A program made the position numbers and the translations under genes. Of a DNA stretch of 64,000 nt, positions 1-64,000 are shown one piece after another. The DNA is from Pseudomonadota bacterium (GTDB lineage: Bacteria; Pseudomonadota; Gammaproteobacteria; Pseudomonadales; Pseudohongiellaceae). Below the pieces are notes generated by a model. It searched no databases. It saw only the letters and a program-made list of their open reading frames with translations, and was not told where the DNA came from. Each line of letters opens with the position of its first letter. The stretch's first letter is position 1. The stretch spans positions 1 through 64,000 of the forward strand of contig JAQCBT010000008.1 in assembly GCA_027621405.1 (NCBI GenBank), in the 5' to 3' direction.

Positions 1-1
1 T

Positions 2-403
2 GCCCGCCTCGAAGTCATCACCGATGCCTTGATGAACCAGATCGCGGAGCAGAACCAGCGCCGTCTGGATTTCATGCAGGCCCGGGGTAGCGGCACCGCT
101 GTTGATATCGCTTCCGTTCGCCAACAGATGATGGAAATCAGTTCTCCAGAGGCTCAACGCGAAGCACTCTCCTATGTATTCACTGACGAAGAGATGGAGT
201 TGTTTGAGACCTTCCAGCAATCACAGCAGGGACCATTTGGGGTCAGCACGAGGGCCATTATCGCCGATCCCAATGGCGGAGGTAGTGCTGTGTTTTTCGG
301 AGGAGATGCGACCTTGCCTGTAGACGGCAGTCGCTTGAGAACCCTGCAACTCATCGCACCAGACGGTCAGGTGTCCGGCAGCGCCGTGCGAGTCGACAAT
401 TAA
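2..403 (+). CDS. C-terminal part of an unrecognised envelope-type protein (5' truncated)
   Basis: The reading frame is open from the window edge, so this is the end of a longer protein; the TTG/ATG codons at 29-34 are internal possibilities, not a convincing start. The visible 134 residues begin with a charged helical stretch containing IAEQNQRRLDFMQ, followed by a segment SPEAQREALSYVFTDEEMELFETFQ and a Gly/Val-rich tail. I do not recognise a family. The segment ending in DEEMELFETFQQSQQ looks like LNAEQLAAYDAYEAGFQQ of the protein at 10548-11465, so the two may be distant paralogues (inference by eye). It converges on the symporter gene with only 11 bases between the stops. Confidence 0.6.
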   Translation, partial: ARLEVITDALMNQIAEQNQRRLDFMQARGSGTAVDIASVRQQMMEISSPEAQREALSYVFTDEEMELFETFQQSQQGPFGVSTRAIIADPNGGGSAVFFGGDATLPVDGSRLRTLQLIAPDGQVSGSAVRVDN

Positions 404-414
404 TCAGAGATTCC

Positions 415-1704
415 TTAAACCTTGATAGGCTTTTCGAAGATCTCTCTGTCGAACTCCCCTTCCCAATTGGCCACGGCAGTGGAAACGGATAGGTCACCGG
501 TGATGTTCACCACCGTGCGCAGCATATCCAGCGGCCTGTCGATGATAAAAATGAATCCCACGGTGACTGCGATCTGGTCTGCCGACATGCCGATGGTGTC
601 CATCACCGCAGACATCAGGAACAGAGATGCACTGGGCACCGCTGCCGTGCCTACAGATACCAGGGTCGTAGTGCCAGCCATCAGGAAATAATCCGTCAGG
701 CTCAACTCGATACCGAATGCCTGGGCCGCAAACACAGACACGATTCCCACATACAGGGCCGTGCCGTCCATGTTGATGGTTGCACCGATCGGCAACACCG
801 TAGAGGCCACGATAGGTTTAACCCCTAGATTCTCTTCTGCCACTGACATGGACACTGGCAAGGTCGCGGCGCTTGAAGATGTAGAAAAAGCAACCAGCAT
901 GGCGTCACGTGCCCCACGAAAGAACATGACCGGAGACAATTTAAGAATCATCTTCATGATCACGACGCCATGCATGAAGATGACATGAATCGCACAGGCG
1001 ATGAACACGGTCACCGCCAACACCACCGCATTGAGCAATACATCGAAACCCTGGGCTCCGGTGACCCGGGCAATAAGCGCAAACACGCCAAAGGGAGCGA
1101 TTTCCATGATCCAGTGAGTGATACGCAAGACGACATCGCTGGAGGCATCCATAAAGTCCGCTACCGGTTTGCCGCGCTCACCCAGGGTAAGCAGGCTCAC
1201 TCCTATCAGTAGCGCGAAGAAGATCGTGGCCAGGATGTCTCCCTCTGCCAGCGCAGCGAAAGGATTCTGGGGAACGATTGCCATCAGGCGTTCCGCAAGC
1301 GGCACCGCTTCCTGCATGGCGGCCGCTGGTTCGGCCCCGGTTAGGTCGACTCCGGCTCCCGGTTGAAAGAGCACCGCCAGTATCAAACCAATCGTAATGG
1401 CGACGAGAGTGGTGAGCATGTAGAGAACAATGGTCTTGGCCCCCAGTGATCCCAGTTTCGAAGGATCACCCATGGATACGACACCCGCCACGATAGTCAC
1501 GAACACGAGGGGTACCACGATCATGCGAATCAGGCGGATGAAGAGGTCACCCATCCAGCCGATGCTCTCGGCGCCTTCGCCCCAGAGTGCGCCGACTATG
1601 ACCCCAACCACCATGGCAGCGAGGATGCGCTTCCATAAGGCTATTTCGAACCAACTCACTCCTGCAAATGCACCTTTGTGACTACTTTCAGGTTCTCTAC
1701 TCAT
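415..1704 (-). CDS. Dicarboxylate/amino acid:cation symporter (DAACS family)
   Basis: This is a 429-residue inner-membrane protein with about eight hydrophobic segments, the usual length for the DAACS (GltP/DctA, SLC1-like) family. The family signature LPIGATINMDGTALY is present near residue 310, preceded by the serine-rich FSTSSSAATLP stretch that forms re-entrant loop HP1. These proteins import C4-dicarboxylates or acidic amino acids with Na+ or H+. Substrate cannot be read from the sequence. The start ATG at 1704 has a modest AAGAG upstream. It is divergent from fpr across about 300 bases and appears to be monocistronic. Confidence 0.93.
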   Translation of the reverse strand: MSREPESSHKGAFAGVSWFEIALWKRILAAMVVGVIVGALWGEGAESIGWMGDLFIRLIRMIVVPLVFVTIVAGVVSMGDPSKLGSLGAKTIVLYMLTTLVAITIGLILAVLFQPGAGVDLTGAEPAAAMQEAVPLAERLMAIVPQNPFAALAEGDILATIFFALLIGVSLLTLGERGKPVADFMDASSDVVLRITHWIMEIAPFGVFALIARVTGAQGFDVLLNAVVLAVTVFIACAIHVIFMHGVVIMKMILKLSPVMFFRGARDAMLVAFSTSSSAATLPVSMSVAEENLGVKPIVASTVLPIGATINMDGTALYVGIVSVFAAQAFGIELSLTDYFLMAGTTTLVSVGTAAVPSASLFLMSAVMDTIGMSADQIAVTVGFIFIIDRPLDMLRTVVNITGDLSVSTAVANWEGEFDREIFEKPIKV

Positions 1705-2011
1705 ATTAGTACTCTTGCTGGACCCGATTCGAGAACAGGAACCTCATCATTATTGAGGGATGCTTTTCTCATGTAGGGGAAGCCCCTGCTCTCGTTATTC
1801 TGTGTGCTGTTATCCAAATAAAGTCTCTGGCATGGTTCAGCGCCACCCTCCCTGGCAGTGTTCCTTCGCCCGGGATGCTTTGAGTGGGTATCTGGAAACT
1901 GAGATCAGGATCGGCAGGTGCTGCAACCAGTAATTCTCAACACTTGCGAGCAGACTATAGAAATTCATACCATAGTTCCAGTCCGAAACAGCACTCAAAC
2001 AGGCAGCACTC
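1705..2011. other. Divergent intergenic region between symporter and fpr
   Basis: These 307 bases must hold the promoters for both divergent genes. I see only a short AGGGG-AAG-CCCCT hairpin near 1778-1790 and no open frame I believe. The ORF-track entries here (for example 1837-2049 minus) are shadows or low-quality frames. Confidence 0.5.
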
Positions 2012-2755
2012 ATGGCAGACTGGATCCAGGGAAAGATCGTTGAAAACATTCACTGGACTGAAAACCTGTTCACCCTCAGGATCGACGCCGACATCAAGGC
2101 GTACAAGGCAGGACAGTTCACCAGCCTGGCGCTGGATATCGACGGTGAACGCATCGCGCGCCCCTATTCCCATCTCAGCGCCCCGCACCAGCGCCCGCTG
2201 GAGTATTTCTTCTATACCGCCACTGGTGGCGTTCTCAGCAATGCCCTCGTGCAATTGAATGCCGGTGACACGGTGTGGGTAAAAGACCAGTCCAATGGTT
2301 TTTTCGTGCTGGAAGAGGTACCAGACTGCAAAGATCTCTGGATGCTGGGCACAGGAACGGGTATCGCACCCTTTTTGTCTATCCTGCACACCGACGAACC
2401 CTGGCAGCGCTTCGAAAACATCGTGCTGGTGTATGCAGTACGCACAGAGTCGGATCTGCGCTATCTCGATACCATAGAAGCCTTGAAGGAAAGCCATGGT
2501 GACCGATTCAGGTTCCAGGCCTTCGTGAGTCGCGAACAGGTGCCCGGCACACTGCATGGCCGCATTCCCGCCGCCATCGAAGACGGGCGCCTGCAGCAAG
2601 CCGTAGGCCTCGAGCAATCCGCCGATCGCTCCCACTTCATGCTGTGCGGAAACCCGGACATGGTAAAAGACGTAACAGAATTGCTTAAGACCCGTGACTT
2701 CCGCAAGAATCGCCGTCGCACACCAGGGCACATCACCACCGAAAACTACTGGTAG
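2012..2755 (+). CDS. fpr: Ferredoxin/flavodoxin--NADP+ reductase
   Basis: The 247-residue protein matches the bacterial Fpr subclass in length and motif order. The FAD-binding RPYSHL motif is at residues 50-55, the NADP-binding GTGTGIAP at 113-120, and MLCGNPDMV follows before the C-terminal PGHITTENYW. That last motif is close to the E. coli Fpr ending, whose terminal aromatic residue stacks on FAD. The enzyme moves electrons between NADPH and ferredoxin or flavodoxin in the cytoplasm, supporting Fe-S proteins and oxidative-stress defence. The first residues MADW also match the E. coli start, which supports ATG 2012. The ribosome site is weak (AGGCAG). Confidence 0.95.
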   Translation: MADWIQGKIVENIHWTENLFTLRIDADIKAYKAGQFTSLALDIDGERIARPYSHLSAPHQRPLEYFFYTATGGVLSNALVQLNAGDTVWVKDQSNGFFVLEEVPDCKDLWMLGTGTGIAPFLSILHTDEPWQRFENIVLVYAVRTESDLRYLDTIEALKESHGDRFRFQAFVSREQVPGTLHGRIPAAIEDGRLQQAVGLEQSADRSHFMLCGNPDMVKDVTELLKTRDFRKNRRRTPGHITTENYW

Positions 2756-2787
2756 GCTTTCACTGGCATATGATTGCTGGATAGCGA

Positions 2788-4431
2788 CTATTGATAGTCG
2801 GGGGGTATTCGTCGAGCCCGGGTCAATGCCTCAAAACGCGCACCAATATCCACCAACACCTGCTCGTTGAATGACGGCGCGATAATAGTCAGACCCACCG
2901 GTCTGCCATTCTCTTCGTAGCCCATGGGAATAGTCAGCGCAGGATAGTTTGCCAGTGCAGCGAAACCTGCGCTGGAGTTATTGACGGATAACAGGGCGAT
3001 TACATCGTTGTCGGAGAACATCGATTCCATGACGCTGCGTGCACCCCTCTGCAAGCGTTCCCGCAGCACCTCCAACTCGTCAGCGCTCATCTCCAGGCCC
3101 ACCATCATGTCAACCTCAGACTGTCCATAGGGAGCCCTTATGTCCATATTCTGCAGATTGAACTGCTGTAGCGCTTCTACAGAGTCTATTGGCAGTTGTG
3201 TTGCGCCATGATTCTCCAGATAAAGTGCCAGGTCTCTTACCATCTCTCCGCCCAGTAACTCACTGAAACCTTCCCGGTCATAATCGGGCATCTCAACATC
3301 GACGATGACCGCACCATCCTCTCCCATTACTGCCAGCGCTTCGCTAAAGAAAGGATTGTCGAGGAACGGGCTCAGCGCACCCAGGCGCTTACCCGTCAAC
3401 GCAGGCTCCCGGTACTCGAGGCTATAGCCGTCGCTAAGCAAGGGCATGGCACTATCGGCCTGGTCGTAGCCTGCCATGGCATTAAACAGGATCACAGCAT
3501 CTGCCACGTTGCGGGTCATGGGACCCGTGGTATCCAGGCTGCCGGAGATAGGTATTACTCCGCTACGACTCAGGCTACCGGTCGTGGGCTTCAGTCCTAC
3601 CAGGGAATTGGCACTGGCGGGTGACAGGATGGAACCACTGGTTTCAGAGCCTACCGCCACAGCCGCGTAGTTGGCGGCGATAGTTGCCCCGCTGCCGGCA
3701 CTGGAACCACCGGTGTTGAATTCGAGTCGGCCGTAGGGATTGAGTGTCTGCCCACCCACAGCGCTGTAGCCCGAGGGACAGCCGCCACAGAAATAGTAGG
3801 CCCATTCACTCAGGTTAGCCTTGCCAAGAATGATGGCCCCCTTGCTGCGTAGCTGATCTGTTATGAAGGCATCCCCGGTATGGTTTTGCTGTAAGGCGAC
3901 GGCTCCAGCGGTGGTGGCCATACCTGCGGCATTTACATTGTCCTTGAGCAGCACGGGAATGCCGTAGATGGGATCTCGCCCCATCTCAAGAGCCTGGCGA
4001 CGCGCGGCGTCAAGTTCACGGGCGCGATCGATGGCATTGGGGTTGAGGGCGATAATCCCATTCAGGAAACGGCTACTATCACTCTCGATCTCGCGTATGC
4101 GATACAGATAAAAAGTTGTGATGGTCGTGTAGTCCAGGTCCCCGGCCGCCACCGCAGCCTGCAGATCGGCGACGGAAGCCTCCAGTATCAGGGGTTTGAG
4201 CTGCTGGTAGCGACTCTCGCCGAAGGCGTCCAGTTCGGCAGAGAAAGGCTGCCATTGCTCGCTAATATCCTGCACCCTCGACTTGAGCAGGATGTAGTGC
4301 ATCCGCTCATTCTCATGCTGGGCCAGTTGGGCGAGGTCGGCGGCCTGATCGTAGTCACTCTCGGCCGCCAGGGCGCTGATGGAAACAGTTGTTAAATAGA
4401 GTGCAAGCAGCAGGCGAGATAGTAGAGTCAT
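2788..4431 (-). CDS. Secreted amidase (amidase signature family)
   Basis: The 547-residue protein starts with a Sec signal peptide (LLLALYLTTVSISALAA) and so acts outside the cytoplasm. The amidase-signature Ser-Ser-Lys triad is complete: Lys163 in LLKDN, cis-Ser243 in GGSSAGSG, and nucleophile Ser267 in SETSGSI, with the usual 24-residue spacing between the two serines. It resembles GatA only in fold. The signal peptide, and the absence of gatB/gatC nearby, argue against tRNA amidation, so it probably hydrolyses an exogenous amide. It lies 39 bases after the exporter permease on the same strand and may be the last gene of that operon. An AGGGAAG ribosome site precedes the ATG. Confidence 0.88.
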   Translation of the reverse strand: MTLLSRLLLALYLTTVSISALAAESDYDQAADLAQLAQHENERMHYILLKSRVQDISEQWQPFSAELDAFGESRYQQLKPLILEASVADLQAAVAAGDLDYTTITTFYLYRIREIESDSSRFLNGIIALNPNAIDRARELDAARRQALEMGRDPIYGIPVLLKDNVNAAGMATTAGAVALQQNHTGDAFITDQLRSKGAIILGKANLSEWAYYFCGGCPSGYSAVGGQTLNPYGRLEFNTGGSSAGSGATIAANYAAVAVGSETSGSILSPASANSLVGLKPTTGSLSRSGVIPISGSLDTTGPMTRNVADAVILFNAMAGYDQADSAMPLLSDGYSLEYREPALTGKRLGALSPFLDNPFFSEALAVMGEDGAVIVDVEMPDYDREGFSELLGGEMVRDLALYLENHGATQLPIDSVEALQQFNLQNMDIRAPYGQSEVDMMVGLEMSADELEVLRERLQRGARSVMESMFSDNDVIALLSVNNSSAGFAALANYPALTIPMGYEENGRPVGLTIIAPSFNEQVLVDIGARFEALTRARRIPPDYQ

Positions 4432-4470
4432 ACAGCTTCCCTGATTATTAATTCGCAGACGATTCAGTTC

Positions 4471-5820
4471 CTACTCATGCCGCAAGGCTTCCACCGGATC
4501 CATATCCGCCGCCCGCATGGAAGGGTAGATGCCAAATATAACCCCGATCATCGCCGAGATGGAAAAAGCCAGAATTGGCGCCAATGGGGTCACGATCGTT
4601 GTCATGCCCCAGAACAATGAGATGAAAAACGGAATCGTGATACCGAGGACCACTCCGATCAGGCCACCCACCCCGGACAGTATCACGGCCTCGATCAGGA
4701 ACTGGCCGATAATGTCCTTCTTCTTGGCGCCCAGTGCGCGGCGAATACCGATCTCCCGGGTTCGCTCCGTGACGCTGGCCAACATAATATTCATGATGCC
4801 GATGCCTCCCACCAGCAGGGAGATTCCGGCGATGGCACCGGCCACGATCTGATCCCTGAGCGCGCTCTCTTCTGCCTGTCTCAGCAGGGCCAGGGGAACT
4901 TCGATGGTGTAGTCCTCGTTGCGATGACGGCGGGCCAGAATCTGTTCAATCACCTCGCCGACCTGGATAACGGTTTCCTGGTTTTCCACCTGGATGATAG
5001 CCTCATGTAATTCAACGGTTTCCGACTCCACGCCTCCGGCGGTTTGTCTGGTCGTGGTTTCCCCGAAGCGGGTACGGGATGAGGTAATGGGAATAAAGAT
5101 GCGACTCGGTGCCGCATTGGAGCTGCCCGCCTGGTTCTGGCCCAGATTGGAGAATCCTTCAGACTCCATGATGCCGACTATATTGTAGTAATCGCCATCT
5201 ATGCGCACGCTGTTGCCCAGCGGGTTATCGATGGGGAACAACTCCCGCGCCACCTCATCACTGAGCACGACCACGTTGGCGTGGTCACGCACCTCGGACT
5301 GGGAGAAGAAACGACCCACACGCAGGTTGTAGTTTCGTGATACCGGATAATCAACCGCCGTACCTACCACATCGGTATTAATACTGTTGCCGAGGTTCCA
5401 CACATTCTTCTTGACGATGCGCGAGGCGATTACATTCTGCACTCCCGGTATGGTGTCCTGGATTGTGCGAATATCGGCATTGGTCAGGCCGTATACGATC
5501 GCCTGCGGCGGACCGAAGCCCTGGCGTGAAGTCTCCTCCACTTCGGCCGGCTTTACGCTCTTCAGCAGTATGTTATTGGCACCGAGATCCCGAAACTGCT
5601 GTTGTGCCTCGAAACTGGCACCCTCGCTGACCGCTAGCATGGCGATTACAGCGGCGACACCAATCACGATGCCGAGCACCGTCAACAGGGAACGCAGGCC
5701 GTGGTTGTAGATACTCTTCAGCCCGACCTGGGTCGTTTTCTTTAAACGAACAAAGCTGAAGCCGGAATTCCTGCGCGGCGGGTTATTACCCCTGGGAAGC
5801 TCAAGGCTAAGATCGCTCAT
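4471..5820 (-). CDS. MacB-like ABC transporter permease
   Basis: I place the start at ATG 5820 (MSDLSLEL), which overlaps the ATPase stop by 14 bases; the longer ORF start at 5880 would run far into the ATPase gene. The 449-residue protein has one N-terminal membrane helix (SLLTVLGIVIGVAAVIAML), a large periplasmic MacB-PCD domain of about 240 residues, and three C-terminal helices ending SMRAADMDPVEALRHE. That ending is the conserved FtsX/MacB tail. Type VII ABC permeases of this kind do not move substrate through the inner membrane; they drive export from the periplasm through an adaptor and a TolC-like channel. Both partners are encoded just upstream. Confidence 0.92.
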   Translation of the reverse strand: MSDLSLELPRGNNPPRRNSGFSFVRLKKTTQVGLKSIYNHGLRSLLTVLGIVIGVAAVIAMLAVSEGASFEAQQQFRDLGANNILLKSVKPAEVEETSRQGFGPPQAIVYGLTNADIRTIQDTIPGVQNVIASRIVKKNVWNLGNSINTDVVGTAVDYPVSRNYNLRVGRFFSQSEVRDHANVVVLSDEVARELFPIDNPLGNSVRIDGDYYNIVGIMESEGFSNLGQNQAGSSNAAPSRIFIPITSSRTRFGETTTRQTAGGVESETVELHEAIIQVENQETVIQVGEVIEQILARRHRNEDYTIEVPLALLRQAEESALRDQIVAGAIAGISLLVGGIGIMNIMLASVTERTREIGIRRALGAKKKDIIGQFLIEAVILSGVGGLIGVVLGITIPFFISLFWGMTTIVTPLAPILAFSISAMIGVIFGIYPSMRAADMDPVEALRHE

Positions 5821-6550
5821 CGCTCTCCACCAGGCCATCACGCAGTCGAATCTGGCGCCGGGATCTTTCCGCCAGCTCATCGGAGTGGGTCACCATGATC
5901 AGGGTCTTGCCCTGGGCATGCAGTTCATCAAACAGGTTCAGAATTTCTGCGCCGGATTTGGAGTCCAGGTTTCCGGTGGGCTCGTCGGCGAGGATGATCA
6001 GGGGATCCACGGCAAGGGCCCGGGCGATCGCGACCCTCTGCTGCTGTCCACCCGACAACTCAAAGGGCTTGTGGTCTAGACGCGATCCGAGACCTACCCG
6101 CTCTGCCAGCCCGGTAGCAATCTCCCTGCTCTCCGATTCGCTATAGCCCTGGTAGAACAGGGGCATCTCGATATTCTCCAACACATCCAGTTGCTGAATC
6201 AGGTTGTATGACTGAAAGATAAAACCCAACCGCGCCCCGCGCACCGCAGACAGGTCGTCGTCGTTCATGGCCGAGGTATCTTCTTCACCGAGATAGTAGG
6301 TGCCGGAGGTGGGCTGATCCAGGCAACCGAGGATATTCATCAGAGTGGACTTTCCGCAGCCTGAGGGTCCCATGATGGTGATGTAGTCGCCGCGGTGAAA
6401 GTTCAATGAGATGCCGTGCAGTACCTCCACGGAAATCGCTCCCATGTAATAGGTCTTGCGAATCGCATCCAGGCGCGCGACAACGTCAGGATTGTAGGCG
6501 CCCTGCACCGATGCAGAACTGGCCCCGGTGCTGGTATCCATCGTAGTCAT
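5807..6550 (-). CDS. MacB/LolD-type ABC transporter ATP-binding protein
   Basis: The 247-residue ATPase has Walker A GPSGCGKST, signature LSGGQQQRVAIARAL, Walker B LIILADEPTGNLDS and the H-loop VTHSDE, all intact. The ADEPTGNLD form is typical of the LolD/MacB/FtsE subfamily. In E. coli MacB the ATPase and permease are fused; here they are separate genes overlapping by 14 bases. About 25 residues precede the first conserved strand, somewhat longer than LolD. The gene starts 15 bases after the adaptor stop, so translation is probably coupled. Confidence 0.94.
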   Translation of the reverse strand: MTTMDTSTGASSASVQGAYNPDVVARLDAIRKTYYMGAISVEVLHGISLNFHRGDYITIMGPSGCGKSTLMNILGCLDQPTSGTYYLGEEDTSAMNDDDLSAVRGARLGFIFQSYNLIQQLDVLENIEMPLFYQGYSESESREIATGLAERVGLGSRLDHKPFELSGGQQQRVAIARALAVDPLIILADEPTGNLDSKSGAEILNLFDELHAQGKTLIMVTHSDELAERSRRQIRLRDGLVESDERS

Positions 6551-6565
6551 AACAGGCGATCCTGG

Positions 6566-8659
6566 CTAATTGGCGGCGACCGTATTGCTCTGCTGCTGGG
6601 GTGCAAGCAGCAGGACTTCCTCACCATCCTGCAGGCCACTGCGAATCTCTATGAACGAATCAGAGAAGGTGCCGATCTCCACTTCCCGCATTTCCGGCTG
6701 ACCACCACGATTGACATAGACCACGCGCTTGTCATCGAAATAGGAAACAGCTTGCAGCGGCACATAGACCACGTCTTGCAGGCGATCCACCAGGATTTCG
6801 ACCTCGGCACTCATGCCCGGACGCAGCCAGTCATACTCGCCGTCTATCTTGATCGTAGTGGGGTAAACTTTCAGGTCCGGATTCATGAAGGAATTGGCAG
6901 AGTCGGCGACCACGGCCACCTTGGTGACCACGCCTGTCAGTCGAGCATCGGGAAAGGCGTCAATTGCCACTCTTGCAGTCTGACCCACTGCAACTCGCTG
7001 CACGGCAGACTCGTGGATGTTCACCTTGACCGCCATCTCGCGCATATCGGGAATAGTGAGAATGGCCTGGCGTTCACGAACCGTCGCGCCCTCGGCGATG
7101 GCTTCTTCGCTGCCACGACGAAAGCGCTGTGAGTTCTGGTCGGAAGCACCATACACCACGAGACCGGGGCGCAGCGCACGAATGGTTGCAGCCTCAATCT
7201 GTTCATTCACATCCACGAGCTTCACCCGCTCCAGATTGAACTTGCGTTCCGCAGAGCGATAGCGCGCTCGCTGCTGTGCCTCTTCGGCAATATTGTCGAT
7301 GAGCTGGCGCTGGAAACCCATCACCGCGTTCTCATAGTCAGACAATTTCTGCTCGGCATCTTTTGGGAAGGTGTACTGGATGTAGAGCGCCAGGGCAGTT
7401 TCCTTCTCCTGCTGCTTGTTGAAGGACTTGTTCATGTTCAACTCTTCAGCTTCCAGTTCCGTCGGCGTGATGAAACCGCGATCAGCCAATCGGCGCTGTC
7501 CTTCGATGCGATCCTGGGCCAGCAGGTATTCTTCCTGGGCAACCTGCAATTCATCGAGCAAGGCGCGCAGTTGCTGCTTGGCCTCACCGTCTTCCAGCTT
7601 GTTGATATCAGCATACTGGGTGAAATCGAGGGTATTGCGAACGGCCATGTAGCTATCGTCCATCAACAGGCTGACGCTCTCTTCGATGGGGGTTGTCTGC
7701 ATCGGTTCCAGAGTCAGGGTCTGGGGCTCATTGGCCGCCAGATCCGCATCCTCGGTAGTCGGCAAATCCGGATCCGGATTTCTTGCTCCGCGGTTGAAGC
7801 CACCCTGGGGGAACCCACCCTGGGCGAAACGCTGCATGCGCTCCAGCATCTCCGGGGGCAGAACACCATTGTTCTCCGCCATCATGCTACGCACCCGTTC
7901 CTGAACCTGGGGTGGCAGGGAATCGATGTCCAACTCGGTATCGGCACTAGCTGGCGCTTCCTGGGCAAGCGGGGTTACCGGCAAGGGAGTTTGCTGACTG
8001 CGCTGCTGTGCGGCTTCTGCTTCCGCGAGACGACGCTCGATATCCAGTTCACCGATAATTTCACTCACGATGTTGGCGCCAAGGAATTTTTCAAAGTCGA
8101 GACGGGCGAAGCGCATGGTCTGGCGCGCATCGTTCAACTCGGTCAAGTTCTGGTTCAGCTGAATCTCGTACTGGGCTTTCTGTTCGATGTAACTGGCTTC
8201 CGCGGTTTCTACGGCGATTTCCTGGTTCAGTCTCTCATCGATGAGAGCATCGGTATCGAGTTCAACGATGATCTTGCCAGCCGCCACGTCTTCCGGGGTG
8301 ATCCGGTAACCTTCTTCAACGATACTCAGGATCTTCACCCCTTCCCGGCCTTTCACCTCGGAACGGATCTCCTGGGATTGCAGCGCCTCCAGGGAACCCC
8401 CTTCCAACACGGTGATATCCAGATCACCACGACGCGCCACGAAACTCAGGCTCTCCACATCGCCATCCCCGGAACCGCCCACCAGGGTGAACAACAACAG
8501 CACCACCACGACCGCGCCACCGAGCACACCGTACTGCACTGGCTTGTCTGCTCCCCGGTACCAGTCACTGGCTTCCGCGATGCGCTTCTGCACAGGCTCC
8601 GGCAAGCGCGCCAGCAGTCCGCCCAACTGATTCTGCAATTGTTCCTTATCGAGGCTCAT
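6566..8659 (-). CDS. Long HlyD/MacA-type periplasmic adaptor of the ABC exporter
   Basis: The start chosen is ATG 8659 (MSLDKEQLQNQ), which overlaps the outer-membrane factor stop by 14 bases as the ATPase and permease do. The 697-residue protein has a cytoplasmic N-terminus of about 45 residues, one membrane helix (YGVLGGAVVVVLLLFTLVGG), a barrel-sandwich strand (LDITVLEGGSLEA), long helical hairpin segments, and a C-terminal beta-barrel (RLTGVVTKVAVVAD, WLRPGMSAEVEI, VYVPLQAV). MacA is near 370 residues; the extra length is largely a Pro/Gln/Met-rich insertion around residues 235-340 with runs such as GGFPQGGFNRGARNP. It should bridge the MacB-like permease and the TolC-like protein. Confidence 0.9.
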   Translation of the reverse strand: MSLDKEQLQNQLGGLLARLPEPVQKRIAEASDWYRGADKPVQYGVLGGAVVVVLLLFTLVGGSGDGDVESLSFVARRGDLDITVLEGGSLEALQSQEIRSEVKGREGVKILSIVEEGYRITPEDVAAGKIIVELDTDALIDERLNQEIAVETAEASYIEQKAQYEIQLNQNLTELNDARQTMRFARLDFEKFLGANIVSEIIGELDIERRLAEAEAAQQRSQQTPLPVTPLAQEAPASADTELDIDSLPPQVQERVRSMMAENNGVLPPEMLERMQRFAQGGFPQGGFNRGARNPDPDLPTTEDADLAANEPQTLTLEPMQTTPIEESVSLLMDDSYMAVRNTLDFTQYADINKLEDGEAKQQLRALLDELQVAQEEYLLAQDRIEGQRRLADRGFITPTELEAEELNMNKSFNKQQEKETALALYIQYTFPKDAEQKLSDYENAVMGFQRQLIDNIAEEAQQRARYRSAERKFNLERVKLVDVNEQIEAATIRALRPGLVVYGASDQNSQRFRRGSEEAIAEGATVRERQAILTIPDMREMAVKVNIHESAVQRVAVGQTARVAIDAFPDARLTGVVTKVAVVADSANSFMNPDLKVYPTTIKIDGEYDWLRPGMSAEVEILVDRLQDVVYVPLQAVSYFDDKRVVYVNRGGQPEMREVEIGTFSDSFIEIRSGLQDGEEVLLLAPQQQSNTVAAN

Positions 8660-10355
8660 TAGTGCCTTCCTCCCACTGACCGCTGTCATTGACGTAGAGC
8701 AAACCCACATCGCGCCAGAATTCCAGCTTGGCGATATTATGCTCCACAATAGAGTTCACCAGGTCCGTCTGGGCAGCAGTCAGGTCATTTTGCGAGTCTA
8801 CCGTGTCCTGTATGTTTCCGAGACCCAGTTCGGCCCGAAGCAGGGCCTCTTCAACTCGTCGTTCGTTTATTTCCACACTGGTCTGGCTGATATCGAAACT
8901 CTTGCGCGCCTGGTTCATGCGGCGCCAGGCATCCAGCACGTCCAGCTTGATGTTGTCACTGGCCAGGGTATAGGCCCTGGTGGTGGCTTCATAGTTGATC
9001 AGGGCGCGACGGTATTCATTACGCTGCGCCTTGGTATCCAGCGGCAGATCCAGGTCCAGGCCGGCGGTGTAAACAGCATTCTCGAAATCGAATTCACCAA
9101 TATTCTCGCTGGTGGAAGTGGGCACATTCACCACGGCGCTGAAATCCAGCGCCGGCCGCAAGGCATTGGCCGCCACGTTAATCTTCCGGGCACTGTCCTG
9201 TACCCGGTCCAGGCCCGTGTAGAGATCAAGTCGTGTCTGCAGCGCCATTTCCGTTGCCTGTGCCAGACTGAGGTCGGGGCTGTTCATGCCGGTTTCCGCG
9301 ATCAGGGACATTTCATTGTCATCGAGGATGATTCTGTCATCGGCGCTGATGCCCAGCAGAATCTTGAAATTATCCAGACTGCGCTTGTAGCGCGTAATAG
9401 CGGTAGTCCAGCGTAAATCCGCCTGCAATGCCGACTGCTCCAGGCGCCCTACCTGCAACAAGGTAGTCAGGCCCTCGGCCTGGAATGCCTGCTCGCGCTC
9501 GAGGGACAGATTGGTGGCCTGCAGCCCCTGGTAGTTGTTGCGCGCGGTCTCCCTGTTCAGCAGCACCGAGTAATAGTCCGATGCTACCCGCACCGCGAAC
9601 ACCTTGCGAAAGCGGGTGAAGTCCCGCAGTTGGTATAGCAGGTTGCGCTCAGCCTGAATCAGGGTTTCCGTTTCGATGGCACGCCCAAAATCCCGCAGCA
9701 GTGGCTGGGTGAAGGAACCGATGAAGGCACCACTCACGCTCTCGGTGACATCGCCGGTGAGGAAACGGGTGAGATTATTGGTGAGATTGAGGGCAATGGC
9801 CCCACCGCTCTGCAGCAAGTAGCGAGCGCCAAGGCTGGTCGTGGAAAATGTAGATTCACTGGTATTGATCGATTCGCCGGTGCTGACTGACTCGATGCCT
9901 GTCAAAGCCTCCATGTCAGCGACAAACTGGTCCCGGGCATCCCATTGGTAATCAGTCCCTGCGCTGGCATTGAAAATAGGCGTATAGCGATAACGATCGA
10001 AGGTCAGTGCCAGGGCCTCCTGGTACAGCGCTTCCTTCTGGCTCTGATAGTCCCGGCTATGGCGGAATGCCAGATCAAGTGCCGCATTGAGGCTCAGGAT
10101 ATGGGCTCCCACTTCGCTCTCGGCCTCGATATCCAGGAAATCGAATACTTCGTTATTCACCGGATAGGGGCTTAAATCCACCGCCAACTGCTCATCGATA
10201 CCTATCTGGGTACTCACTCCGGGCACCAGGGGCGACTTGCCGGCGATCGCCGCATAGGTCTCGTCATCCGCAGATTGCCGGTAGGCGCTGTTGGTACAGG
10301 CCAGTGGCAGCAGAGATAAAGTCAACATTATCAATGACTTGTGACTTTTCTTCAT
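8646..10355 (-). CDS. TolC-family outer membrane factor (lipoprotein)
   Basis: I place the start at ATG 10355 (MKKSHKSLIML), because it gives a lipoprotein signal ending LPLAC and lies just downstream of a TATAAT box at 10400-10405; the longer ORF start at 10397 would fall in front of the inferred transcript. The 569-residue protein has the two OEP repeats of TolC-like proteins, rich in long amphipathic helices (LDLAFRHSRDYQSQKEAL, LLQVGRLEQSALQADL, LRAELGLGNIQDTVDSQNDL). It should form the outer-membrane tunnel of the exporter encoded downstream. First gene of the operon. Confidence 0.9.
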   Translation of the reverse strand: MKKSHKSLIMLTLSLLPLACTNSAYRQSADDETYAAIAGKSPLVPGVSTQIGIDEQLAVDLSPYPVNNEVFDFLDIEAESEVGAHILSLNAALDLAFRHSRDYQSQKEALYQEALALTFDRYRYTPIFNASAGTDYQWDARDQFVADMEALTGIESVSTGESINTSESTFSTTSLGARYLLQSGGAIALNLTNNLTRFLTGDVTESVSGAFIGSFTQPLLRDFGRAIETETLIQAERNLLYQLRDFTRFRKVFAVRVASDYYSVLLNRETARNNYQGLQATNLSLEREQAFQAEGLTTLLQVGRLEQSALQADLRWTTAITRYKRSLDNFKILLGISADDRIILDDNEMSLIAETGMNSPDLSLAQATEMALQTRLDLYTGLDRVQDSARKINVAANALRPALDFSAVVNVPTSTSENIGEFDFENAVYTAGLDLDLPLDTKAQRNEYRRALINYEATTRAYTLASDNIKLDVLDAWRRMNQARKSFDISQTSVEINERRVEEALLRAELGLGNIQDTVDSQNDLTAAQTDLVNSIVEHNIAKLEFWRDVGLLYVNDSGQWEEGTNEPR

Positions 10356-10399
10356 GTGTGGCGCAGGCGCTCTCGCAGGCAGATTTGCTAAACCCACAC

Positions 10400-10405
10400 A
10401 TTATA
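10400..10405 (-). promoter_or_regulatory. Candidate -10 box of the exporter operon
   Basis: On the minus strand the six bases read TATAAT, an exact sigma-70 -10 hexamer, about 45 bases before the chosen ATG. No good -35 hexamer is visible at 16-18 bases, so this rests on the -10 box alone. Confidence 0.35.
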
Positions 10406-10547
10406 CGCTGTTACGCAGGAAATCATGCTGCCCTTCGATCAAAGGACTGCCTCAGCAGGGGGATAACAATATGATTTTCGTTCGATTTTTCTTAACATAG
10501 CTGACCCTATTCACCGCATCTGCCAGGCCTTGCCACAGGGACTTACC

Positions 10548-11465
10548 ATGAAGATTTCCAGCTCGCTGATCGCCGCCATCCTGCTGGCCGCAGGACTGGC
10601 CTATCAGCTCAACGAGAATCGAGTACTCGAGGCAGGGCTGCAGGAGGAGCAGCGCAAGGTGGCAGCCCTGCGTGAGGAACTACAATCCATGGAAAACAAC
10701 CTGGATTCCATGCGCGCACAACTGATGAACCTGGCCAACTCATTGCAGGAAGCCCGGGAACAACTCAATGGCGATGTGCCTCTGGCAACCCGCAATGATT
10801 TCGGCGCCCGCCTGCATGGAAAACAGCCACCGGGGCCCAGCAGCACCGGCGTCAGGCCGCCGAGCGCCAGTCAGGATATTGGCACCCAGATGGCCCGCAT
10901 GCAGGCCGATGTCCGCTACGGTGAGTTTGTTGAAAGCCTGCCAGCCAGCGCCAGCGAGAAAAACGCCATAGCCGAAGTAATCGCAGGGGTGTTCGTGGAA
11001 CGTATCCAGATAAGCCAGGCACGTGCTAGCGGTAGCGCCGGAGCAGCAGATCTTGAAAGAGTTGGCTCCGCCAGCTACCTGCGGGAAAACCTGCAGGAAG
11101 TACTCAACGCCGAACAACTGGCCGCCTACGATGCCTATGAAGCCGGATTCCAGCAGCTGCAGTTACGCAACAGCTTCGCTCTGGACATTTCCCGCTATGC
11201 CCCTGCCCTGACTGAGGCCAGCCGGGAGCTGGTACTGGAAGCGCTGATGACCCATTTGGGCACTGATCTCAGGGCCAACATGAACACCAATGCCAACGCG
11301 GTAACGGAAACCCGCAGGCAGTTAATGGCGCTGGACCAGGCGCGCAACGACATCCTGGCGCAGCTGAATGAGGCGCAGGGCTTCGAGGCGGAAAAATTAC
11401 TAACCAGAATCCGGTCTGCTATGGTGCAGAGTCAGTCCATGAACGAAGGGCTTGATAATCAATAG
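10548..11465 (+). CDS. Unrecognised coiled-coil envelope protein
   Basis: The start is set at ATG 10548 (MKISSSLIAAILLAAGLAYQL), which follows an ACAGGGAC ribosome-binding region and gives a clear N-terminal membrane anchor or signal. The 305-residue protein continues with a heptad-rich coiled coil (residues 20-75, EEQRKVAALREELQSMENN), a Pro/Ser-rich linker and a helical C-terminal half. I do not recognise a family. Its central piece resembles the truncated protein at the left window edge. It is divergent from the exporter operon and could share regulation with it, but nothing in the sequence shows a functional link. Confidence 0.75.
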   Translation: MKISSSLIAAILLAAGLAYQLNENRVLEAGLQEEQRKVAALREELQSMENNLDSMRAQLMNLANSLQEAREQLNGDVPLATRNDFGARLHGKQPPGPSSTGVRPPSASQDIGTQMARMQADVRYGEFVESLPASASEKNAIAEVIAGVFVERIQISQARASGSAGAADLERVGSASYLRENLQEVLNAEQLAAYDAYEAGFQQLQLRNSFALDISRYAPALTEASRELVLEALMTHLGTDLRANMNTNANAVTETRRQLMALDQARNDILAQLNEAQGFEAEKLLTRIRSAMVQSQSMNEGLDNQ

Positions 11466-11637
11466 CGGCCCCAACGTGAACCAGTGAGACTCAGGTTCGG
11501 CGACGGCCTGGCTATCTGGATATATTCCGGATTGCGGGGCTTTCCCGGCAGACGCGCGATCGGGCTAAGATTCAACGATCTTGAAAATGCATGATTCTGC
11601 CTTCATGCAGTAATACTGAACATAATCAGGAGCACAC

Positions 11638-14607
11638 ATGAAAACCTTCCTTCAGGCCTGGCGATTCACCACCCTGGCGCTGGCATCTGTCATCGTTCTG
11701 GCCGCATGCAGCGAGCAGAGCTCCACGCCAACTGTCTCCGAGACTGCGGTAGCCGCAGCGGACAGCAACCCGGGCTACCGTCGCATCAATGGTGACAATC
11801 CCGAAGATCCGATGGATGTCGCCATCTTCGAATTGGACAACGGCCTGCAGGTATTCCTGACCGAGAATCATGAAGAACCCACGTTCTACGCCGAAATTGC
11901 GGTGCGTGCTGGCAGCAAGCACGATCCGGCCGATGGCACCGGCCTCGCCCACTACCTCGAACACCTGCTGTTCAAAGGCAACCAGAATCTGGGCACACTC
12001 AATTACGAGGCGGAGAAGCCACACCTGGATCGTATCGTCGAACTCTATGAGGAACACTTCTCGGAAACCGACCCTGCACGACGCGCAGAAATCTATGCCG
12101 AAATCAACCGCGAGGCACAACTGGCGGCCGAGTATGCCGTGCCTAATGAAATCGACAAGCTGTATAACGGCATGGGTGGCAGCGGCCTCAATGCCCACAC
12201 CTGGTACGAGGAAACCGTCTACAAGGTTGGCCTGCCTTCCAATCGACTGCAGCAATGGGCCGAGATTGAATCCGACCGCTTCATCGATCCGGTCTTCCGA
12301 CTCTTTCATACCGAACTGGAAACAGTCTATGAAGAGAAGAACCGCACCCTGGACAATGGTGCCCGCATCATCGGCACCGCCATCGATGAACTGTTATACA
12401 AAGTTCACCCCTATGGCCAGCAGCCAACCATCGGCACCGTTGAACATCTGAAGAATCCATCGCTGGTCTATATCCAGAACTACTTCGACACATATTACGT
12501 GCCCAACAATATGGGCATCTTCATCAGTGGCGATATCGACATCGAGGAAACTATCGCCCTGATTGCCGAGAAATTCGGACACTGGGAGCCCAGGCCGGTA
12601 CCGGAAGTAGGCCCCTGGGATGAACCAGCCCTCAGCGGCGCCGAACGTCGCACCGTGCAATACCCTGGCCAGGAGCAGGTGCAACTGGCTTTCCGCACCG
12701 CTCCCAATGGTCATCCCGACAAGGAAGCCCTGATCCTGCTGGATATGATCCTGGACAATCGTACCGCCGGCCTGATCAATCTCAACCTGAACCAGCAACA
12801 GCTGGTTGCCGAAGCCGGTTCATCCCCGCTGTTTCTGAACGATTATGGCTCGCAGAGCCTGTATGGCTCCCCCAAACAGGACCAGTCTCTCGAAGAAGTC
12901 GAACAGTTACTGCTGGACCAGATCGAACTGATCAAGAACGGTGAATTTGAAGACTGGATTATCCCTGCCATCATCAATGACTTCCTGAAGAACCAGAAAG
13001 CCAGCCTGGAATTCAACACGGCGCGGGTCACCATGATGCGCCAGTCATTCATCGAAGGCACCGGTTGGGATTACCATATCGGCGAGATAGGCCGCATGGA
13101 ACAGCTCACCAAGCAGGATGTGGTGAACGTCGCCAACAAGTATTTCGGTGACAACTATGTGGCAGTGTACCGGGTAGATGCCCAGCATGAAGTACCCGTG
13201 GTGGAGAAGCCACAGATCGATCCGGTCACCATCGACCCTACCCGGCAGTCCCAGTTTGCCGCCCGCATCCTGGCCATGGAAGTGGACGAGATCGAACCAT
13301 CTTTCGTGGAAGCTGATCGCGACTACCGGGTCATCGAGTTTGCGCCCGGGGTTGAACTCTACTACGCGCCCAACCCGCTCAATGACCTGTTCACCTTCTC
13401 CATCGGCGTGGAGGTCGGCACAGAGGAAAATGAGAAGCTGGGTATGGCCGCGTCCTTGCTGGATGTAGCCGGCACCGACACCCTGAGCAACGAAGAACTG
13501 CAGAAAGAATGGTATCGCATGGGTAGCGAATTCCGCTTCGGCAGCGGTGAGAATTCGTCCGCGTTCTCCGTCTCCGGTCTGGATGACCAATTTGAAAACT
13601 CGGTCGCGCTAATGATGTCACTGATCAATTCTCCAAGCAGCGACAGCGAAACCCTCGAACAACTCAAGGGCATCATTCTGAAAACTCGCGAGGATCGCAA
13701 GAGTTCGCCACCGGCGATTGCCCAGGCCCTGTACCTGTACAACCGTTATGGCGATGAGTCACCCTTGCTGGAGGCCATGACCACCGAGGAGATCGTCGAT
13801 ACTGAAATTGACGAACTGCTGGGACTGCCTGCGGAACTACTAAACTACAAGCACACCCTGGCCTATACCGGTTCCATGCCCCTGGAACAATTGGTTGAAG
13901 TGTTGCGACGTCATCACCCCGTTGGCGAACTGGCGGACACGCCAGAGTATCGATTCCGTCGCGCTCGCCAGGTGGAAGACACCGAAATCATGGTTGTGGA
14001 TCAGCAGACTGCACAGGCCCAGGTAAGAATCGAATTTGCCGATGGCGTGTTTGATCCTGACGACAGCATCATGGCGTCCCTGTATACGAATTACTTCGGC
14101 AGCGGCATGTCCAGCGTCGTGTTCCAGGAATTGCGCGAGGCAAGAGCCCTGGCCTACTCTGCCTCTGCACGCTATCTGCCGGGCGATCGCCTCGATGCGG
14201 AAAACCTGATGCTGGGCGTAATCGGCACCCAGACCGACAAGACTGTCGATGCCCTGGCTGCGTTTATCGATCTGATCGATAATATGCCGCAGTCATCGGA
14301 ACGCTTCGACGAATCGGTTAATTCCCTGGTCAATCGCTACCGCACCTCCAAGCTGAACTTCCGTGAAGTCATCGGCGCTGTGCGCAGCTGGGAGCGACAG
14401 GGTTACGAGGGCGATCCCCGTCGTGAACGTTTCCAGGAACTACAACGGGCCAGCCTCGATGACATGGTCCAGTTCCAGCAGGAGCATGTGGAGGATCGCG
14501 CGAAGATTATTTCCGTGGTCGGCGACCTGTCCATCATCGACACCGAGGAACTGGCGCAATTTGGCACAGTTCAGGAAGTTCAGGTCGAAGACCTTTTTGT
14601 AGATTAA
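11638..14607 (+). CDS. M16 family zinc metallopeptidase (insulinase/PqqL-like), lipoprotein
   Basis: The 989-residue protein begins with a lipoprotein signal (ALASVIVLAACSEQ) and has two tandem M16 units. The inverted zinc motif HYLEH is at residues 105-109 (His105, Glu108, His109), with the distal glutamate region WAEIESDRF about 80 residues later. The second unit lacks HxxEH, as expected for the inactive half of the clam-shell. Such enzymes degrade peptides inside a closed chamber. The lipid anchor implies a periplasmic location. A CAGGAG ribosome site precedes ATG 11638. It is followed by a GC-rich hairpin and then the ABC operon. Confidence 0.93.
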   Translation: MKTFLQAWRFTTLALASVIVLAACSEQSSTPTVSETAVAAADSNPGYRRINGDNPEDPMDVAIFELDNGLQVFLTENHEEPTFYAEIAVRAGSKHDPADGTGLAHYLEHLLFKGNQNLGTLNYEAEKPHLDRIVELYEEHFSETDPARRAEIYAEINREAQLAAEYAVPNEIDKLYNGMGGSGLNAHTWYEETVYKVGLPSNRLQQWAEIESDRFIDPVFRLFHTELETVYEEKNRTLDNGARIIGTAIDELLYKVHPYGQQPTIGTVEHLKNPSLVYIQNYFDTYYVPNNMGIFISGDIDIEETIALIAEKFGHWEPRPVPEVGPWDEPALSGAERRTVQYPGQEQVQLAFRTAPNGHPDKEALILLDMILDNRTAGLINLNLNQQQLVAEAGSSPLFLNDYGSQSLYGSPKQDQSLEEVEQLLLDQIELIKNGEFEDWIIPAIINDFLKNQKASLEFNTARVTMMRQSFIEGTGWDYHIGEIGRMEQLTKQDVVNVANKYFGDNYVAVYRVDAQHEVPVVEKPQIDPVTIDPTRQSQFAARILAMEVDEIEPSFVEADRDYRVIEFAPGVELYYAPNPLNDLFTFSIGVEVGTEENEKLGMAASLLDVAGTDTLSNEELQKEWYRMGSEFRFGSGENSSAFSVSGLDDQFENSVALMMSLINSPSSDSETLEQLKGIILKTREDRKSSPPAIAQALYLYNRYGDESPLLEAMTTEEIVDTEIDELLGLPAELLNYKHTLAYTGSMPLEQLVEVLRRHHPVGELADTPEYRFRRARQVEDTEIMVVDQQTAQAQVRIEFADGVFDPDDSIMASLYTNYFGSGMSSVVFQELREARALAYSASARYLPGDRLDAENLMLGVIGTQTDKTVDALAAFIDLIDNMPQSSERFDESVNSLVNRYRTSKLNFREVIGAVRSWERQGYEGDPRRERFQELQRASLDDMVQFQQEHVEDRAKIISVVGDLSIIDTEELAQFGTVQEVQVEDLFVD

Positions 14608-14616
14608 TTAGTGAAA

Positions 14617-14642
14617 CGCGGGTGCCAGTCATGGCACCCGCG
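14617..14642 (+). terminator. GC-rich hairpin after the M16 gene
   Basis: Two 11-base arms CGCGGGTGCCA and TGGCACCCGCG flank a GTCA loop ten bases after the stop codon. The following sequence (ACTGTTTCC) has only a poor T-tract, so this could be an attenuator, a transcript stabiliser or a weak terminator. Confidence 0.55.
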
Positions 14643-14665
14643 ACTGTTTCCTGTACGAGACCTGC

Positions 14666-15574
14666 ATGGCTCCCTCCGCCCCCGCCATTTCCATTTCCGG
14701 ATTGCACAAGGCCTATGGCGCCCATTCGGTCCTCAATGACCTCGATTTACGAGTAGAGCGCGGATCGATTCAAGGCCTGGTGGGCCTCAACGGCTCCGGC
14801 AAGACCACCACCCTCGAATGCATACTGGGCCTGCGCAAATTTGACCGCGGCGATGTGCGAGTACTCGAATTGAGTCCGGCTAATCTGTATGCCGCCAGGG
14901 GGCGCATTGTTGCAATTTTTGATACCCCCAGCCTGAATCCGAACCTCACCGTTAGACAGTGCCTGCAACAGGCGGCCTTGCTTCTCGACAGACCTGCCCG
15001 TGATTTTTCCGACGTGGAAGCACTGCTGGGAATACAGAAATACGCCGGCTTCAGGATCAAACAACTATCACTGGGTAACAAACGCCGGGCCTCCATCGCC
15101 CAGGCCCTGTTGGCCGACCCTGAACTGATTCTGCTGGACGAACCGTTCAACGGACTGGACGCAGGTGGCGTGGATGACATCCTGCAACTCATCAGGACGC
15201 TCAATGCCGAGAGCGGCACTACCTTCATGCTCTCCAGCCACCAGTTGCCCTACCTCGAGAAGATCTGCAGCCATATCGCGATTCTGCATGGTGGTAACAT
15301 CGCCGCCAATGGTGCCATCGATGAACTGTTAGGTAACAAGCAAGTTATCAGGCTCCTGTCTCCCGATGTGGAGGCAGCGAGGACCAGGCTAGCCACCATG
15401 GACGGGGTCAAAGTCCTCGCCGAGGAGGATGGTTACCTGAGCCTGGAGTGCGAGTCTATGGATTCGGCTGAACTCAATGCCCAGCTGGTCGGGCATAATA
15501 TCGCCGTCGCCGAACTGATTCGGGAGAAGGCCAGTCTTGAAACCCTGTTCCGCAAGATCACGGGGGCGAGTTGA
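14666..15574 (+). CDS. ABC transporter ATP-binding protein
   Basis: The 302-residue protein has Walker A GLNGSGKTTT, a Q-loop region (AIFDTPSLNPNLT), signature LSLGNKRRASIAQAL, Walker B LILLDEPFNGLDA and switch SSHQLPYLEK. The LSLG signature and the C-terminal extension of about 80 residues fit the ABC-2 drug, lipid or antibiotic exporter class (CcmA/BcrA-like). The permease overlaps or directly follows, and PDZ and FG-GAP genes follow with almost no gap, so the transporter is part of a five-gene unit. Substrate unknown. Confidence 0.92.
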   Translation: MAPSAPAISISGLHKAYGAHSVLNDLDLRVERGSIQGLVGLNGSGKTTTLECILGLRKFDRGDVRVLELSPANLYAARGRIVAIFDTPSLNPNLTVRQCLQQAALLLDRPARDFSDVEALLGIQKYAGFRIKQLSLGNKRRASIAQALLADPELILLDEPFNGLDAGGVDDILQLIRTLNAESGTTFMLSSHQLPYLEKICSHIAILHGGNIAANGAIDELLGNKQVIRLLSPDVEAARTRLATMDGVKVLAEEDGYLSLECESMDSAELNAQLVGHNIAVAELIREKASLETLFRKITGAS

Positions 15575-15576
15575 GC

Positions 15577-16434
15577 ATGCACGGATTCCTCGCCGCCTTG
15601 CGCTCGGAACTCTTCGTGGCCCGTCACACACTGGGCGCGCGACTGGTTGTGCTGCTGCCGATCACCCTGGTGCTGCTCCAGTACCTGTTCACCAGACTGG
15701 GTGAGGCAGGTGAGGCTGCCCGCGACAATCTGCTCGGAAGCAACAGCTTCGATGAGCAGTTAGCCAGCAATGCCTGGGGCTATTTCGTGGATGGCCTCAC
15801 AACTGGCTTGACCGTATTGGGACTCTTGTTGGTGGCGCAGGCGGCCTATAGCTTCAGCGCCGATCGTGATACAGGCGCCATTCGCCACCTGGTCATCAGG
15901 AGCAGCAGCCGTCCGGCTATCGTGCTGGCCAAGCTGGCTTACCTGCACCTGTTGGCACTGTGTTCCATCGTACTGTTACTCATAGGCAGCTACCTGCTCA
16001 GCGCACAGTTCTGGGAATTCGGCGCCGTGATCGAAGATGGCTTCGAGCTCATCGGCGAAGCAGAAATTCGTGAAGAGATCAGTCTCGGGCTGCGCCTGGC
16101 CCTGGCTCCCCTGCCGGCGGCCATCGCCTTTGGACTGCTGGTATCCGTGGCCGCCAATACCTCCACCCAGGCAGTGGTATCGGCGCTGGGACTCACCCTC
16201 GCACTGGACATCCTGAAGGGCATGCTGGGTAACGTGGCTAATTACCTGTACGTGAGCTACCAGCCGTCCCTGATCGATCAATCTTACCTGCAGGAAGTGA
16301 GTCGACTGGTGCGCGGTTACTCCGACGTGCTAATTGATGACCGGCTGCTGCAGTTGAACACCTGGGTTCCCATTCCGGCCCTGGTCTTGTTTATTGTCGC
16401 GAGTCTGGTCATAGTAAATCGACGTAGTCTGTAG
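15577..16434 (+). CDS. ABC-2-like transporter permease
   Basis: ATG 15577 lies two bases after the ATPase stop; the ORF track uses TTG 15571, which would overlap it. The roughly 285-residue protein has about six hydrophobic segments (LVVLLPITLVLLQYLF, GLTVLGLLLVAQAAYSF, LLALCSIVLLLIGSYLL, AIAFGLLVSVAANT, and a C-terminal VLFIVASLVIV). The DRDTGAIRHLVIRSSSR loop after helix two is typical of ABC-2 permeases. It is the inner-membrane partner of the preceding ATPase. Confidence 0.87.
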   Translation: MHGFLAALRSELFVARHTLGARLVVLLPITLVLLQYLFTRLGEAGEAARDNLLGSNSFDEQLASNAWGYFVDGLTTGLTVLGLLLVAQAAYSFSADRDTGAIRHLVIRSSSRPAIVLAKLAYLHLLALCSIVLLLIGSYLLSAQFWEFGAVIEDGFELIGEAEIREEISLGLRLALAPLPAAIAFGLLVSVAANTSTQAVVSALGLTLALDILKGMLGNVANYLYVSYQPSLIDQSYLQEVSRLVRGYSDVLIDDRLLQLNTWVPIPALVLFIVASLVIVNRRSL

Positions 16435-16470
16435 ACTCCCGATTAGTGAATCACATCAACACGAGCAGTC

Positions 16471-17445
16471 ATGTTTGAAGCAAGCGGCAAAATCCTGAAG
16501 CTGATCCCTGTGCTCATTCTGCTACAGGCCTGCGTGAGCTACGAACCGGCGGTGCTCACGCCCGCGGTCACCCTCTCCGCGGAGTCAGTAAACCTGGTAG
16601 ATAGTGGGACCCGGGACGCCGGCATCAGCTTTGGGCTTGAAGTTGCCAGCAATGAATCCGATTCCTTGTTCAATGTGGAAGTATTGCCAGGGGTGCGGGT
16701 TCGCGAGGTAATCACTAATGGCCCGGCGGCGGCGGCCGGCATCGCAGCCGGCGATGTCATTCTCGAGGTGAATGGTACGCCAACCAATAATCCCGACGCC
16801 TTCCTCAGCCTGCAACAATATTCGGACACTACGACCCAACGCTTCCTGGTACAAAGGAACACCACGGTATTCGAAGCCAGCGTGACACCGCGCTTGTTAA
16901 ACAGCGCTCCACCACCGATAGAACTGTACCGCATCGACCCCCTGGCGACCCGGGCTGGTTATCGATCACAGCTGGTGTCACTCGAGGGCGAGGGCAACCT
17001 GGTGGCTGCCCGAATCGAAGCCCTGTTCGCGAATAGCCCCCTGCCCAACGCCGGCCTGTCGGAGGGAGACCTGATCCTCGCCCTGAATGGTCGCTACCTG
17101 AACTCGGCCCAGGATCTGGTAACTCGCCTGAACACTGACCATGAACTGGGTAGTGAGGTGGTGCTTACCCGCTATAGGGATGAACGCATCGAAGATGTCC
17201 GTGTCAACTTATGGGATCCGGGACGTCGCATCAGTCGGTTCAGCCTGGGACCGTTATTTCGTTTCGAATCCAGCCTGAGCCCGGAAAGCCGCAGTGTTAC
17301 CCTGCTCGATCTCTGGCTGTTTTCGCTCTACAGCTATTCGCAGCTTGAAGGGGAACGTTCCCACAGCATCCTCGGTCTGATCAATGTAAGCAGTGACTAT
17401 GGAGAACTCGTGGAAGAAAGTAGCCAGGCGCCACAACCCCAATGA
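16471..17445 (+). CDS. Lipoprotein with two PDZ domains
   Basis: The 324-residue protein has a lipoprotein signal ending LLQAC. The first PDZ domain spans about residues 65-140 (VREVITNGPAAAAGIAAGDVILEVNG) and a second, less canonical PDZ-like unit about 175-245 (ALFANSPLPNAGLSEGDLILALNGR). No protease domain is present, so this is a binding or scaffold module and not a DegP/DegS protease. The C-terminal 75 residues (FSLGPLFRFESSLSP to SDYGELVEES) do not belong to a fold I recognise. Its stop overlaps the next start (ATGA), so it is translationally coupled to the FG-GAP genes. The membrane anchor and peptide-binding domains suggest it holds or delivers the next two proteins (inference). Confidence 0.85.
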   Translation: MFEASGKILKLIPVLILLQACVSYEPAVLTPAVTLSAESVNLVDSGTRDAGISFGLEVASNESDSLFNVEVLPGVRVREVITNGPAAAAGIAAGDVILEVNGTPTNNPDAFLSLQQYSDTTTQRFLVQRNTTVFEASVTPRLLNSAPPPIELYRIDPLATRAGYRSQLVSLEGEGNLVAARIEALFANSPLPNAGLSEGDLILALNGRYLNSAQDLVTRLNTDHELGSEVVLTRYRDERIEDVRVNLWDPGRRISRFSLGPLFRFESSLSPESRSVTLLDLWLFSLYSYSQLEGERSHSILGLINVSSDYGELVEESSQAPQPQ

Positions 17446-19004
17446 CAACAGCCATCAAACAGATACAGGCTCATCTGCTACTGGCTTGCTTGAGCATGAC
17501 AGCCAGTGTCGCCGCATTCGGCCAGGGCAACTACGCCAGCTTCGAACTACGTCGGGAGGAAAACTGGGATCCAGTCGTGCTGGAAGACATGAATGGCGAT
17601 GGCCGCAAGGACATAATCAGTTCCGCCTACGATGTGGCTCTGGGTCGCGAGCTGCATATCTATCATCAGCAGGTCGATGGCAGTTTTTCTTCCAATCCGC
17701 AGCGCATTGAGGTCAAGACCGAGATCATTGCCATCGGGTTTGCCGACCTGCGTCCGACCCCGGGAACAGAACTCATCCTGTTTGCCAACAATGGCGTGTT
17801 TAGCCTGTCATCAGGTATCGAGGGCTATGCAGGCAACCTGAAACTGCTGGCACAATGGCAACTCATCGCCGCCATACCCGACCTCGAGCGGGTGCAATTC
17901 ACCAATATCCCCACTGACATTAACAAGGATGGCCATATCGACCTGCTGCTGGCCGGCGATGACCGCTACGGCCTGTTTCTCGGGCAAGGCAACGAAGAAT
18001 TTATGCTGGCAGCCGAGATTCGCACCCTCAATGAATCCATCACCCCGCTCGAACGTGCCCGCAACAACTCCGACCTCGATGCCAACCTGGGCATCAATGC
18101 GCAGCGCGGTGTGGTCATCGAACTGAACCTGGAGGCACCGGGGCCTTTTCAGGGATTCGTGGAAGAATGGAATCAGGAAGACAGCACGACCAGATCCTTG
18201 CTGCGTTCTGAACAATGGATGCCGACTGCCGTGCTGGCGGCGATGAATGATGATGACCTTCCGGACCTGGTGTATCTCAACGCCGGAGACGAAGGCCTGG
18301 GTCGAGTGAATATTCATTACCAGGGACGGGATTCTCTATTTGCAGAGTCTGCCGACTGGAGTGCTGATCTGGACTCCCGCGGTCAACTGGAGTTGGTGGA
18401 TCTGAACGCTGATGGATTGGACGATATCCTGCAGCAGAGCGGCGATGGCAGCGACTGGACCGTACGCCTCTACCTGAACAGTGGCGAAGGTTTCGATTTC
18501 CAGAATCCCAATCAGCTCATGCGTTTTTCTGGTTATGACCTGCGGTTGGACGTGCTGACCGACAACGCTGGATTACCCCTGTTGAGCGCCAGCTACTACA
18601 CCATTCCAGTGGTAGACGCGATCCGCAATGCCAGCATCAATCGGGTCCAGTTACTCTTCGGCAGCGCTCAGCGTGAACCGGGGCAGGTTTACAACCGTCG
18701 ACCCGATTCCCGACTCGAGGAAAGCTTTTCCGCTGACAACGTGCGCGGCCTGTCGGAGCAGATGTCCCTGCGCTACGACGTAGACGGCGACGGCGTCCGG
18801 GACGCACTCTATGTCACGACAAATGGCACCCTCGCCGCCAAACGCATCTCGGATGACCTGCAGATTGCGAGCGAACCATTCTGGGAATATGTTTCACCTC
18901 GTACCGTATTCGAATTCGAAGTCATGGCTCTCAATGAAGACCAGGCACCGGATTTGATGTTGAGGCATGGCACCAGCACAACTTTTCTGGTGGCCCTGCC
19001 ATGA
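17442..19004 (+). CDS. Secreted FG-GAP/VCBS-repeat protein (first of pair)
   Basis: The 520-residue protein starts with a signal peptide (LLLACLSMTASVAAFG). It contains at least six calcium-type loops of the FG-GAP/VCBS class: DMNGDGRKDI, DINKDGHIDL, AMNDDDLPDL, DLNADGLDDI, DVDGDGVRDA and ALNEDQAPDL. The repeats cover most of the length, implying a beta-propeller of about seven blades. No enzyme domain is visible. It overlaps both neighbours by four bases (ATGA), so the three genes are made together. Confidence 0.87.
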   Translation: MTTAIKQIQAHLLLACLSMTASVAAFGQGNYASFELRREENWDPVVLEDMNGDGRKDIISSAYDVALGRELHIYHQQVDGSFSSNPQRIEVKTEIIAIGFADLRPTPGTELILFANNGVFSLSSGIEGYAGNLKLLAQWQLIAAIPDLERVQFTNIPTDINKDGHIDLLLAGDDRYGLFLGQGNEEFMLAAEIRTLNESITPLERARNNSDLDANLGINAQRGVVIELNLEAPGPFQGFVEEWNQEDSTTRSLLRSEQWMPTAVLAAMNDDDLPDLVYLNAGDEGLGRVNIHYQGRDSLFAESADWSADLDSRGQLELVDLNADGLDDILQQSGDGSDWTVRLYLNSGEGFDFQNPNQLMRFSGYDLRLDVLTDNAGLPLLSASYYTIPVVDAIRNASINRVQLLFGSAQREPGQVYNRRPDSRLEESFSADNVRGLSEQMSLRYDVDGDGVRDALYVTTNGTLAAKRISDDLQIASEPFWEYVSPRTVFEFEVMALNEDQAPDLMLRHGTSTTFLVALP

Positions 19005-20644
19005 ACAGAATTCTGTCGCTACTCGTGGCCTGCGCACTCTCGCCCGTCGCCCTCGCCGACCTGGATTATCGACAGCAAGCGTTCCTGCTTCCGGGTAATG
19101 CCGAACAACTGGTGGCGGCAGACATTAATGGTGATGGACTGAAAGAACTGATCACAGTGGTCGACCAGAGCCTGCGCATTTATGTGCAGGATGCCAGCGG
19201 TTTTGATTTCGAGTCGAGGTTCACCACCCTCGAATTTACCGAAGATGCTATCGGCTGGGATGTAGCCTATGGACACGCCAGCGACAACAGCGCCGCTATC
19301 GTTACCCTGCACAATGGAGCCGAGGCCAGGGCATGGACTGTGTTGGACAGTGGGGAACTGCAGGAACGGGTCATCGCCAGCAAATTGCCGGGCTTCATCA
19401 GCAAGGGCGTCAATCGCCTGCATTTCTCCCGTGACATCAACGCCGACAACCATGCTGACCTGGTGATACCCGGCGCAGGCGTCATCAATATTCTTATTAA
19501 CAACGGCGCCGGCACCTTCCAGGCGCCGCTGACGATTAGCTCCAACATGCGTCTGCGCACGCAACTGGACATCAACCGCTTCAACCGTTCCTCAGGTCAG
19601 GCGGTGCGCATTCCCGTGCTCGAATTGCGTGACCTCAATGGGGATGGAGCCGACGACCTGGTATCTCGCACCGAGGAAGTGTTGGCTGTCTTCCTGGCCG
19701 ACCCCGGTGGCAATAATTACTTCCCCAATGCGCCCAGCTATGCGCTGGACATTCTGGCCATAGAGAAACAATTGGGTGAGTTCGATATAGACAACCTGGA
19801 TTTCAGTAATCTTACTGGCATACTCGCCCTCACCCACGAAGAGATTCTCGAAGACGTCAACAATGACGGCATCGAGGACCTGCTGCTGCGGGAAGCCGGC
19901 AAGGTTTCCCTGTTTCACGGCTTGCCCGAGGGCATGGATCTCTCGCAACCGCAGCAAGTACTCCGCTCGGGGGGCAATGTATTGAGCACCTTCCTCTATG
20001 ACGAGAATGAGGATGGCTTGAAAGACCTGTGGTTGTGGAGAGTGGAACCTATTTCGGTCGGGGACATCTTCGTCTGGCTGGCCTTGTCGGGCAGTGTCGC
20101 GGTGGAGGCCTTCATTTATCCAAACGATGGGGAACGGTTTGCCCGTAGGCCCAGTCGCAAGGTGAGTGTCAACCTGCGCTTCCCCTCGGTCTTGCGCCTG
20201 GCCAATGCCTACCAGGACCTGTCCAGCCAGGCACGGGAACTGGAAAACTCTCCACCACAACCTACCCTGGCCGCCCACCTCAACGGCGAGCTGGATCGAC
20301 AGGAACTGTTGCTGATGGTGAATGACCAGGTGCAGGTCTTTCTGGATCGCATCGAGCCCGAAAGCGAGGAAGCCGAATTTCTCGGCGGTCTTGGCTACAA
20401 CCGACAGCGCGATGAATACACAATCGATATTGGTGACATCATCAACGATGTTGGCCGGGCCGATGCTGACAGACTGCAAGCCATTAATGGTCGGGCACCT
20501 GACACTAGCTTGGACCTCGGCGAAGCAAGTGTCCTGGGTGACCTGGTGTCCGCCAGGCTTAATGACGATGAGCTCGATGACGTCTTCATCTTTACCGGGC
20601 ACGACCCTAGCCAGATCAGGGGTTTGTTGTTACTCTCGAACTGA
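19001..20644 (+). CDS. Secreted FG-GAP/VCBS-repeat protein (second of pair)
   Basis: The 547-residue protein has a short signal peptide (LLVACALSPVALA) and six loops of the same type: DINGDGLKEL, DINADNHADL, DLNGDGADDL, DVNNDGIEDL, DENEDGLKDL and RLNDDELDDV. It is a paralogue of the preceding protein in architecture but differs in the C-terminal third. Both end with a similar loop followed by a hydrophobic strand (GLLLLSN, FLVALP). It is the last gene of the ABC-PDZ-VCBS unit. A structural or surface-binding role is likely, but nothing shows a specific ligand. Confidence 0.86.
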   Translation: MNRILSLLVACALSPVALADLDYRQQAFLLPGNAEQLVAADINGDGLKELITVVDQSLRIYVQDASGFDFESRFTTLEFTEDAIGWDVAYGHASDNSAAIVTLHNGAEARAWTVLDSGELQERVIASKLPGFISKGVNRLHFSRDINADNHADLVIPGAGVINILINNGAGTFQAPLTISSNMRLRTQLDINRFNRSSGQAVRIPVLELRDLNGDGADDLVSRTEEVLAVFLADPGGNNYFPNAPSYALDILAIEKQLGEFDIDNLDFSNLTGILALTHEEILEDVNNDGIEDLLLREAGKVSLFHGLPEGMDLSQPQQVLRSGGNVLSTFLYDENEDGLKDLWLWRVEPISVGDIFVWLALSGSVAVEAFIYPNDGERFARRPSRKVSVNLRFPSVLRLANAYQDLSSQARELENSPPQPTLAAHLNGELDRQELLLMVNDQVQVFLDRIEPESEEAEFLGGLGYNRQRDEYTIDIGDIINDVGRADADRLQAINGRAPDTSLDLGEASVLGDLVSARLNDDELDDVFIFTGHDPSQIRGLLLLSN

Positions 20645-20800
20645 CCTTCCTCCAGATTGATCGCGGTCGGCGAAACCCGGTGCACGGCGTAGACTCGACT
20701 GGCGTCACTTCAGACTCACAGGCAGGACTCTGTTCTGATAGATGCCTGTTAATGCCTGATCAGGAAGAATATCCACAGTGGAGAACCAAAGAGAGCTAGC

Positions 20801-21055
20801 ATGAGAAAAGCAGTCTGGATCAGCTTTGGTATTGCCCTGGTTCTGGTCAATGCCATCGCAGAGATCGGCAACTACTACACCGGTATCGAAATACACATGT
20901 TCCTGCGGATCGCCATCATCTTTGGTGTCACCATGGGCACCTTCGTGTTTACCGGGTCCTTCGCCCTGATCAATGCCATGGATAGCGAGAAGCCTCTTGC
21001 TGGCACGGTCCGCAACACCCTGGGCGCGGATCGCAAGAAAGACCCGGAACCCTGA
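20801..21055 (+). CDS. Small two-helix membrane protein
   Basis: The 84-residue product has two predicted membrane helices (VWISFGIALVLVNAIAEIG and FLRIAIIFGVTMGTFVFTGSFALI) and a charged Pro-containing tail. The ATG is preceded by AGAGAG. It stands alone between the VCBS operon and the TRAP transporter. I do not recognise a family. Confidence 0.65.
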   Translation: MRKAVWISFGIALVLVNAIAEIGNYYTGIEIHMFLRIAIIFGVTMGTFVFTGSFALINAMDSEKPLAGTVRNTLGADRKKDPEP

Positions 21056-21178
21056 GCCCAATTGAGGTTTAAAAGAATTTGTGATTTCATCCTGAGCTGT
21101 TGTCAGTACCAGATGCGCCTTTGCCAAGCACATTGAACGAACCACGAACCCAATAACAATAATGCGGTTGCCCCTGTA

Positions 21179-22264
21179 GTGATTATATTCCGCAGTTCAC
21201 CAAGGTCCGGACGCCTTTCCCTGTTCCTGCTATTTCTGGCCTGTGCGCTCAATGCCTGTAGCGACGAACTCAATCGCACGCGTCCCTATGTGCTGACAAC
21301 GGCTACCACGGGTGGCACCTATTACCCCGTAGGGGTCGCTATCGCCACCATCGCCCATGCTCAGCTCGCCGAATCCCATGGCATCTCCCTGACCGCCATC
21401 AGTTCCGCCGGCTCACTGGAGAACGTCAAGCTGCTCAGGGATAACCAGGTTCAGTTCGCTATCCTGCAGGGGCCATTCGGCGCCTGGTCATGGGCCGGCG
21501 AAGGCCCGGTCAGCAGCCCCCAGACCCAGATGCGCAGCGTCGGCGCCCTGTGGAAGAACGTCGAACATTTTGTCTTGATGCGCGAGCTAACCAGCAACGG
21601 CGACATGATGGATCTGGAGAACCTGGACGGGCATCGCTACGTGCTGGGAGCACGGAACTCCGGTGCAGAACAGACCGGACGCTTCATCCTGGACACACTG
21701 GGCATCAACTACGAAGAGAAATTTTCCCTTGCCTATATGGGCTACGGCCCCACCTCCAGCGCGATCCAGGACGGCAATATCGTCGGCATGAATATTCCCG
21801 CGGGGGCACCTGTCAGTGCCATAACCCAGGCCTATGCGCTGGTGGGCGAAGACATGACCATCCTCAACTGGACCCAGGAACAACTGGATAAACTCAACTC
21901 CCGCTATGAGCTATGGGACTGGTATGACTTTCCGCCCGGAACCTACCCGAACCAGAACGAACACATTCGTACTATCGCCTCTCCAAACGTATTGGTCACA
22001 CGCATCGATATACCGGAAGAAGCGGTCTACCAAATAACAAAAGTTATATGGGAGAATCTGGCCACCCTGCAGGAGATCCATGGTGCGACCAAAGACATGC
22101 GTCTCGATATCGCCGTGGCCGGGCTGGGCGCGCCACTGCACCCCGGCGCACTGCGCTACTACCGCGAGGTAGGGGTACCGATCCCGGATCGCCTGATTCT
22201 CGAAGAACCCTCGACGGTTGAAACGGGTACAGCCGCTGATACAACGGATGCAGTTGGCCCCTGA
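21179..22264 (+). CDS. TAXI-family TRAP transporter solute-binding protein
   Basis: The frame begins with GTG 21179 and gives a lipoprotein-like signal ending LNACSDE. The next residues, YVLTTATTGGTYYPVGVAIATI, carry the TAXI family motif near the first ligand-binding strand, and VLGARNSGAEQTGRFILDTLGI matches the domain-two segment. Length 361 aa is slightly longer than usual (about 320). It would capture a substrate in the periplasm for the permease that starts one base before its own stop ends. TAXI systems often move glutamate, alpha-ketoglutarate or related anions, but the ligand here cannot be told. Confidence 0.9.
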   Translation: MIIFRSSPRSGRLSLFLLFLACALNACSDELNRTRPYVLTTATTGGTYYPVGVAIATIAHAQLAESHGISLTAISSAGSLENVKLLRDNQVQFAILQGPFGAWSWAGEGPVSSPQTQMRSVGALWKNVEHFVLMRELTSNGDMMDLENLDGHRYVLGARNSGAEQTGRFILDTLGINYEEKFSLAYMGYGPTSSAIQDGNIVGMNIPAGAPVSAITQAYALVGEDMTILNWTQEQLDKLNSRYELWDWYDFPPGTYPNQNEHIRTIASPNVLVTRIDIPEEAVYQITKVIWENLATLQEIHGATKDMRLDIAVAGLGAPLHPGALRYYREVGVPIPDRLILEEPSTVETGTAADTTDAVGP

Positions 22265-24294
22265 TGAAGTCTCCTGTTCTCAAATGGGCCGCCTTTTTCT
22301 TCGCCCTCTTTCATATCTACTGCAATGTGTTCGCCAGCATCTCGGAGTTGTGGCTGTCGGCTATCCATTTCGGCGGCTTCTGCGCGATCTGTGCCTTCAT
22401 ACAGAATGAGACCCATGAGTATGCGAAGACATCGGTGCACTACTGGGTCAATGTTGCACTGGCAGTAATTGCCATCGCCACCGCCACTTACCTGATAGTG
22501 TTCGAAAACGCATTGTATGCACGGGAAACGGAATACATCCTCAGCGACTATGTTTTCTCCATTATCGCCATAGGTCTGGCAATCGAGTTCACCCGCCGCA
22601 CCACGGGCTGGTTCATGCCGATACTGATCGTGGTCAGCCTCTCCTATATCCTGTTCCTGGGGCGCTATATCGCAGGCGTGTTTGCCTTTCCCGGGCTCAG
22701 CCTGGAGACGGTGCTGTATCGCAGCTTCTTTACCAGTGAGGGCATGTTTGGCCTGACGGCGAATATCTCCGCCAGCTTCGTGTTCATGTTCATCATCTTC
22801 GGCTCCTTCCTGTTGCGGTCAGGGGCTGGCGATTTCATCGTGCGCCTGGCCCAATGCCTGGCGGGGCGCCTCACCGGCGGCGCTGGCCTGGTGGCTGTCG
22901 TCGGTTGCGGCCTCATGGGCTCGGTGTCGGGTTCGGCAGTAGCGAACACGGTATCCACCGGAGTGATCACCATACCCATGATGCAGCGATCCGGCTTCCA
23001 GCCCCAGTTCTCTGCCGGGGTGGTGGCGGCGGCATCCACCGGCGGTGCCTTGATGCCTCCGGTGATGGGCGCCGGCGCATTCGTACTGGCCAGCTATACC
23101 CAGATTTCCTACCTCACCATCATCGCCGCATCGACCTTGCCGGCGATTCTGTACTTCCTCACGGTGTCCTACTTCGTGCGTATCGAGGCGAAGCGCCTGG
23201 GACTGACACCAACCGCCGCGAAGGACAGCGAGAAGGTATCCGCCGTATTAAAAGAAGGCTGGCATTTCATTATTCCCATGGCGGTGCTGATAGGTTTCCT
23301 GATCGCCGGTCGCACACCCACCACCGCTGCCGCCTTCGCCATCATCAGCGTGATTGCTGCCTCCTGGATATCCAGCAACCCGATGAAACCTGTCGATATA
23401 TTCGACGCGGTAATCGACGGGGTTCGTACCATGGTGTCGACGGCTCTGTTGCTGGTCGCCGTGGGTATCATCATTAACGTGGTAACCACTACCGGTGTTG
23501 GTAATGCGTTTTCCCTCATGATTGTCGAGTGGGCGCAGGGTTCATTGCTGATCACGCTGGTGCTGGTGGCACTGGCCTCCCTGGTTCTCGGTATGGGACT
23601 GCCCGTTACCGCTTCCTATATCGTACTGGCTACGCTCTCCGCTCCACTCATCTTCGACCTGATCAGCCAGTCTGCCCTGCTGACCAGTATCCAGGCCGCC
23701 ATCGAGACCGGCACCCTGCCGCAAAACGTGTCTGCCGCACTGGGTCTCTTCGAAGGCAGCACAGCACAGGCCCTGCAGGAAATGCCATTGGCCATGAAGC
23801 AACTGATTCGCCAGGAAATGCTGGACCCGGCCTTGCGCACCGGCATGCTGCTGAGTGCGCACCTGGTCATCTTCTGGCTGTCACAGGACAGCAATGTGAC
23901 ACCACCAGTATGCCTGGCCTCATTCGCGGCTGCAGGTATCGCCGGTACACACCCAATGCGTACAGGACTTACCAGTTGGAAGGTGGCCAAGGGCCTGTAC
24001 CTGGTACCATTGCTGTTTGCCTATTCGCCCCTTATTTTCGGCACCTGGCCGGAGCGCATCGAAGTCTTCATCTGGTCCTGTATGGGGCTCTACGCCATGG
24101 CAGGCTTGCTGCAGTGGCATCTTGAGAGAAGAATCAATCCACTCATCGCCGGACTCTTGTTACTCAGTGCTGCGCTGCTGATGTGGACGCCCTTCCCGAT
24201 TTATCTGCATCTTTTGGGCGGAGCCATTCTGGCAGGCATCGTGTATTATCAGCACCAGCTACCCCCCAAACCACAGACAGCCACTTCCGGATAA
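22264..24294 (+). CDS. TRAP transporter fused permease (DctQ-DctM type)
   Basis: The 676-residue inner-membrane protein begins with about four DctQ-like helices, followed by the DctM-type domain with SVSGSAVANTVSTGVITIPMM and the family signature VAAASTGGALMPPVMGAGAF near residue 255, and a second half with LGMGLPVTASYIVLATL. The fused form is normal for TAXI systems. ATG 22264 overlaps the binding-protein stop by one base (TGATG). It uses an ion gradient, not ATP. Confidence 0.94.
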   Translation: MKSPVLKWAAFFFALFHIYCNVFASISELWLSAIHFGGFCAICAFIQNETHEYAKTSVHYWVNVALAVIAIATATYLIVFENALYARETEYILSDYVFSIIAIGLAIEFTRRTTGWFMPILIVVSLSYILFLGRYIAGVFAFPGLSLETVLYRSFFTSEGMFGLTANISASFVFMFIIFGSFLLRSGAGDFIVRLAQCLAGRLTGGAGLVAVVGCGLMGSVSGSAVANTVSTGVITIPMMQRSGFQPQFSAGVVAAASTGGALMPPVMGAGAFVLASYTQISYLTIIAASTLPAILYFLTVSYFVRIEAKRLGLTPTAAKDSEKVSAVLKEGWHFIIPMAVLIGFLIAGRTPTTAAAFAIISVIAASWISSNPMKPVDIFDAVIDGVRTMVSTALLLVAVGIIINVVTTTGVGNAFSLMIVEWAQGSLLITLVLVALASLVLGMGLPVTASYIVLATLSAPLIFDLISQSALLTSIQAAIETGTLPQNVSAALGLFEGSTAQALQEMPLAMKQLIRQEMLDPALRTGMLLSAHLVIFWLSQDSNVTPPVCLASFAAAGIAGTHPMRTGLTSWKVAKGLYLVPLLFAYSPLIFGTWPERIEVFIWSCMGLYAMAGLLQWHLERRINPLIAGLLLLSAALLMWTPFPIYLHLLGGAILAGIVYYQHQLPPKPQTATSG

Positions 24295-24297
24295 GCA

Positions 24298-25302
24298 ATG
24301 AGCGATCATACCGCCCGCCAGTTCCATCTGGTCAATCGACCAGAAGCCATGCCACAGCACAGCGACTTCGCCCTGGTAGAGGTCGAACTTCCTGATCCAC
24401 AAGCCGGCGAGGTCCTGGTCAAGAATCTCTATATGTCCGTCGACCCCTATATGCGCGGCCGCATGCGTGAGCAGGGTGTCTATGCGGCGCCGTATGAGTT
24501 GAACAAACCCATGTATGGAGGCGCCATCGGCGAGGTGGTGGAGAGTGCGGACGATAGCCTGCAAGTCGGGGATATCGTCCTCAACCAGGCTGCCTGGCAG
24601 GACAGGTTTGTCGCCCCGGCAGGGCAGTTGCAGAAGCTGGAGCCCTTCGACAGAGACCGCCTGTCACTCTACCTCGGCACCCTGGGTATGCCCGGCATGA
24701 CAGCCTATGTGGGTTTGCTTCGATTCGGCGAACCGAAACCGGGGGAAACGGTTTTTGTCTCTGCCGCATCCGGTGCCGTTGGAGCCAATGTCTGCCAGAT
24801 AGCCAGGCTCAAGGGCTGTCGCGTGGTCGGCAGCGTGGGCAGCGACGAGAAGGCGCAATGGCTGCTAGACGAATGCGGGGTCGATGCCGTGATCAATTAC
24901 AAGACCTGTGGCGACCTGACTGCCGCATTGGCAGCCGTGGCCCCCGATGGCGTCGATATCTACTTCGAAAACGTGGGTGGCGAGCACCTGCAGGCAGCAT
25001 TGAACTGCATGAACCCTTTTGGGCGTATAGCTGCCTGCGGCATGATCGGTGGCTATAACAGCCCGCAACCGGGCCCCAATAACCTGATGCTGATCGTCGG
25101 CAAGAAGATACGCATCAATGGCTTCATTGTCTGGGACCACCGCGACATGCATGCGGACTTCCTCAGGGACATGACTGCCTGGATCAGTGAAGGGCAAGTA
25201 CACTGCAGGGAAACTGTAGTCGACGGACTCGAGAACGCTGTGGATGCCTTCCTCGCCCTGTTCTCAGGCGAAAACTTTGGCAAAATGATCGTCAAATTGT
25301 AG
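24298..25302 (+). CDS. NADP-dependent MDR oxidoreductase (CurA-like)
   Basis: The 334-residue protein belongs to the zinc-free medium-chain dehydrogenase/reductase group that includes E. coli CurA and leukotriene B4 12-hydroxydehydrogenase. The landmarks are NLYMSVDPYMRGRM near residue 45, GMTAYVGLLRFGEPKPGETV, nucleotide-binding AASGAVGANVCQIARLKG, FENVGGEHL and CGMIGGYN. These enzymes reduce activated double bonds or quinones with NADPH. It starts three bases after the TRAP permease stop, so it is probably co-transcribed; it may process what the transporter brings in (inference). Confidence 0.92.
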   Translation: MSDHTARQFHLVNRPEAMPQHSDFALVEVELPDPQAGEVLVKNLYMSVDPYMRGRMREQGVYAAPYELNKPMYGGAIGEVVESADDSLQVGDIVLNQAAWQDRFVAPAGQLQKLEPFDRDRLSLYLGTLGMPGMTAYVGLLRFGEPKPGETVFVSAASGAVGANVCQIARLKGCRVVGSVGSDEKAQWLLDECGVDAVINYKTCGDLTAALAAVAPDGVDIYFENVGGEHLQAALNCMNPFGRIAACGMIGGYNSPQPGPNNLMLIVGKKIRINGFIVWDHRDMHADFLRDMTAWISEGQVHCRETVVDGLENAVDAFLALFSGENFGKMIVKL

Positions 25303-25373
25303 AGTGTATAGTGCGAATCGGGGATGCAGTCCGCCGAGTAGAGCACTGACAGACACGAAGTAGTCCACAATTC

Positions 25374-26321
25374 ATGCTGATATCAATCCTGTTAATGGCC
25401 GCCGGGCTTCTTGTGCTCGGGATTGGCGCTGAACTGCTGGTAGGCGGAAGCAGCCGCCTCGCAATGCGACTGGGTATATCGCCGCTTGTAATCGGGCTCA
25501 CCATAGTCGCCTTCGGCACCAGCGCACCCGAACTGGCTGTCAGCATTCTCTCTGCCCTTCGCGACCACTCTGAATTGGCGCTGGGTAATGTCATCGGCTC
25601 CAACATCGCCAATATCGGCCTGATCCTCGGCATCACTGCGTTCCTCTGCCCGATCAAGGTACAGATCGATCTCATCAAGGAAGAGATCCCATTTCTCATC
25701 GCTGTCAGTATCGCGCTCGGAGTCATGCTGTGGGATGGGCGGCTTGGGCTCGTCGACGGCGGTCTGCTGATTAGCGGCCTGCTTGGCTACCTGGGTTTCA
25801 GTTACTGGCAAGGGCAGACAACAGAAGTGGAAGACCTGGCACTGCAACCCGTGGTGCCAAAAGAATCGACTGGCGAGGTCTATGTCCACTTGATCATGAT
25901 TATCGCCGGACTTGGCCTGTTAATTTTCGGCAGCGACTTCTTCGTGGACAATGCCGTGGAACTCGCCCGGCTTTTGGGAGTCAACGAGGCCGTAATCGGC
26001 TTAACCCTGGTGGCCGTTGGCACCAGCGTACCGGAACTGGCCACATCGGCGCTTGCAGCGATACGCGGTCAAACCGACATCGCGGTCGGTAATGTGATCG
26101 GGTCCAATCTCTTCAATATTTTGAGTGTACTGGGGCTTACAGCCGTTATCAGCCCGATCACCAGCAGCCCGTACTTCATCAACGACTATGTGGTAATGCT
26201 GGTGTTTAGCTTGCTGCTACTTCCCCTTGCGAAAAGCGATCTAATCCTTAGTCGCAGGGAAGGCTTGATGCTGCTTGCTGCCTATGCTGCCTACATCACT
26301 TACGTAGGAATCACAGCCTGA
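25374..26321 (+). CDS. Calcium/sodium antiporter (CaCA family, YrbG-like)
   Basis: The 315-residue membrane protein has the two inverted alpha-repeats of the cation/Ca exchanger superfamily: FGTSAPELAVSILSA...GNVIGSNIANIGLILG and VGTSVPELATSALAA...GNVIGSNLFNILSVLG. Both conserved glutamates (APEL and VPEL) are present. About ten hydrophobic helices can be counted. It exchanges Na+ or H+ for Ca2+ across the inner membrane. It converges on the coiled-coil gene with 8 bases between the two stop codons. Confidence 0.95.
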   Translation: MLISILLMAAGLLVLGIGAELLVGGSSRLAMRLGISPLVIGLTIVAFGTSAPELAVSILSALRDHSELALGNVIGSNIANIGLILGITAFLCPIKVQIDLIKEEIPFLIAVSIALGVMLWDGRLGLVDGGLLISGLLGYLGFSYWQGQTTEVEDLALQPVVPKESTGEVYVHLIMIIAGLGLLIFGSDFFVDNAVELARLLGVNEAVIGLTLVAVGTSVPELATSALAAIRGQTDIAVGNVIGSNLFNILSVLGLTAVISPITSSPYFINDYVVMLVFSLLLLPLAKSDLILSRREGLMLLAAYAAYITYVGITA

Positions 26322-26329
26322 GGTGAAGC

Positions 26330-28393
26330 TCAAAACTGATGAATCTTGTCCAGGCGATCGAAGCCATTGCTGCGTCCAGGGCTCTTGCCGTCGGCAATCA
26401 GATCGTCATCCAGGGTTGGCCATACATTGTCCGGGGCAATTGGCTCCCGGCCACTGACCTGCCCTTTCAGGAATCGATTCTCCTCCGCAAGCTGTTCGTT
26501 CTTCGCCATCAGGGTCTTGATGGAGGTCTGTGATTCCATGATGATCTGCTGTGATTGCACCGTTGTCTCCTGGAACTGCTTGATGGAGCGGGTGTATTCG
26601 GCATTCGTCTCTGAGTGTTCCTTGATGGTTGCACGGGCCTTGCCCAAAAAATTTTCGTTTTCCCTGAGCGCCTTCACCGCGTCATCGTAGAGCTCCCGAT
26701 ACTTGCTCTCTGCTTCCAGTGCCGCCTGGTATTTCTGTTCGGCAGCCTTCATTCGATCCTGGTAATGATCATTTAGCTTCACCGAGGATTCCAGCTCTTC
26801 GCTGAGCTTCTCTGTCATCCGCTTCGCTTCAAGGGTAGTGGCAACCGACTCCTTGTTCAGTCGAATGCATTCCTTCTGGATAAGCGTAGAGTTGTCGATG
26901 TTGGTGCGCATGGAATCCAGGCTCTCATTGGCTTCGGCATTGGTTCGCTGCGAAGTGGAAATGAGACCCTTCATTTCATCCTTGATGGCACGCATGCTGT
27001 CCATATATTCATTGATCCTGACAATGCTGTCCTGGGCATCGCCATTGATCTGCACGGAGTTTTCCAACACAGCCTGGGTCTTGTCACGGGTATCGCGGCA
27101 AGAACTCACGAGCTCCAGCAGATCGCCGCGGGTAGCCTCGCTCTCGGTGAGAACCTGTGACAACTCAGCGTTCAGCTTGCTGTTCGCGTTCTGCTGGTCG
27201 ATCGCACTGTCCTGCAGCTTCGTCATTGATTCAATGAGGGTTTTACTTTCCCGATTATTCTCAGAAACTTCCTTCAGAATCCTGTCGACCTGCATCTTGC
27301 CCTGACGGGTTTCGGCCAGCGCGACACTGAGTTTCTCCAGCGCATCCTTGATGGAGGATTCATTCTGTTTCTGGGTTTCCACCGACTGATCGCGCACCTC
27401 GCGGCATTCGCTGGTGAGTACGATCAACTCTTCCCGCTGTTGCCGGTTGCGTTGCAGACTATGTTGAAGATCCAGATTCAGGGACTGGTTTTCTTTCTGC
27501 CTGGCAGTCACTCGTTGCAAGGATTCTTCCATACGCGAAATCAGATCCCGCGATTCTTCGTTGCTGGTTCTGACATCGCCTAGCACACGCTCAGTGTGCT
27601 GGCGGGACTCTGCAGCCTCTTTGGCAACCTGACGGCAGTCGTTAAGTATCTGATTCGAATTCTGTATCTGCTCCCGATTGGTTTCCAGATCTTCCCCAAG
27701 TTGCTGACCCAGTGTCTCCAACTGGCGCTGCAGGACATCGGATTCCTCATTGCTGCGTTTGCACAGCTCTACCGCCTGCTGGACTTGGGAAACCTGGCTC
27801 TGTACTTCATGTTTGGTTTCGGAGAGTTCTTCCAGTAGTTGTCTGGATTTCACGTTCGTGGAATGGGAGCGGTCTGTTGCCGAATCCATTTTCTGCAGTG
27901 CGAGGCTCGATTCTTCAATACCCCTTGCCAACTCCTCTGCCAGTTTCTCACAGCGTTCGTTGACCTCGTTGCTGCGCTCCTGGGCATCAATCAATGATCG
28001 TTGCAGGCGTTGATTCTGGTCGATAACATGCTGGGCATCGTAGGTGATTTCGTAGCACTTGTTGGTCGCGTTCTCACTGACGATATTTAGCCCGTGAATA
28101 TCCTGCTGAATCTGCTCGCTGCGCTGGTTCAGCTCAGCGGCGCGCTTGACCAGGTTGCGCAGCTCACGCTCGACCTCTTCCTTCTTCTCAAACTGTTCCA
28201 GTAATTCCAGCAATTTCTTCTGCTGCGGTTCGCTGAGCAAGTTTGTTGCTGTCCGCCCCTTGGTCCTGGCCAGCTTCTGTTCCAGCGCCTGGATGTGGCG
28301 TTTTAATTGCTCCTTATCCAGGTCGGCCAGCCGGTCGCCGGAATCAATCAGGGTCTCTTGCTGGGCTTGCAATTCTGGCGCTTGCGCAGTCAT
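26330..28393 (-). CDS. Large repeat-built coiled-coil protein
   Basis: I choose ATG 28393 (MTAQAPELQAQQ) over 28411, since GGAAGGA lies nine bases before it. The 687-residue protein has no signal or membrane helix and is almost wholly helical with heptads. Two copies of a unit of about 102 residues are clear: VLGDVRTSNEESRDLI...TSECREVRDQS and ILKEVSENNRESKTLI...VSSCRDTRDKT, with a weaker earlier copy around ILNDCRQVAKEAAES. Each carries one cysteine in the same place. The C-terminal tail (PDNVWPTLDDDLIADG) is acidic and non-coiled. The pattern recalls cytoplasmic helical parts of chemoreceptors or cytoskeletal filament proteins, but I cannot name a family. Confidence 0.8.
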   Translation of the reverse strand: MTAQAPELQAQQETLIDSGDRLADLDKEQLKRHIQALEQKLARTKGRTATNLLSEPQQKKLLELLEQFEKKEEVERELRNLVKRAAELNQRSEQIQQDIHGLNIVSENATNKCYEITYDAQHVIDQNQRLQRSLIDAQERSNEVNERCEKLAEELARGIEESSLALQKMDSATDRSHSTNVKSRQLLEELSETKHEVQSQVSQVQQAVELCKRSNEESDVLQRQLETLGQQLGEDLETNREQIQNSNQILNDCRQVAKEAAESRQHTERVLGDVRTSNEESRDLISRMEESLQRVTARQKENQSLNLDLQHSLQRNRQQREELIVLTSECREVRDQSVETQKQNESSIKDALEKLSVALAETRQGKMQVDRILKEVSENNRESKTLIESMTKLQDSAIDQQNANSKLNAELSQVLTESEATRGDLLELVSSCRDTRDKTQAVLENSVQINGDAQDSIVRINEYMDSMRAIKDEMKGLISTSQRTNAEANESLDSMRTNIDNSTLIQKECIRLNKESVATTLEAKRMTEKLSEELESSVKLNDHYQDRMKAAEQKYQAALEAESKYRELYDDAVKALRENENFLGKARATIKEHSETNAEYTRSIKQFQETTVQSQQIIMESQTSIKTLMAKNEQLAEENRFLKGQVSGREPIAPDNVWPTLDDDLIADGKSPGRSNGFDRLDKIHQF

Positions 28394-28590
28394 GGGCGTA
28401 ATTCCTTCCATTTACAGACGCCAATCGCAGGGGCGATCAGGCTTGTCCAAGTGTTCGCGATAGTCGCGGGTCTTGTTTAGGTCTAGTACGTTTTGGAAAG
28501 ATGCGCCATAAAAATGACGAGTTTTTGGAAATTTTAAGGCAATGATTTGACGGAGTTTGTTGTGACACCCCGTGAACGCATGCGTTCAAG

Positions 28591-28962
28591 CTATTCCAGG
28601 TCTTCCAAGACCTGCTTGTGGCCAAGGTAGTTATTACCGGACAGGGACTGGAAGAAACCTGTAGTGGCGAGACGATCCATTATCAGACCCTTGACCACTG
28701 ACGGGTCAAGCTGCGCCAGGGCCGCGGCGGTCAACAGGGAAACCGGCACAACCGACAGGGTATTGCTGGTGCCAAACAGGCTGGCATGGAGCCCGGTCTC
28801 CGCAGGCAGGCCAGCCATCAGCGCGCAGTCCAGGGCCTGGGGAATCAGCATGATGGCCACGATGATCGCCGCCAGCATATCGTCGGCCAGTTCGCTCCCG
28901 CTGTAGCGTGGCGCCCAATGCAATTTGGGAAGGTAGCAACCAAAGGAGGTTCGGTCTCTCAA
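28591..28962 (-). pseudogene. Collapsed SulP-family anion permease remnant
   Basis: The frame starts with TTG 28962. Its first 85 residues follow the SulP N-terminus: LPKLHWAPRYSGSELADDMLAAIIVAIMLIPQ, then ALMAGLPAETGLHASLFGTSNTLSVVPVSLLTAAALAQ. Two short in-frame deletions are evident against the family pattern, between HASL and FGTS and before SLLTAAAL. The protein then jumps straight to a C-terminal STAS-like end (VKGLIMDRLATTGFFQSL...HKQVLEDLE). Some 400 residues of transport domain are missing, so a 123-residue product cannot transport. This is a decayed gene kept in frame, or a very unusual short derivative. Confidence 0.75.
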
Positions 28963-29018
28963 TGGGCGTTTTCCTGTTCTTGCCTGTTGTTTCTGTCAGG
29001 AGCTCGTGAGGTACGCGC

Positions 29019-29555
29019 TTATACCAGGTGCTGCCGCGAATGCTTTCTCCTTGTTACGAGATGAGTGCACTTCACACAGCCGAATACACAGGCCTCACTC
29101 AATATCAGCAGCAGCATAGCAATGGCCGCACCCCATTGTAAGGCGAGAGCGTCCAGCGGCACGGTATAAGTGTATTGCTCGCGGGTTTCATCCAGCAGCT
29201 CTGCATCGGCCGCTACCAGGACGTGCCACGCGGCCTCAGCCAGGTTACCCTGCATGATCTGCTGCTCTGCACTAAAGCGGCGGTAACGATCCACAATTGT
29301 CTGCACACTCGCGGCATCACTCTGGAACACTTGGTCGCCGCTCTCCCTGTAGTAGCTCACCAGGGCATCGAGACTGCCACCGAACATGACATCGGCAGTA
29401 TGCTGAAACCCTGCGATGTTGGCACTGACCTCCCGGTAGTGTGCATCAACCCGCAGGCGATACTGATCTACGAAGGCTGGCACCTGAATACCCAATAGCA
29501 GACCGAGCCCGAAAATCAGAAAGCGCGATGAAGCCCTGAGAAATGCAATAATCAT
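29019..29555 (-). CDS. DUF2937 family membrane protein
   Basis: The 178-residue protein has an N-terminal helix (FLIFGLGLLLGIQVPAFVDQY), a helical periplasmic middle (ANIAGFQHTADVMFGGSLDALVSYY) and a C-terminal helix (ALQWGAAIAMLLLILSEACVFG). The opening LGLLLGIQVPAFVDQYRLRVDAHYREV matches my memory of DUF2937 proteins. Function unknown. It follows the DUF2333 gene by 66 bases and is probably the last intact gene of that operon. Confidence 0.75.
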   Translation of the reverse strand: MIIAFLRASSRFLIFGLGLLLGIQVPAFVDQYRLRVDAHYREVSANIAGFQHTADVMFGGSLDALVSYYRESGDQVFQSDAASVQTIVDRYRRFSAEQQIMQGNLAEAAWHVLVAADAELLDETREQYTYTVPLDALALQWGAAIAMLLLILSEACVFGCVKCTHLVTRRKHSRQHLV

Positions 29556-29621
29556 CAGCAGATTAGACCACAGATTCTGAACTACAGTTCACATGCCTGA
29601 TTGAGGCGGTAAATTCGGGAG

Positions 29622-30680
29622 CTAGCCCTGGGCGAGCAGGTTCCTGAGATCGATGATGGCCGCATTGGCACGGGAAACATAGTTGGCCATGGTGAGGGAA
29701 TGATTGGCAAATATGCCGAAACCGGAACCATTCAGAATCACGGGGAAGAATACAGTGCGCTGGCTCGCCTCCAGTTCCCGGATGATCTGGCGCAGGCTGG
29801 CAGTTGCGTTCTTGTCCTCCAGCACCTGTTCGAAATCAACTTCCACGGCCCGCAGGAAATGCATCAGGGCCCATGTGGCGCCACGTGCCTCATAGAATAC
29901 ATCATCGATCTGCAACCAGGGCGTGCGCACAGACAGCTCGGATGCGGCCGGTGTCGACTGTGCAGCACCACCGCTGCCCGCGGTATCGGTATTGATGCGC
30001 TGCTGGCCAACGCTGGCACTGAGGCGTTGGGACAGGCTGCCTAGCCGCGATTCCACATTTACCAGCCAGGCCGCCAGGTTATCGGCCCGGGCAAAGAACT
30101 GGGCATCGGAATTCTGTGGATCGGCGATCCGCAGCAGATAGGAATCCACTCTTCTTATGGCTTCCCTGTACTCGGACTCCGTGGGCGGAAACAACCAGCT
30201 GTCATTATCAAAATGGAAGTTGGGCTCAGCGACGATCAGGTCCGGATCCTCGGTGGACTGGGACTGTGATCGGCTGAAGCTTTCCCGGAAAGCCCTGGAC
30301 AGATCACGCACCTGGACCAGCGCACCGAACTCCCAGTTAGGGACGTTGTCCAGATAGAAGCCGGGAGGCAATACGTCATTGGTGAGATAACCACCCGGTT
30401 TTTCCAGCAAGGTTTCCGCCACCCGAATCAGCGCGGCAGTGGTGGCACTTCCTACCACATAGCTGTGGCCGGATGCCGCGAGTTTTTCATTGGCATTCAC
30501 TCGCACATCGAAGGCTTCGGGCTCGGCGCTCCAATAGATACCGATAATAACGATGAAGATGAGCAGTATTCCCAGGATAGTAAATAGAACCCGACTCCAG
30601 TGAATGCCATCGTTGTCATCCGCCCCTGCCGGATCATGAGGTTCGGTTTCGTCCTGATCTCGCTTGCCGAAGATCGACAT
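29622..30680 (-). CDS. DUF2333 family inner-membrane protein
   Basis: The 352-residue protein has one N-terminal membrane helix after a charged cytoplasmic start (VLFTILGILLIFIVIIGIYW), then a periplasmic domain with GHSYVVGSATTAALIRVAETLLEKPGGYLTNDVLPPG and WEFGALVQVRDLSRAFRESFSRSQSQSTEDPDL, which are characteristic of DUF2333. No enzymatic motif is visible. Its ATG overlaps the preceding lipoprotein stop by one base (TGATG), so the two are coupled. Confidence 0.82.
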   Translation of the reverse strand: MSIFGKRDQDETEPHDPAGADDNDGIHWSRVLFTILGILLIFIVIIGIYWSAEPEAFDVRVNANEKLAASGHSYVVGSATTAALIRVAETLLEKPGGYLTNDVLPPGFYLDNVPNWEFGALVQVRDLSRAFRESFSRSQSQSTEDPDLIVAEPNFHFDNDSWLFPPTESEYREAIRRVDSYLLRIADPQNSDAQFFARADNLAAWLVNVESRLGSLSQRLSASVGQQRINTDTAGSGGAAQSTPAASELSVRTPWLQIDDVFYEARGATWALMHFLRAVEVDFEQVLEDKNATASLRQIIRELEASQRTVFFPVILNGSGFGIFANHSLTMANYVSRANAAIIDLRNLLAQG

Positions 30681-31393
30681 CAGCTTTCCTGGTCAGGCAG
30701 GCGTAGACGCACGCTGCCCCTGTTGGCCAGTTCGATATTGCCTCGCAAGCGATAGCCATCGACCGCCTCTCGCATCACGCTGAACATCCAGCGTGCCAGC
30801 TCATCATTCGGCGCGGTGATCAGAAAGAAGGCGTTGTGCTCCCGCGCCTGCTCGGCGATGGAAACCAGCTTGGACTGGGCGGTTTCGCTGCGTCCTGCCA
30901 GTTCCCCGGCATCAAAATTGAAAAACAGGTCACCGGATTCTCTTTCCGTCTGCAACAGCTCCGCGGCAGCGGCGATCTGGGGGTGTTGCTCGTCTACGAA
31001 CCGAGCGCGATCGAGGAGAATCTCCGCCTCCTCAAACAGGCCCTGGCGACTGGCCTCTTCCGCCAGTTCAATATAGCGAAGCACAATGTCTTCCAGGCCC
31101 TGCAGGGCAATTTCATTATCGGGATCGTAGGCCAGGGCACGCTTGAAACGGGCATGGGCATTGTCATCCACCGGAGTGAGCAGGCGATCCGCATCCAGTG
31201 CCTGCAAGGCTGCGAACAGCAGGTCGGCCAGTTCCCTCTGGGTTATAGACGAGCCGGAAGGTGAATACACTTGCGCGGTGGAAAGCGCACGGATCTGAAT
31301 GCCTGCGTCGTCGGCGGCAGGAGATTCGGTAACCGGTTGTTCACTGGCGCAGGCGACCAGTAACAAGGGGGCTATGATTAAAAGTCGTCGCAT
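30680..31393 (-). CDS. Lipoprotein with helical repeats
   Basis: The 237-residue protein has a clear lipobox (LLIIAPLLLVACASE). The body is mostly helical and Ala/Leu/Glu-rich, with a TPR-like stretch around RFKRALAYDPDNEIALQGLEDIVLRYIELAEEASRQGLFEEAEILLDRA. I do not recognise a named family. Coupling to DUF2333 and proximity to moeA suggest one operon. Confidence 0.75.
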   Translation of the reverse strand: MRRLLIIAPLLLVACASEQPVTESPAADDAGIQIRALSTAQVYSPSGSSITQRELADLLFAALQALDADRLLTPVDDNAHARFKRALAYDPDNEIALQGLEDIVLRYIELAEEASRQGLFEEAEILLDRARFVDEQHPQIAAAAELLQTERESGDLFFNFDAGELAGRSETAQSKLVSIAEQAREHNAFFLITAPNDELARWMFSVMREAVDGYRLRGNIELANRGSVRLRLPDQES

Positions 31394-31422
31394 GGGTGCT
31401 GGGGCAGGACCCCGGTCAAGGC

Positions 31423-32643
31423 CTAGTAAATGAGTTCCGAAAACATCAGGAATTCAAGAAAATCACCACGATTAACCGCAGTATAAGGGGGAATTATGGC
31501 AAGTCCATCGGCGTGGCTCAAGGAAGCGCCAGCGCCCGAACTCTGATTGTCGTAAGGATACAGCCTTGGCATCCCCTTCTCATCCCTGCGCAGGCGTACC
31601 CGTATGTATTCCTGGCGCTCGCCGGATTCCCCGGCGTCGAAGCCTGCCGGTATGGGAAGTGAACGGGGAAACACCTCGGTACAGCCTTGCATGGTGAGCA
31701 GCGCCGGCTTAACTAACAATATAAAGGTGACGAATGCTGACACCGGATTACCGGGCAATCCAAAGAACTGCACATCGCCCACCTTGCCGCTGGCAAATGG
31801 CTTGCCCGGCTTGATGGCGAGTTTCCACAGGTCGATGTGACCTATGCTTTCGATTGCTGCCTTGACATGGTCTTCCTCACCTACCGATACGCCACCAGTG
31901 CTGATAATCACATCCGCATTGGCCGCGGCGGACATCAGAGCAGCCTGGGTACCGGAGAAATCATCACCGACGATTGACTGCATGACCACTTCGGCCTGGA
32001 TATTCTCCAGTAGAGCCGAAAGCGCATAATGATTGGAGTTGTATATCTGGCCCGCCTTTAGTTCGGTGCCAGGTGACACTAATTCATCACCGGTGGTAAA
32101 AAGCGCGACCCGCAGCTTTCGCACGACGGCCAGCTGGGCGATTCCCACGGACGCCAGCACACCGATGTCCTGCGCTGTGAGCCTTTGGCCAGCCAGGAAC
32201 AGGTCCTGTCCATGCTTGATATCCTCGCCTGCCGCCCGGGTATTCTCCCCCTCGACGGGAGCCTGCAAGATGCTTACCTGCTCACCATCGAGCGCGGTAT
32301 TTTCCTGCATGACCACCGCATCGGCGCCGGCCGGCAATGGTGCTCCAGTAAAGATCCTGGCCGCAGTGCCTGCCGCCAGCGGAGAGCCTGTGTCACCGGC
32401 AACTATTCGCTGTGAAACTGGCAAGCTGACCGGGACCTGCTGCACATCGGCTGCGCACACGGCATAGCCGTCCATTGCACTATTGGTGGCGGGAGGTACG
32501 TTAATGGGAGAGATACAGCCGGTAGCCAGCACCCGGCCATTGGCCTGTTGCAGCGGTAACATCTCCACTTCAGCAACGACGTTTATGGATTCCAGAACGG
32601 CGGCAATGGCTTCCGCCATGGGGGTCAGGGGACGGCGATACAC
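31423..32643 (-). CDS. moeA: Molybdopterin molybdenumtransferase
   Basis: The 406-residue protein has the MoeA order: NVPPATNSAMDGYAV near residue 55, RIFTGAPLPAGADAVVMQENT near 108, the MoCF-binding core VGIAQLAVVRKLRVALFTTGDELV and IYNSNHYALSALL, then DVIISTGGVSVGEEDHVK and WKLAIKPGKPFASG...FFGLPGNPVSAFV. MoeA inserts molybdate into adenylated molybdopterin in the cytoplasm. The window also encodes a molybdenum-dependent PaoABC-like oxidoreductase that would need this cofactor. The ORF starts at GTG 32643 with a GGAG ribosome site; an ATG lies eight codons in. Confidence 0.95.
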   Translation of the reverse strand: MYRRPLTPMAEAIAAVLESINVVAEVEMLPLQQANGRVLATGCISPINVPPATNSAMDGYAVCAADVQQVPVSLPVSQRIVAGDTGSPLAAGTAARIFTGAPLPAGADAVVMQENTALDGEQVSILQAPVEGENTRAAGEDIKHGQDLFLAGQRLTAQDIGVLASVGIAQLAVVRKLRVALFTTGDELVSPGTELKAGQIYNSNHYALSALLENIQAEVVMQSIVGDDFSGTQAALMSAAANADVIISTGGVSVGEEDHVKAAIESIGHIDLWKLAIKPGKPFASGKVGDVQFFGLPGNPVSAFVTFILLVKPALLTMQGCTEVFPRSLPIPAGFDAGESGERQEYIRVRLRRDEKGMPRLYPYDNQSSGAGASLSHADGLAIIPPYTAVNRGDFLEFLMFSELIY

Positions 32644-32663
32644 TTCAGTCTACTCTCCGGCGA

Positions 32664-33632
32664 TCAGGCAGCATCACTGGCAGCCCTGTCGTCCGGGCCG
32701 CGACCTTCCTCACCCTCATCCTCATCCCGGTCTTCCCTTGGCCTGCCTCCGTACAGGCGCTTCACGACTTCCTGCAGATGACCACGCCAGGATTTCTGCT
32801 TGATTCCGAACGTGTCGAAGATCTTCTTGCTGGAGAGTGTGGAATTACGAATCTCCGGGGGCCGGGATTCCCGTTGCACAAACTTCATGCTGTCCAGCAA
32901 CTGGTAGATGTCCTCGTCATAGTTGGCAGCGCATTTAAGGGTGAGTTCTGCAAACTCCGCCTCTTCGCGAGATTCCAGACCACAATAGTGATAGGTGCCC
33001 CAGACGTTGGCATCACAGTCGATCTGCTGACACACAGCAACGATCGCAGATGCCATGTCCCCGGTATAGGTCGGGCTGAAGCGTCGCCTGGTTACCTCAA
33101 CCTCGCCATCGTTGCGCTTGGCAGCGCGAATCCATGACTTGATCAGGCCCCGCTTCCACTTACCGAACAGCCACCCCGGCCGCAGAATCATGTGCGCATT
33201 GTGCCGCCGGATAGCCTGCTCCCCGGCCAGCGATGACTGGCCATAGACGCCCTGGGGATTGGGCGCATCATTCTCGTTGTAGCCGAGGCGCTTCTCCCCA
33301 TCGAACACATAGGCGTTGGAGAGATGGATAATAGGAATATTCAGATGGTCGGCAATCTCCGACAGTGTCGTCGGCAAACCGGCATTGATCCGGTAACAAC
33401 GATCCGCCGTGGTCTCTGCCCGCCGCAGGGCGCTGTGGTTACCCGAGATAAAATCCGACAGGTTGATGAGCTGGGTAGGTTCATAGTCAGTCACCATCTT
33501 GGCGATTTCCACGCCATTATCCGGATCAAAATACTTCTCCGGCGGCGCGAGAAAGCGAATCTTGCGCTTCCGCAAGATCTCAATCAGATCCTTTCCCGTG
33601 GGACTACGCGCCCCCGCAATAAACAACCGCAA
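32664..33632 (-). CDS. RmlD-like extended SDR protein lacking the catalytic lysine
   Basis: The frame opens only at TTG 33632, preceded by AAAGGCGG. The 322-residue protein follows the dTDP-4-dehydrorhamnose reductase pattern: LFIAGARSPTG at the N-terminus, LINLSDF, IIHLSNAYVFDGEK, then VYGQSSLAGEQAI and MILRPGWLFG. In catalytic SDRs the tyrosine is followed by lysine at +4 (YxxxK); here Tyr130 is followed by Ser134. A charged tail of about 30 residues (REDRDEDEGEEGRG) is also unlike RmlD. No rhamnose-synthesis genes are nearby. It may be a nucleotide-binding or regulatory homologue. Confidence 0.8.
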   Translation of the reverse strand: MRLFIAGARSPTGKDLIEILRKRKIRFLAPPEKYFDPDNGVEIAKMVTDYEPTQLINLSDFISGNHSALRRAETTADRCYRINAGLPTTLSEIADHLNIPIIHLSNAYVFDGEKRLGYNENDAPNPQGVYGQSSLAGEQAIRRHNAHMILRPGWLFGKWKRGLIKSWIRAAKRNDGEVEVTRRRFSPTYTGDMASAIVAVCQQIDCDANVWGTYHYCGLESREEAEFAELTLKCAANYDEDIYQLLDSMKFVQRESRPPEIRNSTLSSKKIFDTFGIKQKSWRGHLQEVVKRLYGGRPREDRDEDEGEEGRGPDDRAASDAA

Positions 33633-33936
33633 TCTGGTTTCCGCCTTTAAATCAGTAACCTAGCAACCAAGACCCCTAAACTTCAGGCAAACGCAGCCCC
33701 AAGTCAAGAGCAGCGCCTGATTGAGAGAAGAAACAAGAACCAGGAAGAAGCAAATTGCGGGGTACTAATCGAAGGGAGCGATGCTGAGGAGCGTCGCGAG
33801 GGTGCTAATGACGAGGCAAAAAGCCCTCAACAAGCGGAGCGTACTTGTCAGTACGTGAGCATTGTTGAGGGCTTTTTAACGAAGGCAGTAGTGCCCGCAG
33901 CAGCTCCGTTACGCTGCTGACCGGCAGAGATGCGCT
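33633..33936. other. Intergenic region between the RmlD-like gene and ssb
   Basis: These 304 bases contain the long interrupted palindrome at 33818-33877. A 24-codon frame with a GAAGGGAG ribosome-like site starts at ATG 33781, but it runs into the palindrome and looks like chance. No other gene is visible. Confidence 0.5.
33818..33877. terminator. Long two-part hairpin, probably a bidirectional terminator
   Basis: Perfect 16-base arms AAAAAGCCCTCAACAA (33818-33833) and their complement (33862-33877) give a GC-rich stem with an A-tract on one side and a T-tract on the other, so it can terminate in both directions. A second perfect stem CGTACT-TGTC-AGTACG (33840-33855) sits inside, separated by a 6x6 internal loop. 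It lies 60 bases after ssb on the minus strand. Confidence 0.75.
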
Positions 33937-34410
33937 CTAGAACGGGATGTCATCGTCGAAGTTGTCGAAATTCTGGGGAGGCGGCGCACTCGACGCCTGT
34001 TGACCACCCCCGCCACCCTGCTGAGATCCAGAATGCGACGCAGGCCGATCACCGAAGTCCGCGCCAGCTCCACCACGGGAATCCAGCATCTGCATCTCAT
34101 TGGCTACGATTTCGGTGGTATAGCGTTTCACCCCATCCTGTTCCCAGGAGCGGGTTTGCAGACGGCCCTCAATGTAAAGCTTGGAGCCCTTCTTGACATA
34201 TTGCTCGACAATCTCGGCCAGTCGATTAAAGAAAACAACGCGGTGCCATTCCGTCTTTTCCTGCTGCTCGCCGGTATTCTTGTCCTTCCACGTCTCGCTG
34301 GTCGCCAGCGAAACATTCGCCACGGCATTGCCGTTGGGCATATACCTGACTTCAGGGTCATTACCCAGATTACCGACGAGGATTACCTTGTTTACACCAC
34401 GACTTGCCAC
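33937..34410 (-). CDS. ssb: Single-stranded DNA-binding protein
   Basis: I place the start at GTG 34410 (first residues [16 protein letters not shown]), preceded by GGGGAG; the longer ORF adds 60 unrelated residues. The 157-residue protein has the OB-fold landmarks [29 protein letters not shown] and [15 protein letters not shown], a Gly/Gln-rich linker, and the acidic C-terminal tip DDDIPF that recruits partner proteins. It is divergent from uvrA, the classical gammaproteobacterial arrangement. Confidence 0.96.
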
Positions 34411-34452
34411 GCTGTTCTCCCCAACTGAAGTGAAATTTGTTTCCACCGCAAG

Positions 34453-34481
34453 TCTATACCATCGCTCTTTGTAAGTGGAAA
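34453..34481 (-). promoter_or_regulatory. Candidate sigma-70 promoter for ssb
   Basis: On the minus strand TTTCCA (34481-34476) and TATAGA (34458-34453) are spaced by 17 bases, each with four or five matches to consensus. Transcription would start about 35 bases before GTG 34410. Confidence 0.45.
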
Positions 34482-34561
34482 TTTCCAGCGAAATGAATCT
34501 ACGGTTATTGGCTTTTATTGACGCTGGCCGGGATGCCTGGCCGTTCAGAGCAACCGGAGGC

Positions 34562-34659
34562 GGAGGGTCTGGGTTGAGCGCTCCCTCCACGGGGCCATCC
34601 CTGGCCCCGTCCCGCTGCTGTCCCTGCAGCTAGTCGCTCGCACTCAACCCAGACCCTCC
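34562..34659. repeat. 17-base inverted repeat with nested hairpins
   Basis: Perfect arms GGAGGGTCTGGGTTGAG (34562-34578) and its complement (34643-34659) enclose 64 bases. Inside, CGGGGCCA-TCCC-TGGCCCCG forms a perfect eight-base stem, and a CTGC/GCAG stem follows. The whole would fold as a branched cruciform or RNA. Confidence 0.8.
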
Positions 34660-34684
34660 CCCTCCTCTTCGAATCTCGTGCGAG

Positions 34685-34907
34685 GGCATCCCTATCTCGT
34701 TTCCTGCTCCATACAACGGGAACACGCAGACTGGCACTGAAGAGCAATGGTTTGTCCTGTAATCTTGGTTGGGACCGTGTCTAGCATGTTCAACTGATGT
34801 GCCACGGCATCCCTTTCTTTCACTTTTTCATACAATCAAGATTCGCAGCCTTGCACTGAAGAGCGGTGAATTGTCCGTGAGTGCAGTTTCGGACCGTGCG
34901 AGGCATG
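34685..34907 (+). repeat. Degenerate tandem duplication (two units of about 104 bases)
   Basis: Unit one (34685-34788) and unit two (34806-34907) share, in order, GGCATCCCT, a CATACAA block, GCACTGAAGAGC, a TTGTCC block, GGGACCGTG or CGGACCGTG, and GCATG. The matching blocks sit at a constant offset of about 120 bases, with diverged sequence between them. Confidence 0.7.
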
Positions 34908-35053
34908 GATGCCGAGCCCGAGCCCCCAGGGGTGAGACCGAGCGCCTTGCAAGCGCCAGCTTGCAGCGAGTATCAAACGACACCGATCTGTGATCGGTGG
35001 CTGGGCCCGGGTTCACGGCGTGTCCGAAACTGCACTCACGGACAATTCACCGC
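34863..35053. repeat. 32-base perfect inverted repeat enclosing two hairpins
   Basis: Arm one (34863-34894, beginning GCGGTGAATTGTCCGTGAG) and arm two (35022-35053) are exact reverse complements over 32 bases. The 127 bases between hold TGCAAGC-GCCA-GCTTGCA and CACCGATC-TGT-GATCGGTG stems, so the unit folds as a multi-branch structure. Arm one is also part of the second tandem unit. Confidence 0.85.
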
Positions 35054-35093
35054 GGCAGAGATTCACCAAGCACAAATTCAAACCCTTACCACC

Positions 35094-35123
35094 TTTACTC
35101 TCGTAAACATAATCTTCGATAAT
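35094..35123 (+). promoter_or_regulatory. Candidate sigma-70 promoter for uvrA
   Basis: TTTACT (35094-35099) and GATAAT (35118-35123) are spaced by 18 bases and match consensus at four and five positions. The transcript would begin about 25 bases before ATG 35154. Confidence 0.45.
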
Positions 35124-35153
35124 GTCTGGTTTGTTCCTTCACCCGAGATCCGC

Positions 35154-37982
35154 ATGGACAAGATCGTAGTTCGGGGTGCCCGCACCCATAACCTCAAGAA
35201 CATCAACCTGACAATCCCCAGAGACAAGCTGGTGGTGATCACAGGGCTATCGGGTTCCGGGAAGTCATCCCTGGCATTCGACACACTCTATGCCGAGGGT
35301 CAGCGCCGCTACGTAGAGTCGCTGTCCACCTATGCGCGCCAGTTCCTGTCCATGATGGAGAAGCCTGACATCGACCACATCGAGGGTCTGAGCCCGGCAA
35401 TCTCGATTGAGCAAAAATCAACCAGCCATAACCCCCGCTCAACTGTGGGAACGATCACCGAGATTTACGACTATCTGAGGCTGCTGTTCGCCAGGGTTGG
35501 CGAGCCCTATTGCCCGGATCACAAGATCAAACTGGAGGCACAGACCGTCAGCCAGATGGTGGACAAGGTCATGGAACTGCCAGAGGGTACGCGCATCATG
35601 GTGCTGGCGCCCATCATCCGCGAGCGCAAGGGTGAGCACCTGCATGTATTCAATGAGTTGCGCACCAGCGGCTTCATCCGGGCGCGGGTCGACGGGCTGG
35701 TCTGCGAGATCGAGTATCCACCAGAGCTGGAGAAGAACAAGAAGCACTCAATCGACGTGGTAATCGATCGCCTGAAGATAAAGGATGGCCTGCAACAGCG
35801 GCTGGCAGAGAGCTTCGAGACGGCGATCCAGCTGGCAGACGGGCTGGCCATGGTCACCAACATGGATGATGAGTCCGGGGAAGACATGGTGTTCTCCTCT
35901 CTGTTCGCCTGCCCGAAGTGTGGTCACAGCATCACCGAACTGGAGCCGCGACTGTTTTCCTTTAATAACCCGGCTGGAGCCTGCTCAAGCTGCGACGGCC
36001 TCGGCCTGAAGCAGTTCTTCGATGAGAAGCGCATCATCGTGGATGAGAGCCTGGCACTGGCGGAGGGTGCCATTCGAGGCTGGGATCGGCGCAACATCTA
36101 TTACTTCCAGATGCTCACATCCCTGGCAGATCATTTTGGTTTCGAAATCGACAAGCCATTCAACAAGCTATCGAAGACGCACCGGGAGATCATTCTGCGA
36201 GGCAGTGGCAAGGAAGAAGTTGAATTCGTCTACGTCAATGACCGCGGCAACACCTACACTCGCTCCTATCCCTTCGAAGGCATCCTGCCCAACATGGAAC
36301 GACGTTACCGGGAAACCGAATCCAATATGGTCCGGGAAGAGCTGGCCAAGTACCTGGCGTCCCAGCCCTGCCCCGACTGTCAAGGTACGCGGCTACGGCG
36401 CGATGCCCGCCACGTGTACATCAAGGGTACGAACCTGCCCAGCGTCACCGAGATGACGGTCGCCCAGGCTGCCGATTATTTTGCTGCGCTCAAGCTCACC
36501 GGCAAACGCGCGGCGATCGCGGAGAAGATATTGAAGGAACTACAGGATCGGCTGAAGTTCCTCGTCGATGTGGGCCTGAATTACCTGACCTTGAGCCGCA
36601 GTGCCGACACCCTGTCCGGCGGCGAGGCGCAGCGTATTCGGCTGGCCAGCCAGATAGGCGCGGGCCTGGTGGGGGTTATGTATATCCTGGATGAGCCCTC
36701 AATCGGCTTGCACCAGCGGGACAATAATCGATTGCTGAACACCCTGTTTCACCTGCGCGATCTCGGCAACACGGTAATCGTCGTGGAACATGACGAGGAA
36801 GCCATCCGCAGCGCCGACCATGTCATCGACATTGGCCCAGGTGCCGGTGTACACGGCGGAGAGATTGTCGCCGAGGGCCCGGTGGAGAAAATTGAGAAGT
36901 CGAAGAACTCCTTGACCGGCAAATATCTCTCCGGCAAGGAGACCATCGCCGTACCGAAGAAACGCATTCCACGGGATGACAAGAAAATACTGAGCCTGAA
37001 AGGCGCCAGTGGTAACAATTTACAGGGCGTGGACCTGAACATTCCCATAGGCCTGTTTACCTGCGTCACCGGGGTATCCGGTTCAGGCAAGTCCACGCTG
37101 ATCAACAACACGCTCTATCCCATCACTGCGACGAAACTGAACAAGGCGACAACCCTGGATCCGGCGCCCTATGAAGAGATATCGGGGCTCAACCATCTCG
37201 ACAAGGTGGTGGATATCGACCAGAGCCCGATCGGTCGCACTCCACGCTCCAATCCCGCGACCTATACCGGTATTTTCACCCCAGTGCGGGAGCTATTTGC
37301 GGGCACCCAGGAGGCGCGCAGCCGCGGATACAAGCCAGGACGCTTCAGCTTCAATGTAAAGGGTGGCCGCTGTGAAGCCTGCCAGGGTGATGGCGTGGTA
37401 AAAGTCGAGATGCACTTCCTGCCCGACGTGTATGTGGCCTGCGATGTGTGTCGTGGCAAACGCTATAACCGGGAGACACTGGAGGTTAAGTACAAGGGCA
37501 AGAATATTAACGAGGTGCTGGAGATGACTATCGAAGATGCCCGCGAATTCTTTGATGCCGTGCCGGCCATAGCCCGCAAGTTACAGACCCTGATGGACGT
37601 CGGCCTCTCCTACATCTGCCTCGGCCAGTCGGCCACGACCCTGTCTGGCGGGGAAGCGCAACGGGTGAAGCTCTCCCGCGAACTTTCCAAGCGGGATACG
37701 GGCAAGACCCTGTATATTCTTGATGAACCCACTACCGGCCTGCACTTCCACGACATCAAGCAGTTACTGGCCGTGCTGCATCACCTGCGGGACCATGGCA
37801 ATACCATCGTGGTCATCGAGCACAACCTGGATGTAATCAAAACTGCGGACTGGATCGTCGATCTTGGGCCCGAGGGCGGCAGCGGCGGCGGCAGGATCAT
37901 TGCCGAAGGCACACCGGAGCAGGTGGCCAAGAAACGAGGATCCCACACAGGAAAATTCATCAAGAGCACCCTGGCTGCCTGA
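35154..37982 (+). CDS. uvrA: Excinuclease ABC subunit A
   Basis: ATG 35154 ([19 protein letters not shown]) gives a 942-residue protein, against 940 in E. coli; the ORF-track start at 34881 adds 91 residues translated from the inverted repeat. Both ATPase halves are intact: Walker [10 protein letters not shown] and GVSGSGKST, signatures [11 protein letters not shown] and [11 protein letters not shown], and Walker [14 protein letters not shown] and [13 protein letters not shown]. Zinc-binding cysteines appear in CPKCGHS...CSSCDG and CEACQGDG...CDVCRG. UvrA dimers scan DNA for bulky damage and load UvrB. Confidence 0.97.
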
Positions 37983-38075
37983 GCAATGAGACAAATTTCT
38001 TAATTTAGAACAAAATAACCAGGCGCAATCCAGAATAGTCTGGGGGTTAACACACAAGTAAACAGGATCAAGATC

Positions 38076-39596
38076 ATGCAGAGACGTCGCTTCTTGCAGA
38101 ACTCAGCCGTTTTAGGAGGAGGCCTTGCCATTCCCCTGACTACCCTGGCGCAATCAGGTTCCGATACAAGCGAGCTGCGAATTCCACCGCTGCTCAACGG
38201 AACAATGGATGAGGGACGGCGCCGTTATGCCCTTAACATGCAAGCGGGTAACAGCGAGTTCTTCAGCGGCGTCACTACCCCGACGCTGGGTCTCAACGGC
38301 GATTTCCTCGGGCCCACACTTCGATTGCGCAGGGATGAACGGGTAACCCTGTCCGTCAACAACACTCTGAATGAACCTGCCACTCTGCACTGGCATGGCT
38401 TGCATGTGCCTGCCGCGGCGGATGGCGGTCCGCACCAGGTCATCCAGGCTGGCACCCAATGGGATGCCAACTTCCTGGTGGATCAGGATGCCGGCACGTT
38501 CTGGTATCACTCTCATCTGGAGGGCCGCACTGGCGAGCAGGTCTACCGCGGTCTCGCCGGCATGCTGCTAATCGAGGATGAGCATAGCGACAGCCTGGAA
38601 ATACCAGCCGAATACGGAGTCGACGATATCCCGGTCATCATCCAGGATCGAAATTTCAATGCCGACGGCAGCTTTCGCTACACCAGCTCACGCATGGACT
38701 CCATGTTGGGCCTGTTCGGCAACACGATCATGGTGAATGGCACGATCAACCCCCATTTCACTCCTTCCACACGGAAGGTCCGGTTCCGGATGCTCAACGG
38801 TTCCAACGCCCGTACCTACAACCTGACCTTCAGTGACAACCGGGAGATGCAGCAGATAGCCTGCGATGGTGGCTTCCTCGGATCACCTGTCTCCATGCGT
38901 CGCCTCGAACTGGCGCCGGGAGAACGCTGTGAAATCGTCGTGGATTTCTCCGATGGCCGGCCGGTTGACCTGATCAGCCTGCCCATCGATGCCGATTCAC
39001 CGTTCCGCACCATTGGCATGATGGCCAACATGCACACCATGAATCAGCAACGCTTTCACATCATGGCCATTCGTCCACAGTCGAATCTCGACGCTTCGTC
39101 CGATATACCAACCCTGCTGCATTCCATGCCCCCGCTGGAGCCCGAATCGGCCGATCGTGTGCGCCAGTTCACCCTGACCATGGCCATGGGTATGGGTCGT
39201 ATGGGCGGAGGTGGCGGTGGAGGCCCCGGCCGGGGCGGAGGCATGGGTGGTATGGGTCCCATGTTCGCCATCAATGGCAAGGCCATGGATATGAACAGGA
39301 TCGATGAACGAATACCTGTCGGCTCAACGGAGATCTGGGAAATCAGTAACGAGTCCATGATGATGCACCCCTTTCACATTCATCATGGCCAGTTCCGCAT
39401 CATCAGCAGCAACAATCGGGCGTGGCCGGAACATGAGCATGCGTACAAGGACACCGTGAAGGTTGGTCCCGGGCAGACGGTAAGGGTGTTGATGAAGTTT
39501 TACGACTTCGCCGATTCCGAACGGCCTTACATGTACCACTGCCATATCCTCGAGCATGAGGATGCAGGCATGATGGGGCAGTTCGTAGTCGAGTAA
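38076..39596 (+). CDS. Tat-exported multicopper oxidase (CueO-like)
   Basis: The 506-residue protein opens with a Tat signal (MQRRRFLQNSAVLGGGLAIPL). All four copper-ligand clusters are visible: HWHG near residue 109, FWYHSHLEG near 150, HPFHIHHGQF near 430, and HCHILEHEDAGMM near the end, whose methionine is the likely type-1 axial ligand. Between domains two and three lies a Gly/Met-rich run (MGMGRMGGGG...GGMGGMGPM), at the place where CueO has its methionine-rich segment. It would oxidise Cu(I) or phenolic substrates in the periplasm. The gene appears monocistronic. Confidence 0.93.
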   Translation: MQRRRFLQNSAVLGGGLAIPLTTLAQSGSDTSELRIPPLLNGTMDEGRRRYALNMQAGNSEFFSGVTTPTLGLNGDFLGPTLRLRRDERVTLSVNNTLNEPATLHWHGLHVPAAADGGPHQVIQAGTQWDANFLVDQDAGTFWYHSHLEGRTGEQVYRGLAGMLLIEDEHSDSLEIPAEYGVDDIPVIIQDRNFNADGSFRYTSSRMDSMLGLFGNTIMVNGTINPHFTPSTRKVRFRMLNGSNARTYNLTFSDNREMQQIACDGGFLGSPVSMRRLELAPGERCEIVVDFSDGRPVDLISLPIDADSPFRTIGMMANMHTMNQQRFHIMAIRPQSNLDASSDIPTLLHSMPPLEPESADRVRQFTLTMAMGMGRMGGGGGGGPGRGGGMGGMGPMFAINGKAMDMNRIDERIPVGSTEIWEISNESMMMHPFHIHHGQFRIISSNNRAWPEHEHAYKDTVKVGPGQTVRVLMKFYDFADSERPYMYHCHILEHEDAGMMGQFVVE

Positions 39597-39684
39597 CTTG
39601 GCTGGCCCCGGTCGGGATCTTTGATGTACAGGCGAGCGGCTTATCTTGAGGCGCTCGCTCTATTGATCAAATATTCAGCAAGAA

Positions 39685-39703
39685 CTGCACAATTCTTGTG
39701 CAG
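39685..39703. promoter_or_regulatory. Palindrome, possible operator
   Basis: CTGCACAA-TTC-TTGTGCAG is a perfect eight-base inverted repeat with a three-base centre, the size of a dimeric repressor site. It lies about 340 bases upstream of the receptor start. The binding protein is unknown. Confidence 0.35.
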
Positions 39704-39760
39704 CTACCATCCATTCTTTTCCTAATTTCCCAAATTGGCAAAAAAGCCTTGGGTGTCCCT

Positions 39761-39777
39761 TTTTGTCTATGACAAAA
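39761..39777. promoter_or_regulatory. Palindrome TTTTGTC-TAT-GACAAAA, possible operator
   Basis: A perfect seven-base inverted repeat with a three-base spacer in AT-rich DNA upstream of the TonB receptor. The GACAA half-site recurs six bases later in GTGACAACC. It could bind a dimeric regulator of the receptor gene. Confidence 0.4.
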
Positions 39778-40039
39778 TCGTGACAACCGATTGGCGTTCT
39801 CCTGCATGGATACTGGAAGAATCAGCCCAAACCCGGCTTGGCTCCTAGGTTTCAGACTACGATAGTTCGTTCACCATGATCATCGGTGTCACGAAAATGA
39901 AACCACTGGCCTAATAAAATTACGCTGTTTACATGGATTTGCCGGATCAAAGGCGCAGTGACGCGCTCCATAAAAACAACACGCGTTCGGTCGGTTACTA
40001 AACAACAATCTTTCCCAATCTATCTATCAGGAGGAGCAC

Positions 40040-43000
40040 ATGCGCTTACCACGTAGTGCAAAGAAACTGCTGTGTACTTCTGTACTGTTGGCACTTGGAG
40101 CGACATCCACTGAGCTGGCAGCACAGGACACATCATCCGCGATCCGCGGTCGTCTCGTAGACGGCTCTGGCAACCCACTCGTTAATGCCACTGTCGTTGT
40201 GGAAGACACACGGACTGGCGCGAGCCGAACCTTGCAGTCCAACAACACCGGTACATTCTATGCGACCAACCTGCCTGTGGGTGGTCCCTACACTGTAACC
40301 ATCAACGGTAACAAGACAGTCACCGTGGACTCCATCCAACTGGGTGATGTGTACAACCTGACTGTGGACATGTCCGCCCCCAGCAATATCGAAGAGATTA
40401 TTGTCTTCGGTGAAGCGAATACCTTCGTCGATGTCGCCGCGGGCCCGGCTGCCACCTTCGGACAGTTCGAGCTGGACACCATGGTCGCTTACAACCGGGA
40501 TATCCGCGACGTGTACTCCCTGGACCCACGCTTCAACATCGACGGTGATGCCCGTGACTCCCAGGTAAACTGCATCGGTAAACACCCCCGCTTCAACAGC
40601 ATCAGCATCGACGGTGTAGCCCAGAACGACCGCTTCGGCCTGAACAGCAATGGCTACGCAACGGCTACTGGTATGCCTTTCCCCTATGCCGCGGTCAGCC
40701 AGGTTTCTGCAGAGCTGGCGCCATTCGATGTGACTTATGGTGGCTTCAGCGCCTGTAATGTGAATGCGGTAACCAAGTCTGGCACCAATGAGTGGACAGG
40801 CAACGCCTTCTTCGAAGGCACCAACGATGGCCTGCGTGGCGACTCCCTGACGCAAAAGGACGGCACCGTCTCCACATTCTCGACCCCGAGCTACGACGAG
40901 GAATACTACGGTTTCAGCGTCGGCGGCCCACTCATCCGGGATCGCCTGTTCATCTTCGGCGCCTATGAAGAAACTGAATCCCCGGAGTTCATCGCTCAGG
41001 GCTTTGCAGGTTCCAGCAACGGCGAAGAGCGACCCTGGCTGGACCAGGCAACCTTTAACCGCGTGCAATCCATTGCCAATAACCTGTACAACTACGATCC
41101 AGGTGGCCAGGCCAGCGACGGCACCCAGGCCACGGAGAGCTATATCCTGCGTCTGGACTACAACATCAATGAAAATCACACAGCCGCATTGATCTACAAC
41201 TATTATGACGGCCTGGAAGATCGCGCCTCCGACAGTGACAGCAACGAATTTGAATTCGCCAATCACTATTACAGGAAAGGCGCAGAGCTGGAAACCTGGA
41301 CCGCTAAACTGCAGTCCCAATGGACTGATGCCTTCTCCACGGAGATATTCGTAAACACCAACGAAATGGTCGACTCCCAGGTAACAGTGGGGCCTGGTGA
41401 CTTCGGTGACCACCAGATCAGTGTCGGCAGAAACGTCATCTATCTGGGTGCCGACGATTCCCGGCAAGCTAACCAACTGAACTGGGAGTCCAGTTTCTAC
41501 AAGTTCACGGGTGAGTATCTGGTCGGCGATCACATCATCACGGCTGGCTTCGAGCGCGACGAACTGGATGTGTTCAACCAGTTCGTTCAACACTCCCGCG
41601 GCGGTGAATGGGATTACTTCGATGATTCGGCCAACAATCCTGCATTCTGTGATGCCCTGAGCGCGCAGGGTCGCTTCGATGATCCCAACTGCAGTCTGTC
41701 TGGTATCGACAAGTTTGAACTGGGTCGACCCAGCCGCATCTACTACGGTAGCGGTGGTGGTTCCAACGATCCGGCCGATGCCTCGGCGCGTTTCAACGTG
41801 AACACCAATATGTTCTACCTGCAGGACGAGTGGTACATCCCGCAGTACAACCTGACTCTGGTTGGCGGCTTGCGCTATGAGCAGATGGACATGTCGGACC
41901 GTCCTAACTTCAACCAGGCCTTCACTGACCTGAACGGTGGCCTGCGCAACGACGCCAACCTGGATGGTGTTGATCTGTGGATGCCACGCCTCGGATTCAC
42001 CTGGGAAGCAAACTACAATCTGACCGTGCGCGGTGGTATCGGTCTCTACTCCGGCGGTAACCCCAATGTTTGGGTAACCAACGCCTGGAGTAACGACGGC
42101 ATCAGCAACGTGCAGTTGCAGTACCGCAACTTCAGCGGCGCCCAGTCTGTATTCTCCGACGTTCCGTTGAGCGGCGCAGGTCGTCCTGGTTACGACGTGC
42201 CCCAGTCCCTGGTTGACCAGGTAGCAGCAACTACTGCAGCCAACGCCAGCGACAGCTTCCTGGCCCTGATCGACCCGAACTACGAGCAGCCCTCAGAGAT
42301 GAAATATGCCCTGGGTGCCACGTATACATTCGACAGTGGCTTGACCGTGGATGGCGACATCCTGTACTCCAGACAGCGTAATCCTGCCTACTACGAGGAT
42401 GTGTCCCAGTCCCAGGTGGGAACCACCGCCGCTGGCCAACCCATCTTTGACTTCGTGCGCGGCGAGGAAAATTACATGCTGACCAATGCCAACACCGAAG
42501 GTGAAGGCCTGGCATTGTCACTTGTTGCCAAGCATCAGTACGATTGGGGTCTGGACTGGACTCTGGGTTATGCCTATACAGACCAGACAGATGTGTCTCC
42601 GATGACATCATCTGTGGCGGGATCGAACTTCGACAACCTGACCCTGACCACACTGCTGGATCCTCTGCCCGCGACTTCCGACTATGTGTCTCCCCACCGC
42701 TTCACAGCGCGGGTGAGCTATGGTCGTGATTTTATTCCCGGCCATGAGACACGGGTTACTGCATTGTTCTATCGCAAGAAGGGCCAGCCACAGAGTTTTG
42801 TAATGAGCTCTGGCGATCTTGAAGGTGATGGTTTCTTCGGTCGGCACCAGCTGTATGTGCCCGGATTGAATGATCCCAATGTGGTTCTGGAGCCAGGCTT
42901 TGATGTTAATGCCTGGGCCCAGTTCATTCAGGACAACGGCTATGCACAGTTCGCGGGTGGCTTCGTACCACGTAACGAGTCTTTCTCGGACTGGTCTTCC

Positions 43001-43270
43001 CGCATGGATCTGCGAATCGATCAGGAAATTCCGCTGATTTTTGGAACCAGGGCCCGTGCCTATTTGAAAGTCTACAACCTGTTAAACCTGCTCAACGACG
43101 AATGGGGTGTGCAATACGACAATGAGTTCTTCGCTCAACCTGTTGTCACCTCTTCGCTCGATGCCCAGGGTCGCTATGTATTCGAGAGCTTCCGACCGGA
43201 TACGATTACCGACCTGCGTGAAAACGCTTCCCTCTACGAAATTCGATTGGGTATACAGTTCGAATTCTAA
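40040..43270 (+). CDS. Oar-like TonB-dependent outer membrane receptor
   Basis: The 1076-residue protein has a signal peptide (LLCTSVLLALGATSTELAAQ), a carboxypeptidase-regulatory-like beta-sandwich (residues about 33-115, RGRLVDGSGNPLVNATVVVEDT), a plug domain (NSISIDGVAQNDRFGLNS, PFDVTYGGFSACNVNAVTKSGTNEWTGNAFF) and a long beta-barrel ending with an aromatic residue (LGIQFEF). This is the Oar/SusC-like architecture found for peptide or polymer uptake and surface functions. No clear TonB box is visible. A strong AGGAGGAG ribosome site precedes the ATG. A perfect terminator follows. The M14 carboxypeptidase gene converges from the other side. Confidence 0.93.
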   Translation: MRLPRSAKKLLCTSVLLALGATSTELAAQDTSSAIRGRLVDGSGNPLVNATVVVEDTRTGASRTLQSNNTGTFYATNLPVGGPYTVTINGNKTVTVDSIQLGDVYNLTVDMSAPSNIEEIIVFGEANTFVDVAAGPAATFGQFELDTMVAYNRDIRDVYSLDPRFNIDGDARDSQVNCIGKHPRFNSISIDGVAQNDRFGLNSNGYATATGMPFPYAAVSQVSAELAPFDVTYGGFSACNVNAVTKSGTNEWTGNAFFEGTNDGLRGDSLTQKDGTVSTFSTPSYDEEYYGFSVGGPLIRDRLFIFGAYEETESPEFIAQGFAGSSNGEERPWLDQATFNRVQSIANNLYNYDPGGQASDGTQATESYILRLDYNINENHTAALIYNYYDGLEDRASDSDSNEFEFANHYYRKGAELETWTAKLQSQWTDAFSTEIFVNTNEMVDSQVTVGPGDFGDHQISVGRNVIYLGADDSRQANQLNWESSFYKFTGEYLVGDHIITAGFERDELDVFNQFVQHSRGGEWDYFDDSANNPAFCDALSAQGRFDDPNCSLSGIDKFELGRPSRIYYGSGGGSNDPADASARFNVNTNMFYLQDEWYIPQYNLTLVGGLRYEQMDMSDRPNFNQAFTDLNGGLRNDANLDGVDLWMPRLGFTWEANYNLTVRGGIGLYSGGNPNVWVTNAWSNDGISNVQLQYRNFSGAQSVFSDVPLSGAGRPGYDVPQSLVDQVAATTAANASDSFLALIDPNYEQPSEMKYALGATYTFDSGLTVDGDILYSRQRNPAYYEDVSQSQVGTTAAGQPIFDFVRGEENYMLTNANTEGEGLALSLVAKHQYDWGLDWTLGYAYTDQTDVSPMTSSVAGSNFDNLTLTTLLDPLPATSDYVSPHRFTARVSYGRDFIPGHETRVTALFYRKKGQPQSFVMSSGDLEGDGFFGRHQLYVPGLNDPNVVLEPGFDVNAWAQFIQDNGYAQFAGGFVPRNESFSDWSSRMDLRIDQEIPLIFGTRARAYLKVYNLLNLLNDEWGVQYDNEFFAQPVVTSSLDAQGRYVFESFRPDTITDLRENASLYEIRLGIQFEF

Positions 43271-43292
43271 GTCTGATTAGAACCTCGAAACC

Positions 43293-43331
43293 AAAAGCCC
43301 GGTTACTCTGGAGTAACCGGGCTTTTTTTTT
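43293..43331 (+). terminator. Rho-independent terminator of the receptor gene
   Basis: AAAAGCCCGGTTACTC and its exact complement form a 16-base stem with a minimal TG centre, followed by a run of T. It begins 22 bases after the receptor stop, and the A-run on the left side could also serve the convergent M14 gene. Confidence 0.92.
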
Positions 43332-43382
43332 GAGCAGGGTAAAGCAGTAGAAGTCGCAGTTGGATTCAGCGAATCGAGACTG

Positions 43383-44990
43383 CTAATCCAATACCTTGAA
43401 CACTGGATAATCTATCTGCCCATCTGCCGCAAACCCAGGCTTCAGATATTCATCGAACAAGTTCCAGTAAGCAAGGCTGTCGTCAGATTCAGGCTCCAAC
43501 AGGTAGAAGATCAGGTTCGCCAGGCGATGATTCATGGAGACGATGAAGTCGCCCCGGGAGAAGACCCGGGTCTCATTGCGATAGCTGCCCGAAAGCAGGG
43601 AATTGCGATGACCATTCTGCACGAATGACTGCTCGCCAATCGCGTCGATGACAAAGGTCTGGCCATTGAAGCTGGAGTCAGCCTCCAGGGTTTCCACCCA
43701 GATACCATGCTCCTGAAGTTTATTCGCCAGACCCGAAAAGGCCGCACTGAAGACGTAGGCACTCGGCACAGTCGCCGTTTGCGTTGCTGCGAAGGCATTG
43801 TAATTGGCCACTCCCTCTATTGTGACCAATTCTGAACTGCGCACGAAATCCTGTGTACCGTCTGCCTTCTGGTAGGGGATATAGCTGTAGGTGAGCAGAT
43901 CGAGCGGCTCGTCCCTGGGCACCATTTCAAACTTCACACCTTTCTCCGTGCCGATTGTATTTTCGGCTACCCGGCTATCGGCCTCTCGATTGATGCGCCG
44001 AATCTCCTGCCCGTGTACACGAGTGTATTCGAGAATTTCCTCGACGAAGGCATTGGCGGCATGTACCCGCTTGTAAAACCTGTCATGGGAAAAGGTTTCG
44101 CTGAGAATGGCCATACGATTACGCAGCGCCATATTATTGGTAAGGTAACGTGGCGCATGATGAAAGGTGCGCAGCTCGGCAGGTGGCCAGTCCCGGTAGT
44201 CATAGCCCCCATACCAGCCGAAATCCAGATCAAACTTGTCTTTCACAGATTGCTGTATCGCAGGCAACATGATCTCACTGGTATAGTCAGAGGTCATCGA
44301 ATCACCCGCAGTATGATACGAATGTGCATAGGTCAGGGAGTAACCGTGCCAGGTGCCATTTGTTGTGTGCAGGTCTACCAGAAGGTCAGGATCCCAGCGC
44401 TGAATGACGTTTTCATAAAGTGCCCGTGTCTCATCTGCCTCCACGATCATGCCGTCACGATTCAGGTCATAACCATGGGCTGTGCGGATGCCGGTCATCA
44501 CTGGACTGAGTTCCTGGTTAGGACGCGTATTCTCCGCCATGGCATCGTTGCCGTCGGCGTTGTAGACAGGAACGAATATCAGGATCTGGTTTTCCAGTAG
44601 GTGTTGCTTGTCGCCGTAGAGGATATCCCGCATGGCGATGAGGGAGGCTTCCTTCCCTTCAACTTCCCCGCCATGAATATTGCCCTGGATGTAGATCACA
44701 GGTTTGCCACTGACAGCAGCCTGCTGCGGGCTGCTCAGTGGCGGGTCTGCCAGAACGACTATAGGCACTTGCCGTCCTTCCCGGGTCAGCAGTAGAGTCT
44801 CCCGATGCATGAGGGTTGTCTTCTGATCCAGCGCATCGATAACCGAAATCACCTCATCGAAGGTCGATGTGCGCTCGTAATTGCTCAACTCAGCCGTTGT
44901 CATCATGGCTTCATCGAACACCTGTACCTGGGCAACTCCGGAGATGGCTCCAAACAAACTGCAGATGGCTATTGTGCTGCGCCCGAACAT
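43383..44990 (-). CDS. Secreted M14-family zinc carboxypeptidase
   Basis: The 535-residue protein has an N-terminal signal (IAICSLFGAISGVAQ). Zinc ligands follow the M14 rule: HGGE with His106 and Glu109 in GNIHGGEVEGKEA, and the third histidine at 208 in DLLVDLHTTNG. FVPVYNADGND and GYDLNRDGM fit the substrate-binding arginine/asparagine region seen in the family. The catalytic glutamate is probably in LSETFSHD. The last 150 residues form an extra domain of unknown role. It probably trims peptides in the periplasm, which pairs sensibly with the neighbouring Oar-like receptor (inference). Confidence 0.88.
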   Translation of the reverse strand: MFGRSTIAICSLFGAISGVAQVQVFDEAMMTTAELSNYERTSTFDEVISVIDALDQKTTLMHRETLLLTREGRQVPIVVLADPPLSSPQQAAVSGKPVIYIQGNIHGGEVEGKEASLIAMRDILYGDKQHLLENQILIFVPVYNADGNDAMAENTRPNQELSPVMTGIRTAHGYDLNRDGMIVEADETRALYENVIQRWDPDLLVDLHTTNGTWHGYSLTYAHSYHTAGDSMTSDYTSEIMLPAIQQSVKDKFDLDFGWYGGYDYRDWPPAELRTFHHAPRYLTNNMALRNRMAILSETFSHDRFYKRVHAANAFVEEILEYTRVHGQEIRRINREADSRVAENTIGTEKGVKFEMVPRDEPLDLLTYSYIPYQKADGTQDFVRSSELVTIEGVANYNAFAATQTATVPSAYVFSAAFSGLANKLQEHGIWVETLEADSSFNGQTFVIDAIGEQSFVQNGHRNSLLSGSYRNETRVFSRGDFIVSMNHRLANLIFYLLEPESDDSLAYWNLFDEYLKPGFAADGQIDYPVFKVLD

Positions 44991-45144
44991 GGCTACCCTC
45001 GCAACGAATTCTGAAAACTGTAGAGTCTACCGGTATTGCGATTTATAAGCAGCGCCCTGCAACCAGGGGAAAATTGCCAGTTACCTGCGCGAACCGGGAA
45101 AAGTTAACCTATACTGGGGCTTGCCGATATTTTCCGAGCTGAGC

Positions 45145-45214
45145 ATGCACGACTCTCTGCTTCTCCTGACCATCATTGACCTGCTAATCCTGGCAGCCAT
45201 CGTTTTTGGGGGGG
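45145..45214 (+). other. Out-of-frame N-terminal segment of the hybrid kinase
   Basis: ATG 45145 opens MHDSLLLLTIIDLLILAAIVFGG, a good first membrane helix preceded by CCGAGCTGAG. At the G7 tract (45208-45214) the frame must move by one base to join LRLHALSRQFGSQGMG of the long kinase frame. With six G the two would be one continuous 525-codon gene. Confidence 0.7.
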
Positions 45215-46720
45215 CTTCGTCTGCATGCGCTGAGCCGGCAGTTCGGAAGCCAGGGAATGGGCATAAGCCTGGTCCTGGCAGGCTTCGCCGCGATCGGCTC
45301 CTACTTCCTGTTGGAGGTCTTCGCAATCTGGATTCTTCCCGTTCTTGCAGGGATCCAATTTGCGACACAGGTATCGGATCTGCTGCGCTTCGATTTGCGG
45401 ACCTACTTTAATCTCACCGCTGCGGTCCTGATCGCTATTGGCATTCAACGATTGACCTCGTATCTGTTCGCCACCCAGGCCGAACTGGGTCGCAAGGCCG
45501 AACAGGCCCGGGTCAAGGAGGCCGAAAATCGGGTCCTCCTCGCCCAGCTCCACCAGAATCAGAAGGTTGAATCCCTGGGTACCCTGGCAGGCGGTATAGC
45601 CCACGACTTTAACAATATCCTGTCATCGATCATCAATAGCGCCGAACTGCTGCAGATCTATGTGGGTGATGATGAGAAGGCGAGGAGAAATACGGATCGA
45701 ATCATCAACAACGGGAAGAAGGCATCGAACCTGATTCGCCAGATTCTCACCTTCAGCCGCATGGACAGCCAGGAATTGAAATCCTGGGACCTGTCCAGAC
45801 TGGTTGCTGAAGACCTGGAAATCGTGCGCGCTACTATCCCCAGTTACATCGAGATCGAAACGGAACTGGATTCGGACATTGGAACGGTTCTCGCCGATCG
45901 TACCCAGATCAGCCAGTTAACCCTGAATCTCATAACCAATGCCTATCACGCGATAGGCGACCAGCCGGGCAAAATCACGGTTTCGGTGAAGCGCAGCAAT
46001 CTTGCTGAGTGCAAGACAAATGTAAACCAGTCAGGATACCCGGAGAGTGTTGCAGTCATAGTCAGCGATAATGGCTGTGGCATGGATGAAGCCATTCAGC
46101 AACGCATGTTCGATCCCTTCTTCACCACCAAGGAAGTCGGCAAGGGCACGGGCCTCGGCCTGTCATCGGTGCACGGCATCGTGGAGAGCCACAATGGGGC
46201 GATCTCCGTGGATTCCAGCCCCGGCTTGGGCACGACCATCAGGGTATGTTTCCCGGTAAGCGCTGGCACTGAGGAAATCGAGAAGGCCCCGGAAAGGATA
46301 ACAAGCGCCTTTGGCAAGGTTATCCTGCTGGTGGAAGACAACCAGGAATTGGGCAGCCTGATCAAGGAGCACGTGGAGCGCCAGGGGAATCAGGTAGATC
46401 ACCTGACGGACGGAGTCGCGGCTTTCGAAAAGTTCCTGTCCAGGCCCGATCACTATGATCTGGTCATCACCGACCAGGCCATACCCAGCCTGTCCGGCCG
46501 GCAACTGGCAGAGAAGCTGCTGCGATCCAATCCCGACTTGCCCATTCTGCTGATGACGGGCTACAGCGAGTCTATTTCCGAGTCCCAGGCAAAATCCATG
46601 GGCATCATGGAATTCATTCTGAAGCCCTTCTCACTGGCGGAACTGGACAGGAGTGTTGCCAATTGTACGGGGGTTCAGGCCGACTCCCGCCTGCCCGAAG
46701 TCCAGTTCAGCGAAGCCTGA
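45206..46720 (+). CDS. Hybrid sensor histidine kinase with C-terminal receiver
   Basis: The long frame begins at TTG 45206 within the G7 tract, so its natural start is probably ATG 45145 in another frame (see that entry); an internal ATG at 45257 (MGISLVLAGF) is the alternative. The 504 residues contain two more membrane helices, a linker coiled coil (KAEQARVKEAENRVLLAQLHQNQ), the H-box GGIAHDFNNIL typical of NtrB-like HisKA domains, ATP-binding DNGCGMDEAIQQRMFDPFFTTKEVGKGTGLGLS, and a receiver with LLVEDN, phospho-Asp in DLVITDQAIP, LMTGYS and ILKPF. No separate regulator gene is adjacent. The next gene is the molybdenum oxidoreductase, 263 bases on. Confidence 0.85.
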   Translation: MGGLRLHALSRQFGSQGMGISLVLAGFAAIGSYFLLEVFAIWILPVLAGIQFATQVSDLLRFDLRTYFNLTAAVLIAIGIQRLTSYLFATQAELGRKAEQARVKEAENRVLLAQLHQNQKVESLGTLAGGIAHDFNNILSSIINSAELLQIYVGDDEKARRNTDRIINNGKKASNLIRQILTFSRMDSQELKSWDLSRLVAEDLEIVRATIPSYIEIETELDSDIGTVLADRTQISQLTLNLITNAYHAIGDQPGKITVSVKRSNLAECKTNVNQSGYPESVAVIVSDNGCGMDEAIQQRMFDPFFTTKEVGKGTGLGLSSVHGIVESHNGAISVDSSPGLGTTIRVCFPVSAGTEEIEKAPERITSAFGKVILLVEDNQELGSLIKEHVERQGNQVDHLTDGVAAFEKFLSRPDHYDLVITDQAIPSLSGRQLAEKLLRSNPDLPILLMTGYSESISESQAKSMGIMEFILKPFSLAELDRSVANCTGVQADSRLPEVQFSEA

Positions 46721-46983
46721 ACAAGCGCTCCGTATGCCCTTTTTGCGGTGAGCTGCCGCCGCATTTGTAACAGTTTGCAATTTTCCACCCTTCACAATTA
46801 CTGATATCCGCCGCAATGCCCCGTAATTCGGGCCTTCCAGCCTTCCACCGCAAACCCGTTTTATTGCATTCGAGGGCAAAAAAGCATAGCCTCAAGAGTT
46901 GATATAACTGCCTTTCAGGCACATCAAAACTGGCTGGGGACTCCACGGGACTCCCTTGCCCTCCCATAACAAAAAACGGAGCA

Positions 46984-47574
46984 ATGTCAGTGAATCCCAA
47001 ACTAACACGCAGACGTTTTATCAAGGGGGTCATATTTTCCGGAGCAGCCGCGACCACCGGCGCCGGAATGTACCTCGCCAATGCCCAGTCCGGGCAAGGT
47101 GCCGCCGAGCGCTTGATAACCCTAAACATTAACGGGCGCAGCCGCCCCGTTGACGTGATGCCTACGGAAACACTCGCTTATACCCTGCGCTACAAACTCG
47201 ACCTCACCGGCACCAAGATTGGCTGCAACCGGGGCGAATGCGGGGCTTGTACGGTACTGATCGATGGTGTCGCCAACTATGCCTGTTCTGTGCTCACCCA
47301 CAACGTAAAGGACAAGGCAGTGATTTCCATCGAAGGCATCAAGGCCACTGATGGCACCCTGCACGCAGTGCAGCAGGCCTTCATCGACGAGAATTCACCG
47401 CAGTGCGGTTTCTGCACACCCGGCCAGATCATGTCGGCCGTGGCCTTGCTCAACAGCAACCCTACTCCCACCCGGGAACAAGTTCGCGCCGGCCTGTCAG
47501 GAAACCTGTGCCGCTGCGGTGCCTATGAACATTACATAAACGGCGTACTTCGCGCCTCGGGGCAGCTGGCATGA
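46984..47574 (+). CDS. Tat-exported 2x[2Fe-2S] subunit of a PaoABC-like aldehyde oxidoreductase
   Basis: The 196-residue protein has a Tat signal (LTRRRFIKGVIFSGAAATTGAG), so the assembled enzyme is periplasmic. The plant-type cluster ligands are Cys81, 86, 89 and 101 (CNRGECGAC...C), and the second cluster uses Cys141, 144, 176 and 178 (CGFC...CRC). This layout matches E. coli PaoA (YagT). It passes electrons from the molybdenum subunit to FAD. The ATG has a CGGAG site. Its stop overlaps the next start by four bases. Confidence 0.94.
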   Translation: MSVNPKLTRRRFIKGVIFSGAAATTGAGMYLANAQSGQGAAERLITLNINGRSRPVDVMPTETLAYTLRYKLDLTGTKIGCNRGECGACTVLIDGVANYACSVLTHNVKDKAVISIEGIKATDGTLHAVQQAFIDENSPQCGFCTPGQIMSAVALLNSNPTPTREQVRAGLSGNLCRCGAYEHYINGVLRASGQLA

Positions 47575-50015
47575 GTACACATATTGGAAAGAACTTCACT
47601 CCGCCCTGTATCGAGGGCAAGGTAACCGGCGAGATCAAGTACGCCGAGGACTACAAGGCAGAGGGCATGGTCTACGCCCGCCTGCTCACCAGCCCGATGC
47701 CCAGTGGCCGGGTAGTGAACATCGATGCCAGCGAAGCGCTGCGCATGGATGGCGTGGTTGGAATCTTTACCGCTGATGATCTGCCGCCTGTCGCTCCGCC
47801 GGCAAATCCAGCCCTGGCTTCTGATTACATTACTTATGTTGGCCAGCCTATCCTGGCAGTAGCAGCCATTTCTGAGGAAATCGCAGAATCTGCACTGGAT
47901 CGCATCCGGGTCGATTTCGAGCGTCGCCCATTTGTGGTCGACCCCCTCGACAGCCTGTCTCCGGGCGGCCCCGACGCCTATCCTGAAGGTAATGCCCTCG
48001 TGCGTACCCAGGAGGAAGGTCCTGAAGGCTCACCCATCGTGGGAGCCCAGATCAAGAGCATCAAGTGGCCGCAGAGCGCCATCGATGCGCTGAAGGCTGG
48101 TCGCGAGCCAGTGGGCGGCGAGTTCACCGATGAGTGGTCATTCGGTGACATCGAGGCAGGCTTTGCCGAGGCGGCGGCCATTATCGAAGAGCCCTTCGTC
48201 ACCATGGGTTACCCCCACCATTCCCTGGAAGCCCGTACCTGTATGGCTTACTGGGAAAATGGCAAGTGCTACTTCCACGGCTCATCCCAGAGCCAGAGCG
48301 CCAACAACGCGGGCCTGGCCCGTATGCTGAACATCGATCTTGCTGATCTGGTGTTCATCAATGAGGCTACTGGTGGTGGTTTCGGCTCCAAGATTGGTCC
48401 CTACCCCTACATGGCAATCTCCGGCAACTTCGCCCGCGTGCTGAATCGTCCGGTACAACTGCGCATTACCCGCGAGCAGGAGTTCTACATAGGCTCTGCC
48501 CGTTCCGGTATGCAGGGCTGGATCAAGGTAGGGGTGAAGGAAAACGGCAAGGTCTCAGCAGTAGACCTGGTTATCGTCAACGACGGCGGCATGACCGGCG
48601 GCGGCAGCGGTAACTCCTCTGCACAGCACGTTACCGTGGCCTACCAGCCCGAGAACATGCGTTTCCGCCATATCTCGGTTTACACCAACACGACGCCGCG
48701 CGGTGCACAACGTGGTCCGGGCCAGAACGAAATGGCCTCGGTGCTGGCCCCCATGACCGACAAGCTGGCAGAAGCCATCAACATGGATCGGGTTGCCTTC
48801 CGCAAGGTTAACGTTCTGGACAGCGATGGCTTCCAGGGCGGTAGCCAGGGTCCGGTTACCAGCGCCTTCGTGCGCGAAGCACTGGACCAGGGAGCGCGCG
48901 CGTTCAACTGGGCCGAGCGCAGCGCCCTGCCTAAAGACAAGGGCGGCAGCATCCGTCGCGGTGTAGGGGTTGGCCTCGGTTATCACGGCGCTGGTGGTCG
49001 CGGTTATGACGGCCTGTTGCGCATCGGCACCGATGGCAAGCTCTACATCCACAGTGGTGTGGGCAACCTGGGAACCTATTCCTACGCAGCCACCTGTCGT
49101 GCGGCTGCAGAGGCATTGCAGGTACCCTGGGAGCGTTGTGAAATCGTGCGCGGTCGTTCCGACCGTCACCTGCCACACAGCTCCGGCCAGGGTGGCTCAA
49201 ACACGATCTTCACCCACACCCGTACCAACTGGGTCGCTGCCCAGGACGCCATTCAGAAGCTGAAAGAAATTGCAGCGACTGACTTCGGCGGCAGTGCAGA
49301 GGATTACGACATCGGTAATGAGACTGTGTTCAACATCGCCGATCCCAGCAAGAGCATGTCCTATGGACAGGCGGCGCAACGCGCCATGGAACTGGGTGGC
49401 AAGTTCAGCGGTGAAGAATACCCCGACGATATCAATCCTCTGACCCAACTCGCCGTGCAGGGTCTTGCCGGCACCGGACTCGTAGGTGTCGCCAAGGACA
49501 ACCTGCCAGGGGTTGGACAGCCTCCAGGCAATGTGGTCGGATTCATGGAGATCGAACTGGACACCGACACCGGCAAGGTCAAGGTTCTGGATTACGCCGC
49601 CGTGGCCGATTGTGGCACGGTGGTACACCCGAAGAACTTCGACAACGCCATGCGTGGCGGTATGGTCTGGGGTATCGGACTCACCAACTACGAACGCCAT
49701 GTCTACGATCCACAGAATGGTCTGCCGGCGAACACGGGTCTGTATCAGTGTAAGCCACCTACCAACCAGGACGTACCGATCGAAACCTATGCCGGCGGGG
49801 TGAATATCCCTGACCCGCAGAATCCGACCGGCGGTCGTGGTATCGGTGAACCTACCCAGGGCGCAGCAGCGGCCGCACTGGCCAGTGCGATTCGTGATGC
49901 ACTGGGCGGGCACATGTTCAACACCGCTCCCACCACCACGGACATGATCATTAACCACCTGGCCGGTAACGAAATCAGTTCCGGAACGGGTTCCCTTCGA
50001 ACCAACACTTTCTGA
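47571..50015 (+). CDS. Molybdenum cofactor-binding large subunit (xanthine dehydrogenase family)
   Basis: The 814-residue protein has the family landmarks: GKVTGEIKYAEDY at the start, ATGGGFGSKIGPYPYMA near residue 265, RGAQRGPGQNEMASVL near 380, and the catalytic glutamate in GRGIGEPTQGAAAAAL near 763. It oxidises aldehydes or N-heterocycles by hydroxyl transfer from water. It has no signal and is probably co-exported folded with the Tat-bearing small subunit, as in PaoABC. At 814 residues it is larger than PaoC (about 732). Gene order is small-large-medium, against small-medium-large in E. coli paoABC. Confidence 0.93.
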   Translation: MSTHIGKNFTPPCIEGKVTGEIKYAEDYKAEGMVYARLLTSPMPSGRVVNIDASEALRMDGVVGIFTADDLPPVAPPANPALASDYITYVGQPILAVAAISEEIAESALDRIRVDFERRPFVVDPLDSLSPGGPDAYPEGNALVRTQEEGPEGSPIVGAQIKSIKWPQSAIDALKAGREPVGGEFTDEWSFGDIEAGFAEAAAIIEEPFVTMGYPHHSLEARTCMAYWENGKCYFHGSSQSQSANNAGLARMLNIDLADLVFINEATGGGFGSKIGPYPYMAISGNFARVLNRPVQLRITREQEFYIGSARSGMQGWIKVGVKENGKVSAVDLVIVNDGGMTGGGSGNSSAQHVTVAYQPENMRFRHISVYTNTTPRGAQRGPGQNEMASVLAPMTDKLAEAINMDRVAFRKVNVLDSDGFQGGSQGPVTSAFVREALDQGARAFNWAERSALPKDKGGSIRRGVGVGLGYHGAGGRGYDGLLRIGTDGKLYIHSGVGNLGTYSYAATCRAAAEALQVPWERCEIVRGRSDRHLPHSSGQGGSNTIFTHTRTNWVAAQDAIQKLKEIAATDFGGSAEDYDIGNETVFNIADPSKSMSYGQAAQRAMELGGKFSGEEYPDDINPLTQLAVQGLAGTGLVGVAKDNLPGVGQPPGNVVGFMEIELDTDTGKVKVLDYAAVADCGTVVHPKNFDNAMRGGMVWGIGLTNYERHVYDPQNGLPANTGLYQCKPPTNQDVPIETYAGGVNIPDPQNPTGGRGIGEPTQGAAAAALASAIRDALGGHMFNTAPTTTDMIINHLAGNEISSGTGSLRTNTF

Positions 50016-50023
50016 GGTCAACC

Positions 50024-51013
50024 ATGCCAGCACATGATGTAATGCCAAATATGGATCTGTACCAGCCGGTACAGGTTGAAGATGCGCTTGCCATTGCTGA
50101 CCGCCTCGCCGAAAGAGGTTGGTTAGTTGGTGGCGGCCAGGACACCTACGGATGGTTGAAGGACCGGGCGAAGTCTGCCGACGCCCTGATCGACCTGAGT
50201 GGCATCGAGTCACTCAGGGGAATCCGGGAAACGGCAAACGGTATCGAGATCGGCGCCCTCACCACCCTCACCGAAGTGGCTGAAAGCGAAATCATCCATA
50301 ACAGCTATTCCCTGTTGTCACAGGCAGCCGCCGTGGTTGCCAGCCCCCAGATCCGCAACATCGGAACCCTCGGCGGCAACGTGTCCCAGGACGTACGCTG
50401 CTGGTACTACCGCCGCGGTCTGTCTTGCTACAGGGCCGGCGGTAACCTCTGCTACGCCGACACCCCACAGGGTATGAATCGTGAGCACGCACTGTTCGAA
50501 CAGAGCCGCTGTGTTGCCGCGGGTGCCTCCGATACTGCACCTGCCCTGGTGGCACTGGATGCCACAATGGTGATTCAAAATCTGGATGGAACCCGCACCG
50601 TGTCGGCCGAAGATTTCTTCGTCGGACCGGCCAACGACATCGAAAGCACCACCGTATTGCGCCCCGGCGACATTCTTACTGCCGTAAGAATTCCCAACAC
50701 CTGGGCGAATGCCACGTTCTACTGGGAAAAGGTTGCAGACCGCAATGTCTGGGATTTCTCCCTGGTAAATGTCGCGGCGGCGTTTAAAGTCAGCGGTGGC
50801 ACGATTCAGGATTCCCGAATCGTTGCCGGCGCCGTGCAGACCACTCCACGCAGATTGACCAACGTGGAGGCAGCGGTTCGCGGCCAGGCCAAGAACGCGC
50901 AAACTGGTGAATCGGTTAAGGCACTTGCTGCCGAGGGTGCGCGCACCCTGGCACACAATGGCTTCAAGGTTCCGCTTCTGCAGAATCTTGTGAAGAGAGC
51001 CATCAGCGCCTAG
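50024..51013 (+). CDS. FAD-binding subunit with an extra 4Fe-4S loop (PaoB-like)
   Basis: The 329-residue protein has the FAD motifs GGGQDTYGWLKD near residue 36 and IRNIGTLGGNVSQD near 110, and a C-terminal CO dehydrogenase flavoprotein domain. After the second motif comes an insertion with four cysteines at residues 126, 135, 143 and 163 (RCWYYRRGLSC, NLCYAD, SRCVAAGASD). In E. coli PaoB (YagS) a loop of this kind binds a 4Fe-4S cluster. It is last in the operon and followed by a strong terminator. No XdhC/PaoD-type cofactor-insertion chaperone is encoded nearby. Confidence 0.92.
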   Translation: MPAHDVMPNMDLYQPVQVEDALAIADRLAERGWLVGGGQDTYGWLKDRAKSADALIDLSGIESLRGIRETANGIEIGALTTLTEVAESEIIHNSYSLLSQAAAVVASPQIRNIGTLGGNVSQDVRCWYYRRGLSCYRAGGNLCYADTPQGMNREHALFEQSRCVAAGASDTAPALVALDATMVIQNLDGTRTVSAEDFFVGPANDIESTTVLRPGDILTAVRIPNTWANATFYWEKVADRNVWDFSLVNVAAAFKVSGGTIQDSRIVAGAVQTTPRRLTNVEAAVRGQAKNAQTGESVKALAAEGARTLAHNGFKVPLLQNLVKRAISA

Positions 51014-51051
51014 GTAAATCCTGGCAATCAATTGCCAGATACTTAACAAGA

Positions 51052-51087
51052 AAGGGGCCAGATTATTAGATCCGGCCCCTTTTTTTT
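51052..51087 (+). terminator. Rho-independent terminator of the oxidoreductase operon
   Basis: AAGGGGCC and GGCCCCTT arms enclose an 11-base loop region and are followed by eight or nine T. It lies about 40 bases after the FAD-subunit stop. Confidence 0.9.
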
Positions 51088-51185
51088 GGATCATTGCGGA
51101 TTTCCGGGAATTGTGACCAAGCCCTGCTCGTGGGGGCTGGTTGTAGTATCGTCAGATCATCCTTGCAGGCTGTGGTCGTGCCGGA

Positions 51186-51247
51186 CCGAGAAAATAGGGA
51201 CAGATTTATTTTTTTCTTAAAAAATAAATCTGTCCCTATTTTCTCGG
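51186..51247. repeat. 29-base-arm perfect hairpin (RAYT/REP-type element)
   Basis: Arm one 51186-51214 begins CCGAGAAAATAGGGACAGAT and arm two 51219-51247 is its exact complement, with a TCTT loop. The core AATAGGGACAGATTTATTT is one I recall as a recurrent palindrome next to IS200/RAYT-type transposase genes in proteobacteria. No transposase is in the window, so it would be a stand-alone copy. Confidence 0.8.
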
Positions 51248-51424
51248 TTCATCGCGAGATTGCGAGAATCATGAAGAGGCCTAGACTATGGAATTGTAGA
51301 TTGTGTCCTCCTGCAGGATGGGATCATGCCCAACAGGAGGGAAGAGAAAATCTCGACGACCCGGCTATCACTGACCAAGCAGCTGTGGGGAAGGCAGGTG
51401 AAAGCAAGCAGGTGGTTTAGACTA

Positions 51425-51480
51425 ATGAAAAAATCGACTTCAGGGGCAGCCTTTCCGGCCACCCCGGTCGATTTTTTCAT
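51425..51480 (-). terminator. Terminator-like palindrome after the 44-residue gene
   Basis: ATGAAAAAATCGAC (51425-51438) and its exact complement (51467-51480) flank a GC-rich centre with GGGG/CCCC pairing. The A- and T-tracts suit termination on either strand; the nearest gene end is the small minus-strand gene at 51500. Confidence 0.65.
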
Positions 51481-51499
51481 AACAGACTTTATCTGCCAT

Positions 51500-51634
51500 T
51501 TAAGGGATTTGATAGATCAGGTTACCCACGAAATATCCCGTGGTAAGAATGCACAGGTAGAGGCCAAAAATTGTGGCCACCACAGGTACCAGATTGTAAC
51601 GATGCTCTTCTGTGTTTGCTGTAGCTGTGGACAT
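51500..51634 (-). CDS. 44-residue single-helix membrane protein (not in ORF track)
   Basis: ATG 51634 is preceded by AGAGGAGGAATCGAT, one of the best ribosome sites in the window. The product MSTATANTEEHRYNLVPVVA... has a single hydrophobic helix (VATIFGLYLCILTTGYFVGNLI) and a short polar N-terminus. It is followed by a terminator-like palindrome, so it looks like a complete transcription unit. I do not recognise it; subunits of membrane complexes are often of this size. Confidence 0.65.
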   Translation of the reverse strand: MSTATANTEEHRYNLVPVVATIFGLYLCILTTGYFVGNLIYQIP

Positions 51635-51730
51635 ATCGATTCCTCCTCTAACATGTCTCTATCATGGTGAGGAGAATACAGACTTCTGCACAAACAGATT
51701 TTGATTCAGATCAGTAAAACGATCGGGGGC

Positions 51731-53491
51731 TTATCGGCAGGGCCGGACCGCCTTGTGCAGCACTTCCCGTAGTTCAGCATGCAGGAACGGTTTCTTCAGG
51801 AAACCGTTCATGCCCAATTTGGCCATTTCTTCGGGGCTTTCTGACACCACATTGGCCTTCACGGCAATGACCGGAGTCTTCGCCTTGATGCCATGCATGG
51901 CACGTATCCGGCGAGCCGCAGAGACACCATCCATCACTGGCATTTGCAGATCCATAAAAACGGCACTGACTTCGTGATTTCCCATGTAATCCAGGACTTC
52001 ACGCCCGTTGGACAGAGTGACTACCTCATGCCCGTCTTCCTCGAGCATCCTGCACAAGACCATACGATTTACCGCATTGTCATCCGCGACGACAATAGAC
52101 AGTTGGGGAAGCTGATGTTCGTTTTCCCTCTTTGGTCGCTTCAGTGGCGCAGGACAGGCATCCAGGGGCAGAAACACGGTGAAGGTGGTTCCGCGGCCCG
52201 GCATGGAATCGACCATGATCTTGCCCTTCATGGCGTTCACCAGCTTCTTGACGATCGTCAGCCCAAGCCCGGAACCGCCAAACTTGCGCTGGGTCGAGAC
52301 GCTAGCCTGTACGTAGGGTTCAAACAGGCTGGCCAGGGCATCCTTGGCGATACCGATTCCGGTATCGGCAATCTTGATGCGTATGCGTTCCAGTGAGGTA
52401 TCGACGGTTATGGATATCTCTCCGCTATTGGTAAATTTAACAGCGTTCCCAACCAGGTTGAGAATGATTTGCCGCAACCGGGTCGGGTCACCCTTTACCC
52501 AGGTTGGAATATCATCTTCCAATATCACAGTGAACTTGACGCCCTTCTCACGAGCCTGAAAATTAAGCGCCGCAGTGGTCGTCGTCACCAGTTCACGCAA
52601 GTCCACCGGAATCTCTTCCAACTGGATGCTGTCTGAATCGAGACGAGACAGGTCCAACACGTTATTAACCAGTTCCATCAGGGTTTCACTACTGCGAAGC
52701 ACTACGTTCACGAGTTCCTGCTTCTTCTCCGACAGTCCGCCGTCTCGTTGCAGCAATTGGGAGGCACCGATGACGCCATTCAGCGGTGTTCGAAGTTCGT
52801 GACTCATAGCGGCGAGAAACGTGGCCTTGGCCTCTTCTGAGCGCCTCGCTTCAGCTTCGGCAAGGGCGCGGTCATGCACCTCCTTTTCCAGCAGGCTGAC
52901 TGCCGAGCTAAGGCGTTGCTCGGCATTATGCTGACCAGTGCGAAATACAAAGATTGCCCCGGTTAACATGATGAGCACCATGGTGGCTTCAAATGCCAGG
53001 GTAAGCGGTTGTATGCCGATCTGTCCTGGACCAAATTCAAATACATAGCCTGTGGAGTGCAGCCAGGCGAACAACCAAAGGGTGATACCACAGACTACCG
53101 CCCACACCACACCGGCCAGTCGTCCCGACACAAGGGTGCCAATGGCTGGCAGGCACAACAACCATGCCCAGGTATGACCACCCAGGCCAACCGTCAGCAT
53201 GGCCATTACCATGACAGCGAAGAAGGCAATAATCGACAGATTGGACGCCAGTTGCTGATGACCAGTATAGGCCTGTACGTAGAGACTGATGATCAGCACA
53301 ACGATGGCAGCTGCGATATAGAGATTGTCGCGCTCACCACCGGTAAAGTAATTGGAAACGATCAGGGCCAGGGCCACGGGGACGACGCAGAAAATGGTGC
53401 TGGCGAGTGTGCGTCGCTCACGCAGGTTGATCAGGCTGGCGGTTTCAGGGTCCAGGCCGCCATTCCAGAGAAATCGCAGGTGCTTGATCAT
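51731..53491 (-). CDS. Membrane hybrid histidine kinase with atypical receiver
   Basis: The 586-residue protein has five or six N-terminal membrane helices (residues about 30-190), a HisKA domain with H-box FLAAMSHELRTPLNGVIG near residue 232, a HATPase domain with NLVGNAVKFTNSG, DTGIGI and GGSGLGLTIVKKL, and a C-terminal receiver (VVADDN, FMDLQMPVMDG, FLKKPF). In the receiver the usual LTAN motif is VKAN, so the conserved switch Thr/Ser is Lys. The likely phospho-Asp and the late Lys are kept. It lies 221 bases downstream of hemH on the same strand. Signal unknown. Confidence 0.93.
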   Translation of the reverse strand: MIKHLRFLWNGGLDPETASLINLRERRTLASTIFCVVPVALALIVSNYFTGGERDNLYIAAAIVVLIISLYVQAYTGHQQLASNLSIIAFFAVMVMAMLTVGLGGHTWAWLLCLPAIGTLVSGRLAGVVWAVVCGITLWLFAWLHSTGYVFEFGPGQIGIQPLTLAFEATMVLIMLTGAIFVFRTGQHNAEQRLSSAVSLLEKEVHDRALAEAEARRSEEAKATFLAAMSHELRTPLNGVIGASQLLQRDGGLSEKKQELVNVVLRSSETLMELVNNVLDLSRLDSDSIQLEEIPVDLRELVTTTTAALNFQAREKGVKFTVILEDDIPTWVKGDPTRLRQIILNLVGNAVKFTNSGEISITVDTSLERIRIKIADTGIGIAKDALASLFEPYVQASVSTQRKFGGSGLGLTIVKKLVNAMKGKIMVDSMPGRGTTFTVFLPLDACPAPLKRPKRENEHQLPQLSIVVADDNAVNRMVLCRMLEEDGHEVVTLSNGREVLDYMGNHEVSAVFMDLQMPVMDGVSAARRIRAMHGIKAKTPVIAVKANVVSESPEEMAKLGMNGFLKKPFLHAELREVLHKAVRPCR

Positions 53492-53712
53492 AGAGGTAAT
53501 GTTGGGCGTTTGTTGCTGTTTTCTTTTAGTTGGAGCTTTTCTTACAAGCTTTTCCTACAAGGCGACGCGACCTGGCCCTTGTGGCATTTTCCCTCGATGT
53601 CAGACCGCCAAACCGATGCGCGCTCCGAGTCCGCAACCCTAGCACAAATACTACGCCACAATAAGTGACCGCGTGATGAATACAAGAAAGTTTTCGATAA
53701 AGTGCCGGTGAC

Positions 53713-54747
53713 CTAATCGGTACCGTTGAGGTGGTTGCTGGCTATCTCGAAGACAGCGCGAAACCAGGCTGGATTGTCATTGAGATTTGGCACCAGGACG
53801 AATTCACGGCCTCCGGCCTGTTCGAACTCGTGGCGGTATTCCTTACCAATCTCGAACAGGGTTTCCAGACAATCACTTATGAAAGAGGGAGTGACCACGG
53901 CGAGGCGCTCGACCCCCTTCTCCCGTAAGGCCAGGATATGTTCATCAAGATAGGGCTGGGTCCAGGGTAAGGGTCCGAATCGAGACTGAAAGGCCATGGA
54001 ATAGAATGCCGGATCCCAACCGAGACTCTCGGCAATACCCCTCGTAGTCTGCACACATTGCATACGGTAACAGCGACGGTTTTCGCTTCGAACCTGTTCA
54101 CAACATTCACCGAATCGACACACCCCCGCCTTGTCAGCTTTCAGGATAGTCTTCTCGGGCACCCCGTGGTAACTGAAGATTACGTGATCCACGGCATCGG
54201 TGGAGAGTTGCTGGCCAAGCAAGCTGACCCAGGCCTTGATAAACGCCGGTTCCTGGAACAGATCTTCCACGAAATGCAGTTGCGGCTGACTCTTCCACTT
54301 GCGCGCAGCCTGCTGCACGGCGTGGAAAATGGACTCGGTCGTTGCCGACGAATACTGTGGAAACATCGATAGCAGGACTATTCGCTCCACGCCTTCAGCC
54401 TCCAGTTCCGCCATCACTTCACCGACAAGTGGCGAACTGTATGCCATCGCATTGCGAACCAGCACAGTCTCCTGTGCCTCATCGAAATTCGCCTGCACAG
54501 ATTGCTGCATGCGGTTTGCATAGACCTGCAGGGGCGAGCCTTCATCCATCCAGATACTGGCATAATCCTTCGCCACCCGCGGTGCCCGGAATGGCAGGAT
54601 AATAAAGTTTCGTAGCAACCAGCGCGCAACCGGATTGAAGTCAAATACGAACGGATCGGCAAAGAAGCGTCGGTAGTAGCGACGCAGACCGGCAGGAGTT
54701 GGGGAAGCGGGCGTTCCCAGGTTGAGTAAAAGAATTGCCTGTTTCAT
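53713..54747 (-). CDS. hemH: Ferrochelatase
   Basis: The 344-residue protein starts MKQAILLLNLGTPASPTPAGLRRYYRRFF, the ferrochelatase opening. The catalytic histidine is in VIFSYHGVPEKTI near residue 195, and the conserved glutamate lies in PSFISDCLETLFEI near 275. A cysteine-rich segment CRFGECC...CYRMQC follows the histidine, as in many proteobacterial enzymes. It inserts Fe2+ into protoporphyrin IX at the end of haem synthesis. Divergent from alaX across about 180 bases. Confidence 0.96.
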   Translation of the reverse strand: MKQAILLLNLGTPASPTPAGLRRYYRRFFADPFVFDFNPVARWLLRNFIILPFRAPRVAKDYASIWMDEGSPLQVYANRMQQSVQANFDEAQETVLVRNAMAYSSPLVGEVMAELEAEGVERIVLLSMFPQYSSATTESIFHAVQQAARKWKSQPQLHFVEDLFQEPAFIKAWVSLLGQQLSTDAVDHVIFSYHGVPEKTILKADKAGVCRFGECCEQVRSENRRCYRMQCVQTTRGIAESLGWDPAFYSMAFQSRFGPLPWTQPYLDEHILALREKGVERLAVVTPSFISDCLETLFEIGKEYRHEFEQAGGREFVLVPNLNDNPAWFRAVFEIASNHLNGTD

Positions 54748-54925
54748 TGATCTTGTCCCGGGGCGTCCCTGCTTGACATCGTTGATGTACTACGCCGGCT
54801 CAAGAGTCAGAGATCACTGGCGTAGCGCGCAAGTGTACGGGATACGCCGCCTAAATTCAGCTCTCACCGTTGAGTATTGTGAGGCGATTTGGCAAGCTTT
54901 GTCGGGCAAGCCCAACGGAGGTCCC

Positions 54926-55648
54926 ATGACAGAAGAATTATTCCGGGAAGATGCCTATCTCACTCACTGTGAGGCAAGGGTAGTAATGGTAGACGGCCAG
55001 AGTCTGTTTCTGGATCGCACAATATTTTACCCGGAAGGCGGTGGGCAACCGGGAGACACCGGCAACCTGCTGCTTCCCGATGGCAGCCGAATCAATATTA
55101 TCAACACCCGAAAAGACCCGGAAGGCCGCGGTATCTGTCATGTTCTGGAGGTGGAGGCAATCGCTCCCGCCGAGGGAGATATGGTGACAGCTGAGATCGA
55201 TTGGGATCGTCGACACAAACACATGCGCATGCACAGCTGCCTGCATCTCCTTTGTTCACTGGTAGAAGGTGGAGTCACCGGCGGCTCCATCTCCCAGGAG
55301 AAGAGTCGACTCGATTTTGATCTGCAGGACACCAGCCTGGACAAGGAATTTCTGACCAGGGAATTGAACCGCCTGATCGAGGAAGATCATGCACTTGCCA
55401 GCAAATGGATTTCCGATGATGAACTGGCGCAGCAACCCGACCTGGTTCGAACCATGAGCGTCAAGCCTCCCTCTGGTGAAGGGCGAGTCAGACTCATGGA
55501 AGTTGAAGGTGTTGATCTGCAACCCTGCGGTGGAACTCATGTCCGCAGCACCGCTGAAATTGGCGCCGTGCGCGTCAGCAAGATTGAAAACAAGGGTAAG
55601 CACAACCGCCGCATCAACATTCTGTTTGAGGGAGGTATAAGCCCTTAG
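54926..55648 (+). CDS. Alanyl-tRNA editing protein (AlaX-like)
   Basis: ATG 54926 (MTEELFREDAY), with ACGGAGG seven bases ahead, gives 240 residues; the ORF-track start at 54722 adds 68 residues that overlap the hemH start region. The zinc-site motifs of the AlaRS editing domain are complete: His103 and His107 in MHSCLHLL, Cys201 and His205 in CGGTH. FYPEGGGQPGDTG near residue 35 is the conserved substrate loop. It hydrolyses Ser- or Gly-tRNA(Ala) in trans and belongs to the medium-length AlaX group. Confidence 0.94.
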   Translation: MTEELFREDAYLTHCEARVVMVDGQSLFLDRTIFYPEGGGQPGDTGNLLLPDGSRINIINTRKDPEGRGICHVLEVEAIAPAEGDMVTAEIDWDRRHKHMRMHSCLHLLCSLVEGGVTGGSISQEKSRLDFDLQDTSLDKEFLTRELNRLIEEDHALASKWISDDELAQQPDLVRTMSVKPPSGEGRVRLMEVEGVDLQPCGGTHVRSTAEIGAVRVSKIENKGKHNRRINILFEGGISP

Positions 55649-56475
55649 CAGCAACCCCAATGGCAGTGCCGTAGTACAGATCAGCTACGGTAATCCTGTC
55701 ATCACAGCTACATATATAGCGACAACAGAAAGGAGACCTAATCCGTAGCAGCCTCTCCCCTCCTTTCTTGTGTATCTAGTCTCGCCAATTCGCCTCTTAC
55801 AGTCGAGGGTGGAGTCTTCAGACTCTATCACCCCTGTACGACTTGCCAAGCGTTGCCCGGACTGACGTTATTATGAGTCGGGTCGCCTGATTATCAGGCA
55901 CGCAGCAGACAAGTTTTCTGTGTCACCCCACCGCACAAGACCGTCTCAATAAAACCATAAGGTGGACTATTTTGCCGAGGGATAAATGGGATCCACCATT
56001 GCCAATTCGCATAAGCAGCGAGGTCAAGCATCACGATTAGGAGCAAGGAATGAGCGAAGTAGCTACCAGTGTCACAGGTTAGATCGCCTTGCCCGACGAA
56101 TACAATAAACGCTGAAGCAATCTAATCAAGCTCTTGAATTGCCAGCATATACGCTTCTGTCACTGCAAGCTGCGGAGATTGACATGTGTCCTCGAGTAAT
56201 TGCGAGTAAAGCCGCAAGCTACAGTATTGGAAAAATTCATACGGGCTTCTCCACCGAGGAGTACTACACTTAACATCATGCAACAAAACCAGTCAGGGAA
56301 TCAGCTGTAGAGCAAGCTGGTATGAACGGTAAAACCACATGCTATCTCAACAGTATCGATAATGCGTCTGCCATGACCGCAAAGCGAGAGATATGCATAG
56401 GCCACCGACAAGTCCAGCTCATTGAGACCCATACAGCACACTATTACCAGAATCAGGGCAACAGGGTGTGACCAC
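55649..56475. other. Long intergenic region between alaX and the GGDEF gene
   Basis: These 827 bases, the largest gap in the window, lack any convincing gene. An AGAAAGGAG/CTCCTTTCT nine-base inverted repeat lies near 55727-55768 and a CCGTAG/CTACGG stem near 55669-55690. The composition is more AT-rich than the neighbours. The 60-residue minus-strand frame at 56301-56483 has no visible ribosome site or family. Confidence 0.5.
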
Positions 56476-57477
56476 GTGAACATACTGATATTGGATGATA
56501 GTTTCGCAGCACGCGAAAGTGTAAAACGCTCATTGCAAAACTTGGGTGCGAAAACTTATTTCACCGAAGCGGAATCGGTCGATCGTGCTCTCATGTACTG
56601 TAGTTCCACTCAATTCGATGTCATTTTACTCGACTATGGATTCTCCCCCCACGATGGCGTGGAGTTCTTGCTTGAATTGCAAAAAAACGGAATGTCCAAC
56701 CACAACGCCATCCTCATGATGAGCGAAGTGGAAGATGATGAAATTGCCATGCGCTGCATAGAAGCAGGTGCCCACGACTTTCTGTTCAAGAAGGACATTA
56801 CCGAAAGCCGGCTACGGCGAACTATTTTTCAGGCATCCAAACGCTTCGAGCTCGAAAACGAACTTAGGAAGAGTTTTCAGCAAGTAAAGAAGCTCGCAGA
56901 GAGAGACCCCCTCACCGATCTGGCGAATCGCTATCTGTTTGAAGAGTCCTTCAAAATTGCACTGGCAAACAACAAACGCAATGACAGCTACCTGAGCCTC
57001 ATGGTTTTCGATATCGATGACTTCAAGTTGATCAATGACAACTTCGGACATTTCACCGGTGATCAGTTGCTGGTAAAACTAAGCAACAGGATTTCATCTT
57101 GCCTGCGCGGTAACGAATTATTTGCCCGTCTCGGTGGCGACGAATTCGCTATTGTGCTCACTAATCAGGATGAGATCCACAACAGCACTAACATAGCCAA
57201 GCGCATCGCGAATGTGTTGCAACTGCCTTTCACTGTAGACAGGCATGAAATCAAGGTTACCATCAGTGTGGGTATCGCAATCGCTTGCAACTGCGTGACG
57301 ACACCGGAGGAATTGCTCAAACAGGCAGATATTGCCATGTATCGCTCAAAGCGCAGGGGACGCGGCAAAATCAGCTTCTTCGAGGACGAGATGCAGCAAT
57401 CAGTGGAACAGCGCCTGCGTATGGAGACCGGCCTGGTCAGGGCGATACGTGAGGGGGAGTTCGTTATGTTCTACTAA
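56476..57477 (+). CDS. REC-GGDEF part of a REC-GGDEF-EAL protein, ended by an in-frame stop
   Basis: I choose GTG 56476 (MNILILDDSFAARESV) because the receiver domain begins there. The receiver (residues 1-120) has LILDDS and phospho-Asp in DVILLDYG. The diguanylate cyclase domain follows with RDPLTDLANR, DIDDFKLINDNFGH and an intact LGGDEF; the allosteric RxxD site is RGNE. Residue 333 is followed by TAA at 57475, in the middle of the motif that opens EAL domains (FVMFY-stop-PIL, where Gln is expected). The same frame continues for 248 codons. As written it would be a c-di-GMP synthase regulated by phosphorylation. Confidence 0.85.
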   Translation: MNILILDDSFAARESVKRSLQNLGAKTYFTEAESVDRALMYCSSTQFDVILLDYGFSPHDGVEFLLELQKNGMSNHNAILMMSEVEDDEIAMRCIEAGAHDFLFKKDITESRLRRTIFQASKRFELENELRKSFQQVKKLAERDPLTDLANRYLFEESFKIALANNKRNDSYLSLMVFDIDDFKLINDNFGHFTGDQLLVKLSNRISSCLRGNELFARLGGDEFAIVLTNQDEIHNSTNIAKRIANVLQLPFTVDRHEIKVTISVGIAIACNCVTTPEELLKQADIAMYRSKRRGRGKISFFEDEMQQSVEQRLRMETGLVRAIREGEFVMFY

Positions 57478-58221
57478 CCCATTCTCTTTAGCGAGGATCT
57501 CAAGCTGCGCGGCTTCGAAGCCCTGATACGCTGGCAGACGGCAGACGGCATGGTGCCACCCAATGATTTTATCCCAGTCGCCGAGCAGAGCCACAAGATG
57601 ATCGACATCGGGCGCTGGATTATTCGTGAGACCATTAGCCAACTGGCACAATGGCAGAAACAGGGCCATCGGGATCTTGTCGTCTCCGTCAACATATCTG
57701 CAATGCAGTTCTCTGACGACTCATTGCCGGAATACGTAGGCGAGCAATGCCGAGAGTTCGAGTTAAGCCCACAGTACCTCGAGTTCGAATTGACCGAGAC
57801 CGCCCTTATCGACAAACCAGAACGCAAGCGCCGTTTCATCGATCGCCTGCGCAAACTGGGAGTAAGCATCGCTCTTGATGACTTCGGTACCGGCTACTCG
57901 TCCGTCTCCCACCTTAAACTATTCCCCATCGATACCGTAAAGCTTGATCGTCTCGTGCTGCCCGAGGCTGATAGTGACAATCGCGATATCCTGCTCTTCA
58001 CGGCCCTCGCCCAGATGTTGAATACCCTGGGTATGAAGACCGCAGCGGAGGGCGTGGAAACCGCTACCCAGGAGGCACTCTGCAAGAGCCTGGGTATCAC
58101 GGAGTTGCAGGGCTATTACTATTCCAGACCTCTCATCGCTAAAGAAGCCATAAAATTTTCGCAGCAAGGTTGGCAGGCTTCTGTTCCAGCACAGGACGAG
58201 CCTCGGGCCGGGATGCACTAA
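57478..58221 (+). pseudogene. EAL phosphodiesterase domain separated by one stop codon
   Basis: This is the direct in-frame continuation after the TAA. The EAL domain is otherwise complete: FEALIRW, VNISAMQF, EFELTETAL, LDDFGTGYSS, TVKLDR, AAEGVET and LQGYYYSRPL. The first possible restart, GTG 57550, lies after the EAL motif, so a reinitiated protein would miss a metal ligand. Only readthrough would give an active enzyme. A single CAA-to-TAA change explains the break. Confidence 0.85.
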
Positions 58222-58654
58222 TCCCAAAGGCAAACCTATTGCGCCCCGGAAACCATGCATCTCCCGCGATGGCTGTACTTTAGGCACAGGAGCTACTTTC
58301 AGCCCCATCATTAACTGGATCTGGCTGAGGCTGCGCAAGTTCGTGGTGTTACCGAAAGTGTTACCCTGAAAACCGCGGATCCTACCCCAAAAACGGGCTT
58401 TCAATAGTCGATAACTAGCTTCTGCAGGCCAGAAGACACTTGGGGTTGTGATAATCAGGAACTGAAATTCCGAAAATCCCGAATTCCTTCGTTTGGTCGA
58501 CAATCTGAGTAACTTCGTAACATTTTGTCAAAAAAAGGGCTGCATTCACTCGAAAAACGCGTACACTAGCTTGATAGTTAAAGCTGTAAACAGATCATCC
58601 TGATCTCGACCCCAATTCCAATACTCGTTAACAGACAAACTTAGGGAGCTCTTC
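58222..58654. other. Intergenic region before the redoxin-cytochrome fusion gene
   Basis: These 433 bases show no gene. A TACACT box at 58562-58567 could be a -10 element for the downstream gene, though no good -35 is seen. AGGGAG precedes GTG 58655. ORF 57919-58503 on the minus strand is a shadow of the EAL gene and this gap. Confidence 0.5.
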
Positions 58655-60499
58655 GTGAAAAAATCTCTGCTTTTGATCATGTCCACTGCTATCGCGGGCT
58701 TTAGCGCCAGCGCCATGGCCGGTGAACGTGTTGGTGATTTCGCCCTGATCGATCATTTAGGCGCCCAGCACCACATGGCCTGGTATGACGACCAGCAAGC
58801 CGTGGTAATCCTGCCCCAGGGCGTGGACAGCACCGACCAGGCAGCTCTGGATGCGCTACAGGACCTGCGCGCCAGGTACGAGCAGCAAGGCGTAACCTTC
58901 TTCCTGCTGAATCCGGGACTGCAGACAGACCGCGATGCGGTTGCAGCAGATCTTGCCGAACTGGGCGTGGATTTGCCCGTCCTGATGGATGATACCCACC
59001 TCGTGACAGAGTCCCTGGGGGTTACCCGCATGGACGAAGTGATTGTCTTCGATCCCAGATCTTTCGAAATCAGCTATCGCGGCCCCATCCAGGCGGCGAC
59101 TGAAGCAGCTATCGATGGTCTGCTTAATGATGAGCGCGCCGATCTGGTAGCTGTTGCCGGCACTGGCAGCACTATCGCCAACAACATGGCCGAACATGCC
59201 TCTCTCTCTTACGTGAACGACATTGCGCCAATCATCGCGGACAACTGTGCCGAATGTCACCGCGAAGGCGGAATCGCGCCCTTCGCCATGGATAGCAGCC
59301 TGGCAGTACAAGGTTGGTCGCCGATGATTCGCGAGGTGGTATTAACCAAGCGTATGCCACCTGGCCAGATCGATAACAAGGTCGGCCACAAGATGAAGAA
59401 CGAAATGAACCTCAGCGATGAGGAAATGCAGAAGCTGGTGCGCTGGGTTGATGCCGGATCGCCTGTGGATGGCGATACAGATCCATTGACCGCTCTGACC
59501 TGGCCGGATACCAAGTGGACTCTGGGTGAGCCCGACATGATCGTGAAGATCCCCGCGACTACCGTGCCTGCCACCGGGGTTGTGGATTACAAGGACATCG
59601 TTGTTGAACTGGACCTCGATGAAGAGCGCTGGGTACGCGGCAGCGAAGTCGCTCCGGGTGCGCCGGAAGTTCTGCACCACATCATTACGACTGTAGTACC
59701 CCCGGGTGGTGGTGAAGATCCCCAGGCCCTGTTCCTGCAAGCGATCAACAGCCTGCCGGAAGACCGCGCTGCAGCGATTCGCGCCGAGATGTTTGCCGCG
59801 GTAGCAGCAGGCGAACAACCCAACATCGACAAGATCTTCCGCGACAACCCGGAGATTGATGTAGGCGCCCTGCTTGGCGGTGGCGGTCCCGATCAGGCAT
59901 CTATCGCTGGCTATGCGCCAGGTAACTCGGTCTCCCTGAATCCCGAAGGGGTTGGCGGTCGCCTGGTACCCGGTACCAAGCTAAGCTTCCAGATGCACTA
60001 CACCACTTCCGGTAAAGAGCAGACCGACGAAACCGAGATCGGCATCTACTTCTACCCTGAAGGTTATGTCCCTGAAGAGCGCATGGGTGGCGGCGTTGGT
60101 AATGCCTTCACAATCGCGATTCCCGCGGGCGCCAAGGACCACGAGATGGAGCTGGTTACTTACATCAAGAACGACTCGGAAATTCACAGCCTGATGCCGC
60201 ATATGCACTTCCGCGGCAAGCGCATGAAGTTCACTGCTGTGTATCCTGATGGTTCAGAGGAAGTGATCCTGTCGGTGCCAGCCTACTCCTTCAACTGGCA
60301 GCTGGCTCACGAACTGGCAGAGCCGCTGGCGGTGCCGGGTGGTACGAAGATTGTAGCTGTTGGCGCCTTCGACAACTCTGGCCAGAATCCCTATAACCCC
60401 GATCCAAGCATCGAGGTAAACTGGGGTGAGCAGTCCTGGGAAGAGATGTTTATGGGGTTCTATTCATGGAAAGAACTCAACCAGGGCGGCGACGATTAG
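58655..60499 (+). CDS. Secreted redoxin / cytochrome c / copper-monooxygenase-like fusion
   Basis: The gene starts at GTG 58655 with AGGGAG nine bases ahead. The 614-residue product has a signal peptide ending SASAMA, then a thioredoxin-like (AhpC/redoxin type) domain at about residues 25-165 that lacks a visible CxxC. A single haem c motif CAECH is at 198-202 in YVNDIAPIIADNCAECHREGG. The C-terminal 300 residues resemble the copper type II ascorbate-dependent monooxygenase fold, with candidate ligands in VLHHII (His341, His342) and MPHMHFRG (His516, His518). The product would be a periplasmic redox protein. A strong terminator follows. Substrate unknown. Confidence 0.85.
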   Translation: MKKSLLLIMSTAIAGFSASAMAGERVGDFALIDHLGAQHHMAWYDDQQAVVILPQGVDSTDQAALDALQDLRARYEQQGVTFFLLNPGLQTDRDAVAADLAELGVDLPVLMDDTHLVTESLGVTRMDEVIVFDPRSFEISYRGPIQAATEAAIDGLLNDERADLVAVAGTGSTIANNMAEHASLSYVNDIAPIIADNCAECHREGGIAPFAMDSSLAVQGWSPMIREVVLTKRMPPGQIDNKVGHKMKNEMNLSDEEMQKLVRWVDAGSPVDGDTDPLTALTWPDTKWTLGEPDMIVKIPATTVPATGVVDYKDIVVELDLDEERWVRGSEVAPGAPEVLHHIITTVVPPGGGEDPQALFLQAINSLPEDRAAAIRAEMFAAVAAGEQPNIDKIFRDNPEIDVGALLGGGGPDQASIAGYAPGNSVSLNPEGVGGRLVPGTKLSFQMHYTTSGKEQTDETEIGIYFYPEGYVPEERMGGGVGNAFTIAIPAGAKDHEMELVTYIKNDSEIHSLMPHMHFRGKRMKFTAVYPDGSEEVILSVPAYSFNWQLAHELAEPLAVPGGTKIVAVGAFDNSGQNPYNPDPSIEVNWGEQSWEEMFMGFYSWKELNQGGDD

Positions 60500-60520
60500 T
60501 TCTGAGTCGGCGTAACTCAA

Positions 60521-60553
60521 CAAAAAAGGCGACCTCCGGGTCGCCTTTTTTGT
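60521..60553 (+). terminator. Rho-independent terminator
   Basis: AAAAAAGGCGACC-TCC-GGGTCGCCTTTTTT is a perfect stem with A- and T-tracts, 22 bases after the fusion-gene stop. Confidence 0.93.
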
Positions 60554-60597
60554 TAGTTACTTTCTGGGCGCTGGTCTATTTCACGCGCTGCGTCGTT

Positions 60598-60656
60598 GTC
60601 AGTGTGCTCAGTCGGTTGCGTATGGTCACATACGCGCCCTCCTTGCGCGCACTGAC
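60598..60656. repeat. Nested palindrome, REP-like
   Basis: GTCAGTGTGC (60598-60607) pairs with GCGCACTGAC (60647-60656) through one G-T wobble, and GCGTATG-GTCA-CATACGC forms a perfect inner stem. The unit lies in the 345-base gap 60500-60844, which shows no gene besides this and the terminator. Confidence 0.6.
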
Positions 60657-60844
60657 GCCTAGCAGCACGCAAAATATCCTCAGCGCTACAGCCCGCAGTC
60701 CGCAATTCTTTTCCTCAAATGGCTTGGCATTCAACAGTCTTTAGATCTGCGTTCTCAGTTGGGTTGGAAGCAAAGATACTACTGGGAGCGAATTTCGGGG
60801 CGATGAACTTAGCTGGGTTGATCGTGGTGGGTAGGAGTGGAGCT

Positions 60845-61018
60845 CTATTCTGAGCGGTCTTCGCTGAAGCCGGGGCCTTCTGATTCGTCAGAGCTTGCGG
60901 TGTTCTGGGTCATTAGCTGTACCAGCTCATCGCGGCTGATCCAGTCCAAATCCCAGTGTTGAGTACGGTGCTCTTTCACCTTCTCGATGTGTATATTGGA
61001 TTCGCGCTTTTCGCTCAT
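60845..61018 (-). CDS. 57-residue acidic protein (not in ORF track)
   Basis: ATG 61018 is preceded by AAGGAGACTTCGAC, a strong ribosome site. The product begins MSEKRESNIHIEKVKEHRTQ and continues HWDLDWISRDELVQLM with an acidic Ser/Glu tail (SDESEGPGFSEDRSE). It has no signal or membrane helix. The composition and clean start support a real gene. I do not recognise a family. Confidence 0.6.
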   Translation of the reverse strand: MSEKRESNIHIEKVKEHRTQHWDLDWISRDELVQLMTQNTASSDESEGPGFSEDRSE

Positions 61019-61173
61019 GTCGAAGTCTCCTTACTCGGGCATATCAGTTGTCGCAATTCATAGAGTTGTGTCCTGGGAATAGACACGGCTCGAAACCTGA
61101 TTCGGATTCATTCGCCGAGAAATCGGGGTCGAGCCACCCTGATGCTTTGATTCTTTAACTATTCCTGACTTAT

Positions 61174-61199
61174 AAAAAAACGCCGCTGACCTCTGCGGC
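61174..61199 (-). terminator. Rho-independent terminator of the amidohydrolase gene
   Basis: On the minus strand GCCGC and GCGGC arms with an eight-base loop are followed by seven T. It begins right after the stop codon at 61202. Confidence 0.75.
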
Positions 61200-61201
61200 T
61201 C

Positions 61202-62506
61202 TCATTTGATCATTTTGCCTGCTTTGATGACTGAGCTAACCCGTTCCAGTTCAGTGATGTCTTCCAGTGGGCTATTGCTGGTGGCTATGATGTCAGCGTG
61301 TTTGCCGGGCTCAATGCTGCCGATGACATCAGATTGGGACAGCAGTTCCGCGGCAGCCACTGTGGCCGAATAGATCGCCTCCATCTCTGACATACCTGCC
61401 TGCACCATGTAATAGAACTCCTCGCCGTTGAGTCCATGGGGCGTCACAGCAGAATCGGTGCCGAACGCGACCTTGACTCCGGCCGCGAAAGCGCGACCTA
61501 TATTGGTCATTGCTGCTTCACCGGCGGCGTAAGCCTTTGCCTTTATGTCGTCGGTGAAGAATGGGTTGCCTTCCATGGTCTCGGGTATCTTGATGCCTGG
61601 CAGCAAGGTAGGGACGAGATAGGCGCCGGTTTCCAGAAACAGGCGAATAGACTCGTCATCAAGGAAGGTACCGTGGTCGATGCTGTCCACACCTGCTCTC
61701 AGCGCCGCGTTGATGCCATCGGCACCGTGGGCGTGGGCGGCCACCTTCACCCCAAGGTTATGCGCGGTATCCATGATCTCCACCAACTCGTCATCGGTAA
61801 GCTGCTGACCCAATCCCGTGCCAGTATCGGAAAGCACACCGCCCGTGGCTGTGATCTTGATCCAGTCCGCGCCATACTTGATCGCCTCACGAACCGCCTG
61901 CCGGCAAGAATAGGGGCCATCGCAGATCGTTTCCGGGGTCCATAACTCCAGCAATTCTGGCTTCACGCCGTCAACATCGCCATGCCCCCCGGTCGCGGAG
62001 ATCGCACTGCCGGCGGCAAATATGGTGGGGCCATCGATCAACCCCTGGTTAATGGCATCACGCAATGCATAGATCGCTTCCGGTTCCGAACCCAGGTCGC
62101 GCACCGTCGTAAAACCAGCCCGCAGGGTAATTCCCGCATAGTAGGCACCGCGAAGCGCCTCCATGGAAGTGGTCACCGTGAGCGCATCCATGCGGCTGTT
62201 GGGACTGATTTCACCCGTAAGATGGACATGCATGTCCACAAGGCCGGGCAGGACGAAGCTGTCTCGCAAATTAACGATCTGCGCCCCGTCAAAGCCGGAA
62301 CCATCGATATATCCATCCCGTACCGATTCAATCACACCATTACGCACGACTATCGACTGTTGCGTCTCAGGCGCTTCACCCGGAATCGCCAGCAATGTAC
62401 CGGCCTGAATGATCAGCACATCGTCATTCTGTGCGGTTGCAAGAGCAGCAAAACTCAAAACGAAAAAAACTATCGCAACTCTATCTAGCAGACGTCCATG
62501 GTTCAC
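61202..62506 (-). CDS. Secreted amidohydrolase (imidazolonepropionase/prolidase-like)
   Basis: The 434-residue protein has a signal peptide (IVFFVLSFAALATAQ). Metal-site motifs of the amidohydrolase superfamily are in place: HVHL (His93, His95) in LPGLVDMHVHLTG, the bridging lysine region DWIKITATGG, VAAHAHG, SIDHGTFL and the catalytic aspartate in FGTDSAV. This matches the exported Xaa-Pro dipeptidase/imidazolonepropionase-like group (Sgx9260-type), which often acts on dipeptides or N-acyl amino acids. Monocistronic, with its own terminator. Confidence 0.92.
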   Translation of the reverse strand: MNHGRLLDRVAIVFFVLSFAALATAQNDDVLIIQAGTLLAIPGEAPETQQSIVVRNGVIESVRDGYIDGSGFDGAQIVNLRDSFVLPGLVDMHVHLTGEISPNSRMDALTVTTSMEALRGAYYAGITLRAGFTTVRDLGSEPEAIYALRDAINQGLIDGPTIFAAGSAISATGGHGDVDGVKPELLELWTPETICDGPYSCRQAVREAIKYGADWIKITATGGVLSDTGTGLGQQLTDDELVEIMDTAHNLGVKVAAHAHGADGINAALRAGVDSIDHGTFLDDESIRLFLETGAYLVPTLLPGIKIPETMEGNPFFTDDIKAKAYAAGEAAMTNIGRAFAAGVKVAFGTDSAVTPHGLNGEEFYYMVQAGMSEMEAIYSATVAAAELLSQSDVIGSIEPGKHADIIATSNSPLEDITELERVSSVIKAGKMIK

Positions 62507-62547
62507 GTGATTTCTCCGGAATCCAGTATTGAATCAGGGTTAAGCGA

Positions 62548-63123
62548 CTACTGGTCCCTTGGTGGCGGCGGAGTCCAGTCGCATCCCTCACAATTGGGGT
62601 CGACATTATTCTGGCCCATCACTTCGAAGATGAAATCGCGCCATACTTCATTGGGCTGCCATACCGTGTTCATGTCGGCCTTGGCTTCTGCGACCGGCAC
62701 GTCCTCATATAACACTCGATAGAGGAAACTAAAGGCTGTGGCGCGGGCATTGACCTGGCAATGCAGCAGAGTCTTCTTGTCGGTATTGCGCCGCATGGAG
62801 TCGGCAAAGGCGTAGAAATCATCTGGCAGGGGGTTGGAGAAATCCACTGGCACCTGCATGTATTCCATGCCCAGGCGCTTTACGATCTGATCCTCATCGG
62901 GCAGCGCATTCTGGTTGTTGGTGAAGGCTATGTAGACGACACGTTCGAAACCGGCGTCTGCTATGGCCTGCAGCTGCTCTTCGGTGGGCTGGCCGGAGCT
63001 GGCGAAGGTGGCGCTGTACTGGCGGAAATTGGTGATTTCCGTCAGGTTCGCAGGCGGTTCTTCAACGGCCAGCACGGTGCTCGAAAACAACGCCACAAGC
63101 AGGGTTATTACTTTGTTCTTCAT
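62548..63123 (-). CDS. Secreted DUF442/phosphatase-like protein
   Basis: The start is ATG 63123 (MKNKVITLLVALFSSTVLA), with GAGGTAAGC ahead; the longer ORF adds 21 residues before the signal peptide. The 191-residue protein has the pattern of the DUF442 / beta-lactamase-hydrolase-like dual-specificity phosphatase fold: NFRQYSATFASSGQPTEEQLQAIADAGFERVVYIA, then the phosphate-loop HCQVNARAT with Cys122 and Arg127. The Gly normally found in this loop (CxxGxR) is Asn. The C-terminal tail carries two cysteines (NCEGCDW). Periplasmic location is unusual for a phosphatase; the substrate is unknown. Confidence 0.82.
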   Translation of the reverse strand: MKNKVITLLVALFSSTVLAVEEPPANLTEITNFRQYSATFASSGQPTEEQLQAIADAGFERVVYIAFTNNQNALPDEDQIVKRLGMEYMQVPVDFSNPLPDDFYAFADSMRRNTDKKTLLHCQVNARATAFSFLYRVLYEDVPVAEAKADMNTVWQPNEVWRDFIFEVMGQNNVDPNCEGCDWTPPPPRDQ

Positions 63124-63287
63124 GCTTACCTCAATCAGGGTCTGGTTATCGGTGGCCCTACTATAACAGCTTGTTCCTGCCCTCAACCATCCAGAAAAGC
63201 TGCGGCACAGTGCCGCAGAATCAGATTAGAGGCAGAGGGCTGCTGAACGTGGATTTAGCAAAGTCTGGCATGCTATAAGCTATTTCC

Positions 63288-64000
63288 ATGAAAGAAGAAA
63301 TCCTCGACCGCTGGCGACATTCCCACAGCTTCGGACAGGACCGGAAACGCCCCGGGGAAATCCGCACCCTCGTGGTGATTGTGATTACTGCCTCCATGAT
63401 GGTTGTGGAGATAGTGGCCGGCATTGCCTATGGCTCCATGGCGCTACTCGCAGATGGCCTGCATATGGGCTCCCATGCGGTGGCGCTGGGCATTAACGCC
63501 TTCGCCTACGTGTACGCCCGTCGCCATGCCCATAATGAACGCTATAGCTTCGGTACCGGCAAGGTGAATACCCTGGGGGGCTACACTGGAGCGATCCTGC
63601 TGGCAGTCTTTGCGGCGATGATGGCCTGGGAGAGTATACTGCGGCTGCTGTCTCCGGTAGAGATCGCATTCAACCAGGCAATCTTTGTCGCCACACTGGG
63701 GCTGATCGTGAACGGTGCGTCAGTAGTTATTCTCGGTGAGCACCATACCCAGGATCATGACCATGATCACGAGCATCATCATCTTCATGACCACGATCAC
63801 CACCATGACCACAATCTCAAGTCAGCGTACCTGCATGTGCTGGCGGATGCCCTGACCTCTCTGCTCGCCATCGTGGCCCTGCTTATCGGGAAGTATTTCG
63901 GGGCGGTGTGGATGGATCCACTCATGGGTATCGTCGGTGCCCTGCTCGTCGGTCGCTGGTCAGTGGGGCTCTTGAAATCCACCAGCGCCATCCTGCTGGA
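63288..64000 (+). CDS. CDF-family Co/Ni/Zn exporter, DmeF-like (3' truncated by window edge)
   Basis: The frame opens at ATG 63288 (MKEEILDRWRHSHSFGQDRKR) and is still open at 64000, so only 237 residues are visible; the ORF track omits it. The first helices carry the CDF metal site AGIAYGSMALLADGLHMGSHAVALG, with HxxxD pairs repeated in LHVLADALTSLLAIVALLIGKYFG. FGTGKVNTLGGY and WMDPLMGIVGALLV are typical of DmeF. A cytoplasmic loop holds a striking His/Asp run (HDHDHDHEHHHLHDHDHHH). It should export divalent metal in exchange for H+. Confidence 0.92.
   Translation, partial: MKEEILDRWRHSHSFGQDRKRPGEIRTLVVIVITASMMVVEIVAGIAYGSMALLADGLHMGSHAVALGINAFAYVYARRHAHNERYSFGTGKVNTLGGYTGAILLAVFAAMMAWESILRLLSPVEIAFNQAIFVATLGLIVNGASVVILGEHHTQDHDHDHEHHHLHDHDHHHDHNLKSAYLHVLADALTSLLAIVALLIGKYFGAVWMDPLMGIVGALLVGRWSVGLLKSTSAILL

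Follow-up and report, generated by a model that had tools for sequence, protein, structure and literature searches.

A palindromic element between ssb and uvrA as a probable long-module member of a gammaproteobacterial repeat family with predicted CsrA sites

Three separately catalogued elements come closest to the sequence studied here. TwoAYGGAY (RF01731, clan CL00106) is an RNA motif described as a pair of hairpins with CsrA motifs, with tandem GAs and an external stem of low conservation, for which CsrA binding has been proposed (PMC4333381). YPAL, or RU-2, is a mobile Yersinia palindromic sequence of ~168 bp, described for Yersinia and Erwinia, that inserts near dyads with variable target duplications (PMC2229807, PMC2759123). 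Ysr224 (RF02770) is a Yersinia sRNA. A full-text search with partial coverage of the literature returned no paper that mentions YPAL, TwoAYGGAY or Ysr224 together with another of the three. We analyzed a 64,000-nucleotide stretch of a Pseudohongiellaceae genome (the window), which carries an inverted repeat between ssb and uvrA. Our best explanation, with a probability of roughly 0.7, is that its 191 bases are a long-module copy of an old gammaproteobacterial repeat family with a predicted CsrA-site role. The three elements are already known; their linkage, as far as that search reaches, and the long variant are new.

The arms of the inverted repeat lie at 34863–34894 and 35022–35053 on the plus strand. 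They are exact complements over 32 of 32 bases and flank a 127-nt spacer. The repeat folds at −122.7 kcal/mol as RNA (z −10.4) and with a z of −11.2 as DNA, and none of 200 shuffles folded equally well. By simple arithmetic, the number of perfect 32-nt inverted repeats expected by chance within 200 nt is ~1e-12 in 64 kb. The perfect 32-base repeat reported by the initial annotation is exact and far beyond shuffles. The right arm had also been placed about 40 bases before the uvrA −35 box. Its end is indeed 40 nt from the promoter TTTACT-N18-GATAAT (35094–35123, plus), which is found at the same position in relatives, downstream of the element. The uvrA gene (35154–37982, plus) is ~88–97% identical in amino acids over its first 200 residues in most congeners. 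Divergent from it is ssb (33937–34410, minus), recognized by its ORF and conserved start region.

Next to the left arm, hairpin 1 (CGUGCGAGGC-AUGGAU-GCCGAGCCCG; 34895–34920, plus) carries the tandem G.A/A.G pairs and C-AUGGAU-G loop of the consensus fold of 45 copies, and is matched by the RNA model at 54 bits. It includes CATGGATG (34904–34911, plus) and GGC-ATGGAT-GCC, a third internal stem that had escaped the earlier reading. The two stems named in that reading are both present, at 34948–34965 (TGCAAGC/GCTTGCA, plus) and 34981–34999 (CACCGATC/GATCGGTG, plus). They are the two hairpins of a long-core module (34940–35005, plus) that recurs at other loci, with covarying pairs in 13 long-core copies. 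An alignment of the same 13 copies identifies a relict hairpin 2 (34922–34939, plus), in which the loop AGGGGU replaces AGGGAU. Of the GGA hairpins, the window copy retains hairpin 1 alone; its second loop has GGG. A closing strand, CCCGGGTTCACGGCGT (35006–35021, plus), completes the core, whose end is conserved as YACGGCGT in alignments.

A second member of the class, which the initial annotation had overlooked, lies on the minus strand at 34556–34665. Its arms (34556–34581 and 34640–34665) are 92% complementary and enclose the hairpins GGGGC-CAGGGATG-GCCCC (34591–34608, minus) and GCTGCAGGGACAGC (34617–34630, minus). Decayed tandem copies had been described beside the main repeat. We find one at 34725–34788 (plus), which aligns without gaps to 34844–34907 over 64 nt; it is real but partial, consisting of the left arm and the start of the core.

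Members of the family share a general design, a stem of ~20–60 bp that varies by locus yet remains complementary, closed around two hairpins with C-ANGGAN-G loops. The short-core consensus, built from 45 copies, has an outer stem and two hairpins with C-ANGGAY-G loops, the first of which (hairpin 1) contains tandem G.A pairs. A search for covarying stems, which the initial annotation had suggested, found compensated changes across these copies in 19 of 23 RNAalifold pairs. In the loops, the letters CA-GGA and the closing C-G hardly change, and the N positions vary. In the long form, to which the window copy belongs, hairpin 2 is C-ANGGGU-G and is followed by the module of ~75 nt with its two covarying hairpins. 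An extra small module occurs inside hairpin 1 of three copies from the window's own genome (on contigs C29 and C8 and at C32:241767) and of two from Pantoea (L243, L245). In the three own-genome copies (G000:C29:29196-29302, G000:C8:26317-26420 and L004, G000:C32:241767) this nested module has its own opposite-strand CAGGGATG hairpin. Separately, five copies in genome G021 (L111, L117, L118, L123 and L124) are split at the identical core position, GAACGCGAAG^TATCCATGTTGTCAAGG. All five are interrupted by one and the same sequence, ≥100 bp long, which is probably an insertion sequence using the repeat as its target.

The RF01731 model matches elements genome-wide, with most copies below its gathering cut-off of 43 bits. 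A copy from the congener G024 exceeds the cut-off at 43.1 bits, and copy C40 of the window's own genome scores 34.0 bits. The second element in the window is matched over the full length of the model (34548–34673, minus; 28.6 bits, E 0.036 for one genome). An Rfam search of the region gave no RF01731 match to the main copy; the only matches there were to animal and plant microRNA hairpins, which are spurious and result from the long perfect stems. RF02770 matches the copies found by RF01731 repeatedly and end to end, on their opposite strand. The strands of a single element seem to be entered in Rfam as two families with no link between them. The printed Yersinia pestis RU-2 sequence (PMC2759123) has the same fold as the elements. 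It aligns to C40 (z 20.7), C29 (z 14.3) and a Pantoea copy (z 30), and not significantly to the window long form (z 1.3) or to the second element in the window. Judged by sequence and predicted fold, one element underlies TwoAYGGAY (sense strand), Ysr224 (opposite strand) and YPAL/RU-2.

Searching the 191 bases in this genome and its relatives, as the initial annotation had proposed, showed a multicopy interior, patchy in congeners, and unique arms. The search of the own genome matched several more interiors and returned no second copy of the left-arm sequence. We counted copies with R1, a covariance model of the short core with 58 positions. At E values of 1 or less it finds 10 places in the own genome, of which 8 are strong, giving 8–10 copies. 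Among congeners, 38 of 84 carry copies, with 0 to at least 66 per genome. A class-wide sample of 274 gammaproteobacterial genomes from 222 genera contained the element in 48 genomes and 42 genera; contigs bearing it include those of Pseudohongiella, Halieaceae, Perlucidibaca and Steroidobacteraceae. Plasmid and phage collections gave no match to a Pseudohongiella-type core, nor did phages and E. coli to a Yersinia-type core. The elements are intergenic and multicopy, and the adjoining genes are unrelated to each other (map/rpsB, sbcB/pyrB, hemC/argH, mreB/mreC). At sbcB/pyrB (G000:C32:106737-107037) and map/rpsB (G000:C29), inverted pairs of elements face outward between divergent genes. The cores of the sbcB/pyrB pair form a 59-nt near-perfect inverted repeat, with arms that differ. 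One copy in G021 (L113, 354–600) is immediately upstream of a tRNA-Ile(GAT) gene, and a copy in the own genome (L140, 1473–1590; G000:C19) lies antisense between mreB and mreC.

The arms are nearly everywhere complementary but private to their locus. Many have zero mismatches across 26–59 nt, the upper end being reached in G024, and mismatch-free arms of 21–36 nt occur in several families of the class. Arms of 62 nt with one mismatch (L014) and of 45/45 (L028) were also found. Between copies of a genome, the arm stretch 8–16 nt from the core is 47–60% identical (random, 38%), compared with 79–100% for hairpin 1 in the six element-rich genomes measured. In the own genome both are divergent among copies. 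Hairpin 1 stems differ between families; constraint alone thus does not explain how uniform hairpin 1 is within a genome. In the 6.6-Mb congener G024 many copies (L098–L109) have the outer arm sequence GTCAGAGTAAAAATACAGTA in common, in the manner of REP sequences.

Arm mismatches are strongly strand-biased. If selection acted on double-stranded DNA only, one-step decay would give equal numbers of G.T and A.C mismatches on each strand. Taking copies as independent, though related copies are not, we counted on the element strand 52 G.T to 5 A.C in a first set with one fixed wobble removed (76:5 with it), 33:3 in a second set from other species (18:3 without fixed positions) and 11:3 in a third set from across the class (p 0.06 alone); the counts without fixed positions omit L125. 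This excess indicates that selection acts on that folded single strand, read CGTGCGAGGCATGGATGCC. The simplest reading is that the selected molecule is RNA, although the bias could also arise from single-stranded DNA of one polarity in folded form. G.U makes up ~3% of arm pairs, less than we would expect if this were a typical RNA stem, and some process at the DNA level may therefore contribute. At an orthologous element in two congeners (L026/L033 in G022 and G002), about six arm pairs have changed on both sides with pairing kept. We find no support for the recent duplication-inversion put forward by the initial annotation: near-perfect arms are specific to each locus, and at orthologous sites they evolve through compensated substitutions. 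The two other readings offered there, a non-autonomous mobile element and a structured RNA, are supported jointly by the many dispersed copies and by arms that covary with a strand-specific G.U bias.

Mobility could account for the family by itself. The elements would then be purely selfish and non-autonomous, moved as folded single-stranded DNA by the enzyme of another element, with CsrA uninvolved. Copy number swings widely among congeners, copies sit next to unrelated genes in all orientations, and relatives differ in whether a given site is occupied; a single-stranded DNA intermediate would also fit the strand-specific folding. On Pantoea agglomerans plasmids, about a dozen strains carry an element at one hydrolase/pirin site and the majority lack it, with flanks 95–99% identical and a terminator hairpin on both sides of the filled site. 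In P. vagans the same element occurs with no terminator copy on its left, which makes gain and loss indistinguishable at this site; the Pantoea pattern could reflect either insertion or deletion between direct repeats. Copy number does not follow the occurrence of Y1 transposases. We dropped a RAYT-driven origin of the REP/RAYT kind because PF01797 (RAYT-type Y1) has no match in ten element-rich genomes (G021, G020, G036, G073 and six others), a result that also weighs against a purely selfish element. We identified no transposon with matching terminal inverted repeats, and the arms differ between copies rather than forming the conserved terminal inverted repeats of a classical MITE. Transposition alone leaves the arm pairing kept after insertion at the orthologous site unexplained, and the invariant loop letters match the CsrA signature exactly. 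We therefore consider a purely selfish element possible but rather unlikely.

A DNA-level process might instead keep the arms perfect, through template switching at replication (quasipalindrome correction), with RNA having no role. The long mismatch-free arms at many loci fit this, as does the much greater variability of arms than of cores among the copies of one genome. Correction of this kind is symmetric between strands, whereas G.T greatly exceeds A.C on one of them, and among Pantoea species an arm has changed on one side only. We regard this explanation as improbable. The origin of the arms is a separate matter. Capture of the target by each copy as its arms was dropped, because copies within a clade share arm ends and the orthologous pair changes stepwise with compensation. 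A more speculative idea, which we hold with low confidence, is that self-templated (snap-back) synthesis copies one flank back on itself at or after insertion of the conserved core, giving each locus a private perfect stem. If so, a mobile RNA element would build protective double-stranded arms from local sequence.

The initial annotation had also raised a supercoiling-sensitive switch for uvrA. A cruciform or attenuator controlling uvrA (and ssb) would suit a position between divergent promoters, and in about six species two outward-facing elements occupy the ssb–uvrA site. Most congeners, however, have no element there, its presence is scattered on the uvrA tree of the genus, the same elements adjoin many unrelated genes, and the window copy lies upstream of the conserved uvrA promoter. 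Nothing ties it to uvrA regulation, a uvrA-specific switch is not supported, and control of uvrA is very improbable as an explanation of the element. Orientation relative to genes showed no bias. At tandem sites, a crude ORF method gave 17 elements sense and 12 antisense to neighboring genes. A rule that element sense follows gene sense holds for several divergent pairs in the own genome and fails overall in these counts. With orientation unbiased and no correlation with transposases, a uvrA switch and a classical MITE are both unsupported. An assembly-inversion artefact can be dismissed: some G021 contigs terminate inside copies, and the 76-nt perfect arm of L125 stops exactly at a contig end (G021:C85) and is probably artefactual itself, but identical anatomy recurs in tens of independent assemblies, including the single-contig genome G024 and complete Pantoea plasmids.

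We return to a repeat family with a CsrA-site role, for which the filled and empty Pantoea sites count as well. The loop signature C-ANGGAN-G is the recognition signature of CsrA/RsmA, with the CANGGANG loop on the element strand, and the genome has one csrA gene. CsrA binding of the elements is predicted on this basis. The element would be transcribed, its two GGA hairpins would be bound by a CsrA/RsmA dimer, and the long stem would present and protect them. Scattered copies might then serve as CsrA sites, acting as a sponge or locally on a host transcript. The absence of a sense bias argues against a purely cis mRNA-leader role; roles that do not depend on the host transcript (an own transcript, a sponge or mobility) are as probable as action in a leader or tail. 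As a CsrA site, the window copy, with its single GGA hairpin, is probably weak or altered. If CsrA does bind, mobile repeats would add tens of CsrA sites to genomes, offering selfish DNA a route to retune a global regulator. The analysis brings a mobile repeat, an orphan RNA of Rfam and an antisense 'sRNA' together as one class-wide element, with evidence for the functional strand.

Among the closest known systems, TwoAYGGAY has in common with the elements two ANGGAY-loop hairpins, tandem G.A in one stem and a weakly conserved outer stem. Short-core copies have two AYGGAY-type loops, tandem G.A is present as CGAG/CGAG in hairpin 1 (Watson-Crick pairs take its place in C40), and the external stem is without sequence conservation. 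The window main copy departs from TwoAYGGAY in its loops, AUGGAU then AGGGGU (GGG), and in its ~75-nt module. Ysr224 differs in strand and in its AUCCNU loops, and its scores are always below its cut-off of 70 bits. YPAL/RU-2 shares core homology with the C40, C29 and Pantoea copies and is likewise intergenic and multicopy, with internal inverted repeats. CsrB/RsmZ-type sRNAs also present GGA in hairpin loops, likely CsrA sites, but are single-copy genes with many GGA hairpins, whereas the elements here have one or two each in many copies. BOX elements of Streptococcus pneumoniae are modular dispersed repeats with an outer stem, optional inner modules and conserved ends. The likeness to BOX is in modular design; the arms here, unlike BOX ends, are private to each locus.
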